From the NCBI GenBank assembly GCA_017626145.1, contig JAGAJK010000015.1, positions 1-45,164 on the forward strand: a DNA stretch of 45,164 nucleotides. Reading direction: 5' to 3'. Origin of the DNA: Clostridia bacterium. GTDB taxonomy: Bacteria > Bacillota > Clostridia > RGIG6154. Shown one piece after another: positions 1-45,164 of the stretch. Below the pieces are notes generated by a model. It saw only the letters and a program-made list of their open reading frames with translations, was not told where the DNA came from and made no database searches. Numbering within the stretch: the stretch's first letter is position 1; every line of letters begins with the position of its first letter. The translations under genes and the position numbers were made by a program.

Positions 1-686
1 CTGCCTGAAACATAAAGAATCTTATTTTCTATTCTCCAGTTTACATTACCAACTTCCCCGCCTTCAATGGTCTTGGTGTTAAATGTGTATACATCGCCAA
101 TTGAATAACTTTCATTTTCATTTTCAGGATTATACATACGAAGTTCAAGCTTTACAACAAGATCCTTGTTATTTGCTAAGAATTCATCAGTAAAGAACAC
201 ACCACAGTCAAATTCCTTAACAGCTTCATAAACATCCGTATATGTAACTTTCAAACCGTCCTTATTCATAAGCTTAGCAGCAAAATCCATAATTTTTAAA
301 GGTTCATCTGCATTAAGTGTTACTTTTTTGTTAAAAGGAACGGTTACCCAATTAGGACTCCATCCATCATACTGACCTGAAAGGTAGCCATCAACACCTT
401 CTTCAGGTACTGAGTAGAATGTAACGTCTTTGTTGATGGTAAGAACGAAATCAGCATACCACGCACCATATGCTTCGAGCTGTTCGTCGGTTGCATCATC
501 TGCAGCAAATTTAAGAGCAAATGTAAGATCAGGAGCATCGCCGGCCTCAAGCTCAGCAGCTGAAATGTTTGATATTGTTGCTGTAGGAATAGCGATTGTT
601 TCGTTTGTTGCAAAAGCTGTTACGCCGAGTGAACAAAGGATAATTGATACAGCTAAAACAACAGACATAAGTTTTGTTAACTTCAT
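1..686 (-). CDS. secreted protein of unknown function, C-terminus outside window
   Basis: The reading frame opens at ATG 686 and runs off the left edge, giving 228 codons with no stop. The N-terminus is a clear type I signal peptide: MKLTKL, a hydrophobic core, then an AFA-type cleavage site near residue 26. The mature part is acidic and rich in Asn, Asp, Thr and aromatic residues, as in beta-rich extracellular Clostridia proteins. There is no lipobox cysteine. An AAGGAAAA ribosome binding site precedes the start, and a strong promoter lies about 80 bp upstream. I recognise no family; a cohesin-like or other adhesin-type domain is possible but not shown. Export and the start codon are well supported, the function is not. 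Confidence 0.8.
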   Translation of the reverse strand, partial: MKLTKLMSVVLAVSIILCSLGVTAFATNETIAIPTATISNISAAELEAGDAPDLTFALKFAADDATDEQLEAYGAWYADFVLTINKDVTFYSVPEEGVDGYLSGQYDGWSPNWVTVPFNKKVTLNADEPLKIMDFAAKLMNKDGLKVTYTDVYEAVKEFDCGVFFTDEFLANNKDLVVKLELRMYNPENENESYSIGDVYTFNTKTIEGGEVGNVNWRIENKILYVSG

Positions 687-760
687 GTTTTTTCCTTCTT
701 TCTTTGATTTTTTTTATTTTAATAAGCCGATTTGTATCGGTCAAATTAACAAACCGAGTA

Positions 761-789
761 ATTTTAACATATTTTTCAATATATGTCAA
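761..789 (-). promoter_or_regulatory. sigma-A promoter of the secreted protein gene
   Basis: On the minus strand TTGACA (784-789) is followed after 17 bp by TAAAAT (761-766). The 5' UTR contains a small hairpin, CCGAT-TTGT-ATCGG (728-741), that could be an operator or a transcript-stabilising stem. Confidence 0.75.
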
Positions 790-809
790 GGGATTTTATG
801 TAAAATAAT

Positions 810-1052
810 TTATCTGAAAAATTTTGCCAAAAATCTGCCTATTACAGGAATACTTTTGATGTATAAACGTCTCAGCCGTTTTTTCCAGTGAATCTGTTCT
901 CTGTCGCTTGTACGGGCAATCTCACTTTTCAGGTATCTTCTTTCTTCCGAAAAGGGAATAAATACATTGAAATAGAAGTATAAAACGTATATAAACAGCA
1001 AAACTCCGATAAGCAGGAGCAGTAATAACAGATTAAATTCTTGTTGTCTCAA
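810..1052 (-). CDS. small single-pass membrane protein
   Basis: An 80-residue protein starting at TTG 1052 behind AAGGAAGG, about 8 nt upstream. After a short polar N-terminus, residues about 8-31 form one long Leu/Ile/Val/Phe/Tyr helix. The C-terminal half is strongly basic (KKRLRRLY, KFFR) and is therefore likely cytoplasmic by the positive-inside rule. No enzyme motif is present and I recognise no family. It has its own consensus promoter and is followed by the promoter of the secreted protein gene, so it is probably monocistronic. The promoter, ribosome binding site and helix-plus-basic-tail composition argue for a real gene despite its size. Confidence 0.6.
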   Translation of the reverse strand: MRQQEFNLLLLLLLIGVLLFIYVLYFYFNVFIPFSEERRYLKSEIARTSDREQIHWKKRLRRLYIKSIPVIGRFLAKFFR

Positions 1053-1111
1053 TTTTAAGTCCTTCCTTTACACATAATCAAATAATTTCAATCAAAACAC
1101 AACGGTGTTGT

Positions 1112-1140
1112 ATTGTAACATAAAAACAAATATATGTCAA
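1112..1140 (-). promoter_or_regulatory. sigma-A promoter of the small membrane protein, with inverted repeat at the start site
   Basis: On the minus strand TTGACA (1135-1140), 17 bp spacer, TACAAT (1112-1117). Just downstream, at the expected transcription start, lies ACAAC-GGT-GTTGT (1099-1111), a 5-bp-arm inverted repeat that could bind a dimeric regulator. Confidence 0.75.
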
Positions 1141-1269
1141 TACATTTGTTTAATGCAAATAAAACATATTGAAGGTTGCGACCTCATCGAGGGGAGGTGA
1201 TGAGGCCGCGGTATAAAAAATAATTACGGATGCAAAATATTTGCAGGCTATTTTGCTGTGATTCCGCTA

Positions 1270-1508
1270 TTATTTTTTAACAAATTTTTTCGCAAAGATT
1301 GAAATATGTTCATCTTTAGGCTTGTACATAGAACAATTACCCATAAAATAACATTGAAGATATGGGCAAAAAGGAGAAGCTTTGTCTATAAGCAGGTATC
1401 TTTCGCCTGTCTTACAATTTGAACATAGCCGCTTTTTGAACATATTTTCACCTTCTTTGCATAAACGTTGAACTTCCTGTGTAGTAAGTGCGGTTAATTT
1501 TCACACAT
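1270..1508 (-). CDS. small cysteine-rich protein, frame broken by one base
   Basis: From ATG 1443 (upstream AAGAAGGTG) there is an intact 57-codon frame ending at 1270. Its cysteines are C7, C10, C26, C31 and C37 (CSNC, CPYLQC, C), which suggests a zinc- or metal-binding knuckle with a basic C-terminus. The same frame continues upstream as protein-like sequence (LTALTTQEVQRLCKEGEN) with no start codon. A better start, ATG 1508, sits 8 nt behind GAGGAAGG but reads MCEN then stop at 1494. One extra base in the four-T run at 1498-1501 (plus strand) joins the two into a single protein of about 79 residues. It lies downstream of tetR, probably in the same transcript. Possible causes are decay, a base-calling error, or use of the internal ATG. 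I recognise no family. Confidence 0.55.
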
Positions 1509-1632
1509 CTTGATTGCCTTCCTCGTAAGGTTGACTTATATTTGCAGAACATCTGCTAATGTTATGAAAAATTTATGTTTAAAAACCGTATAATGTTTGA
1601 CTTAAAGTATGGGCTTATTGATAAAGGTGCTT

Positions 1633-2199
1633 TTATCGTTCGATATCCTGAAGTCTTTTTAATACTCGGTCGTACAGATTTTCAAGCAACATCTGTGTTT
1701 TATCTCTGTCATCCCATATTGCGTAATCTATAACGAAAGCGATAATTGAATAGATAAATCTTTCTGCCTGGGCATAATTACAACCGAAGATTTTTATCAG
1801 CTTCTTTGCATAATCCTCGTACAACAAACGGAAATCCTTGGATTTTCCGCGCATACGCTCACCAAAATCAGGGCTTGTTGTAATTTGAACAGCAAGCCGG
1901 AGCTCGTATTTATATTTTTCAACTTCATCGAGAATCGTATCAAAGTATCTTCTGATATCAGAAGTATGTTCCAGGGTATAAGAAAAAAGTGCAGCTACGA
2001 CTTTAGAAAGACCGTATTTGCCTGCACTTATCCATACGTCATCCTTATTTTCGAACCAGTAATAAAGACTGCTCTGAGCGATCTTTGTTTCTTTGCACAA
2101 TTCACCTACCGAGGCATTTGAAAGACCTGTTTTCAAAAGATATTGCCACGTAGCCTCGATAATTACTTTCTTCTTATCATGCGTGTCATTGATATTCAT
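1633..2199 (-). CDS. TetR/AcrR-family transcriptional regulator
   Basis: A 188-residue protein with the usual TetR architecture. An N-terminal three-helix DNA-binding domain has its helix-turn-helix at about residues 29-48, ending in the hallmark SSLYYWFENKDDVW; an all-helical ligand/dimerisation domain follows. ATG 2199 is chosen because GAGGGGAT lies about 6 nt upstream and because the extra in-frame sequence back to 2328 has no ribosome binding site and runs through the invertible-segment boundary. The 5' region holds a long inverted repeat that may be its own operator. No other good promoter lies between this gene and the promoter inside the invertible segment, so its expression probably depends on that segment's orientation. 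The ligand and targets are unknown. Confidence 0.88.
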   Translation of the reverse strand: MNINDTHDKKKVIIEATWQYLLKTGLSNASVGELCKETKIAQSSLYYWFENKDDVWISAGKYGLSKVVAALFSYTLEHTSDIRRYFDTILDEVEKYKYELRLAVQITTSPDFGERMRGKSKDFRLLYEDYAKKLIKIFGCNYAQAERFIYSIIAFVIDYAIWDDRDKTQMLLENLYDRVLKRLQDIER

Positions 2200-2216
2200 T
2201 TTTAAATCCCCTCTTA

Positions 2217-2250
2217 TGTAACATTTCATTATTGTGTAATGTTCGTTACA
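2217..2250. promoter_or_regulatory. inverted repeat in the tetR leader, candidate operator
   Basis: TGTAACATT (2217-2225) is mirrored by AATGTT-CG-TTACA (2238-2250), an interrupted dyad some 20-50 bp before the tetR start. TetR proteins commonly bind such dyads near their own gene; autoregulation here is inference. Confidence 0.45.
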
Positions 2251-2325
2251 AAAACCTGCAAAAAATAATCCGGCGACACCAAACTGACTGTGTACCGAAC
2301 ATATCACCTGATAAATTGCCCGAGA

Positions 2326-2341
2326 CATAATCTATATTATG
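2326..2341 (+). repeat. recombination-site copy L1 (outer left)
   Basis: CATAATCTATATTATG: perfect 6-bp arms CATAAT/ATTATG around the asymmetric centre CTAT. The inner flank (CGGTAGGCAA) resembles that of copy R (TCGTAGGTAA, read on the other strand). It is in direct orientation with L2 and inverted relative to R. Confidence 0.8.
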
Positions 2342-2357
2342 CGGTAGGCAACTTCCA

Positions 2358-2373
2358 CATAATCTATATTATG
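2358..2373 (+). repeat. recombination-site copy L2 (inner left)
   Basis: An identical 16-mer in the same orientation as L1, 32 bp further in. Its outer flank CCA matches the outer flank of R. Confidence 0.8.
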
Positions 2374-2597
2374 CGGTAATAAATTTTGACAGCACGTTTT
2401 GCTGTAGGGATATTCTACCATTAAATGGGGAGTTTGTCAATGGTTAAATACATATTTTTTTGTTTTTTTGTGACATTTTTTGAAAATGAAAATAATTAAC
2501 AGACCAATGTTTTAAAACAAACAACATTGGTCTTAAAACGATGTCGTTTTTTGATAATTTTGAACATTTGAAATTATCAAAAAGCAATTACCTACGA
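2374..2597. other. candidate invertible DNA segment
   Basis: This 224-bp gene-free segment lies between L2 and R. It contains a consensus promoter reading left and two hairpins: AGACCAATGTT/AACATTGGTCT (2501-2533) and TTTTTGATAATTT/AAATTATCAAAAA (2548-2583). The hairpins can stop transcripts arriving from the recombinase gene. Its borders are inverted 16-mers and a tyrosine recombinase gene ends 28 bp away. Inversion would turn the promoter toward the 3' end of the recombinase gene and away from tetR. If L1 is used instead of L2 the segment is 256 bp. Confidence 0.7.
2412..2440 (-). promoter_or_regulatory. consensus promoter inside the invertible segment
   Basis: On the minus strand TTGACA (2435-2440), 17 bp, TAGAAT (2412-2417). 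The transcript would start near 2405, pass L2 and L1 and reach the tetR start at 2199 after a leader of about 200 nt. Confidence 0.8.
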
Positions 2598-2613
2598 CAT
2601 AATATAGATTATG
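2598..2613 (-). repeat. recombination-site copy R (right, inverted)
   Basis: CATAATATAGATTATG, the exact reverse complement of L1 and L2. The inverted orientation is what permits inversion rather than excision of the DNA between the sites. Confidence 0.8.
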
Positions 2614-2624
2614 TGGTTTTTTTG

Positions 2625-3464
2625 TTAGCAAAGAAGAAGTCCAAGTTCCTGAATTTGTTTTTTGTGAATGTCGCTTGTGTCCATTGTGTAAATTCTGGTG
2701 GTGTTGACGCTTGAATGACCGAGGATGTCTGCCAGTCTTACAATGTCTTTTTGTAAAGAATAATATGTTTTAGCAAACAGATGTCTTAAATTATGAGGAA
2801 AAACCTTTTGTGATGAAACACAGGCATCATTGCATAGTGTTTTCATATCAGCCCATACATTTGAACGGTCAAGAGGCTTTCCGGTTTTAGTAATAAAAAT
2901 ACTTCCGCTTGTTATTTTATGCTCTTTAATATAATAGGAAAGAAGTCGGCACAAATTTTCAGGCAGGAATACCTGTCGCATTTTTCCTTTGCATCGTATA
3001 ACGGTGCTTCCTTTTTTTGTAGCTTCAACGGTTATATATTTCAATTCTGAAACTCTTATCCCCGTAGCACATATAGTCTGCATAACAAGAAACAGTCTGT
3101 TGTTTTTTCTTTTTTTTGCTGTTTTCAGTAAACGGTTGTATTCATCTTTCGTTAAATTTTTATTCTCATCTGCAAAAATTTTTTTCTGTAATCTGAGAGT
3201 TTTCACTTTCAAATCGTACCATTCATTAAAATCAAAGAACGAATTAAGTGAAGAAAGCATTGAATTGACACTTGTCGGTGCATATCCTGACAGAAGGTGC
3301 TCTTTGTATTCAAGAACCTTTTGCTTGTCAGGAATACGACCGCTTAGCCATACAAAGAAGGCGTTAATATCCCGCATGTACTTTTCAAGTGTGGCAGCAG
3401 ATTTTTCTTCACTGAGAAGATACTCCTTAAAACGAGAAATGTGCGATTTTGTGATTTTTTTCAT
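2625..3464 (-). CDS. tyrosine recombinase (XerC/D-like integrase family)
   Basis: A 279-residue site-specific recombinase. Residues 1-90 form the SAM-like core-binding domain, and residues about 100-279 the catalytic domain. All catalytic residues are visible: R137 (in GIRVSEL), a beta-hairpin lysine at K159 or K161, H224 and R227 (HNLRH), H250 (LGH) and the nucleophile Y259 (TRIYT). ATG 3464 is taken as start because AAGGAG lies 9 nt upstream; TTG 3473 overlaps that site. The gene ends 12 bp from site copy R and is on the same strand as tetR. A stand-alone recombinase of this size beside a short inverted-repeat-bounded promoter fits a promoter-inverting enzyme better than a prophage integrase. 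It could alternatively be a housekeeping Xer protein, but no dif-like site or phage genes are near. Confidence 0.92.
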   Translation of the reverse strand: MKKITKSHISRFKEYLLSEEKSAATLEKYMRDINAFFVWLSGRIPDKQKVLEYKEHLLSGYAPTSVNSMLSSLNSFFDFNEWYDLKVKTLRLQKKIFADENKNLTKDEYNRLLKTAKKRKNNRLFLVMQTICATGIRVSELKYITVEATKKGSTVIRCKGKMRQVFLPENLCRLLSYYIKEHKITSGSIFITKTGKPLDRSNVWADMKTLCNDACVSSQKVFPHNLRHLFAKTYYSLQKDIVRLADILGHSSVNTTRIYTMDTSDIHKKQIQELGLLLC

Positions 3465-3547
3465 TTTCAACAACTCCTTATATATTTTAAAAAATATTTT
3501 ACCACGAAAATATTTTATTATGAGTTGTCAATGATTGATGTTTAAAG

Positions 3548-3606
3548 AAAACGAACGCTTTTTCGGTTGTTACTCTATAAGGAATAACGCCGGTTACGTT
3601 CGTTTT
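3548..3606 (-). terminator. hairpin after the phosphodiester glycosidase gene
   Basis: AAAACGAACG (3548-3557) pairs with CGTTCGTTTT (3597-3606), with a second inner stem between. It is 3' of the minus-strand glycosidase and upstream of the recombinase gene, and its T-rich 3' side on the minus strand supports termination. Confidence 0.5.
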
Positions 3607-3611
3607 TCATT

Positions 3612-6299
3612 TTATTTTATAATTTTTTCGAAGTTAATTTTAACACCGTTGTTGGTTATGTTTGTCTTAACATAAGTGAGATTATCTTTGTTCTGTGAAA
3701 TTTCCAGAGCAGAGGCTTTGTTTATACCCTTAACTGCAACGTAGTTAACATTATCTTCCTTATATATATTGTCTCCGTCGGCACTGTAAAAAGCAAAAAC
3801 ATTTTTGCTTTCAGCCGCTTCGCCAAGTAAAGCCTTTAAAACCGTAAGCTCCGATTTATCTGTCATAAGAGAAGGGTCCTCGTTCATAAAAACAAATAAA
3901 TTCGTGTAGCTTTGAGTGCGTATATCATTTGCAAGCTTTTCAAACTGTGCGTTGGAAAGATACCCATCTGAATTATTGAGGTTTATAAAGAGGTTACCCT
4001 TTTCTGAAAAGCTTTTATATCCGTCAATGGTAATTACAGGTAAATCTTTGTATGAAACTCCATCCAGTGACCAGCAGTAATTTGCATTTTCGTTTTCAAG
4101 AACTTTTTTGATATTTGTATTTAACACTTTTGATAAAAGTGTGTTATCGGGAGCAAGCTTACCGGTTACAATGAATGTCATATAGCCTGATTGCTGTTTC
4201 TCAGCAGGAACAAACGGCGTTTTAATCTCTGAAAAACTGATTTCTCCCGTATCAAACAATGTAAGGTCGTCGAACAGTATAAATCCCTTTGTTCTTTCAC
4301 TTGTGTTGTTTTGTACAACATAAAGTGTGTTAAGAGTAGAAGCACCCTTTGGTAGCTTTGCAGTTAAATATTTCCATCCGGTGAAATCGATGCTTTCACA
4401 TAAAACCGCAGTCAAAAGCTCGTTATCGTCATTTCGAAGCTGTGCTTTAATCATATGACCTGACGGACCGGGTGAGTATACCCATACCCCTGTTTTTGAT
4501 TTGGAATCAATTACTTTTGGTACATCTAAAATAAGGTATGAAGCTTTGGTGACGTTATCCGGTGATGTAAAGTCATAGCTAAGCATCGCACTTTTTTCAC
4601 CGCTTCGGCTTAAATATTCTGAAAGAACAGCTTCGCCTGAAACACTTGACAGAGGGTATACCGAATGTGAAAAGCCGGTTTTTTCGAAATTTTCGGTAGT
4701 GGAAGCCGAGTACGAAACAAAACCGTAAGCCTTGGAAACAGTTACCTTTTTACTTCCGATTTCCCCTTTGCTTTCTGAAGAGATAATTACATCACGATTG
4801 TCAATTTTTGCACTGTATCCGTTTTTATCATATCCCGTTACAGAAAAATCTGAGGTAAGGATTTCTTCCTTATTAAAATGTGACGGATGAATTGTAAGAC
4901 GGACAGGCTCATCGTAAACAGTTATGTGTGTTCTGGAGGTTACGTTGCCGATTTTTGCGGTAATTTCAATATTGTCTCCTGAGTTTGTTGCGTAGAATAT
5001 ATTGTCTTTAAAATAGCCGTAGTTTTTGTCAACTGACCAGGTCACATTTTTTGTGTCGGTATCAATTACATTATGGTAATTGTCGTAGCATAAGCCGGTA
5101 TCAAATTCCTTTGATGTATTTTTAAGCATTACAGAGCTGTCCGTTTCTATATCAAAGGAGGCGAAAGTGCCTTTTGGTGCGGTGGAGAATATGCCGAGAC
5201 CGTTGGCAACAGGTCTTAGCGAAGACTGTGAAGGAAGATTGATTACCGATTGAATTCCTGCAGTTTTTGCTACCATTGTGGTAGAACCTCCACCATCAAA
5301 ATTGATGGCATTGTATACACCGTATTCAATTAAAAATTCTGCCGTTTGTTCAAGTGTCATACCAACAGCTTTGTTTTGTCTGCCGTCAATTGTTATTAAA
5401 TATAAAACGTTTCCGCTTTTATCAGTTCCTGCAACGGTTCTCGGATTCACGCCTGAAATGTTATGGGTAATTTTTGCCGGTTTGCCGTTTTCAACAAGCT
5501 TTGTTCCGCCGCCTACCGCACTTTTGATTTTGTTAAGATCAAGAGAGGTTTTTATATCTATTTCAATATTATCTCCAACCTTGAAATTGTCTGTAAGGAA
5601 TGGGTCAAATTCAGGCAGGTGACGGATTACGTATCCGTTTTCAGGAACCTTGACGCCTTCTTTTTCACGTCTCATTTCAATAACTCTGCCGTTTTTTATT
5701 ACCATTTCAAGTATGTTATTCATACTTCCTTCCGTAATCTCTTTGAAATCGGAGGTGTAAATGCAAATTTCAGCCAGTGAATCGTATTTATTAAGCTGTT
5801 TTATTTTTGCACTTTCACCGTTGGGAGCGGTGACTGTTATGTCCGTTGTGACAAAGTCAATCAGCACCTGGTTTGTATCAGTTATGGCAAGAGTGGCACA
5901 GGTGTTTTCAATTTCATATGCACCCGAAAGAAGAATTCCGTTTTTTATAAGAGTGCCTATGGAAGAGCCTTTTTTACCTGTTGAACCGCTCCATGAAAAG
6001 AAATCGCCATTAATTGCCGCAACAGAATTATGTGTGCTTGCCATAGACTTGACAGTTTCAAGAGAATCTATACCCTCGGAGGGGATAATAACATCTGCTG
6101 AAATATATTTTTCGGAAAGGTCAGCCTTTACGATATTTATATTTTGCCATCCTTCTGCCGTAAACTGTTTCAGATTTGTTAAAGTAACACCTTTTGTGAT
6201 GACGGTTTCTGTTTTTTCTTCATATATAGCTGCATTTGCTGTAAGAGCAAAAATAAATACAAAAATAAGCACAAGAGAAATTATTTTGTTTTTATTCAT
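3612..6299 (-). CDS. secreted phosphodiester glycosidase family protein (NAGPA domain)
   Basis: An 895-residue exported protein: signal peptide 1-23 ending ANA, then a NAGPA-type domain (about 85-375). The core motifs are NGDFF (97-101), the VNPRTVAG stretch and NFDGGGSTTMV (333-343), as in mammalian uncovering enzyme and in bacterial exopolysaccharide-associated proteins. Residues about 380-690 look like beta-sandwich or carbohydrate-binding modules. Residues about 700-895 look like a calcineurin-type phosphoesterase fold that seems to lack the metal-binding His/Asp set. AAGGAGG precedes ATG 6299. It is divergent from the GT/csaB fusion, which suggests work on cell-wall glycopolymers. The family assignment is firm, the substrate and C-terminal fold are inference. 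No SLH or LPXTG anchor is visible. Confidence 0.88.
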   Translation of the reverse strand: MNKNKIISLVLIFVFIFALTANAAIYEEKTETVITKGVTLTNLKQFTAEGWQNINIVKADLSEKYISADVIIPSEGIDSLETVKSMASTHNSVAAINGDFFSWSGSTGKKGSSIGTLIKNGILLSGAYEIENTCATLAITDTNQVLIDFVTTDITVTAPNGESAKIKQLNKYDSLAEICIYTSDFKEITEGSMNNILEMVIKNGRVIEMRREKEGVKVPENGYVIRHLPEFDPFLTDNFKVGDNIEIDIKTSLDLNKIKSAVGGGTKLVENGKPAKITHNISGVNPRTVAGTDKSGNVLYLITIDGRQNKAVGMTLEQTAEFLIEYGVYNAINFDGGGSTTMVAKTAGIQSVINLPSQSSLRPVANGLGIFSTAPKGTFASFDIETDSSVMLKNTSKEFDTGLCYDNYHNVIDTDTKNVTWSVDKNYGYFKDNIFYATNSGDNIEITAKIGNVTSRTHITVYDEPVRLTIHPSHFNKEEILTSDFSVTGYDKNGYSAKIDNRDVIISSESKGEIGSKKVTVSKAYGFVSYSASTTENFEKTGFSHSVYPLSSVSGEAVLSEYLSRSGEKSAMLSYDFTSPDNVTKASYLILDVPKVIDSKSKTGVWVYSPGPSGHMIKAQLRNDDNELLTAVLCESIDFTGWKYLTAKLPKGASTLNTLYVVQNNTSERTKGFILFDDLTLFDTGEISFSEIKTPFVPAEKQQSGYMTFIVTGKLAPDNTLLSKVLNTNIKKVLENENANYCWSLDGVSYKDLPVITIDGYKSFSEKGNLFINLNNSDGYLSNAQFEKLANDIRTQSYTNLFVFMNEDPSLMTDKSELTVLKALLGEAAESKNVFAFYSADGDNIYKEDNVNYVAVKGINKASALEISQNKDNLTYVKTNITNNGVKINFEKIIK

Positions 6300-6322
6300 T
6301 TATTACGCCTCCTTGCTACTTA

Positions 6323-6351
6323 ATTTTAACACAAAAATGTAAATACGTAAA
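6323..6351 (-). promoter_or_regulatory. promoter of the phosphodiester glycosidase gene
   Basis: On the minus strand TTTACG (6346-6351), 17 bp, TAAAAT (6323-6328), a little over 20 bp before the ribosome binding site. Confidence 0.55.
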
Positions 6352-6360
6352 TAATAAATA

Positions 6361-6389
6361 TTGTAATAATTAAAAAAATATGTTAAGAT
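6361..6389 (+). promoter_or_regulatory. promoter of the GT4-csaB fusion gene
   Basis: TTGTAA (6361-6366), 17 bp, TAAGAT (6384-6389). It is back to back with the glycosidase promoter. Confidence 0.55.
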
Positions 6390-6416
6390 ATATATTAAAG
6401 AAAGGGTTGATAATTT

Positions 6417-8642
6417 TTGAAAGCATTGCTTGTTCTTATGGGAATGGAAATAGGCGGCGCAGAAACTCATGTTTTAGAGCTGTCTGCTGCTTTAAAGTCA
6501 CGCGGTGTCGAGGTTCTTATTGCCTCAAACGGCGGAATTTATACAAACGAGCTTGAAAAGATGGGGATTAAGCACTACAACTTACCTCTCCATAATAAAA
6601 AAATCGGCAATATGATAAAGTCATATTTCGGACTTAAAAAGATAATAAAAACAGAAAAGCCGGATGTGGTACACGGCCACGCAAGAATACCTTCGTTTAT
6701 TCTCGGGCTTCTTAATAAAACTATGGGCTTTAATTTTGTAACAACTGCCCATTGGGTTTTTGACACATCGGGAATACTTAAATATGTAACTAACTGGGGT
6801 TACAGAACCGTTGCGGTAAGCGAAGATATAAAGACGTATCTTATTGATAATTATAATGTTCCATCGCAGGATATAACAGTTACCATAAATGGTATAAATA
6901 CTGAAAAGTTTGCTCCGGGGCAGGATAAAAAAGCAATAATAGCAGAGCTTGGACTTAAGGAGGATACTATAAAAATCGTTTATATCAGCCGTCTTGATGA
7001 ATCGAGAAGTCTGGTTGCCAAGCATCTTTTAGATGTTGCCGACGATATTAAGGAAAAGCATAATGTTGAAATAATTATTGTAGGCGGCGGTGACGATATG
7101 AATAATATCGAAGCAATTACCTACGAAGTAAATAAAAAAGCAGAAAATAAATTTGTATTTCTTACAGGTGCAAGAACGGATATAGACCGTTTTGTAGCAT
7201 TGGCAGATGTATTTATAGGTGTTTCCCGTTCGGCTCTTGAAGCAATGAGCGGAGCGGTGCCTGTAATTGTTGCAGGTAATGAGGGATATATCGGTATTTT
7301 TGATGAGGACAAGCTTGATGACTGTATCAGCACCAATTTCTGTTGCAGAGGTATGGAAGCGTCATCTCCCCAGAGACTTCTTAAGGATGTTTTATCTGTT
7401 CTTGAGATGAACGATGAAGAAAAATCAAGGATAGGTACTTACGGAAGAAATATTATTCTGAAGCATTATTCTGTTGACAAGATGGCAGAGGATAATCTTA
7501 TGGTCTATAACGATATTATTTCTCACGGTAACAAGGGTGTCGATATTGTTCTTTCGGGCTATTACGGTCACAATAATAACGGTGATGAAGCCTTGCTTGG
7601 TGCGATTCTTGAGGAAATTTCAAAGAAAAGAAAGGGAACACGCTTTACGGTGCTTTCAAAGAGACCTAAGCTTACATCAAAACAGCACGGAGTAAAGTCC
7701 GTGAACAGATTTAATATTTTCAAGGTTTATTCTGCCATTAAAAACTGTCGTCTTTTACTCAGTGGTGGAGGCAGTCTTATCCAGGATGCAACAAGCACAA
7801 AATCACTTTTTTATTATACTCACGTAATAAAGCTTGCACTCAGTAAAAAGAAAAAGGTTTTCGTTTACGCTAATGGAATAGGTCCGGTTAATAAGGAATA
7901 CAATCAGAAGATAGCTTCAAAAGTTCTCAACGAGGTAGATTATATAACGCTTCGTGATGATAAAAGTGTTGAGGTTTTGGAAAATATAGGAGTAACACAA
8001 CCTGAAATTGAAGTAACTGCCGATCCTGCAGTTTCTGTTTCTCCCGTTAACCTTGAAAGAGTAATAGAAATATTTGAAAAGGAAAAAATTGTACCCAATG
8101 AGTATTTTGCAGTTTCAATGCGTCAGTGGGAGGATACCGACGTTACATGGCAGATAAGCAGAATCTGTGACTACGTATCTCATAAATACGGCCTGACAGC
8201 GGTATTTATTCCAATGCAGAATCCTGATGATATGGAAATCAGTCAGAAATGTATTTCACGTATGGAAAAGGAAGGGTATGTTCTTAAGGGTGAGTACGAT
8301 TACCGTGATATAATGGGTATATGTGCAAATTCAAAATTTGTGCTTTCAATGCGTCTGCACGCACTTATGTACGGTGCAAATTCAGGCATTCCCGTAATAG
8401 GTCTTGGTTATGACCCGAAGGTGGAGGCATATCTTCGTTATATGCAGCATTCTTTTATGACAGATATAAATAATCTTTCATATGACAGCGTTGTAAAAAT
8501 GGTTGATGAGATTATGGAGAACTACGAGGATATAAGTGCAAAGCTTAAAGACCGTGGAGCATTTATGAGAGAAAAGGCGAAAAGAAACCCTGAAATAGCT
8601 TGCGAATTACTTGGAGGAACTGATGAGAATATTAGGAGTTGA
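6417..8642 (+). CDS. csaB: fused GT4 glycosyltransferase / CsaB-type polysaccharide pyruvyltransferase
   Basis: A 741-residue protein with two complete domains. Residues 1-370 are a GT4 glycosyltransferase (GGAETHVLEL near the N-terminus, a Rossmann core, ARSALEAMSG-type C-terminal donor site as SRSALEAMSG). Residues 375-735 are a CsaB pyruvyltransferase: GYYGHNNNGDEALL at the start, SGGGSLIQD near 449, MRLHALMYG near 645. CsaB adds ketal pyruvate to secondary cell-wall polymers so that SLH-domain proteins can dock. The start is TTG 6417 with AAAGAAAGGG upstream; the MKALLVLMG N-terminus fits the family. It overlaps ruvX by 20 nt. The fused glycosyltransferase may make the sugar that is pyruvylated, which is inference. 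Confidence 0.9.
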   Translation: MKALLVLMGMEIGGAETHVLELSAALKSRGVEVLIASNGGIYTNELEKMGIKHYNLPLHNKKIGNMIKSYFGLKKIIKTEKPDVVHGHARIPSFILGLLNKTMGFNFVTTAHWVFDTSGILKYVTNWGYRTVAVSEDIKTYLIDNYNVPSQDITVTINGINTEKFAPGQDKKAIIAELGLKEDTIKIVYISRLDESRSLVAKHLLDVADDIKEKHNVEIIIVGGGDDMNNIEAITYEVNKKAENKFVFLTGARTDIDRFVALADVFIGVSRSALEAMSGAVPVIVAGNEGYIGIFDEDKLDDCISTNFCCRGMEASSPQRLLKDVLSVLEMNDEEKSRIGTYGRNIILKHYSVDKMAEDNLMVYNDIISHGNKGVDIVLSGYYGHNNNGDEALLGAILEEISKKRKGTRFTVLSKRPKLTSKQHGVKSVNRFNIFKVYSAIKNCRLLLSGGGSLIQDATSTKSLFYYTHVIKLALSKKKKVFVYANGIGPVNKEYNQKIASKVLNEVDYITLRDDKSVEVLENIGVTQPEIEVTADPAVSVSPVNLERVIEIFEKEKIVPNEYFAVSMRQWEDTDVTWQISRICDYVSHKYGLTAVFIPMQNPDDMEISQKCISRMEKEGYVLKGEYDYRDIMGICANSKFVLSMRLHALMYGANSGIPVIGLGYDPKVEAYLRYMQHSFMTDINNLSYDSVVKMVDEIMENYEDISAKLKDRGAFMREKAKRNPEIACELLGGTDENIRS

Positions 8643-9036
8643 TTTTGGCGACAGAAGAACAGGCGTTGCCCTTTCTGATGAATTCGGATGGACTGCACAG
8701 GGGCTTACCACGATTTTTCACTGGAACCCCGAAGAGGTTGCAAAAGAGGTGGCAAGGCTGGCAAATGAGCATAAAGCTGAAAAAATAGTTCTCGGACTTC
8801 CTAAAAATATGGACGGAAGTGTGGGGTTTCGAGGAGAAGCAACAAAGGAATTTGCCGAAAAGTTAAAGACGGAAATTGATATTCCTGTTATCTTCTGGGA
8901 TGAAAGACTTTCAACCGTTGCGGCTCACAGGACGTTAAATGAGACAAACGTAAGAGGTAAAAAACGCAAAAATATAGTTGATACAGTTGCTGCGACATAT
9001 ATACTTCAGGGGTATCTGGATTCATTAACAAAATAA
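8623..9036 (+). CDS. ruvX: Holliday junction resolvase-like YqgF/RuvX
   Basis: A 137-residue RNase H-fold protein with the family N-terminus MRILGVDFGDRRTGVALSD, a central VLGLPKNMDGS motif, and WDERLST near residue 96-102. YqgF proteins act in pre-16S rRNA 5' maturation and have been proposed as Holliday junction resolvases. ATG 8623 follows GGAGG at ideal spacing; an in-frame TTG 12 nt earlier overlaps that ribosome binding site. The gene overlaps the end of csaB and so is translationally coupled to it, an accidental-looking partnership of envelope and RNA/DNA functions. Confidence 0.93.
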   Translation: MRILGVDFGDRRTGVALSDEFGWTAQGLTTIFHWNPEEVAKEVARLANEHKAEKIVLGLPKNMDGSVGFRGEATKEFAEKLKTEIDIPVIFWDERLSTVAAHRTLNETNVRGKKRKNIVDTVAATYILQGYLDSLTK

Positions 9037-9049
9037 TTTTAAAAAACAC

Positions 9050-9078
9050 TTGACAAATCAAGGAAACTATATTATAAT
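9050..9078 (+). promoter_or_regulatory. perfect consensus promoter of the tRNA operon
   Basis: TTGACA (9050-9055), exactly 17 bp, TATAAT (9073-9078), the strongest promoter match in the window, as expected for stable RNA. Confidence 0.9.
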
Positions 9079-9086
9079 AATTGTTG

Positions 9087-9192
9087 CTGTCGGAATTAAT
9101 ATGGCGGTGTAGCTCAGTTGGCTAGAGCAATCGGTTCATACCCGATCGGTCGGTAGTTCAAGTCTACTCGCCGCTACCATAAATTCCGACAG
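9087..9192. repeat. inverted repeat enclosing the tRNA-Met
   Basis: CTGTCGGAATT (9087-9097) and AATTCCGACAG (9182-9192) are perfect 11-bp complements and would close a stem around the whole tRNA-Met, leaving tRNA-Val outside. A role in precursor processing is likely but not shown. Confidence 0.6.
9103..9179 (+). tRNA. tRNA-Met (CAT), elongator type
   Basis: 77 nt with encoded CCA. The cloverleaf is complete: acceptor GGCGGTG/CGCCGCT (two wobble pairs), D-arm AGCTCAGTTGG, anticodon stem ATCGG/CCGAT with loop TTCATAC, T-arm GGTAG-TTCAAGT-CTACT. The paired first base and lack of three G-C pairs next to the anticodon loop rule out initiator tRNA. A CAT anticodon can also be tRNA-Ile2 (lysidine); elongator Met is more likely. 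Confidence 0.9.
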
Positions 9193-9199
9193 TATTTAC

Positions 9200-9275
9200 G
9201 GGAGCATAGCTCAGCTGGGAGAGCATCTGCCTTACAAGCAGAGGGTCATAGGTTCGAGCCCTATTGTTCCCACCA
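9200..9275 (+). tRNA. tRNA-Val (TAC)
   Basis: 76 nt with encoded CCA: acceptor GGGAGCA/TGTTCCC, anticodon stem TCTGC/GCAGA, loop CTTACAA (anticodon TAC), T-loop GTTCGAG. Cotranscribed with tRNA-Met, 20 nt downstream of it. Confidence 0.93.
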
Positions 9276-9276
9276 G

Positions 9277-9310
9277 AAAAAAACGTACTGAAAATTCAGT
9301 ACGTTTTTTT
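9277..9310 (+). terminator. intrinsic terminator of the tRNA operon
   Basis: AAAAAACGTACTGAA pairs with TTCAGTACGTTTTTT around a 2-4 nt loop, ending in seven T, directly after the tRNA-Val CCA. Confidence 0.9.
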
Positions 9311-9483
9311 CAGTTATATTTGCCTGCGGCAAGTTATATTACTACGCAGTTATATTCGGTAATACCGAGTGATATTGTGCTTCGCACAGTTAACGGGCAA
9401 ATATAATATAACTGAAACCGAAGGTTTCAATATCACTTTTGGCTTATCAAAAATATCACTCCATCGAAGATGGAATATCACAA
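9311..9483. repeat. MITE-like hairpin-array repeat
   Basis: The left half has copies of the spacer AGTTATATT/AGTGATATT between short hairpins such as TTGCCTGCGGCAA, TCGGTAATACCGA and TGTGCTTCGCACA. The right half carries the complementary spacers (AATATAACT, AATATCACT) between GAAACCGAAGGTTTC, a degenerate hairpin, and TCCATCGAAGATGGA. The left spacers can pair with the right ones, with the hairpins bulging out. There is no coding capacity of its own; one forward frame runs through it into the HAD gene by chance. Confidence 0.65.
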
Positions 9484-9513
9484 ATGTTGAAAATAAAAGA
9501 ACAGAGGCGAAAA

Positions 9514-10146
9514 ATGGAACAGAAAACATACATATTTGATTTTGACGGAACTTTGGTTGATTCTATGGACACCTGGGCAGGTGTTTACATAAAGCTGCTT
9601 GATGAAAACGGTATATCTTATCCGAGTGATATTGTCAAAATAATAACTCCGCTGGGAAATAGCGGAGCGGCAAAATACTGTATTTCTTTGGGTCTTCATA
9701 TGACAGCCGAAGAGATTGCAGAGCATAATCACGAAATACTTATAAAGCGTTACGGTTATGAGATACCCGAAAAAAGTAATGTAACCAAAACCTTAAAAAG
9801 ACTAAAAGAAAAAGGATGCAGTTTAAATGTTTTAACCGCATCACCTCATAAATATCTTGACCCCTGTTTAAAAAGACTTGGTATTTACGAACTTTTTGAT
9901 AACGTATGGTCAATTGACGATTTCGGCCATTCAAAAGGGGAAACTGTAATATACGAAAAAGCGGCACAAAGACTCGGTGTGAAAGTTTCAGATTGTGTTT
10001 TTGCCGACGATAATCTTATTGCCCTTAAAACAGCAAAGGAAGCAGGAATGGTAACCTTGGGTGTTTACGATAAATCCTCCCACGACCTTACCGAAGAAAT
10101 TAAAATGGTTTCAGATAAATACATAACAGATTTTGATCAAATTTAA
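9514..10146 (+). CDS. HAD-superfamily hydrolase, subfamily IA (phosphoglycolate phosphatase-like)
   Basis: A 210-residue phosphatase with all four HAD motifs. Motif I is DFDGT (nucleophile D9, acid/base D11). A helical cap (about 20-85) follows. Motif II is LTAS, motif III a lysine in GHSKGE, and motif IV FADDN. ATG 9514 has AGAGGCG 6 nt upstream; the longer frame from 9439 lies inside the hairpin repeat and is rejected. It shares a bidirectional terminator with the convergent pnuC. Substrate unknown; phosphoglycolate or sugar phosphates are typical. Confidence 0.9.
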   Translation: MEQKTYIFDFDGTLVDSMDTWAGVYIKLLDENGISYPSDIVKIITPLGNSGAAKYCISLGLHMTAEEIAEHNHEILIKRYGYEIPEKSNVTKTLKRLKEKGCSLNVLTASPHKYLDPCLKRLGIYELFDNVWSIDDFGHSKGETVIYEKAAQRLGVKVSDCVFADDNLIALKTAKEAGMVTLGVYDKSSHDLTEEIKMVSDKYITDFDQI

Positions 10147-10176
10147 AAAGAACAGATTTTACTTCTGTTCTTTTTT
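10145..10176. terminator. bidirectional terminator between HAD gene and pnuC
   Basis: AAAAAGAACAGA pairs with TCTGTTCTTTTT, A-rich on one side and T-rich on the other, so it works in both directions. The pnuC stop codon (10159-10161) lies in its loop. Confidence 0.85.
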
Positions 10177-10842
10177 CATTCTTTGCCAGTTTATAAAGCC
10201 GTATAAATCGTTAATTAAAAACATCGCAAAGCAGGCAACCATAGGAACGTAGGAAATGTTTTCCGTTGACGCAAGAATCCATAAAACAATCAAAACAATG
10301 TCGTTAAGTGCGTACAAAAGGGCGTAATAAGGGCTTCTTACAACAGTTAAATACGAAGCGCAAAAGCTTGTTGTAACCGAAATTGTGCTTACAATAAGAT
10401 TTGCGTTTTTAAGGTAACCAAGAATAAAGTAAAATGCAGTAGTTATAATGATTGCAAGAACGACCATAAGTGTGATTGTTTTTGCATTAAGCCTTGCAAC
10501 CTTTACTTCATTTGTGTCCTTATAAGGGTTTTTAATCCAGGAAATAAGAGCCGCAAGTGCCGTAGGAGCAGTCATACAAAGATAGGTTATCATTTCTCCG
10601 TAGTAGGTAAAAAAGAAAGATATGATACCGTAAAATATTGCAAAAATTATTGTTATAAGCTGTCCTAAAGCATAGCCTTTGGAAACAAATATCAAAGCCG
10701 TTACGCCCACTAAGGATGCAACCAAAGTAAGATAGTCCTTGCTTTGAAAAATTATAAAGGAAAGAGTTACCACGGCAAGGGAAAATAAATACAGACAAAT
10801 TTCAAATTTTGTAAGCTCTTTAAACTGTTTTAGAATATTCAT
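10159..10842 (-). CDS. pnuC: PnuC-family vitamin transporter
   Basis: A 227-residue integral membrane protein with about seven hydrophobic segments. The C-terminal part has the PnuC signature region: SPYYALLYALNDIVLIVLW, then an Asn-Asp-Leu-Tyr-Gly-Phe-x-Asn-Trp stretch near the end that lines the substrate site in this family. PnuC proteins facilitate diffusion of nicotinamide riboside; relatives carry thiamine (PnuT) or riboflavin (PnuX). GGAGG sits 6 nt before ATG 10842. No gene for NAD or thiamine synthesis is adjacent, so the substrate is open. The unusual structured leader upstream is the best clue to its ligand. Confidence 0.88.
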   Translation of the reverse strand: MNILKQFKELTKFEICLYLFSLAVVTLSFIIFQSKDYLTLVASLVGVTALIFVSKGYALGQLITIIFAIFYGIISFFFTYYGEMITYLCMTAPTALAALISWIKNPYKDTNEVKVARLNAKTITLMVVLAIIITTAFYFILGYLKNANLIVSTISVTTSFCASYLTVVRSPYYALLYALNDIVLIVLWILASTENISYVPMVACFAMFLINDLYGFINWQRMKKEQK

Positions 10843-10943
10843 AAAACCTCCAAAAAAAATAACACCCGACAGTGTATCTTCAAAGACCTAACGATACACT
10901 TCCGCGTGTTTACGCACTACCCGGTGGCAGTATTATTTACTTC
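10843..10943 (-). ncRNA. structured 5' leader of pnuC, possible riboswitch
   Basis: The transcript from the promoter at 10950-10978 starts with about 100 nt of leader. Read on the minus strand it folds as an outer CACC/GGTG stem, a small GCGT-AAAC-ACGC hairpin and a GTGTATC/GATACAC hairpin with a 14-nt loop. A run of eight T follows, then GGAGG. The outer stem next to the T run looks like a terminator or a ribosome-binding-site gate. It matches no TPP, FMN or T-box consensus I know. Confidence 0.5.
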
Positions 10944-10949
10944 TAAACA

Positions 10950-10978
10950 AGAATATCATAAAAACAACCAAAAGTCAA
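10950..10978 (-). promoter_or_regulatory. promoter of pnuC
   Basis: On the minus strand TTGACT (10973-10978), 17 bp, TATTCT (10950-10955). The -35 box overlaps the foot of the upstream gene's terminator. Confidence 0.7.
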
Positions 10979-11008
10979 GCCGTGCAATCAAAATGATTGC
11001 ACGGCTTG
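10976..11008 (-). terminator. terminator of the 559-residue secreted protein gene
   Basis: A 15-bp perfect stem CAAGCCGTGCAATCA/TGATTGCACGGCTTG with a 3-nt loop, starting 5 bp after the stop codon and followed on the minus strand by a T-rich stretch. Confidence 0.85.
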
Positions 11009-11013
11009 TCATA

Positions 11014-12693
11014 TTAATTGCCGTAGTAAACTTTGTTTACATAGTGTTTATAAACGATAACATCTGTAACGGTTTCTTTATAATATCTAAGAAGAACTGC
11101 ATAATCGCTATCTTCGTCTACCTGACCATTAATCCATCTTGAAGACTGAATATCACCGAATGAACCAACAACAACTTTATTGGTAGCTGTGTTTGACTTT
11201 GTGCAGTCGATAACTACAACCTGAGCTTCAGCAGGAATGAAGTGCCTTCCGATATTTGCTGTGTTGTTAGCATTAACTGCCGTGCCATCGTCTGCATAGG
11301 ATACGAGGTTAATTGTTCTTGAAGAATTATACTTATCATATACCGCACCAAATACATACTGAATCTTGTCAGAATCATTTTCGGTGAAGATTGCCGGGTA
11401 GTTCTTGTCGGCTATTTCTGTTATGCCAAGTGTGTCAAAGTCAGTACCGTCAAATGCAACCTTAACGATAGCACCGTCATTGTCTATACTGTATTCGAAT
11501 ACATCACCTTTAGCGAAAGTTACTGAGTTGAATACATCGTTTGTTGTAGCAAGAGTTTTTTCTTCACCATTTTGGGTGAATGTTACAGCATAGATTCTTT
11601 CACCAGCTGAATTGTTGGTTGTAATAACTTTCGATACAACTGCGAGGTTTTGTGACGGAATTCTATCTGTTAAAATCATCAGCTTTGATTTACCGGCATC
11701 AAATACTGAAAGGGTGTAATTGCAGTTATCACAAAGTAAGTCGGGCTGTATAATTTGAAAATCATCTAATTCAGGCTGTGCAAAAACAGGTAAATTGAAT
11801 ATGATGGTGTTTTCTGTAATTTCGTATAAATCTGCAAAAGACTTTTCAAATTTATCGTATGTGGCGATAGTTGGGTCTGTAATTTTGGAAAACTCTTTAT
11901 TATCGCTGTTTTCACCGGGGAAAATAATCTGTGATATTTTTTCTTCGGAATTTACGGAAAAAGCGATGATTCTTTGTGCATAATTTTCAGCTTTTTGTAA
12001 GTCTGTTGCAATTGTATTTCCGTATACATCTTCGTAGGTTGTGTTGCTTTTAAGTCTCCACACGGTATAATTTGAATTTCCGCCATAGCCGGAAAGGAAT
12101 AAAGGCATTTTTGAAATGTAAGTATTATACACATCGGTATCTGACATAGTGGATGTGTTAGTATCTGTGATAAGTACATTTTCCGCTAAATCATATGTTT
12201 TTACTGTTCCGGTTTCATCCAAAATTCGTGTTTCGTAGGATAAATTAATTAACGGAACGCCCGTAGGGTAATATGAAGCGGAGGATAATACGAACCCGTA
12301 ATGCATTTCAGTTTTTTCGCTGATTGGTATAGTTTTTGTAAGAGGCTCCATTTTATTATTCCAGATAAAAGCTTTAGCGTATTGAGTTTGAGTACCCGGA
12401 AATTTCAAAGCGGCTTCGGCGATTGTTTCGTTTTGTTTTAATGGTTGAATTGATATGTCGTAAATTATATCATTATTGTAGCTTGCGAAAAGGACATTTG
12501 CGTTTTCTGAAAATGATTCTTTAAGAGTCAGTGTCAATTGTGCAGATTTTATATCACATACATTGGTGAGCTCTTCACCGTAACTGTCAAAAACCGATAA
12601 AGTTGCATTTGGGGAGGCGAATACAGAGCTATACATAATTATTACTGTGAAAAGCAAAATTAAAAGCGGAATTATAAACTTTTTAAAACACAT
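11014..12693 (-). CDS. secreted protein of unknown function
   Basis: A 559-residue protein with a signal peptide: MCFKK, a hydrophobic core of about 20 residues, then SSVFA cleavage near residue 27. The rest is Thr/Asn/Asp-rich with no transmembrane segment, typical of beta-rich extracellular proteins. The last 150 residues (VVVID, IQSSRWINGQ, DYAVLLRYYK) look like a separate domain. ATG 12693 is preferred over GTG 12702 because the GTG sits inside the GAGGTG ribosome binding site. The gene is monocistronic, bounded by a strong terminator and a consensus promoter with a palindrome. No enzyme motif, SLH repeat or sorting signal is visible, and I recognise no family. Confidence 0.82.
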   Translation of the reverse strand: MCFKKFIIPLLILLFTVIIMYSSVFASPNATLSVFDSYGEELTNVCDIKSAQLTLTLKESFSENANVLFASYNNDIIYDISIQPLKQNETIAEAALKFPGTQTQYAKAFIWNNKMEPLTKTIPISEKTEMHYGFVLSSASYYPTGVPLINLSYETRILDETGTVKTYDLAENVLITDTNTSTMSDTDVYNTYISKMPLFLSGYGGNSNYTVWRLKSNTTYEDVYGNTIATDLQKAENYAQRIIAFSVNSEEKISQIIFPGENSDNKEFSKITDPTIATYDKFEKSFADLYEITENTIIFNLPVFAQPELDDFQIIQPDLLCDNCNYTLSVFDAGKSKLMILTDRIPSQNLAVVSKVITTNNSAGERIYAVTFTQNGEEKTLATTNDVFNSVTFAKGDVFEYSIDNDGAIVKVAFDGTDFDTLGITEIADKNYPAIFTENDSDKIQYVFGAVYDKYNSSRTINLVSYADDGTAVNANNTANIGRHFIPAEAQVVVIDCTKSNTATNKVVVGSFGDIQSSRWINGQVDEDSDYAVLLRYYKETVTDVIVYKHYVNKVYYGN

Positions 12694-12711
12694 AAAATTC
12701 ACCTCACGGTT

Positions 12712-12740
12712 ATTATAACATGCATGTTATTCTCTGTCAA
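12712..12740 (-). promoter_or_regulatory. consensus promoter with overlapping perfect palindrome
   Basis: On the minus strand TTGACA (12735-12740), 17 bp, TATAAT (12712-12717). The spacer and -10 box contain the perfect 16-bp palindrome ATAACATGCATGTTAT (12715-12730), placed where a dimeric repressor would block RNA polymerase. Confidence 0.85.
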
Positions 12741-12784
12741 TCTTTGGAATTCTTTGGATTTATATCATAAAAATTCAAAAACAC

Positions 12785-12813
12785 TTGATAAATTCTTGAT
12801 TTTGTTGTAAAAT
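12785..12813 (+). promoter_or_regulatory. promoter of the hprK operon
   Basis: TTGATA (12785-12790), 17 bp, TAAAAT (12808-12813), about 35 bp before the hprK ribosome binding site. Confidence 0.7.
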
Positions 12814-12861
12814 AAGATTGGTATATACTGTACCGAAGAAAAAGAAACAGGAGGTCAGGCA

Positions 12862-13800
12862 ATGGAAACATCTGAATTTTCAGTAAGTCTTAAGAAAATA
12901 GTTGATGACTTCAAGCTTGAGGTTCTTACCAATCCCGACAGAGTAGAGGAAATACAAATCAATAATACTGACGTTAACCGTCCGGGATTGCAGATTTGCG
13001 GATTTTTTGATTATTTTGAAAAAACAAGAATTCAGGTATTCGGTAAGGTTGAGCATACTTATATGGAAGGCCTTGACTCTGAAGAAAGAATGAAAAGATT
13101 TGATGCACTTTTTTCAAAAGAGTTTCCGGTGATGATTATATCAAGAAATCAGGAAATGTTTGATGAAATGAAAATTGCATCTGAAAAGTACAAAGTTCCT
13201 GTTTTAAGAACCAGTGACAATACATCTCATTTTTCAAGCCGTATGGTAAGCTTTTTAAACGTTCAGCTTGGAGAAAGAATAACCCGTCACGGTGTTCTGG
13301 TTGAAGTATACGGAGAAGGTGTTTTAATACTCGGTGAAAGCGGAGTAGGTAAAAGCGAGGCGGCAATTGAGCTTGTTAAGAGAGGTCACCGTCTTGTTGC
13401 CGATGATGCGGTTGAAATTAAAAAGGTTTCAGCAATTTCACTTGTAGGTACCGCACCTGAAATTATACGTCACTTTATCGAGCTTCGCGGCATCGGTATT
13501 GTTGATGTAAAGAAAATCTTTGGTATGGGCGCTGTTAAGGATACCGAAAAGATAGATATGGTAATAAACCTTGAACAGTGGGACGAACACAAAAAGTATG
13601 ACAGATTGGGGCTGCAAAATGAATATACCGAAATTTTAGGTATAGAAGTTCCTGCTCTTACAATTCCTGTAAGACCCGGAAGAAATTTGGCTGTAATTAT
13701 TGAGGTTGCGGCTATGAATAACCGTCAGAAAAAGATGGGTTATAATGCAGCAGAAGAACTGAATCAACGATTAATGGACGGCATGGCGAAAAATAAATAG
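12862..13800 (+). CDS. hprK: HPr kinase/phosphorylase
   Basis: A 312-residue bifunctional enzyme that phosphorylates and dephosphorylates Ser46 of HPr and so sets carbon catabolite repression. N-terminal domain about 1-128. The C-terminal kinase domain has Walker A GESGVGKS near residue 158-165 and the HprK signature ELRGIGIVDVKKIFG near 206-220. AGGAGG precedes ATG 12862. It heads a cluster with a sugar kinase, murB, an Asp23-type protein and fakA, spaced 20-25 nt apart, which suggests one operon joining carbon sensing with wall and lipid functions. No PTS gene is in the window. Confidence 0.96.
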   Translation: METSEFSVSLKKIVDDFKLEVLTNPDRVEEIQINNTDVNRPGLQICGFFDYFEKTRIQVFGKVEHTYMEGLDSEERMKRFDALFSKEFPVMIISRNQEMFDEMKIASEKYKVPVLRTSDNTSHFSSRMVSFLNVQLGERITRHGVLVEVYGEGVLILGESGVGKSEAAIELVKRGHRLVADDAVEIKKVSAISLVGTAPEIIRHFIELRGIGIVDVKKIFGMGAVKDTEKIDMVINLEQWDEHKKYDRLGLQNEYTEILGIEVPALTIPVRPGRNLAVIIEVAAMNNRQKKMGYNAAEELNQRLMDGMAKNK

Positions 13801-13821
13801 GACAGCGAAAGGAAAATTGTT

Positions 13822-14775
13822 ATGTATTATATAGGAATAGATTTAGGCGGTACCAATATCGCCGCAGGCATCGTTGATGAAAAGGGGAAAATACTTTTAA
13901 AGAAAAGCGTACCTACCTGCGCAGAAAAAGGTGGAGAATACATTGTAAAAGCTATGTCAGAGCTTGTTATGGATTTGATTAAGACTTTTGAAATCAGCTT
14001 TGACGATGTAAAATCAATTGGTATCGGCTCACCCGGCACTATTGATAAGAAGAACGGCAAAGTTCTTTATGCAAATAATATCGACTTTAACGATATGCCT
14101 GTAAGAGCAAAGATGATTGAATATTTTGGCAGAGAAATTGATATATATATTGATAACGATGCCAACTGTGCTGCTTGGGCAGAATTTGTTGCAGGTGCAG
14201 CTAAAGGCGTTCAGGATGCAATTATGATTACTCTCGGCACAGGCGTTGGTGGCGGTATTATTGTAAATGGCAAGCTTTACAGCGGCTTTAATTACTGCGG
14301 CGGAGAACTCGGCCACGTTGTAATTGAGAAAAATGGCGTTCCGTGTAACTGTGGCAGAGTAGGCTGTTGGGAATCATATTCATCCGCAACAGCTTTAATC
14401 AGAATGACAAGAGAAAAAGCAGAAGAGAATAAGGATTCTCTTATGTGGGAATATTATAACGAAAAAGGCGCGTGGAGCGGCAGAACAGCATTTTTGGCAG
14501 CAGACAAAGGTGACAAGGCTGCAAAGGAAGTAGTTGATACATATATAGACTACCTTGCTTGCGGTATAGTTAATATGATAAATATTTTTCAGCCGGAGAT
14601 TTTTGTTATCGGCGGCGGTGTAGCAAACGAAGGTGAGAATCTTTTTGCACCGTTAAGAGAAAAGGCTAAATCTCAAGTTTACGGAGGTAATTCCGGAGTT
14701 GCACATACAAAGATTGTAGGTGCAGAAACAGGAAATGATGCAGGAATTATCGGAGCGGCTCTTTTAGATGAATAA
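13822..14775 (+). CDS. ROK-family sugar kinase, likely glucokinase
   Basis: A 317-residue cytoplasmic kinase. The N-terminal phosphate-binding motif is DLGGTN (residues 6-11), a second glycine loop GTGVGGG lies near 140, and a zinc-binding ROK motif (CNCGRVGCWE) near 174-183. These features and the length match Firmicutes GlcK-type glucokinases, which make glucose 6-phosphate from ATP and glucose; N-acetylmannosamine or allose kinase activity cannot be excluded. GAAAGGA lies before ATG 13822. It sits 21 nt after hprK, which fits sugar use. Confidence 0.9.
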   Translation: MYYIGIDLGGTNIAAGIVDEKGKILLKKSVPTCAEKGGEYIVKAMSELVMDLIKTFEISFDDVKSIGIGSPGTIDKKNGKVLYANNIDFNDMPVRAKMIEYFGREIDIYIDNDANCAAWAEFVAGAAKGVQDAIMITLGTGVGGGIIVNGKLYSGFNYCGGELGHVVIEKNGVPCNCGRVGCWESYSSATALIRMTREKAEENKDSLMWEYYNEKGAWSGRTAFLAADKGDKAAKEVVDTYIDYLACGIVNMINIFQPEIFVIGGGVANEGENLFAPLREKAKSQVYGGNSGVAHTKIVGAETGNDAGIIGAALLDE

Positions 14776-14794
14776 ATTTTTCAGGGAGGTTTCA

Positions 14795-15691
14795 ATGAAC
14801 AGATTAGGTGATATTTGCGGTAACGCAAATGTTCTGTATAATGAACCTATGAAAAAACACACAAGCTTTCGTGCCGGCGGTGAGGCAAAGGTAATTGCAA
14901 AGCCTCAGTCAAAGGAAAAGCTTGTTGATGTGATAAAATATCTTGAAAGCGGAAATATTGAGTATGCAATTGTAGGAAACGGTTCAAATCTGCTTGTGTC
15001 TGACAGCGGTTTTGATGGAGTAATTATTCTTACTGAATGTATTGATTATATAGTTTGTGAAAACGAAAAAATTACAGCAGGATGTGGTGCAAGCCTTGCG
15101 AAAATCGCTTCCGTTGCGTTGGATAATTCTCTTACGGGCTTTGAGTTTGCCGCAGGGATTCCCGGGTTTGCAGGCGGCGGTGTTGTAATGAATGCAGGTG
15201 CCTATGGTGGAGAATTAAAGGATATTCTCGGCAAAATTGAGTACTGTGACAGCGACGGTGATGTTTTTTGCGTTGATGCAAAGGATGCAGAGCTGTCTTA
15301 CAGGCACAGTATGTTTTCTGATAAAAAGCTTTGCATTCTGGAAGCAGAATTTTGTCTTTCCAAAGGCGATGCAAACGAAATCAGAGAACGAATGAACGAG
15401 CTTGCAGCAAAAAGACGTGATAAACAGCCTCTTAACTATCCGAGTGCCGGATCGGCGTTTAAAAGACCTGAGGGTTATTTTGCAGCAAAGTTAATTGAAG
15501 ACAGCGGTCTTAAAGGCTTTAGCGTAGGTGACGCACAGGTTTCCGATAAGCATTGCGGTTTTATAGTAAATAAAGGAAATGCTTCTGCTTCTGATATTTA
15601 TAATTTAATCAGGCATTGCAAAAAAACTGTGTTGGAAAAGCAGGGAGTTGTAATAGAACCGGAAATTAAATTTCTTGGGAATTTTGAATAA
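14795..15691 (+). CDS. murB: UDP-N-acetylenolpyruvoylglucosamine reductase
   Basis: A 298-residue FAD enzyme of peptidoglycan precursor synthesis that reduces UDP-GlcNAc-enolpyruvate to UDP-MurNAc with NADPH. Visible are the N-terminal HTSFRAGGEA, the FAD-binding VGNGSNLLVSD and GIPGFAGGGVVMNAGAYGGE regions, and YPSAGSAFKRPEG with the catalytic serine. The length and the absence of an E. coli-type insertion point to type II MurB, as in other Firmicutes. ATG 14795 follows AGGGAGG; the longer frame from 14768 overlaps the kinase gene end and lacks a ribosome binding site. Confidence 0.95.
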   Translation: MNRLGDICGNANVLYNEPMKKHTSFRAGGEAKVIAKPQSKEKLVDVIKYLESGNIEYAIVGNGSNLLVSDSGFDGVIILTECIDYIVCENEKITAGCGASLAKIASVALDNSLTGFEFAAGIPGFAGGGVVMNAGAYGGELKDILGKIEYCDSDGDVFCVDAKDAELSYRHSMFSDKKLCILEAEFCLSKGDANEIRERMNELAAKRRDKQPLNYPSAGSAFKRPEGYFAAKLIEDSGLKGFSVGDAQVSDKHCGFIVNKGNASASDIYNLIRHCKKTVLEKQGVVIEPEIKFLGNFE

Positions 15692-15717
15692 ATTTGATAT
15701 TGAAAGGATTGAAGAAT

Positions 15718-16086
15718 ATGCCCGCAAAACAGATTAATCGTTACGGTGATGTCGTAATTACCGAGGATGTTATAGCAAAGATTGCAGGTAATGCAGCTCT
15801 TGCCAACAGTGTTGGTATTGTTGGTCTTGCAAGCCGTTCAAAGGCTGATGAGCTGGCAACGCTTCTTAAAAAATCTGCCGTAGCTAACGGTGTAAAGGTT
15901 AGTATAAACGGTTCAAAGGTTAAGCTTGAAATTCACGTAATAGGAAGATACGGCGTAAATATAGCTTCCTCCTGCGAATCTGTTATTGAACAGGTAAAGT
16001 ATGCGGTAGAGCAGTCAACAGGGCTTGATGTTGTTTCCATTATTGTAACAGTTGAAAGTCTTATGGCTGATGAAGACTGCGAATAA
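15718..16086 (+). CDS. Asp23/Gls24 family (DUF322) protein
   Basis: A 122-residue protein with the typical family fold: an N-terminal GDVVITEDVIAKIAGNAAL, a central NGSKVKLEIHVIGRYGVNI and a C-terminal helix before VNIIVESL-type sequence (here SIIVTVESL). Relatives are abundant alkaline-shock proteins linked to envelope stress, and one copy next to fakA is the normal Firmicutes arrangement. ATG 15718 follows AAAGGAT. It ends 15 nt before fakA, so the two are translationally close. Confidence 0.92.
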   Translation: MPAKQINRYGDVVITEDVIAKIAGNAALANSVGIVGLASRSKADELATLLKKSAVANGVKVSINGSKVKLEIHVIGRYGVNIASSCESVIEQVKYAVEQSTGLDVVSIIVTVESLMADEDCE

Positions 16087-16100
16087 CGGAGGTGGTTGTA

Positions 16101-17750
16101 TTGAGCAGCACTGTAAACAGCAGTGTATTTAAGCTTATGATTATGTCAGGTGCCAACAACCTTTGTAATCATAAAAAGCTTGTTGATGAATTAAATGTTT
16201 TCCCTGTTCCGGACGGTGATACAGGTACAAATATGGCTCTTACCATAATGGCGGTTAAAAGAGAGCTTTCAGGTGTTGATTACGATACCTGCAGTGAAGT
16301 TGCGTCATACGCCGCAACGGCATCACTTCGTGGTGCAAGAGGTAATTCAGGTGTAATTTTATCTCAGTTTTTCAGAGGCTATGCAAAGGCTCTTGAAAAT
16401 GTTGACGAAATAACTGTAGATATTGCAAAAAATATGTTAAACAGTGCACAAAAGCATGCTTACCGTGCAGTTATGAAGCCTCAGGAGGGCACTATTTTAA
16501 CGGTTGCCAGAGAGATGTATGAGGGTGTCAGCGATTTTGAGGGCGATGACGTTTGTGAGTTTCTTAAAAAAGCAGTTGAAGCAGGAAATGCATCCCTTGA
16601 AAGAACTCCCGAGCTTTTACCTGCGTTAAAGAGTGCAGGCGTTGTGGATTCGGGCGGTAAAGGTCTTATGCTCCTTATGGAGGGGGCACTTTATTATCTT
16701 GAAAATGGTGAGATAATAGAAACCGATGAGGAAGAAGCTGTTACTGTTAAGAAAGAAGCAGTAATTGATACATCGGATATAAAATTCGGCTATTGCACCG
16801 AGTTTCTTATTAAAAAGGAAAAAGATATTAAATCAAACTGGAAAGCACTTCGTAAGAAGCTCGAATGTATCGGAGACTGTGTTCTGGTAATTAATGATAA
16901 AGAATTTATCAAGGTTCATGTTCATTCAAATCAGCCGGGCACCGTATTAAATGAAGCAATGAAGCATGGCTCTCTTCTGAATATAAAAATTGACAATATG
17001 CGTGAACAAAGTGAGCATACAAGCTTTGGTGAAGAGGAAAAGTCTGCTTCAAAAAAGAAGGATAAGGAACAACCAAAGCCGTTGGCACCGTATACGGAAA
17101 ATGCGTTTATAACGGTTGCAAATGGTGAAGGAATTGTTCAGTTATTCGGTGAGCTCGGAGTAAGCGGCATTATAAGCGGCGGTCAGACTATGAATCCTTC
17201 AACAGATGATTTTATAAATGAAATCGAAAAGCTTAATGCAGGCACTATCTTTGTGTTCCCTAACAATAAGAATATTATTATGGCGGCACAGCAGGCAAGT
17301 GAAATGAGCGGTAAAAATATTATTGTTATTCCTACAAAATCGATTGTTCAGGGTATAAGTGCTTTGATGGCATTTGACGAGGAAATGAGTGCGAAGGAAA
17401 ACGAGGATGCAATGCTTTCGGCAGTTGCAGCGGTTAAATCAGGCTCTGTTACATTTGCGGCAAGAGACTGCGAAATAGAAGGTCTTGAGATTCATAAGGA
17501 CGATATAATGGGTCTTGTTGAGGGTAAAATCAAGTCAGTAGGAACAGATAAGAATCTTATCTGTCAGGAAGTAATTGCGAAAATGCTTGATGACGGAACA
17601 AGCGAGATTTCACTATTTACAGGTGAAGGCGTAAGTGAAGCTGAAGCAGAAGAAATAGAAGAAGCACTTACAGAAAAATATCCGGATATTACCGTAAATG
17701 TATATCCCGGTGGTCAGGCATTATATTACTATTACATTTCTGTTGAATAA
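16101..17750 (+). CDS. fakA: fatty acid kinase subunit A (DAK2/YloV family)
   Basis: A 549-residue protein. Residues 1-205 form the DAK2 ATP-binding domain (VFPVPDGDTGTNMALT near 30-45 with metal-binding aspartates, SLRGARGNSGVILSQ near 73-87). A central linker domain follows, and the C-terminal half is a DegV-like domain with SGGQTMNPSTDD and VFPNNKN. FakA phosphorylates exogenous fatty acids carried by a FakB (DegV) partner, which is not in this window. The TTG at 16101 is preferred because GGAGGTGG ends about 6 nt before it; GTG 16092 lies inside that site. A strong terminator follows. Confidence 0.92.
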   Translation: MSSTVNSSVFKLMIMSGANNLCNHKKLVDELNVFPVPDGDTGTNMALTIMAVKRELSGVDYDTCSEVASYAATASLRGARGNSGVILSQFFRGYAKALENVDEITVDIAKNMLNSAQKHAYRAVMKPQEGTILTVAREMYEGVSDFEGDDVCEFLKKAVEAGNASLERTPELLPALKSAGVVDSGGKGLMLLMEGALYYLENGEIIETDEEEAVTVKKEAVIDTSDIKFGYCTEFLIKKEKDIKSNWKALRKKLECIGDCVLVINDKEFIKVHVHSNQPGTVLNEAMKHGSLLNIKIDNMREQSEHTSFGEEEKSASKKKDKEQPKPLAPYTENAFITVANGEGIVQLFGELGVSGIISGGQTMNPSTDDFINEIEKLNAGTIFVFPNNKNIIMAAQQASEMSGKNIIVIPTKSIVQGISALMAFDEEMSAKENEDAMLSAVAAVKSGSVTFAARDCEIEGLEIHKDDIMGLVEGKIKSVGTDKNLICQEVIAKMLDDGTSEISLFTGEGVSEAEAEEIEEALTEKYPDITVNVYPGGQALYYYYISVE

Positions 17751-17754
17751 TTTT

Positions 17755-17778
17755 AAGGGTCGTTTTTCGACCCTTTTT
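17755..17778 (+). terminator. terminator of the hprK-fakA operon
   Basis: AAGGGTCG-TTTTT-CGACCCTTTTT, an 8-bp stem with a T tail directly after the fakA stop. Confidence 0.9.
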
Positions 17779-17809
17779 CATTAACTTATTATAAAAAGGA
17801 GGTAAAACT

Positions 17810-19855
17810 GTGAATATTTTCAATATGCCGCTGACTTCACTGAGCGGAATAGGAGATAAAAGATGTGAAGAGTTTAAATTTCTTGGCATCAATAATGTTT
17901 ATGACCTTCTTTTTCATTTTCCGGTAAGATATCAGGACAGAAGTGAGTTTGTTTCTGTGGACAGGCTTTGTGAGGGTATGGAGGTTTGTGTAAAGGCAAC
18001 CCTTAAAAACCGGATAAAAAATATACGTGTAAGAAAAAGTATGCTTATTTCTCAGGGTGTTATCTTTGATGACGGCGGAGAAATAGGAGTTGTGTGGTAT
18101 AATAACCGCTTTATTGAAAAATCTCTTCGTTCAGGAAATGAGTACATATTTTTCGGGAAAGTAACAAAAAATCAGAATAAGCTTATTTTAAGTAACCCTA
18201 CGGTAGAAACAATTAAAAACGAAAAAGTGTTTGCAGGAAAAATTCTTCCTGTATATAAGATAAACGCAGGCATAACTCAGAAGGTAATGCAAAAGGCAAT
18301 AATGGACGCTATTGATAAAAGCAAAGGTATGCTTCCGGAGGTTCTGCCAAAGTGTGTTCGTGAAAGGTTTGAGCTTCTCGGAATCGAGGAAGCTGTAAAA
18401 AATGTTCATTTTCCCGAAACAGAAGAAAATGCCCTGAGAGCGAGACGCAGATTCGTTTTTGAAGAACTGTTTTTATTCCAGGCAGGACTTTATAAAATGA
18501 GAGCGGGAGAAGCAAATAACGGAATTATTTATGCTGATTTAAATTGTGACGGATTTTATAAGAACCTTGGCTTTGAATACACAAATGCACAGAAAAAAGT
18601 ATCAAAGCAGATAAAGCTTGACTTTAAATCAGGACAGGCGATGAAAAGACTTATTCAGGGGGACGTAGGTTCAGGTAAAACCGCAATAGCCTTTGAGGGA
18701 GTGTATCTTACAGCTCAAAACGGCTATCAGAGTGCTATGATGGCACCTACGGAAATTTTAGCAAGGCAGCATTATCTTAAAGCAAAGAAAAGTATGCCAC
18801 ATTTAAATATTGAGCTTCTTACATCATCGGTAAAAAAAGCTGAAAAAACACGAATTCTGGATTCTCTGCAGAATGGTGAATGTGATGTTCTTATAGGTAC
18901 TCATGCGCTGATTGAACCTGATGTGGTGTTTAAAAATTTAGCACTTGTGGTTGCGGATGAACAGCACCGTTTTGGTGTAAGACAAAGACAAAAGCTTATT
19001 GAAAAGGGTGAAAATGTTCATCTTATGGTAATGACCGCAACACCTATTCCGAGAACTCTTTCCATAATAATGTACGGAGACCTTAACGTTTCGGTCATTG
19101 ACGAATTACCTCCCGGCAGACAGCAGATAAAGACATACCTTGTAGGCGAAAGTATGCACGAAAGAATTTACAATTTCATAAAAAAACAGGCTGAAAACAA
19201 AAGCCAGACCTACGTTGTATGTCCTATGGTAGAGGAAAGTGACACTCAGAATTTAAAATCTGCCGTTGAGTATTCTTCGCTTTTGGCTAAAAAGCTTTAT
19301 CCGTTGAAGGTAGGACTTCTTCACGGCAAAATGAAGGATGCAGAAAAAACTCAGGTAATGGATGCTTTTAAAAATGCAGAGTTTGATGTTTTGGTTTCAA
19401 CTACCGTTATCGAGGTAGGAGTGGATGTTCCCAATGCATCGCTGATGGTGATAGAAAATGCTGAACGTTTTGGCCTTTCCCAGCTTCATCAGTTAAGAGG
19501 AAGAGTGGGTAGAGGAAACAAGGAATCTTTCTGTATTCTTATAGCAAACACTAAAAATGATGAAACTATAAGAAAACTGCGTGTTATCGAATCGTCAACA
19601 GACGGTTTTTACATAAGCGAACAGGATTTGCTGTTAAGAGGGCCGGGAGATTATTTCGGTACCCGACAGAGTGGACTTCCGCCACTTAAAAATGCAAACC
19701 CCACGTCGGAGGTTGAGCTTTTGTATAAAACTAAAGAAGCTTACGAAATGATAGTAAATAATACACTTGTTATCACGGAGCAGGAAAAAGCGCTTATAGA
19801 TTTCGGTATAAAAAATATGTATAATATGGATAACAACTGTAATATTATAAATTAA
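17810..19855 (+). CDS. recG: ATP-dependent DNA helicase RecG
   Basis: A 681-residue branch-migrating helicase that remodels stalled forks and junctions. The wedge domain is about 60-160. Helicase motifs: Walker A GDVGSGKTA near 283-291, the DEQH box (ADEQHRFG), TATPIPRTL, and the C-terminal QLRGRVGRG. Length and motif order are normal. The start is GTG 17810 with AAAGGAGG 7 nt upstream. It follows a terminator by about 30 bp, yet no clear promoter is visible there, so it may rely on read-through. Confidence 0.95.
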   Translation: MNIFNMPLTSLSGIGDKRCEEFKFLGINNVYDLLFHFPVRYQDRSEFVSVDRLCEGMEVCVKATLKNRIKNIRVRKSMLISQGVIFDDGGEIGVVWYNNRFIEKSLRSGNEYIFFGKVTKNQNKLILSNPTVETIKNEKVFAGKILPVYKINAGITQKVMQKAIMDAIDKSKGMLPEVLPKCVRERFELLGIEEAVKNVHFPETEENALRARRRFVFEELFLFQAGLYKMRAGEANNGIIYADLNCDGFYKNLGFEYTNAQKKVSKQIKLDFKSGQAMKRLIQGDVGSGKTAIAFEGVYLTAQNGYQSAMMAPTEILARQHYLKAKKSMPHLNIELLTSSVKKAEKTRILDSLQNGECDVLIGTHALIEPDVVFKNLALVVADEQHRFGVRQRQKLIEKGENVHLMVMTATPIPRTLSIIMYGDLNVSVIDELPPGRQQIKTYLVGESMHERIYNFIKKQAENKSQTYVVCPMVEESDTQNLKSAVEYSSLLAKKLYPLKVGLLHGKMKDAEKTQVMDAFKNAEFDVLVSTTVIEVGVDVPNASLMVIENAERFGLSQLHQLRGRVGRGNKESFCILIANTKNDETIRKLRVIESSTDGFYISEQDLLLRGPGDYFGTRQSGLPPLKNANPTSEVELLYKTKEAYEMIVNNTLVITEQEKALIDFGIKNMYNMDNNCNIIN

Positions 19856-19879
19856 AAAGTTGAATTTAATTCAAAAAAA

Positions 19880-19914
19880 GGCGAAAAAATTAAAAAAATC
19901 AGTTTTTTTTCGCC
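19880..19914 (+). terminator. hairpin after recG
   Basis: GGCGAAAAAA pairs with TTTTTTCGCC (the 3' arm contains eight T). No T run follows the stem, so this is a weak or atypical terminator. Confidence 0.45.
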
Positions 19915-19921
19915 TAAAGGG

Positions 19922-19949
19922 TTGACAAATTTTTTGAATAGTATAAAAT
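19922..19949 (+). promoter_or_regulatory. promoter of the rsmD operon
   Basis: TTGACA (19922-19927), 16 bp, TAAAAT (19944-19949). Confidence 0.7.
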
Positions 19950-19996
19950 GTAAAGTGTATATGTGTTTTTATATACATTATTCTTTTGGAGGTAGC

Positions 19997-20533
19997 ATGA
20001 GAGTAATTGCAGGAAAAGCCAAGGGTCACAGCTTAAAAACTCTTGAAGGTAAGGACGTGCGTCCTACACTTGACAGGGTAAAGGAATCTGTTTTTTCCAT
20101 TCTCTACCCGTATCTTGAGAATGCGAAGGTGCTTGATTTATTTGCAGGCTCGGGTGCTTTGGGAATTGAAGCAATAAGTCGCGGTGCATCGGTTTGTCAT
20201 TTTGTGGATGTAAGCAAAAAGTCATACGATTGTGTAATTGAAAACTTAAGGCATACCAAGCTTGAGGATTGTGCGGTTATGCATCTTAAAAGTGCCGAAA
20301 GCTTTTTAAGCACCAATTCAGAAAGCTTTGATATAATTTTTCTTGATCCTCCATACAGCAAAGGCTTTGAGGACAGTATTTTTCCGTATCTTAAGGACTG
20401 CTTGTCCGATGACGGAGTAATTTTGCTTGAAACAGAGGAAAGTCCAAGAGAATATGACGGTTTTGAATCTGTAAGAAGAGCCAGGTACGGACGTGTGTTC
20501 GTAACTGTTTATAAAAAAGGAGACAGCAAATGA
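19997..20533 (+). CDS. rsmD: 16S rRNA (guanine(966)-N(2))-methyltransferase RsmD
   Basis: A 178-residue Rossmann-fold methyltransferase. [13 protein letters not shown] and [16 protein letters not shown] are the family N-terminus, [14 protein letters not shown] the SAM-binding motif I, and [12 protein letters not shown] the catalytic DPPY motif. ATG 19997 follows GGAGG; the upstream frame starts inside the promoter and is not used. Its stop overlaps the coaD start (ATGA), giving tight coupling to coaD, a conserved Firmicutes pairing. Confidence 0.95.
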
Positions 20534-21012
20534 GAACAGCAGTATATCCCGGCAGCTTTGACCCTGTAACATACGGTCATCTTGATGTAATAAAGCGTTC
20601 TGCCGCAATTTTTGACAAGCTTATTGTTGCCGTTTCCATAAATGCCCAGAAAAAACCTATGTTCACTCTTGAAGAAAGAGTGGAATTTATAAAAGAAGAG
20701 GTAAAGGGCTACAATAATGTTGAAGTTCACTTGCTTGACGGTCTTTTGGTAGAATACGCAAAAAAAGGAAATGCAAGTGTAATCATAAAAGGATTAAGAG
20801 CCGTGTCTGACTTTGAGTATGAATTTCAGATGGCTCAGATGAATAAGAAAATTTGTCCCGATATTGAAACCTTGTTTATGATGACAGGTCAGGAGTATTC
20901 CTATCTCAGCTCAAGCATAGTAAAAGAGGTTGCACGTTTTGGCGGCAAAATTGATTCCCTTGTTCCCGAAAGGGTAGCAAAGGCAGTAATCGAAAAAGTT
21001 AATCTGAAATAA
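20530..21012 (+). CDS. coaD: phosphopantetheine adenylyltransferase
   Basis: A 160-residue nucleotidyltransferase that makes dephospho-CoA from phosphopantetheine and ATP. The N-terminal [16 protein letters not shown] has the adenylyl-binding T/HxGH motif, followed by RVEFI, a [15 protein letters not shown] substrate motif and a C-terminal [17 protein letters not shown]. It overlaps rsmD by 4 nt. Confidence 0.97.
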
Positions 21013-21032
21013 AAGCACAGGAGGAACCGAAA

Positions 21033-21485
21033 ATGAATAAGGAACAGGAAAGCTTGATAAGCATTGTCGATTTTCTCGAGGAAACACTTGAAGACGCTAA
21101 GGCGATACCCATTGTTCACAAGGCTTTTTACGACAAAAAAGAACTTCTTGAAATTGTTGAGCAGATAAGATTGCGTTATCCCGAAGAATTAAAGCAGTCT
21201 CAGTATATAATTGAGAACAGACAGAAAATCTTGGATGAAGCACAGCACGAAGCTGATGAAATTATCAGAAAGACAGCCGATAAGGTTAATTTGATGTTAA
21301 ACGAACATGAAATTACAAGAAAGGCAAACGAAAAGGCTGCCGAAATTATGGAAAACGCACAGAACGAATCAAGAAATATGCGTCTTGCAACAAAGGAATA
21401 TGTTGCAAAGACACTTAATGACCTTGAAAATACAATTTCAACAGCACTTCAGAAGGTTCGTGACGATAAGAGAAGTGTTAATTAA
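21033..21485 (+). CDS. coiled-coil protein, coaD-linked (ATP synthase subunit b-like)
   Basis: A 150-residue, highly charged, cysteine-free protein that is almost all helix, with long heptad-like runs (about residues 45-140, rich in Glu, Lys and Ala). No membrane segment or nucleotide motif is visible. Similar small proteins after coaD in Clostridia are often labelled ATPase or V-type H subunit because of coiled-coil similarity; I would not infer an ATPase. A division or scaffold role of the DivIVA kind is possible. AGGAGG precedes ATG 21033, and it is the last gene before a terminator. Confidence 0.75.
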   Translation: MNKEQESLISIVDFLEETLEDAKAIPIVHKAFYDKKELLEIVEQIRLRYPEELKQSQYIIENRQKILDEAQHEADEIIRKTADKVNLMLNEHEITRKANEKAAEIMENAQNESRNMRLATKEYVAKTLNDLENTISTALQKVRDDKRSVN

Positions 21486-21509
21486 TCTGAGTTAAAACGT
21501 AATAATTAT

Positions 21510-21545
21510 GTGCAGTATTCTTAAAGAGTGCTGCACTGATTTTTT
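21510..21545 (+). terminator. terminator of the rsmD-coaD operon
   Basis: GTGCAGTATTCTT pairs with AAGAGTGCTGCAC (with wobble pairs) and is followed by a T run. Confidence 0.75.
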
Positions 21546-21546
21546 A

Positions 21547-21575
21547 TTGACTTTTTTGCATATAAACAATATAAT
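21547..21575 (+). promoter_or_regulatory. promoter of ruvCAB
   Basis: TTGACT (21547-21552), 17 bp, TATAAT (21570-21575), about 25 nt before the ruvC start. Confidence 0.8.
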
Positions 21576-21603
21576 AAAGGTATGTGATTGGAGTTAGTTT
21601 GAT

Positions 21604-22104
21604 ATGCGTATACTTGGAATTGATCCGGGCTTTGCGATAGTGGGCTACGGGGTTATAGATTATGAAGCAGCAAAGTTTAAAACTGTTGATTACGGTAAAA
21701 TTACAACTGCTGCTGGACAAAAATTTCCGGACAGATTAGATGTGGTATATAATGGATTAAGGCAGGTTATTGATGCGTTTAAGCCTGATGTGCTTGCTAT
21801 AGAAGAGTTGTTTTTCAATACAAATACCACAACTGCAATTAATGTTGCACAGGCTCGTGGTGTTATAGTACTTGCGGCAAAGCAGGCAGGTCTTAAAATC
21901 TATGAATATACGCCATTACAGATAAAGCAGGCGGTAGTAGGCTACGGCAGAGCTGATAAAAATCAGGTTCAGCAGATGGTTAAAATGTTTCTTAATTTAA
22001 AGATTGTTCCAAAGCCTGATGATACTGCAGATGCTCTGGCGGTTGCTATCTGTCACGCAAACTCTTCAAGTTTAACAGGAAAGCTCGGTGATTTAAATGT
22101 ATGA
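21604..22104 (+). CDS. ruvC: Holliday junction endonuclease RuvC
   Basis: A 166-residue RNase H-fold resolvase. Acidic metal-binding residues are visible: D7 (GIDPGF), a glutamate pair in LAIEELFF near 67-68, and D/A residues in DDTADALA near 139-146. It cuts Holliday junctions bound by RuvAB, and here lies directly upstream with an 8-bp overlap to ruvA. The ribosome binding site is weak (TTGGAG). Confidence 0.96.
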
Positions 22105-22690
22105 ATATATAAAAGGCGAACTTACATATGCAGGAGTAAGCTACGTAGTTGTTGAGAATAACGGCATCGGTTATAAAATCAACGTTTCATCCTCTGCAAT
22201 TACAAAGCTTGGAGCAATAGGGAAAGAAGTTAAGCTTTATACATACTTAAACGTAAAAGAAGATTTAATGGAGCTATACGGATTTTTAAGCCGTGACGAG
22301 CTTGAACTTTACAGAATATTAATAACCGTTTCGGGCGTAGGTCCTAAAGCCGGAATTTCTATTCTTTCCACTCTTACACCTGACCAGTTTAAGGTTGCGG
22401 TAGCTAAAGGTGATTCAAAGGCAATTGCAAAGTCTCCCGGTGTTGGCGCAAAAACGGCAGGAAGAATTATTTTAGAGCTTAAGGATAAAATTTCCCTTGA
22501 TTTATCGGATACCGACGGTGTTGAGATTGAAAGTGCAGATTTTGCCGATAATGACCCGAGAAGCGAGGCGGCAGAGGTTCTTACAGTGCTTGGATATACA
22601 ATTCAGGAAGCAAGAAAGGCTGTAAGCAATTTAAACGGAACTGTAGATGAAATGGTAGCTCAGGCATTAAAAAATATGAGAGGAAATTAA
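22097..22690 (+). CDS. ruvA: Holliday junction DNA helicase subunit RuvA
   Basis: A 197-residue protein that binds four-way junctions as a tetramer. It has an N-terminal OB fold ([13 protein letters not shown]), tandem helix-hairpin-helix motifs ([14 protein letters not shown] and [19 protein letters not shown]) and a C-terminal RuvB-binding domain ([20 protein letters not shown]). Length is normal. Confidence 0.96.
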
Positions 22691-22695
22691 TATAA

Positions 22696-23703
22696 ATGGA
22701 AATGGATGACAGACTTATAACTTCAACCTTTACAAATGAAGATGAAGATATAGAAAATTCGTTAAGACCGAGACATCTTTGCGATTATGTAGGTCAGGAA
22801 AAAGCCAAAGAAAATCTTGAGGTTTTCATTCAGGCGGCTAAAATGAGAGAAGAGCCTCTGGACCATATTCTTCTCTACGGCCCTCCCGGATTGGGGAAAA
22901 CTACTCTTGCAAGTATAATTTCCAACGAAATGGGTGTAAATATAAGAGTAACATCAGGTCCTGCCATAGAACGCCCCGGCGATCTGGCGGCAATTATTTC
23001 AAATCTTAATACAAATGATATTTTGTTTATTGACGAAATTCACCGTCTTAGCAGAAGTGTGGAAGAAATTCTATACCCTGCTATGGAGGATTTTGTTATT
23101 GATATTGTTTACGGTAAAGGCGTATCGGCAAAAACTGTACGTGTTGCACTTCCTAAATTTACTTTAATAGGTGCAACAACAAGGGCAGGTATGCTTTCAT
23201 CACCTCTTCGTGACAGATTTGGATATATTTCAAGACTTGAAATGTATACAAAAGAAGAACTGTCAAGTATCGTTGAGCGTTCGGCATCAATTTTAAATAT
23301 TCCTATTGAAAAGGACGGTGCAGAGGAAATTGCAATGCGCTCAAGAGGTACGCCGAGAATTGCAAACAGACTTTTAAAAAGAGTACGTGACTATGCCCAG
23401 ATAAAGGGCGACGGTATCATAACCAAAAAGCTTGCAGATACTGCACTTGATATGATGGAAGTTGATAAATTGGGTCTTGATAACATTGACAGACGAATTT
23501 TAACAACTATTATAAAGAATTTTGCAGGCGGGCCTGTTGGCCTTGAAACCATTGCAGCATCGATAGGCGAGGAAAGCAATACCGTAGAGGATGTTTGTGA
23601 GCCTTACCTTCTTCAGATAGGTTTTATTAACAGAACACCAAGAGGAAGATGTGCAACAAAGCTTGCTTACGATTATATGGGAATACCTTTTGAAGAAAAA
23701 TAA
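22696..23703 (+). CDS. ruvB: Holliday junction branch-migration ATPase RuvB
   Basis: A 335-residue AAA+ motor. Walker A is GPPGLGKTT near 60-68, Walker [11 protein letters not shown], sensor 1 is IGATTRAG, an arginine finger follows in PLRDRFGY, and the C-terminal winged helix binds DNA. A second ATG two codons in is also possible. It starts 5 nt after ruvA in the conserved order C-A-B. Confidence 0.97.
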
Positions 23704-23796
23704 AGAAAATCGAAGTAAATTTAAGCAAATTAAAGAAAATAAGGAATATTATCCCAATTTTGCTCATATAATAGACGTAAGGGCAAAATAAAAAAG

Positions 23797-23824
23797 TTGA
23801 AGTATTTTAAAAAAGTGTTAAAAT
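23797..23824 (+). promoter_or_regulatory. promoter of groESL
   Basis: TTGAAG (23797-23802), 16 bp, TAAAAT (23819-23824), immediately upstream of the CIRCE operator. Confidence 0.7.
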
Positions 23825-23832
23825 ATATATTG

Positions 23833-23859
23833 TTAGCACTCGAGGTTATTGAGTGCTAA
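23833..23859 (+). promoter_or_regulatory. CIRCE operator (HrcA-binding site)
   Basis: A perfect consensus TTAGCACTC-N9-GAGTGCTAA, 9 bp after the -10 box and 20 bp before the groES start. HrcA binds this dyad and represses chaperonin genes until heat shock. hrcA itself is not in the window. Confidence 0.98.
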
Positions 23860-23878
23860 AGAAAAGGAGGAAAAAACT

Positions 23879-24157
23879 ATGATTAAACCTTTAAACGACA
23901 ATGTTGTTATAAAAATGGTTGAAGCAGAAGAGAAGACAGCAGGAGGAATTATCCTTACAGGAACAGCTAAAGAACAGCCTGAAATTGCTGAAGTTGTTGA
24001 AGTAGGCCCCGGCAAAACAGTTGACGGTAAGCTTATTCCTATGGATGTTGTAAAGGGTGATAAGGTTATCTGTTCTTACACAGGCAAAAAAGTTAAGCTT
24101 GACGGCGAAGAATACAGAATTGTAAGCCAGGATGATATCCTTGCTAAGATTTTATAA
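23879..24157 (+). CDS. groES: co-chaperonin GroES
   Basis: A 92-residue cap subunit of the chaperonin. MIKPLNDNVVIKMVEAEEKTAGGIIL contains the mobile loop that docks GroEL and is followed by the GPGK...DVVKGDKVI beta-barrel core. The start is ATG 23879 behind GGAGG; the longer frame begins inside the CIRCE element and would clash with the operator. The gap to groEL is 26 nt. Confidence 0.97.
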   Translation: MIKPLNDNVVIKMVEAEEKTAGGIILTGTAKEQPEIAEVVEVGPGKTVDGKLIPMDVVKGDKVICSYTGKKVKLDGEEYRIVSQDDILAKIL

Positions 24158-24168
24158 TTAATATTTGA

Positions 24169-25815
<1,647 letters not shown>

Positions 25816-25827
25816 AATTTTAAATTT

Positions 25828-25863
25828 AAGCTGAGGTGAATTTCACTTCAGCTTTTATTTTTT
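25828..25863 (+). terminator. terminator of groESL
   Basis: AAGCTGAGGTGAA pairs with TTCACTTCAGCTT, followed by a T-rich tail. Confidence 0.85.
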
Positions 25864-25922
25864 AACATAATAATAAAATTAATGCTTTTAAGAAAAGTGC
25901 ATATATGGTTGGAATATTTTAG

Positions 25923-25951
25923 TTGCAAATTGGATAAAATTATGGTATACT
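25923..25951 (+). promoter_or_regulatory. promoter of the RNase J leader
   Basis: TTGCAA (25923-25928), 17 bp, TATACT (25946-25951). Transcription would start near 25958. Confidence 0.65.
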
Positions 25952-25957
25952 GAATAT

Positions 25958-26100
25958 GGATAAAGTGATCGGATTATGTGTTTTAAGTGACGCCCGAAAG
26001 GGAAATGAAATTATTGTCCGGAATTGATAATTTCCAAAGGTTACAGAAACACGTATTAAAAGAAAATATTAAAATCACCTCTTTTAAAGAGGTTTTTCTT
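25958..26100 (+). ncRNA. structured leader RNA ending in a terminator before the RNase J gene
   Basis: About 143 nt between promoter and terminator. It folds into an outer stem ATGTGTTT/AAACACGTAT, a GTGAC/GTTAC stem, a CCC-GAAA-GGG hairpin and GAAATTAT/ATAATTTC with loop TGTCCGGAATTG. The CCGG in that loop can also pair with TCGGAT upstream (a possible pseudoknot). A terminator at 26077-26100 ends it. It could be an attenuating leader or an independent small RNA. Confidence 0.5.
26077..26100 (+). terminator. terminator/attenuator upstream of the RNase J gene
   Basis: ACCTCTTT-T-AAAGAGGT followed by TTTTCTT, ending about 15 nt before the GGAGG of the RNase J gene, so full-length mRNA requires read-through or antitermination. 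Confidence 0.75.
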
Positions 26101-26124
26101 GCATGTTAAAAAAGGAGGTAAATT

Positions 26125-27789
26125 GTGACAAAAAAATCAAAACTTAAAATTATTCCACTTGGCGGTCTTGAAGAAATCGGTAAGAATATTACCGTGTTTG
26201 AGTATGACGATGATATTGTAATTTTAGACTGCGGAATTGCATTCCCTGACGACGAAATGTTCGGTATTGACCTTGTTATACCTGATTTTTCATATCTTTT
26301 AAAGAACAGAGACAGAATTAAAGGCCTTGTGCTTACTCACGGTCACGAAGATCATATAGGAGCAATTCCGTATCTTTTAAAGGATGTTCCCATTCCTGTT
26401 TACGGAACAAAGCTTACTTTGGGAATACTTTCCAACAAGTTAAAGGAACACGGACTTCTTGAAACAACCAAAACCTACGATGTTTGTCCCGGCGATATTA
26501 TAAAGCTTGGTTCGTTTAGTATTGAATTTATAAGAACAAATCATTCAATTGCAGATGCAGTTGCCATTGCATTTCATACTCCTGTGGGTACTGTTTTGCA
26601 TACAGGCGACTTTAAAATAGATTCAACCCCAATTGACGGGGAGATTATTGATTTTGCCAGAATAGGAGAGCTTGGAAAAAAAGGTCTTCTTGCTCTTTTA
26701 TCGGACAGTACCAACGTGGAAAAGCCGGGTTATTCAATGTCGGAAAGAACAGTAGGGGAAACACTTGAAAGTTATTTTGTTAACTGCACTTCACGAATTA
26801 TAGTTGCAACCTTTGCATCGAATATTCACCGTGTTCAGCAGATAGTAAACTCTGCCGTAATGCATAACCGAAAGGTTGCGGTTTCAGGCAGAAGTATGGA
26901 AAGTGTTGTAACCTCGGCTATGGAGCTTGGTTATCTGAAAGCACCAAAAAAGACATTTATTGATATATCCGAAATTAATAAATACCGTGACGACCAGCTT
27001 GTAATTATCACAACAGGAAGCCAGGGCGAGCCTATGGCGGCACTGTCACGAATGGCAAGCTGTGATCATAAAAATGTTGAAATTAAAAAAGGTGACCTTG
27101 TTATAATTTCCGCAAGTCCCATTCCGGGAAATGAAAAGCTTATCGCAAGAGTAATAGATGAGCTGTTCAAAAGGGGAGCGGAGGTTATTTATAAAGCGCT
27201 TGCCGATATTCACGTATCGGGGCACGCCTGTCAGGAAGAATTAAAACTAATGCTTTCTGTGGCAAATCCGAAGTACTTTATTCCTGCTCACGGTGAATAC
27301 CGTCACCTTGTTCAGCACGCAGGTCTGGCAGGTAAAATGGGAATACCGCAAGAAAACTGTTTCATTATGAAAATAGGTCAGGTTCTTGAGCTTGACTATA
27401 AGGAAGCTAAAATAACAAGCTCCGTTCCTGCAGGAAGAGTGTTTGTTGACGGCTACGGCGTAGGAGATGTAGGAAATATCGTAATCCGTGACCGTAAGCA
27501 TCTTTCTGAAGATGGTCTTATTGTTGTTGTACTGGGCATTTCCTCAAAAACAGGTGAAATGCTGGCAGGACCCGACGTTATTTCACGTGGCTTTGTATAT
27601 GTGCGTGAATCGGAAATGCTTATGGATAATATTAAGCAAAAAGCACTTGATGCAGTTAATCTGTGTAAAAACAAGCATCAGAACGACTGGTCATCCTTAA
27701 AAACAGCTATCAAAAATTCATTAGGGCAGTATCTTTACGAAGAAACTAAACGTAATCCTATGATACTTCCTGTTATACTTGAAGTATAA
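26125..27789 (+). CDS. rnj: ribonuclease J
   Basis: A 554-residue metallo-beta-lactamase/beta-CASP ribonuclease with 5'-3' exo- and endonuclease activity in mRNA and rRNA turnover. The metal-binding motif THGHEDHIGA lies near 71-80, HTGDFKID near 166, the beta-CASP SGRSM motif near 257, and the C-terminal HVSGHACQEELK and PAHGEYRHL complete the active site. GTG 26125 follows GGAGGTAAATT. Length is normal. Its unusual structured leader and attenuator suggest feedback control, plausible for an RNase, but inference. Confidence 0.96.
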   Translation: MTKKSKLKIIPLGGLEEIGKNITVFEYDDDIVILDCGIAFPDDEMFGIDLVIPDFSYLLKNRDRIKGLVLTHGHEDHIGAIPYLLKDVPIPVYGTKLTLGILSNKLKEHGLLETTKTYDVCPGDIIKLGSFSIEFIRTNHSIADAVAIAFHTPVGTVLHTGDFKIDSTPIDGEIIDFARIGELGKKGLLALLSDSTNVEKPGYSMSERTVGETLESYFVNCTSRIIVATFASNIHRVQQIVNSAVMHNRKVAVSGRSMESVVTSAMELGYLKAPKKTFIDISEINKYRDDQLVIITTGSQGEPMAALSRMASCDHKNVEIKKGDLVIISASPIPGNEKLIARVIDELFKRGAEVIYKALADIHVSGHACQEELKLMLSVANPKYFIPAHGEYRHLVQHAGLAGKMGIPQENCFIMKIGQVLELDYKEAKITSSVPAGRVFVDGYGVGDVGNIVIRDRKHLSEDGLIVVVLGISSKTGEMLAGPDVISRGFVYVRESEMLMDNIKQKALDAVNLCKNKHQNDWSSLKTAIKNSLGQYLYEETKRNPMILPVILEV

Positions 27790-27793
27790 AATT

Positions 27794-27831
27794 AAACGGT
27801 GTAAAAAATCATAGATTTTTTACACCGTTTT
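27794..27831 (+). terminator. terminator of the RNase J gene (25-mer hairpin copy 1)
   Basis: AAACGGTGTAAAAAATC pairs with GATTTTTTACACCGTTT around ATA. The core TGTAAAAAATC...GATTTTTTACA (27800-27824) recurs at 28086-28110 and 44136-44160. Confidence 0.85.
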
Positions 27832-28053
27832 AGACTGTCGAAAAAGTCGTTCTACCGCAAGCAGAATTATTTTTATAAAGTTTTTCTAATTTGCAACCCA
27901 AAGCACCAAAAGGAAAACTGATATTTTAAAAAGCCCATAAATATCGAGTTTATGGGCTTTTTGCTTGCTTTTCGACGAACGGATTATTGCCGTACCATCG
28001 TACTGTCTGCAATCCGTTCGCCAAAATATAACTTCCTTTTTCAAAGTCTCACA
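27831..28053. repeat. MITE-like repeat block between two terminator copies
   Basis: The left end AGACTGTCGAAAAAG and the right end CTTTTTCAAAGTCT are imperfect terminal inverted repeats. Inside are AAAGCCCATAAA/TTTATGGGCTTT (27937-27961, with a T tail) and CGAACGGATT/AATCCGTTCG (27976-28020). There is no open frame, so it would be non-autonomous. The identity as a mobile element is inferred only from layout. Confidence 0.4.
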
Positions 28054-28078
28054 GCGTGTCGATAGTTATCGACACGCT
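28050..28078. repeat. 13-bp perfect inverted repeat
   Basis: CAGCGTGTCGATA-GT-TATCGACACGCTG, almost a perfect cruciform, just downstream (minus strand) of the GH13 gene's terminator. Confidence 0.7.
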
Positions 28079-28080
28079 GG

Positions 28081-28118
28081 CACGGTGTAAAAAATCATCG
28101 ATTTTTTACACCGTGTTT
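28081..28118 (-). terminator. terminator of the GH13 gene (25-mer hairpin copy 2)
   Basis: CACGGTGTAAAAAATCA pairs with GATTTTTTACACCGTG. The GH13 stop codon (28106-28108) lies inside the stem. It has T-rich sequence on the plus-strand side, so it may act both ways. Confidence 0.75.
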
Positions 28119-29429
28119 TTATTACATGGCAAATAAATTTCACCATCATTTCCTTTTATTGTAATTTTTATTTTTCCGTCAGAGGCTGAAATAAATTTAC
28201 CGTTTAAAGCACAAAGATATTTCTTTTGTGTTACAGAAATTTCTGCGGTGTAGTCTTTCACGTCATTATTTACGGCAACTATTATATCTCCTCTTGAGAA
28301 AATGTACTGACGGTTTGTAAGAAGTAATTCCTTATATTCACCATCTGCGAGCTCATTGTTTTCTTTCCTGATTTTTCCCAAAACAGAAATTAAATCGGAA
28401 AATGTGTTTTCTTCATATTCTTCAAGCTTTATAAATGGTCTTAATAAAATAATCGTTTCCGTTTTCTTTTCGTCCTTCAATGCCGAATTCCGAGCCATAG
28501 TAAACGGAAGGAATTCCCGGCAGAGTGTAAAGAAGAATATGAACGGGAACAAAATGATTTTTATTTTTAAGTTTAGTGTAAATTCTTTCAACATCGTGGT
28601 TATCAACGAAATTATAAAGCATACCGGTCTTTAAGGAATCGTTAAGTCTCTTTACGGTATGTGCAATCTCAAAATAATTCTGGTCATTGTGTCCCGAATA
28701 AAGTGCTTTGTGAAGCTGATAATTTGTAACGGAATGAAGCGTTGTTTCATTTGCCCATCTTTCATAATTTCCGTGAATAACCTCGCCCATAAGCCAGAAA
28801 TCATTTTTAACATTATTTGCAGTTTGGCGCAAGTGTTTCATAAAATCAAAATCAAGAACGTCGGCGGCGTCAAGGCGTATTCCGTCAATGTCAAATTCCT
28901 TTACCCAGAAACAAATTACATCTGTTATATAATTTATAACTGCTTCGTTCTTTTGATTTAACTTAACGAGCAGATTGTAGCCGCCCCAGTTTTCGTAGGA
29001 AAGATGGTCGTTATATTCATTGTTGCCGACAAAATTAACATTAACAAACCAATCCTTGTATTCTGAATTTTCACGGTTTTTGAGTAAATCCTTAAAGGCG
29101 AAGAAATCTCTTCCCACGTGATTGAAAACACCGTCAAAAATAACCTTTATTCCATTTCCGTGACAATAAGCTACAAATTCTTTTAAATTATCATTTGTAC
29201 CAAGTCTTGAATCGAGCTTTTTATAATCTGTTGTGTCATAACCGTGAGTTGCCGATTCAAATAAAGGCCCTATATAAAGTGCATTGCAGTTTAAATTCTT
29301 AATATGTTCAATCCACGGAAATAACTCTTTTATACGGCATTTATCCTGAATATATGTATTTGCTTTGGGTGAGTCGGTAAGCCCCAAAGGGTAAATGTGA
29401 TAAAAAACAGCATTATTGTACCAATTCAT
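28106..29429 (-). pseudogene. GH13 alpha-amylase-family gene with a one-base frameshift
   Basis: From ATG 29429 (GGGAGGGAAC upstream) the first frame gives 334 residues. They contain the GH13 regions: FDGVFNH near 98-104, GIRLDAAD with nucleophile D187, LMGEVIHG with acid/base E216, and FVDNHD with D279. The frame then leaves the family sequence after GNDY and stops at 28422. A second frame from about 28447 to 28106 continues it (LLRPFIKLEEYEENTFSDLI and the C-terminal beta domain). Removing one base from the four-A run at 28446-28449 (plus strand) restores a single 440-residue cytoplasmic enzyme, likely acting on malto-oligosaccharides or cyclodextrins. Either a recent inactivation or a sequencing error. 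Confidence 0.85.
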
Positions 29430-29460
29430 TTTGTTCCCTCCCGAATTGCCAGTTTGTACG

Positions 29461-29489
29461 ATTTTATCATACTTTTGTACGGTTATCAA
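29461..29489 (-). promoter_or_regulatory. promoter of the GH13 gene with a repeated TTTGTACG
   Basis: On the minus strand TTGATA (29484-29489), 17 bp, TAAAAT (29461-29466). The octamer TTTGTACG occurs at 29453-29460 and 29474-29481, exactly 21 bp (two helical turns) apart, bracketing the -10 box. Confidence 0.65.
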
Positions 29490-29498
29490 GTGAAATTA

Positions 29499-29527
29499 TT
29501 GACATTAAAATTTACGTATGTTAAAAT
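29499..29527 (+). promoter_or_regulatory. promoter of the tandem GH20 genes
   Basis: TTGACA (29499-29504), 17 bp, TAAAAT (29522-29527). It begins 10 bp from the divergent GH13 promoter, so a shared regulator is plausible. Confidence 0.8.
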
Positions 29528-29558
29528 ATTCTAAATATGTATTATGGAGATGAGTATT

Positions 29559-31394
29559 ATGTATATTGTTCCGCAACCAAAAGAATTGAAATCAGGTGAC
29601 GGTATTTTATGTGCATATGAATATGATGTTGTTCTTGATAAGCATTGTGAAAATAATATTTTTATTGCGGCAAAAGACCTTAAAAACGTGATGATTGAAA
29701 ACGGTTTTACAAACACAAAAATCGTAAAGCCCTTAACAAAAAGGGAAAACTGTATTTTTCTTACCTTTGAAGAAAAGGGCGGTCAGGGTTACAGCCTTAA
29801 TGTAAATGAAAAAGGTATTATTGTTAATGGTGAAAGTCAAAGAGGTCTTTTTTATGGTATTCAGAGCTTGAAACAGATAATAATGCAAAGCGGGATAAAT
29901 GTTCCATACCTTGAAATAAATGACAGCCCCGATATGAAGGAAAGAGGATATTATCTTGATATATCCCGAGGCAGAGTACCTACTGTTGAAGGTATAAAGA
30001 AATTTATCGATAAAGCGGCATTTTATAAATATACTGATTTTCAGCTTTATATTGAGCATACCTTTGCATGGGAAGGTTTTGAGGAGATATATACTCATCA
30101 GGGGTATTTAACTGCAGAAGAAATTCTTGAGATTGATGCCTACTGCAGAGAACGGTACATTGACCTTGTTCCGTCTTTTGCATTGTTCGGGCACTTGTTT
30201 AATCTTTTGCAGTCAAAATCCTATAATAAATATTGCGAGCTTGAAAATCATAAAATGATTAAACATAACTACCGTGAAAGAATGGAGCATCACACCATTG
30301 ACCTTTCCAATCCCGAAAGCTTTGAACTTTTAAAGAGAATGCTTGATCAGGTAATTCCTTTGTTTACAAGTAATAAATTTAATATTTGCTGTGACGAAAC
30401 GGTAGACCTTGGCATCGGCAGAGCAAAAGAAATGGCAGACAAAATCGGAAAAGGACAGATGTATGTTAATCACATCAACGCACTTTACAAATATCTCCAC
30501 GATGAAATGGGTAAGACCATTATGTTCTGGGGCGATATCGTAGGAAACTACTTTCTTGATATAATGGGGGATTGCTCCGATGTTGTAACTCAACTGCCTG
30601 AAGATATTATATGCCTTTTATGGGAATATAATCACCCCATGCGTGAAAAACGTTATGTAACCATTATGGAAAACCGATTGACAAAATGTGTCTGTCCGTG
30701 GACAGCATGTGCTTCGCGTTTTATACCTCTTTATCACGGAACAGGCTATGTAGGCTACGATAATATTGACGAAATGGCTCGCTTTGGTAAGAAAAACGGA
30801 GTAGACAGAATGCTCGTTACTGACTGGGGCGATTCGGGGCACGTTTGCCACGCAGAGTTGAGATTTCCGCTTCTTGCACTTGGCGGTGCTAAATCATGGA
30901 ACAACGACAGTCTTGACGGATTTTGTGAATTTGATCGTTATATTTCACAAATCGAATATGGCAATCCGGAAGTTCTTGCACTTTTAAAAGAAGTGTCGGA
31001 GGTTTCAAAGTTATTTCAGTGGGGAAATCTTATTTCTGAATACAATAACTGTGTTGCTTCTGTTGATATTAATGCACCTAAATGTGAAAAAAAACCACCT
31101 ACCAAAAAAATGAAGGAAGCGTACAGTAAGCTTGAAGAACTTGAAATAAAAATCGCTTCCTGCAAAATGAACGAGTCACGTGATGCAGTTATAACGGCGG
31201 TAAAGGGAACAAGACTTGTAATTGCCATAAAGCTTGCGGAAAAATATCCCGTTATGGATAACTTTGTTCTTGCAAATAAGATTGAGCAATGGTTCGAAGA
31301 GTTTGCTCTTGTATGGAGAAAGGATAACAAAGAGAGCGAGCTTAACCGTATGTATGAATTTCTGGAAATTTATTGTACTGAATTAAGAGAGTAA
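29559..31394 (+). CDS. GH20-type beta-N-acetylhexosaminidase, tandem copy 1
   Basis: A 611-residue enzyme without signal peptide, so cytoplasmic. Residues about 1-115 form a GH20b-like domain. From MKERGYYLDISRGRVP (near 127) a TIM barrel follows, with the adjacent catalytic pair D279-E280 in NICCDE, the substrate-assisted catalysis signature of GH20. A helical C-terminal region follows. ATG 29559 has GGAGATG 6 nt upstream. It likely releases terminal GlcNAc or GalNAc from imported glycans or wall fragments. The next gene, 17 nt away, is a paralogue with stretches of identical DNA. Confidence 0.85.
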   Translation: MYIVPQPKELKSGDGILCAYEYDVVLDKHCENNIFIAAKDLKNVMIENGFTNTKIVKPLTKRENCIFLTFEEKGGQGYSLNVNEKGIIVNGESQRGLFYGIQSLKQIIMQSGINVPYLEINDSPDMKERGYYLDISRGRVPTVEGIKKFIDKAAFYKYTDFQLYIEHTFAWEGFEEIYTHQGYLTAEEILEIDAYCRERYIDLVPSFALFGHLFNLLQSKSYNKYCELENHKMIKHNYRERMEHHTIDLSNPESFELLKRMLDQVIPLFTSNKFNICCDETVDLGIGRAKEMADKIGKGQMYVNHINALYKYLHDEMGKTIMFWGDIVGNYFLDIMGDCSDVVTQLPEDIICLLWEYNHPMREKRYVTIMENRLTKCVCPWTACASRFIPLYHGTGYVGYDNIDEMARFGKKNGVDRMLVTDWGDSGHVCHAELRFPLLALGGAKSWNNDSLDGFCEFDRYISQIEYGNPEVLALLKEVSEVSKLFQWGNLISEYNNCVASVDINAPKCEKKPPTKKMKEAYSKLEELEIKIASCKMNESRDAVITAVKGTRLVIAIKLAEKYPVMDNFVLANKIEQWFEEFALVWRKDNKESELNRMYEFLEIYCTELRE

Positions 31395-31411
31395 TAAAAG
31401 GAGTTATTAGA

Positions 31412-33226
31412 ATGTATTTAGTTCCACAACCAAAGAAAATAAGAATTAATGATGGCGTTTTGTGTGCTTACGAATATGATATTGTTCTTGACAAGAATTG
31501 CGAAAATAATATTTTTATCGCGGCAAAAGACCTTAAAAATGTTATGGTTGAAAACGGTTTTACAAACACAAAAATCGTAAAGCCCTTAACAAAAAGGGAA
31601 AACTGTATTTTTCTTACCTTTGAAGAAAAGGGCGGTCAGGGTTACAGCCTTAATGTAAATGAAAAAGGTATTATTGTTAAGGGTGAAAGTCAGCAAGGTT
31701 TGTTTTTCGGCATTCAGACTTTAAAACAGATAATAATGCAGATCGGAATTAATGTTCCCTATATGGAGATTAATGACTGCCCCGATATGAAGGAAAGAGG
31801 ATATTATCTTGATATATCCCGAGGCAGAGTACCGACTTTAGATGGTGTAAAGAAATTTGTTGACAAGCTTGCACTTTATAAGTACACAAGCTTTCAGCTT
31901 TATATCGAGCATTCCTTTGCTTTTGAAGGCTTTGAAGAAACCTTTACTCATCAGGGGTTTTTAACAGCGGAGGAAATTCTTGAAATTGATAAATATTGCA
32001 TTGAAAGATATATTGAGCTTGTTCCGTCTTTCTCCTCTTTTGGTCACCTTTACAATCTTCTGCAGTCAAAATCATATCAGAAGTATGCAGAGCTTGAAAA
32101 TTATCAGCCAAGGGTACATAAATGGCAGGAAAGCCGCGAACACCATACAATTGACGTATCGAATCCGGAAAGTATGGAAGTTATAAAGAAAATGTTTGAC
32201 CAGGTAATACCTTTATTTACAAGCAATAAATTTAACATCTGCTGTGACGAAACAATGGACGTAGGTCTCGGCAGAGGTAAAGAAATGGCTGATAAAATCG
32301 GCAAAGGTCAGATGTATGTAAATCACCTTAACAATCTCTGTGCATATTTAAAAGAGCAGGGCAAGGAGGTTATGTTCTGGAGCGACGTTATAAGAAGTCA
32401 TACCGAGCTTGTACCGCAGCTTCCAAAGGACATTATCTGTCTTTTGTGGGAATACAACAATCCTCTTCGCGAAGCAAGAGTAAAGCCTATAATGGAAACA
32501 ACTATGAGAAAATATATCTGTCCGTGGACTGCAGGTGCGTGCCGTTTTGTTCCCCTTTATCACGGTACCGGCTACGTTGCTTACGATAATATAAAGGCAA
32601 CAACGGATTTGGCAAAAGAGGGTGGCATTGAAGGATTCTTACTTACCGACTGGGGTGATTTCGGTCATACCTGCCATGCAGAATTAAGATTCCCCGTTTT
32701 AGCATACGGCGGTGCTCTTTCATGGAATTTTGATGGCAATGCAGACGTAAACGAGTTCGACAAATATATTTCTCTTCTTGAATACGGAAACGAAAATGTT
32801 CTTGGAATTTTAAAGCAGATTTCTGCAAAGTCCAAGGTTTTTGAATGGAATAATCTGGTGGGTGAGTTTAACAAAAAATCGGCAAGTGTTGACCTTGATT
32901 GCGAAAACAAGCCTACATTTATTGAACCGGATGAAAATATGGTTAATGCTTATAACGATATCTATAAGCTTGAATCAGAGGTTGCGGGCTGCAAAATGAA
33001 CGAGTGTAGGGATGCAATTATAACCGCAGTAAAGGCAACAAGACTTATTATTGCCATAAAGCTTGCGGAAAAATATCCCGTTATGGATAATTTTGCTCTT
33101 GCAAACGAAATTGAAAAGTGGTTTGAAGAATATGCTCTCGTTTGGAGAAAAGAAAACAAGGAAAGCGAGCTTTACCGCATTTATGAATTTATAGAACACT
33201 ACTGTGCAATTTTAAGAACTAAATAA
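31412..33226 (+). CDS. GH20-type beta-N-acetylhexosaminidase, tandem copy 2
   Basis: 604 residues, colinear with copy 1 over the whole length and with the catalytic pair at the same positions (D279-E280 in NICCDETMD). AAGGAG precedes ATG 31412. Differences cluster in the region about 200-260 and the segment 300-420, which shape the substrate pocket, so the two copies may have different specificities. DNA from 31548 to 31680 is identical to 29695-29827, suggesting gene conversion. No signal peptide. A strong terminator follows. Confidence 0.85.
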   Translation: MYLVPQPKKIRINDGVLCAYEYDIVLDKNCENNIFIAAKDLKNVMVENGFTNTKIVKPLTKRENCIFLTFEEKGGQGYSLNVNEKGIIVKGESQQGLFFGIQTLKQIIMQIGINVPYMEINDCPDMKERGYYLDISRGRVPTLDGVKKFVDKLALYKYTSFQLYIEHSFAFEGFEETFTHQGFLTAEEILEIDKYCIERYIELVPSFSSFGHLYNLLQSKSYQKYAELENYQPRVHKWQESREHHTIDVSNPESMEVIKKMFDQVIPLFTSNKFNICCDETMDVGLGRGKEMADKIGKGQMYVNHLNNLCAYLKEQGKEVMFWSDVIRSHTELVPQLPKDIICLLWEYNNPLREARVKPIMETTMRKYICPWTAGACRFVPLYHGTGYVAYDNIKATTDLAKEGGIEGFLLTDWGDFGHTCHAELRFPVLAYGGALSWNFDGNADVNEFDKYISLLEYGNENVLGILKQISAKSKVFEWNNLVGEFNKKSASVDLDCENKPTFIEPDENMVNAYNDIYKLESEVAGCKMNECRDAIITAVKATRLIIAIKLAEKYPVMDNFALANEIEKWFEEYALVWRKENKESELYRIYEFIEHYCAILRTK

Positions 33227-33232
33227 CCTAAG

Positions 33233-33266
33233 AATAACAGAAGCATCTGCTTCTGTTATTTTTGTA
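33233..33266 (+). terminator. terminator of the GH20 pair
   Basis: A 13-bp perfect stem AATAACAGAAGCA/TGCTTCTGTTATT with a TC loop and a T tail. Confidence 0.9.
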
Positions 33267-33295
33267 TTGATTTATATTGAAAAAAAGGGTATAAT
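33267..33295 (+). promoter_or_regulatory. promoter of the DUF2156 gene
   Basis: TTGATT (33267-33272), 17 bp, TATAAT (33290-33295). The predicted start near 33302 leaves only about 10 nt of leader before ATG 33312 and makes the in-frame TTG at 33267 impossible as a start. Confidence 0.75.
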
Positions 33296-33311
33296 AACCT
33301 TTGGTGATTTG

Positions 33312-34184
33312 ATGGATTTTAAAAGAGTGGATAAGGAAAGCTTTAAGGTTGCAATTCCTTACCTTCAGAATGAAAAAATAAACGAATACGGCTTTACCCC
33401 AACATGCGTTTATGCTCCTATGGATAATGCAAAGTTTGCTAAAAGAGGCGAGTGGTTTGTCTTAAAATTTGAGGATGAGGGATTGGAGCATATCAATATT
33501 TTAGGGGATTTCAAAGCAGAAGGCTTTGAAGTCTTTGTGAAAGATTTGCTTAATGAATTTAAAATACTGCGTTTTGATTTTCTCTCAAAAGAAAAGGCTG
33601 AAATCCTTGAAAAAATTTTTGCAGAAAGAGTTGAAAGTGTAAAAACCGACGAAACCCAATGGGATTACATTTACGAAATTAATGATTTTATTAATATGAC
33701 AGGTAAACAAAACCGCCATAAAAGAGAGCAGTATAATGCGTTTGTAAACAACAATAATTTCCGTTACGAAGAAATAAATGAGAATAATAAAAGTCTGTGC
33801 ATTGAAATATGTGAAACCTGGTGCGAAAGAAAAGACTGCAGCTTGTGTGAATATACCTGCGAGAAAAACATTATAAAAGAAATTATTGATAACCTTGATT
33901 GTTATCCCGTAAAGGGTGGAATTTTGTATGTTAACGAAACTCCCTCGGCATTTTTTATAGGTGAGGTTTTAGGGGATACCCTTATGGGCTACCACCAAAA
34001 AACAACCCAACCCCTTATAAAAGGGCTGGGCACGGCAATTTATATTCAGTCTCTTGAAAATTCATTTAAAGAAATAAAATATTTTAACATCGGTCCCGAT
34101 TTGGGAATAGACGGACTAAAACAGTTCAAGCGAATGTTTAAACCCTTTTCAATGGTTGAAAAATACAGTATGGTAATTAAATAA
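33312..34184 (+). CDS. DUF2156 protein (LPG synthase C-terminal-like, GNAT fold)
   Basis: A 290-residue soluble protein resembling the DUF2156 family: MDFKRVDKESFK at the N-terminus, a first GNAT-like half, TGKQNRHKREQYNAF near 127-140, and a second half with GTAIYIQSLENSF and a terminal FNIGPDLGIDGLKQFK motif. Relatives are the catalytic domain of aminoacyl-phosphatidylglycerol synthases, but this stand-alone, membrane-free form has no proven role. A cluster of cysteines (CETWCERKDCSLCEYTC, near 168-186) is unusual. Its 3' end overlaps that of the convergent acetyltransferase by 8 bp. Confidence 0.8.
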   Translation: MDFKRVDKESFKVAIPYLQNEKINEYGFTPTCVYAPMDNAKFAKRGEWFVLKFEDEGLEHINILGDFKAEGFEVFVKDLLNEFKILRFDFLSKEKAEILEKIFAERVESVKTDETQWDYIYEINDFINMTGKQNRHKREQYNAFVNNNNFRYEEINENNKSLCIEICETWCERKDCSLCEYTCEKNIIKEIIDNLDCYPVKGGILYVNETPSAFFIGEVLGDTLMGYHQKTTQPLIKGLGTAIYIQSLENSFKEIKYFNIGPDLGIDGLKQFKRMFKPFSMVEKYSMVIK

Positions 34185-34932
34185 CCTTGATAAATACGTT
34201 ACGATAATTAAATTCTTCGTTCAGCGGTTTAACCATTACCGCCAGCTCATCAATTTGAGCATTTTTAAAGTAATTACCCATAATATCAAAACCGTTACCG
34301 TTAAGGAACACAGCTTCCTCGATAACGGTTTTTTCATTTTCCGCTAAGTAAAGAGCGTAACCGAGAGGTTCTTTATTTCTTTCAAAGCAAACAAATCCGC
34401 CATCGTAATTTTCGTAAAGAAGTCTTAATTCTTCAAATTTTTTATTGCTTCGGGGAAGATATATATCGTGTAATCTGCTTGTTTTTTCAAAAACCTCGAT
34501 ATAGCCGTAATTTGTTGCGCTGTAGTCGGGAACATCTTTGTATTCAAGCTTTTGCTTTTTTTCCGGAACAACGGTTTTATACCCGAATTTTTCGTAGTAA
34601 TTTTTTATTGCAGGCTTTAAAAAGCAGAAGGCAAAGCCTTCTTTTTTTAAATGGTCGTGAAGAAAATCAAGCATTGTAACGGATAAATGCTTTCCTCTGT
34701 ATTTTTCCCTGATTGATACACCGTTAATGTATGCAACCTTTTTACCGTTTATATATACAGTATCGTAATGAGCAGTGCCTATTATTTTTTTGTCAATAAC
34801 CACTACAGACTGATTGCATAAAAAATCCTTGCCAAATTTATAATCAAGATAAAACTCATCTTCGTCAAAAACCTCTTTCCATAAGGCACGAAGCTCGGTT
34901 TTGTCAGTTTCCTTTCCAAGTCTTATTACCAT
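34177..34932 (-). CDS. GNAT-family N-acetyltransferase
   Basis: A 251-residue acetyltransferase. The N-terminal GNAT domain has the acetyl-CoA motif (GVSIREKYRGKHLSVTML, near 70-88, a Q/RxxGxG/A variant) and a C-terminal extension with NYYEKFGYKTV, the usual GNAT beta5-alpha4 region. The two-part layout resembles small Eis-like proteins. ATG 34932 has GGTGGTGA upstream; the 15-residue longer frame has no ribosome binding site. Substrate unknown. Confidence 0.85.
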   Translation of the reverse strand: MVIRLGKETDKTELRALWKEVFDEDEFYLDYKFGKDFLCNQSVVVIDKKIIGTAHYDTVYINGKKVAYINGVSIREKYRGKHLSVTMLDFLHDHLKKEGFAFCFLKPAIKNYYEKFGYKTVVPEKKQKLEYKDVPDYSATNYGYIEVFEKTSRLHDIYLPRSNKKFEELRLLYENYDGGFVCFERNKEPLGYALYLAENEKTVIEEAVFLNGNGFDIMGNYFKNAQIDELAVMVKPLNEEFNYRNVFIKVI

Positions 34933-34996
34933 ATTATCACCACCAATAAGTATACCATAAAAAATGTATATATACAAATAATTTTTAAGAAAAGTA

Positions 34997-35025
34997 TTGA
35001 CTTTACTTTGATAAAGTGGTAAAAT
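34997..35025 (+). promoter_or_regulatory. promoter of the amino-acid ABC transporter operon
   Basis: TTGACT (34997-35002), 17 bp, TAAAAT (35020-35025), about 25 bp before the ribosome binding site. No riboswitch or T-box fits in so short a leader. Confidence 0.8.
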
Positions 35026-35064
35026 GGTGAAGAATTAATAAATATCCGAAGGGAGAAATAAAAA

Positions 35065-35865
35065 ATGAAGAAATTATTGGCTATTATAATGGCAGCAGTA
35101 ATGCTTTTTGCTTTAGCAGGTTGCGGAGCAAAAGACGACAATGTTCTTGTTTGCGGTGTTACAATTTTTGAAAATATGAACGAACAGCTTGAAGACGGAA
35201 CATGGACAGGTTTTGAAACTGAGTTCGCTCAGGAAGTAGGTAAGCTTATCGGTATGGAAGTTGATTTCCAGATTATCGACTGGGCACAGAAGTACAATGA
35301 GCTTGAATCAGGCGCAATTGACTGTATCTGGAACGGATTTACAGCAAATTCATCTGATGAAGTTAACGGTGTACAGGTAAAGCGTTCAGATATCGTTGAT
35401 TTTTCATACGGTTATATGCTTAATCAGCAGTGTATCGTAACAAAAGCTGACAATATTGAAAACATCAAGTCAGAAGCTGACCTTAAGGGTAAATCAGCTT
35501 GTGTAGAAGGCGGAAGTGCAGGTGCGTCATACGCTGCTACAGTAACAGATGAAGATAAGATACTTGCTACAACAGCTCAGATTAACGCATTTACAGAAGT
35601 TAAAGCAGGTGCTGTTGATTTCGCAGTAGTTGATATTATTCTTGCAAAGAATATCTGCGGACAGGGCGACTATGCTGACCTTGCAATTGTAGAAGCAATT
35701 GAACTTGATTCTGAAATTTATGCTGTTGGCTTCAAGAAGGGCAGCGACCTTACAGCAAAGGTAAATGAAGCAATCAAGACACTTGAGGAAAACGGAAAGC
35801 TTATGGAACTTGCTAAGAAGTATGGCTTTGAAAATGTTCTTCAGGTAACAGAAAATATAGAATAA
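35065..35865 (+). CDS. polar amino-acid ABC transporter substrate-binding lipoprotein
   Basis: A 266-residue lipoprotein: signal MKKLLAIIMAAVMLFALAG with lipobox LAGC and lipidated C20. The mature part is a family-3 solute-binding fold, with the WTGFETEFAQEVGK and IIDWAQKYNELESGAIDCIW motifs and a DFAVVDIILAK hinge region. This class carries polar amino acids such as glutamine, histidine or cystine; the exact ligand cannot be read from sequence. AGGGAG precedes the start. It is followed by permease and ATPase genes, so the transporter is complete. Confidence 0.94.
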   Translation: MKKLLAIIMAAVMLFALAGCGAKDDNVLVCGVTIFENMNEQLEDGTWTGFETEFAQEVGKLIGMEVDFQIIDWAQKYNELESGAIDCIWNGFTANSSDEVNGVQVKRSDIVDFSYGYMLNQQCIVTKADNIENIKSEADLKGKSACVEGGSAGASYAATVTDEDKILATTAQINAFTEVKAGAVDFAVVDIILAKNICGQGDYADLAIVEAIELDSEIYAVGFKKGSDLTAKVNEAIKTLEENGKLMELAKKYGFENVLQVTENIE

Positions 35866-35887
35866 TTTTTGTTAAAGGAAAGTTATA

Positions 35888-36532
35888 ATGGAATTTTGGA
35901 AAGTTACTTTAAGTCTTTTAGACGGTTTACAAAATACCTGTATGATTTTTGCGCTAACACTTGTGTTAGCGCTTCCTTTAGGTTTGGTAATATCTTTTGG
36001 CTCAATGTCAAAATTCAAGCCCCTGGCTTATCTGGTTAAAACCTTTGTATGGATAATCCGCGGTGTTCCTCTTATGCTTCAGGTTATTATTTTATTTTAT
36101 GTACCCGGCTTTCTTATAGGACGTCCGATTCTTTCGAGATTTTCATCTGTTATAGCGGCGTTTGTTATAAACTATGCCTGCTATTTTTCGGAAATATACA
36201 GAGGTGGCATCGAAAGCATAACCAAAGGTCAGTACGAGGCAGGACAGGTGCTTGGTATGACCAAAACACAGGTATTTTTTAAGGTAGTGCTTATGCAGGT
36301 TGTAAAACGTGTACTTGCACCTATGGGTAATGAAGTAATCACTCTTGTTAAGGATACAGCACTTGCCCGTGTTATTATGATAGTCGAGGTAATTCAGGCT
36401 GCACAGAATTTTGCAAGCTACGGTCTTATGTGGCCACTTTTCTATACGGCAGTATTCTATCTTGCTTTTGTAGGATTACTTACACTTCTTTTCAATTATC
36501 TTGAAAAGAAACTTGACTATTATAAGGGTTAA
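35888..36532 (+). CDS. polar amino-acid ABC transporter permease (HisM family)
   Basis: A 214-residue membrane protein with about five helices. The EAA loop that contacts the ATPase is Y-EAGQVLGMTKTQVFFKVVLMQ, near 116-136, and RGVPLMLQ is the family motif. As no second permease gene is present, it should form a homodimer. A 10-bp inverted repeat (35951-35972) lies inside the coding region. Confidence 0.93.
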   Translation: MEFWKVTLSLLDGLQNTCMIFALTLVLALPLGLVISFGSMSKFKPLAYLVKTFVWIIRGVPLMLQVIILFYVPGFLIGRPILSRFSSVIAAFVINYACYFSEIYRGGIESITKGQYEAGQVLGMTKTQVFFKVVLMQVVKRVLAPMGNEVITLVKDTALARVIMIVEVIQAAQNFASYGLMWPLFYTAVFYLAFVGLLTLLFNYLEKKLDYYKG

Positions 36533-36545
36533 GGAGGAATTACAG

Positions 36546-37331
36546 GTGGCTATTTTAGAAGTTAAAAACATAAAAAAGACTTTCGGGAAGGTTCAGGTTT
36601 TAAAGGGCGTAGATTTTTCTATGTATGAAGGAGAGGTTCTGAGTGTAATCGGGTCCTCGGGAAGCGGAAAGACTACACTTTTAAGATGTATTAATTTTCT
36701 TGAAAGAGCTGATGAGGGATGCATTTATCTTGACGGTGAGCTTTTGTTTGACGGTAGTGTACACAGCAAGGCTTCTCCCAAGGAAATAAGAGCAAAACAG
36801 CTTAATTTTGGTCTTGTTTTTCAGGATTTTAACTTATTTCCTCAGTACACGGTTCTTGAGAATGTAACTCTTGCACCTAAGCTCCTTGCCAAAGAAAGAG
36901 AAGATTACAAGGAAAATAAAAAGCAGATTTTAGAAGAAATAGAAGAAAACGCAAAGTCTATAATAGACAGGGTAGGGCTTACCGAGAAGCTTGATAACTA
37001 TCCGTGTCAGTTGTCGGGCGGACAGAAGCAAAGAGTTTCTATTGCCCGTGCCCTTGCTTTAAGACCAAGAATACTTTTCTTCGATGAACCTACATCTGCT
37101 CTTGACCCTGAGCTTACGGGAGAAATTTTAAGAGTTATAAAGCAGCTTGCGAGCGAACACGTTACAATGGTAATTGTAACACACGAAATAGGCTTTGCCA
37201 GAAATGTTTCGGACAGAATCATTTTTATGGCTGACGGAGTTGTACTTGAGGAGGGAACACCCGAAGATGTTATTGACAATCCGAAGCACGAAAGAACCAA
37301 AGCATTTTTAAGTAAGCTTGATAACAAATAA
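36546..37331 (+). CDS. polar amino-acid ABC transporter ATP-binding protein
   Basis: A 261-residue GlnQ/HisP-type ATPase. Walker A is GSSGSGKTT near 36-44, the Q-loop is VFQDFNLFP, the signature LSGGQKQRVSIARAL, Walker B RILFFDEPTSALDPE, and the switch His is in IVTHEIGFA. GTG 36546 follows AAGGAGG by 9 nt; the longer frame overlaps the permease and lacks a ribosome binding site. Third and last gene of the operon. Confidence 0.95.
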   Translation: MAILEVKNIKKTFGKVQVLKGVDFSMYEGEVLSVIGSSGSGKTTLLRCINFLERADEGCIYLDGELLFDGSVHSKASPKEIRAKQLNFGLVFQDFNLFPQYTVLENVTLAPKLLAKEREDYKENKKQILEEIEENAKSIIDRVGLTEKLDNYPCQLSGGQKQRVSIARALALRPRILFFDEPTSALDPELTGEILRVIKQLASEHVTMVIVTHEIGFARNVSDRIIFMADGVVLEEGTPEDVIDNPKHERTKAFLSKLDNK

Positions 37332-37337
37332 TAAAAT

Positions 37338-37385
37338 AACGTATTTCATTATTGCAAAAGCCTGCATTTGGAATACGTTTTTTAT
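37338..37385 (+). terminator. terminator of the ABC transporter operon
   Basis: AACGTATT pairs with AATACGTT, with a TGCA inner stem, followed by six T. Confidence 0.75.
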
Positions 37386-37421
37386 ATGTACAGAATATAG
37401 GACAGTAAAACTGCTATTATA

Positions 37422-37541
37422 AGGATGTGAAGAGAACTTCACATCCTCTTGGCTTCGGAACAAACTGTTCCGTTGTTCCGCTAAAATACTCCCCGGTATT
37501 TTGCGGACAGTGCAAGGCAGAGAGATACGGCTCTCTGCCTT
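37422..37541. repeat. cluster of four hairpins between convergent operons
   Basis: In order: GGATGTGAAG/CTTCACATCC, CGGAAC/GTTCCG, TCCGC-AAAATAC/GTATTTT-GCGGA, and AAGGCAGAGAG/CTCTCTGCCTT. The last overlaps the symporter stop codon and may terminate in both directions. No coding sequence. Confidence 0.6.
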
Positions 37542-39042
37542 ATTTATTTTCTCTTTTAAGAGCCATCTGATGCTTTAACTGGATATGTCTGTCAAAGGAT
37601 AGCAAAGGCGTAATTTTTTTATTTTTAAAGGTTCTGTCTGTATAATTACGGCTGATTTTTATTACAAACGGGAACAGAAAAAGAATTGCAGTAAGATTCG
37701 GCAGCATCATAAGACCGTTAAAGGTGTCGCAAATGCTCCAGGTAAGCTCTGAATTTATTACCGTTCCAAGCGGTATAACGGATATAAAAGCAAGCTTATA
37801 TATTTTTTCTGCATATGGAAGGTTAAGGTAGCTTAATGCAGAAACAGCATATTGAGACCACCCTATAATTGATGTAAATGCGAACATAAAAATACTTATT
37901 GCTACAAATTTATTCCCGAAGCCGGCAAATACCCTTCCGAATGCCTCAGTAACCATCACCGAGTCGGCAAGTGTTAAAGGAACCTTTGATGTTAAAATTA
38001 CAAGAGCTGTCATGGTACAGATTAAAAAAGTATCAACAAAAACCTGAAAAATTCCCCACATTCCCTGAACAGCAGGCTCTTTTACATCGGAGGATATATT
38101 TATAAGTACCGTTGAGCCCATACCTGCTTCGGTAGAAAATAAGCCTCTTTTAAAGCCCGTTGTTATAATTGTTTTTAATGTTAATCCGCTTACGGCACCT
38201 GTTGCCGCTTTAAAGCTGAATGCTTCTGTAAATATGTGTTTAAATGCTTCGACTATATTTTCCCTGTGAACAAAAATCACCGAAATACTTCCCAATACAA
38301 AAAACATAACCATAAAAGGAATGATTTTTTCTGCAAGAGAAGCAATTCTTTTTAATCCTCCTAAGATTACAAATCCGCAGATAAGTGTCAGACAAAAAGC
38401 TATAATCAAATTGTATAAAGGAATTCCTGCAACTAAGAATGAGGAAATATAAGGGAGGGGAAATGCGTAAATAATATTTTCGGTTATTTTGTTAACCTGA
38501 CCAAGATTTCCTATACCAAATGAAGCGAAAACACAAAAAATGCAAAAGGATATTCCGAGAACCTTTGAAAGCATTTTAAATGGCTTTTTGCCCCCGATAC
38601 TCTTTTCTAAAATATACATACATCCGCCCTGCCAGATTCCTTTTTTGTTTTTTTCTCTGAAATAAATACCAAGAACATTTTCAGCGTAGGCTGTCATCAT
38701 AGAAAAGAAAGCTGCTACCCACATCCAGAAAACAGCACCGCACCCTCCGGTTTTTATGGCGGCAGAAACACCTACTATACTTCCCACTCCTATAGTGGAG
38801 GCAAGGGATGTGCATAGTGCCTGCATCTGGGTTATTGTGCCTGAGCTTTCTTTTTTCTTTGGTCTGAAAACACCCTCAAAAGGCTTCTTTATCCAGTGAA
38901 AAAAGTATCTTATCTGAAAAAAGTTTGTGCCGATTGTAAAAAGTAACCCCGTAAAAATAAGAAGGACAAGCCCAAGCTTGTCCCATATAAAAGTATTGAT
39001 TTTTGAATTAAATTCCGATAATTGAACCAACAGCTGTGACAT
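37540..39042 (-). CDS. alanine/glycine:cation symporter (AGCS family)
   Basis: A 500-residue transporter with about ten to eleven helices that couples Na+ or H+ to alanine or glycine uptake. Family motifs are visible: the N-terminal GTITQMQALCTSLASTIGVG, then GAVFWMWVAAF, and the central FKRGLFSTEAGMGS signature. It starts 23 nt after mgtE, so it is the last gene of a four-gene minus-strand operon. AAAGGAT lies about 10 nt upstream of ATG 39042. Confidence 0.93.
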   Translation of the reverse strand: MSQLLVQLSEFNSKINTFIWDKLGLVLLIFTGLLFTIGTNFFQIRYFFHWIKKPFEGVFRPKKKESSGTITQMQALCTSLASTIGVGSIVGVSAAIKTGGCGAVFWMWVAAFFSMMTAYAENVLGIYFREKNKKGIWQGGCMYILEKSIGGKKPFKMLSKVLGISFCIFCVFASFGIGNLGQVNKITENIIYAFPLPYISSFLVAGIPLYNLIIAFCLTLICGFVILGGLKRIASLAEKIIPFMVMFFVLGSISVIFVHRENIVEAFKHIFTEAFSFKAATGAVSGLTLKTIITTGFKRGLFSTEAGMGSTVLINISSDVKEPAVQGMWGIFQVFVDTFLICTMTALVILTSKVPLTLADSVMVTEAFGRVFAGFGNKFVAISIFMFAFTSIIGWSQYAVSALSYLNLPYAEKIYKLAFISVIPLGTVINSELTWSICDTFNGLMMLPNLTAILFLFPFVIKISRNYTDRTFKNKKITPLLSFDRHIQLKHQMALKRENK

Positions 39043-39065
39043 ACCGTAACATATCCTTTCACGAT

Positions 39066-40427
39066 TCAGATACCTAAAATATATGTTGCGATATTGAAGA
39101 ATATTACAAGGCTTAAAGCATCTACAATTGTAGTAATAAAAGGATTAGCCATAACAGCCGGGTCAAAGCCGATTTTCTTTGCAACCATAGGCAAAAGACA
39201 ACCTACAATTTTCGCGGCGATAACCGTAATAAGCAGAGTAAGGCAAACAACAACGGCAATTTCAATTGCAATGCGGTCAATCAGTATCAGCTTTAAAAGA
39301 TTTGCAAGAGCGAGAACAATACCGCATAGAATTGATACCAGAAATTCTTTACCAAGCACCTTGAAAATATCTTTAAATTCAATTTCCCCTATAGAAAGAC
39401 CACGGATAACTGTAACCGATGACTGACTGCCTGAGTTACCGCCGGTATTCATAAGCATAGGAATAAATGAAGTAAGTATAATACAGCTTGCAAGAGCCGA
39501 TTCGTAGGCTGTTAATATCTGTCCCGTAAAAGCGGCTGAAATCATAAGAATCAAAAGCCACGGGATACGCTGTTTAAAGGTTTCGAAAACACCTGTCTTA
39601 AGATACGGCTTTTCAGAAGGTGTAATAGCCGCCATCTTTTCCATATCTTCTGTAGTTTCTTCTTCCATTACGTCAAAAACGTCGTCGACAGTAATGATGC
39701 CTACAATACGGTTTTCATGGTCAACAACCGGAAGTGCAAGAAGGTCGTATTTGTTAAAGGTCTGAATAATTTCTTCCTGTTCTTCGGTTGTGACACATTT
39801 TATAACATTTGTATCCATTATCTCTTCGATGATACAGTCGGGAGATGACATAATAAGGTCTTTTAATGAAACGATACCCTCCAGAAAACGCTGAGGTCCT
39901 GTAACGTAACAGGTATATATTGTTTCTTTGTCAACACCGGTTTTTCTTATATAATTAATAGCATCACTTACCGTCATAGTTTTCTTTAATGCAACATATT
40001 CGGCAGTCATAATGCTTCCTGCGCTGTCATCGGGATAACGCAAAAACTGATTGATAAGATTTCGTGTTTGTGGTGTAGCAATTCTTAAAATACGTTTAAC
40101 TACCGTAGCAGGCAACTCTTCAAGAAGGTCAACCACGTCGTCCACGAACAAATCTTCAATCATAAAGTGAAGGTCGGTATCACTTATAGAGGTTATGATG
40201 TGCTCCTGAGTGTCTGAGGAAAGGCAGGCAAAAACCTCACTTGCCAGATCCTTGTTCAAAAGTCGGAACACAATAAGTGCTTTATCGGAGTCAAGCTCCT
40301 CCATAAAGACGGCTATATCAACCTCATTCATATCAGAAATTTCCTTTTTAAGATTAATAAGCTGCTTTTCCTCGAGCATTTCCCTAAGCAGTTCAAAATC
40401 GGGTGCGTAATCGTTAATTGTCGCCAT
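39066..40427 (-). CDS. mgtE: magnesium transporter MgtE
   Basis: A 453-residue channel: a cytoplasmic N-domain (about 10-130), two CBS domains (about 140-260), a plug helix, then five membrane helices with the pore motifs (SFIPMLMNTGGNSGSQSS near 330 and PFITTIVDALSLVIFF near 430). The N- and CBS domains close the pore when Mg2+ is high. No M-box riboswitch is present upstream, where only 31 bp separate it from the ABC-F gene. Confidence 0.96.
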   Translation of the reverse strand: MATINDYAPDFELLREMLEEKQLINLKKEISDMNEVDIAVFMEELDSDKALIVFRLLNKDLASEVFACLSSDTQEHIITSISDTDLHFMIEDLFVDDVVDLLEELPATVVKRILRIATPQTRNLINQFLRYPDDSAGSIMTAEYVALKKTMTVSDAINYIRKTGVDKETIYTCYVTGPQRFLEGIVSLKDLIMSSPDCIIEEIMDTNVIKCVTTEEQEEIIQTFNKYDLLALPVVDHENRIVGIITVDDVFDVMEEETTEDMEKMAAITPSEKPYLKTGVFETFKQRIPWLLILMISAAFTGQILTAYESALASCIILTSFIPMLMNTGGNSGSQSSVTVIRGLSIGEIEFKDIFKVLGKEFLVSILCGIVLALANLLKLILIDRIAIEIAVVVCLTLLITVIAAKIVGCLLPMVAKKIGFDPAVMANPFITTIVDALSLVIFFNIATYILGI

Positions 40428-40458
40428 TTTATGTTCCTCCTTTCAAAAATATTAATTA

Positions 40459-42366
40459 TCAGCTTTCAAGCATATCAAGCTCTTGTGAATACTGCTCCCA
40501 TTCTTCCATAACTCTTTCGAGCTCTTGATTTTTTTCGGTTAAAATATTGTTAAGCTCCATAATTTTTTCAAAATCGGAAGAAATTTCCGGATTTGAAATT
40601 TCTTCCGAGAGCTGAAGCGTTTCCTCCTCAAGCTCTGTTATTCTTTCTTCTGCTCTTGAAATTTTAGTACGGAGCTTTCTTTTTTCGGACTCAAGAGCTT
40701 TTTGTTGTTTATAGTCAAGTGCATTTGACGAGATTTTCTTTTCAGGTTCACTTTTTTCTTCAAGTAATTTTTTAGTTCTTATATATTCGTCATAGTCACC
40801 GTGTATTACTGTTATGCCTTCCTTTGACAAAAGATAAATTTTTGTTGCAAGCTTGTTTACAAAGTATCTGTCATGGGAAACGGTAAGAAGTGTGCCCTCG
40901 TAAGCACCAAGCGCTGCTTCAATCGCTTCCTTTGACGGAATATCAAGATGGTTAGTAGGTTCGTCCAGAAGCAGGAAATTAGCCTTCGAAAGCATCAACT
41001 TTGCAAATGCAACACGAGCCTTTTCACCGCCTGAGAGAGTTCCTATTTGTTTAAAAACTTCCTCACCCTTAAATAAAAACACAGCAAGTGCAGAACGGAT
41101 TGTGGTATTGTCCAAAGCAGGCAGAAAGTCTGAAATTTCTTCAAAAATAGTTTTTGAATCGTCCAGGTCGCACTGTGCCTGGTCATAATATGCACTTTCA
41201 ACTCTCGGCCCCGTTTTGAAACGTCCTGAATCAGAACGCATTCGTCCTAACAGTATTTTAAGTAAGGTAGTTTTGCCACAACCGTTTGCACCCATAATAA
41301 AAACACGGTCACCCTTTTTGACCTCAAAATTAACATTGTCAAAAAGGACTGTTTCATCAAATTTTTTTGATACATTTTCAACGGTTAAAACATCGTTGGC
41401 ACAGTCTGCCATAAAATTGAATTTGAAATTAAGTGTATCAAGAGTTTTTTCGGGCTTAACCATAGTCTGTTCGATGCGGTCAATCGCTTTTTGTTTGCTT
41501 TCGGCAGTACGCAGATTTCTTTCTCTGTTCCATTGCTTCTGCTGTGCAATTATACCTTCAAGACGCTTGATTTCCTTTTCTTTTAATGCGTAATCCTTTT
41601 CCTCCGCCGCACGGTCGGCATCTTTTTTCTGCTTGTAGTAGGAATAGTTTCCGTTATATTCCTTTAGCTTATGATGCTCTATTTCATAAATTTTATTAGT
41701 TACCTTATCAAGGAAGTATCTGTCGTGAGTAATTAAAAGAATGCTTCCCGGGTAGCTTTGGAGAAAATCCTCAAGCCAGGTAACAGCGTCAATGTCAAGA
41801 TGGTTAGTAGGTTCGTCAAGAAGCAGAACGTCTGCATTTTCAAGAAGAACCTTTGCAAGCATAACTCTTGTTCTTTGTCCGCCGCTTAATGATGAGAGTG
41901 GAACGGAAAAATGCTCTTCCGAAAAACCCAGACCTGTCAGGGTTGATTTTATTCTTCCACGATAGGTGAGACCACCCATATCTATATATTTCTGATTAAG
42001 CTCCGTGAAGCGTAAAATATCTTCGTCAAGGCTTTGCTTTTCAATCTTTTTATTAAGGTCGCTCAGCTGTTGTTCCATTTCCACCAGATGAGTAAAAACT
42101 CCCATAACCTCATCAATGGCATTTTTTTCGGAGGAGTATTCTCCGAACTGCTTCATATAGCTTATTTTTATATTTTTATTTCTGAAAATACTTCCCTCAT
42201 CAGGTGAGATTTCATCGGTTATAAGCTTGAACAAGGTAGTTTTGCCTGCACCGTTTATACCTAAAACACCGGTTCTGTCTCCCGAGCTTAAGGTAAAGGA
42301 GACATCTTCAAGGATAGTATCAATTCCATATGATTTTTTAATTTTCGAAGCTGTAAGAAGTATCAC
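40459..42366 (-). CDS. ABC-F family ATP-binding protein (Uup/YdiF-like)
   Basis: A 635-residue soluble protein with two ABC domains: Walker A GINGAGKTT near 36-44 and GANGCGKTT near 355-363, both LSGGQ/E signatures, and Walker B LLLDEPTNHLD twice. A linker with a charged helical arm lies between and a coiled coil (about 555-635) ends it. ABC-F proteins act on the ribosome or in DNA-associated roles; the C-terminal coiled coil resembles Uup/YdiF more than antibiotic-resistance types. No transmembrane partner. Confidence 0.94.
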   Translation of the reverse strand: MILLTASKIKKSYGIDTILEDVSFTLSSGDRTGVLGINGAGKTTLFKLITDEISPDEGSIFRNKNIKISYMKQFGEYSSEKNAIDEVMGVFTHLVEMEQQLSDLNKKIEKQSLDEDILRFTELNQKYIDMGGLTYRGRIKSTLTGLGFSEEHFSVPLSSLSGGQRTRVMLAKVLLENADVLLLDEPTNHLDIDAVTWLEDFLQSYPGSILLITHDRYFLDKVTNKIYEIEHHKLKEYNGNYSYYKQKKDADRAAEEKDYALKEKEIKRLEGIIAQQKQWNRERNLRTAESKQKAIDRIEQTMVKPEKTLDTLNFKFNFMADCANDVLTVENVSKKFDETVLFDNVNFEVKKGDRVFIMGANGCGKTTLLKILLGRMRSDSGRFKTGPRVESAYYDQAQCDLDDSKTIFEEISDFLPALDNTTIRSALAVFLFKGEEVFKQIGTLSGGEKARVAFAKLMLSKANFLLLDEPTNHLDIPSKEAIEAALGAYEGTLLTVSHDRYFVNKLATKIYLLSKEGITVIHGDYDEYIRTKKLLEEKSEPEKKISSNALDYKQQKALESEKRKLRTKISRAEERITELEEETLQLSEEISNPEISSDFEKIMELNNILTEKNQELERVMEEWEQYSQELDMLES

Positions 42367-42402
42367 AAGAAATCTCCTTTCTTTTAAATAAATTAAGTAC
42401 AG

Positions 42403-43227
42403 TTATGAAAAATAATGATTGAGAATATAGGAGACGATATGCTCGTCATTTGAACAGATGATTTCATCTGCTACCTCTTTTAGTGAGTCACAGGCATTTG
42501 ACACAGCAAGACCAAGACCTGCCGCCTGAGTAATAGTTAAGTCATTGTTACTGTCCCCTGCGCTGATGGTGTCTGAATAATCTATTCCAAGCAGGTCTGC
42601 AAGAGCATACAAAGCATTTCCTTTCCCTGCTTTTGTATTGACAACCTCAAGATTGTATTCTGTTGCCTCAACAACACGTAAATTACTGTTTTTCTCAAAT
42701 TGCTTCCTGCATTCAAGCTTTTCCTCATAGCTGTGAAAGAATGCCGAAAAAACTTCGACGTTATCAGCTTTATAGCTGAAATCTTTAAAATTCTCAAGAT
42801 GAACAGCGTAATTACGAACAACATCAATATGTTCTTTACATACATTGTAATATTTAAAGGCTTCCTCATTCTGAAATTGTGCATCCACAAAGCATTTTCC
42901 GTCAAGACGGAAGGTGATATGAGTTTCATATTTGCTTAAGGTATCAAGAATTTCTTTGCAAATGTTATTTGGAATGCAGTTTAATATTTTGTTTCCTGTC
43001 TGCTTATCGTAAACAACAGCACCGTTTGAATGTATTACGTAACGCACATCAGGATTGTCTCTCAATTCCTGTGGAATCTCAGAAAAAGTACGGCCTGTTG
43101 AAGGAACGAAAAATGCACCACATTCTGACAGTTGTTTTATAGCATCAAGATTTATTTCGGATATTTTTGAATTGCTGTTAAGCAGAGTTCCGTCAAGGTC
43201 ACTTGCAACAATTTTATAAGTGTTCAT
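42403..43227 (-). CDS. Cof-type HAD-IIB phosphatase
   Basis: A 274-residue sugar-phosphatase-like protein. Motif I is ASDLDGTLLNS (D10 and D12 by position), followed by FVPSTGR (motif II), a large C2B cap (about 90-190), a lysine in the GKGNAL motif, and SAGDSNNDLT (motif IV). ATG 43227 follows AAAGGAA; six extra residues upstream overlap that site. First gene of the operon leading to ABC-F, mgtE and the symporter. The likely substrate is a sugar phosphate or FMN-type compound. Confidence 0.92.
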   Translation of the reverse strand: MNTYKIVASDLDGTLLNSNSKISEINLDAIKQLSECGAFFVPSTGRTFSEIPQELRDNPDVRYVIHSNGAVVYDKQTGNKILNCIPNNICKEILDTLSKYETHITFRLDGKCFVDAQFQNEEAFKYYNVCKEHIDVVRNYAVHLENFKDFSYKADNVEVFSAFFHSYEEKLECRKQFEKNSNLRVVEATEYNLEVVNTKAGKGNALYALADLLGIDYSDTISAGDSNNDLTITQAAGLGLAVSNACDSLKEVADEIICSNDEHIVSYILNHYFS

Positions 43228-43262
43228 TTTTGCAGTTCCTTTCATAAAAACATATATACACT

Positions 43263-43291
43263 ATTATAACACAAAAGTCATAAATTTTCAA
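43263..43291 (-). promoter_or_regulatory. promoter of the Cof-ABC-F-mgtE-symporter operon
   Basis: On the minus strand TTGAAA (43286-43291), 17 bp, TATAAT (43263-43268). It overlaps the region expected to hold the divergent deacetylase promoter (a TATAAT lies at 43301-43306 on the plus strand). Confidence 0.75.
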
Positions 43292-43325
43292 TTGCTGTAC
43301 TATAATTTTTATGAGGTGAGAAAAA

Positions 43326-44126
43326 GTGATTTATGTTTTAAAAAGAAAACACATAGCCTGTGCGGTTACTCTTATTCTGCTTGTGGCAGCTTTTTATATT
43401 TTTACTACGGGAGGGTATATGAAATCGGTGTTTTCCAATTTAAAGACAAACGACTGGGGACTTAGCTACAGAGCGAGCGGGGAGAAGCCTGTAGGCAATG
43501 CTGACAGCGAATTTTTAAGGCAGTATAATGCCTTTTACACAGCACCTACAGATGAAAAATATATCTATCTTACCTTTGATGCAGGATATGAAAATGGTGC
43601 AACAGAGCAGATTTTAGATGCATTAAAAAAGCATAATGCAAAAGCAGCTTTCTTCCTTGTGGGGAATTATATAGAAAAAAATCCCGAGCTTGTAAAAAGA
43701 ATGTGCAATGAAGGGCATATAGTTGCAAATCATACATATTCACATCCCGATATGAGTAAAATTTCGTCTCAGGAAAAATTTAAAGAAGAGCTTACAAGGC
43801 TTGAGGATTTGTATAAGCAGACAACGGGGCAGGAAATGCCTAAATACTACCGACCACCTCAGGGAAAATTCAGTGAGGAAAATTTAAAAATGGCAAGTGA
43901 AATGGGTTATAAAACGTTTTTCTGGTCGCTTGCATACGTTGACTGGCTGGATAAACAACAGCCTACAAAGGATGAAGCTTTTTCAAAGCTCCTTACAAGA
44001 ATCCATCCCGGAGCGGTTGTTCTTTTGCACTCAACCTCAAGAACAAACGGAGAAATTTTAGATGAATTGCTTTCCCGTTGGGAGGAAATGGGTTATACAT
44101 TCCGTTCTATTAACGAAATAAGCTAA
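43326..44126 (+). CDS. PdaA-like peptidoglycan/polysaccharide deacetylase (NodB domain)
   Basis: A 266-residue exported or membrane-tethered enzyme with one N-terminal helix (about 9-28). The NodB domain has TFDAGYENG (D85), HTYSHPD (H136 and H140, the zinc ligands) and YYRPPQGKFSEE, with IHPGAVVLLH at the end. The DAGYENG form is typical of PdaA-type delta-lactam biosynthetic deacetylases, which act on MurNAc in spore cortex, suggesting an endospore former. The start is GTG 43326 behind GAGGTGAG. Confidence 0.92.
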   Translation: MIYVLKRKHIACAVTLILLVAAFYIFTTGGYMKSVFSNLKTNDWGLSYRASGEKPVGNADSEFLRQYNAFYTAPTDEKYIYLTFDAGYENGATEQILDALKKHNAKAAFFLVGNYIEKNPELVKRMCNEGHIVANHTYSHPDMSKISSQEKFKEELTRLEDLYKQTTGQEMPKYYRPPQGKFSEENLKMASEMGYKTFFWSLAYVDWLDKQQPTKDEAFSKLLTRIHPGAVVLLHSTSRTNGEILDELLSRWEEMGYTFRSINEIS

Positions 44127-44169
44127 AAAAATGCTGTAAAAAATCATTGATTTTTTACAGCATTTTTTT
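44127..44169 (+). terminator. terminator of the deacetylase gene (25-mer hairpin copy 3)
   Basis: AATGCTGTAAAAAATCA pairs with GATTTTTTACAGCATT, followed by T. The core is the same as at 27800 and 28086. Confidence 0.85.
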
Positions 44170-44187
44170 AATGGTGAAGTAAATTTT

Positions 44188-44949
44188 TTATCTTATTTTT
44201 GTGAGAATACGTCTTAGTGATGTAAATTCACGATTCAAAAGCTCGGCATTACTGTCGGGGAGCTTGTCAAGTATGAAAAGATGGAGTCTTGAACGGTCGC
44301 TTGCGATACTTGAACCGTAATTTCTCCAGGCTTGCTTTACATCAAGAACAGGAAGAATATCGCCTTCTTTTGTTGTGTTTGAGATGTAAACGTTTGTTGT
44401 GTAACGTACAGCAAGCTCAATATTCTTTTTATTTTCATCTTCTGTAAGAAGTGGGTCCGAAGACCAGTAAAGCTTAAGATTTGTCATATGTACATCTGCA
44501 AGAAAGTTAAGCGCTGAGACTGTGTCACTTGCTACAGAATTCTTTTCAGGAAGCAAATTAACAATTATATTCTTTGCCAGCTTGCAAAGTGCGTTTGTTT
44601 TATTTACAAGAGTAAGATATTCATCTTTCGTCATTTTGTCAGCAGGACAATTTCCAACAGTAATATTAACTGAAGGTGCACGAAGTGTTGTTGCACACAT
44701 ACATACTTTTTCAAATAAATCACTTATGTCACGGTCTGATGTTACTGTAAGATTTGTGTTATAGGAAATCGGCAGAAGAGAATTTTGCCTGCAATGTTTT
44801 TCTACTTCTGTAGCAAAATCAAGATCCTCATAAGGAACGTGAGAGCTGTCCCATTCAATTTTGTGAATATGACTGTAAACACAAAGTTCTGTTATTTTGG
44901 TTGTATCAAGCTCCTTTAATGCCTTTGAGCTTAGTGCGGTACTGATCAT
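44188..44949 (-). CDS. sugar phosphate isomerase/epimerase-like TIM-barrel protein
   Basis: A 253-residue protein reminiscent of the AP endonuclease 2-like superfamily: ELCVYSHIHKIEWDSSHVPYED near the N-terminus (first strand and IEW motif), central SVNITVGNCPADKM and LKLYWSSDPL (near 160-170). The usual His/Glu/Asp metal-binding set is incomplete or hard to locate, so activity is doubtful. GGGGGGAT lies before ATG 44949. It is alone on its transcript and faces the deacetylase terminator. Confidence 0.6.
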   Translation of the reverse strand: MISTALSSKALKELDTTKITELCVYSHIHKIEWDSSHVPYEDLDFATEVEKHCRQNSLLPISYNTNLTVTSDRDISDLFEKVCMCATTLRAPSVNITVGNCPADKMTKDEYLTLVNKTNALCKLAKNIIVNLLPEKNSVASDTVSALNFLADVHMTNLKLYWSSDPLLTEDENKKNIELAVRYTTNVYISNTTKEGDILPVLDVKQAWRNYGSSIASDRSRLHLFILDKLPDSNAELLNREFTSLRRILTKIR

Positions 44950-44971
44950 TTATATATCCCCCCATAACAGT

Positions 44972-45000
44972 ATTGTAGCACTAAATGGAAAAAAACACAA
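44972..45000 (-). promoter_or_regulatory. promoter of the TIM-barrel gene
   Basis: On the minus strand TTGTGT (44995-45000), 17 bp, TACAAT (44972-44977). Further upstream TTTGTCAA-AA-TTGACAAA (45090-45107) is a perfect dyad that contains a second -35-like TTGACA. Confidence 0.6.
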
Positions 45001-45123
45001 TACCTTTTTTAATCGAAAAAAATGGGAATGTAAAAAAAGTTCATAATCGCAAAAAGGCTTAAATAATAGTATCTACAATGTGATAAGTTTGTCAAAATTG
45101 ACAAAATAAATACACACTTAAGG

Positions 45124-45152
45124 AAAAATATCGTTTTTGTACGATATTTTTT
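45124..45152. terminator. hairpin at the right edge, terminator of a gene outside the window
   Basis: AAAAATATCGT pairs with ACGATATTTTT around TTTTGT, symmetric enough to work in both directions. Confidence 0.6.
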
Positions 45153-45164
45153 CTATTAGATAAG

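Follow-up and report, generated by a model that had tools for sequence, protein, structure and literature searches.

Small inversions are common in Clostridia and often lie near signalling genes (PMC5903667). Known examples are the RecV switches of Clostridioides difficile at cwpV, flgB and cmrRST, in which a clostridial tyrosine recombinase flips short segments, and which include both a surface protein (CwpV) and, at cmrRST, an invertible element that can control a regulator (PMC2784873, PMC5903667, PMC6837544) and lies upstream of it (PMC7241687). Outside the Clostridia, the fim system of Escherichia coli has a tyrosine recombinase gene adjoining an invertible promoter of about 300 bp (FimB/FimE, fimS 314 bp) that drives fimbriae directly (PMC9993118). 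More recently, the main text of a 2025 read-based survey of hCom2 described inverton group 139, with 32 of its 33 members in Clostridia and located beside one group of tyrosine recombinases (invertase group 35); the orientations of these invertons shift in culture, as seen in reads, and two published examples have inverted repeats of 14-26 bp that are approximately 205-230 bp apart (PMC11892184).

Here, we describe a locus in a contig of 45,164 nucleotides (JAGAJK010000015.1, the whole of which is referred to as the window) from the 2.78 Mb draft genome of a gut-type Clostridia bacterium, in which a tyrosine recombinase gene adjoins a short promoter-bearing segment that faces a tetR gene. It is similar to group 139 and its group 35 invertases in occurring in Clostridia, in its adjacent tyrosine-type recombinase and in segment length, and the two are probably the same family, a match of class, length and linkage and not of compared sequences; a TetR link is not mentioned in the main text of that survey (PMC11892184). 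It differs from the RecV switches, where one recombinase acts at several unrelated repeats, in that every cassette is paired with an adjacent recombinase and a spacer of its own, and from fim in having unrelated sites and a TetR protein between the switch and its product (PMC9993118). The window cassette is a member of a conserved TetR-surface-protein subclass of a widespread and partly known family. Its new aspects are the site code, the subclass linked to TetR, the presence of a third site, and a possible second role of sites as terminators. Our search of the open-licence literature found no paper tying an invertible promoter to TetR in such an arrangement.

Results

Organization of the window cassette

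The features of the cassette and of the genes behind it are as follows.

3..686, minus strand: secreted protein with a signal peptide, cut short where the contig ends; presumably a large surface protein, with giant secreted proteins at the same place in relatives
810..1052, minus strand: membrane protein, 80 aa; belongs to the conserved tetR module, with homologues behind tetR or within the module in other tetR-type loci
1270..1443, minus strand: cysteine-rich small protein, 57 aa, with a relative in locus L048
1633..2199, minus strand: intact tetR-family regulator, 188 aa (PF00440), first gene past the switch; same family in 13 cassettes
2235..2250, minus strand: likely TetR operator TGTAACGAACATTACA, lying beyond the invertible segment; also precedes tetR in relatives
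2325..2614: putative invertible segment, 288 bp from site A to site C and about 256 bp from B to C; homologues in opposite orientation in relatives
2325..2341, plus strand: site A, outer distal recombination site (ACATAAT-CTAT-ATTATG), an exact copy fitting the consensus in 71 relatives
2357..2373, plus strand: site B, inner distal recombination site, an exact direct repeat of A, 32 bp away; recurs in relatives
2412..2440, minus strand: promoter TTGACA-N17-TAGAAT, extended -10, facing tetR (ON)
2501..2533: hairpin AGACCAATG...CATTGGTCT, conserved and located between promoter and site C; probably a terminator in both directions (folding z-scores, conservation)
2548..2583: second hairpin, TTTTTGATAATTT/AAATTATCAAAAA (inverted repeat, folding)
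2598..2614, minus strand: site C, proximal recombination site, exact copy inverted relative to A and B and fitting the relatives' consensus
2625..3464, minus strand: tyrosine recombinase of 279 aa, the presumed switch enzyme (PF00589, PF02899, catalytic residues)

The initial annotation of this DNA reported identical inverted 16-mers at 2326 and 2358 versus 2598. These are indeed present but are one base longer, the 17-mer ACATAATCTATATTATG occurring at 2325-2341 and 2357-2373 on the plus strand and at 2598-2614 on the minus strand, and a whole-genome search returned these three exact copies and no others. With up to three mismatches allowed there are six matches in the window versus 0.28 expected, and none of 100 shuffles reaches six. 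Each repeat is an almost perfect 16-bp palindrome, and the inverted arms around the repeats extend over 31 nt at 84% and 27 nt at 89% identity. Site C is followed on the plus strand by TGGTTTTTTT, making it terminator-like for transcripts heading to the recombinase gene.

The near-consensus promoter said to read toward tetR on the minus strand was recovered at 2440-2412, where it matches 11 of 12 consensus bases and has a TG ahead of the -10; a promoter-like match is found inside the segment in nearly all relatives. The locus thus has inverted sites enclosing a promoter beside a gene, the arrangement of an invertible promoter switch. One point against the switch reading is that the window genes behind tetR carry their own promoter-like sequences, at 1140-1112 and 789-761.

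The recombinase and its subfamily

The gene adjoining the repeats encodes an intact tyrosine recombinase, as had been claimed, with its ATG at 3464, a stop codon at 2625-2627 that leaves 10 bp to the nearest site, Pfam matches to PF00589 (E=4.6e-26) and PF02899, and a catalytic R-K-H-R-H-Y set (R137, K161, H224, R227, H250, Y259) that is invariant across 20 aligned relatives. We surveyed 99 near and distant relatives together with 391 genomes drawn from the class, 63 of which contain this subfamily; a scan of named genomes gave two relatives only. Close homologues are approximately 50-66% identical and ordinary XerC/D-type proteins about 30%, such that these recombinases form a separate subfamily. 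Among solved structures the closest are an XerC-like protein, XerA and XerD, and among NCBIfam models XerA and XerD are nearest, although the scores fall far short of the cut-offs for XerD (126.8 vs 329.6), XerC (112.6 vs 335.2) or XerA (141.9 vs 220); the score with the NCBIfam tyrosine-type DNA invertase model is also far below its cut-off.

Recombinase relatives occur too in predicted viral contigs and plasmid-labelled records. Two loci labelled viral (L161 and L168, from IMG/VR) carry the recombinase family with matched sites, and a 42% identical relative is present in phage record MT836497.1. Within the window, a gene for an 895-aa secreted NAGPA-type phosphodiester glycosidase (3612-6299) lies just upstream of the recombinase gene on the same strand, and 29544-31394 and 31412-33226 are tandem, closely similar ORFs of about 610 aa each, glycoside-hydrolase-like and apparently a recent duplication.

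Site family and spacer code

We oriented 101 loci by their recombinase and searched past its 3' end, finding a spacer-matched inverted pair in 77; many of the others are truncated, broken or at contig ends. Nearly all intact subfamily members have two inverted sites just beyond the 3' end of the recombinase gene, usually flanking a promoter, with the pair typically 10-40 bp past the gene and enclosing about 105-435 bp (mostly 210-290). Recombinase and site type co-occur across the relatives, a linkage that, like the site family itself, is established by sequence comparison. The consensus is ACCACATAAT-NNNN-ATTATGTGGT; the two inverted sites have the form ACATAAT-NNNN-ATTATGT.

To examine the four central bases we picked sites on their arms only and took the outermost pair per locus, for 71 loci. 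The spacers are complementary within a locus in 70 of the 71, versus 2.1% of comparisons between loci, and 45 different spacers are represented; in the one exception an extra chance site lies inside the recombinase gene, and the true pair of that locus matches. True pairs have no palindromic spacers, compared to about four expected. Tyrosine recombinases bind the arms of their sites and require a centre that is identical in both partners, and constant arms with a variable, shared centre are therefore what such an enzyme requires. Judged from these sequences, the locus-matched four-base centre is the signature of a recombination crossover.

The sites also invite comparison with XerC/XerD-dif, as the arms CATAA...TTATG with a 6-bp centre resemble dif and the recombinase is nearest to XerA/XerD. 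However, the window recombinase falls below the Xer cut-offs, the arms are symmetric and presumably served by one enzyme, and the many loci have variable spacers and would undergo inversion where dif sites resolve dimers. A Bacillus-type dif pattern, used to look for a host dif-like site, had no match in the genome, so that the resemblance to dif remains an observation.

This genome contains three cassettes of the family with three spacers: CTAT in the window, TCTT on contig C1 and CAGC on contig C82. The latter two (L064, G000:C1, and L065, G000:C82), found in ON and OFF orientation, stand before genes for a SHOCT-domain protein and a YpsA/SLOG protein, and the sequence of each is nearest to cassettes of other families, which suggests transfer. 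Standard sites are present in Monoglobus pectinilyticus and Subdoligranulum, and Pusillibacter faecalis has diverged sites ahead of an SLH (S-layer) protein gene. Cassettes without tetR drive secreted or S-layer proteins, capsule-type genes, and chaperone-like and other operons directly.

Indirect evidence for inversion

Both orientations were found among relatives, between related cassettes of different genomes. In three pairs the homologous segments are opposite in orientation: L040/L064 (181/218 positions identical after reversal), L064/L091 (172/215 identical) and the tetR-type pair L093/L094 (199/251 identical). The direction of the promoter varies between loci, being toward either the target or the recombinase. 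In addition, a contig end falls no more than 550 bp downstream of the recombinase in 14 of 84 cases, versus 3 upstream (p=0.013), an excess that is expected where both orientations coexist and break assemblies. Flipped copies were also sought in near-identical viral contigs, but L164 and L165 are identical and in the same orientation, and L169 and L170 end at the recombinase. The original proposal that the promoter now facing tetR is invertible by a recombinase of its own is supported by the matched spacers and by the opposite orientations among some 100 relatives, and from these comparisons it is very probable that the adjoining recombinase can flip the window segment.

tetR, its operator and the genes behind it

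One TetR family follows the switch in 13 loci, including the window. The linkage is more clustered on the recombinase tree than shuffled labels are, with at least five gains or losses needed. Behind tetR, 11 of the 12 other tetR-type cassettes have genes for secreted proteins, S-layer proteins or giant surface proteins, mostly accompanied by a small membrane protein; L107 is an exception. The membrane protein, present in most loci, is about 80-95 aa, and the secreted proteins reach more than 1,700 aa, some having S-layer homology domains. The gene order of the window matches this conserved TetR-surface module, with the contig ending inside the secreted gene. A small cysteine-rich protein (CxxC...CPYL...CSMYK) recurs near cassettes, at 1270-1443 in the window and at 3990-4181, after the recombinase, in L048.

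In the window and in seven relatives, the interval from the distal site to tetR contains a palindrome, TGTAAYGNNCRTTACA with small deviations, which differs where the TetR is more divergent. With this inferred operator as query, the genome contains one exact copy, before tetR, and three further sites with two mismatches; at three mismatches the 64 matches are not far above a reversed-pattern control (38 in all). One weak TetR homologue is encoded elsewhere in the genome. The simplest reading of these sequences is that TetR locally autoregulates its own operon. The suggestion that TetR passes the switch on to a whole regulon is thus unsupported, the one exact copy of the inferred operator being that before tetR, and neither is a contrast between switching a regulator and switching surface structures, as surface proteins stand behind tetR in those 11 of 12 cassettes. 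The output of the switch is most likely surface proteins via a local regulator, and not a broad regulon.

Hairpins and terminators

The hairpin at 2501-2533 has folding z-scores of -3.6 and -4.6, one per strand. The motif AGACCRATG...CATYGGTCT recurs inside the segments, on the stretch from the promoter to the far site, with GACC..GGTC in 36 of 77 versus 0.44 in shuffles, and could be a terminator or a protein site. Past the proximal site, toward the recombinase, 75% of loci have at least six T in eight bases, versus about 15% for inner flanks, and from its sequence the proximal site may act as a terminator shielding the recombinase gene from the promoter in its OFF orientation.

The distal side bears on a different account of tetR expression. 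The initial annotation saw no other good promoter for tetR, and no minus-strand match of at least 9/12 is found between the invertible promoter and tetR; however, a weaker element, TTGCAG-17-TACACA at 2233-2261 (about 6/12 consensus), overlaps the presumed operator. It may give tetR a promoter of its own, and this is the main rival to the switch reading: the segment inverts but tetR is expressed mainly from that TetR-repressed promoter outside the segment, the switch only adding to or attenuating this expression or working mainly via a distal-site terminator. In 7 of the 8 loci sharing this operator type, a TTG stands ahead of TACA at a distance of 17 bp (16 in one case). Moreover, a T-run past the distal site, in the ON leader, is present in 12 of 13 tetR-type loci versus about 20% of others, and the predicted distal hairpin in tetR-type loci is stronger in OFF in 8, weaker in 2 and equal in 2; together these recall terminator-toggling switches, an analogy that is only suggestive. 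However, distal-hairpin strength does not differ significantly between ON and OFF when all loci are considered (p=0.087), the window is the tetR-type locus without the T-run and its hairpin is stronger in ON, and the outside element is a poor consensus match where the invertible promoter is near consensus. We regard expression mainly from the outside promoter as unlikely, but as an alternative to be taken seriously.

A third site

A third spacer-matched site or doublet is found in 13 loci, nine of them with the extra site at 32-34 bp from its twin: the window (2357-2373 with 2325-2341), L048, L049, L050, L053, L058, L099, L102, L104, L105, L106, L115 and L119. Where the promoter direction is clear, the doublet is mostly found on the side faced by the promoter, as follows if inversion occurs between the outermost sites, so that the inner copy moves together with the promoter. 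At a spacing of 32 bp two sites lie too near each other to recombine by looping, and A and B may simply provide two segment lengths.

Discussion

We propose, with a probability of about 0.86, that this is a self-contained phase-variation cassette in which the recombinase flips a promoter to turn tetR and the surface genes ON or OFF. The recombinase (2625-3464) would pair site C with A or B, cut in the shared spacer (about TCTATA) and invert the DNA between. In the present, ON orientation the promoter at 2440-2412 would read through B and A into tetR and the later genes; after inversion it would face the recombinase gene from its 3' side, and there site C and its U-run should halt transcription. 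The hairpin at 2501-2533 probably shields tetR from recombinase read-through in both states. The palindrome at 2235-2250 is the probable site at which TetR binds to adjust expression of its operon, which would ultimately yield a large secreted surface protein together with a small membrane protein.

Alternatively, the system could be a relic that has decayed or become locked, or the integrase of a mobile element with residual sites, and would then no longer flip here. Such histories are suggested by the viral and plasmid-labelled records noted above, by truncated recombinases or absent sites in some loci, and by the recombinase tree, in which families are mixed, so that cassettes move between lineages. 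The window, however, has an intact gene with conserved catalytic residues, three exact sites and a near-consensus promoter; inverted sites do not achieve excision of an element; and a promoter-enclosing pair is retained across families. We therefore consider a relic improbable. That the three repeats are operators of the neighbouring TetR and not recombination sites, a notion prompted by their near-perfect 16-bp palindromes, like many TetR operators, and by the location of two of them between promoter and tetR, is rejected as highly improbable, because more than 60 loci that lack tetR have segments bounded by these same arms, the spacers covary within loci, and a different palindrome precedes tetR.

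Returning to the phase-variation cassette, a broader and more tentative proposal, which we do not favour strongly, is that it belongs to a large, horizontally moving, one-enzyme family with a four-base address, a terminator-like proximal site, a promoter and terminator toggle in the TetR subclass, and a travelling third site. A four-base address on constant arms would, on this same proposal, permit several cassettes in one genome without cross-talk.

Constant arms with a locus-specific spacer provide a simple sequence rule by which a large class of clostridial phase switches can be found without reads and each be matched to its enzyme and its target. A set of related recombinases, whose four-base addresses are presumably orthogonal, would be useful as laboratory DNA inverters. 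For the bacteria themselves, the family suggests that in many uncultured gut bacteria giant surface proteins are switched stochastically, and that in some cassettes the local TetR could add a signal-dependent layer.
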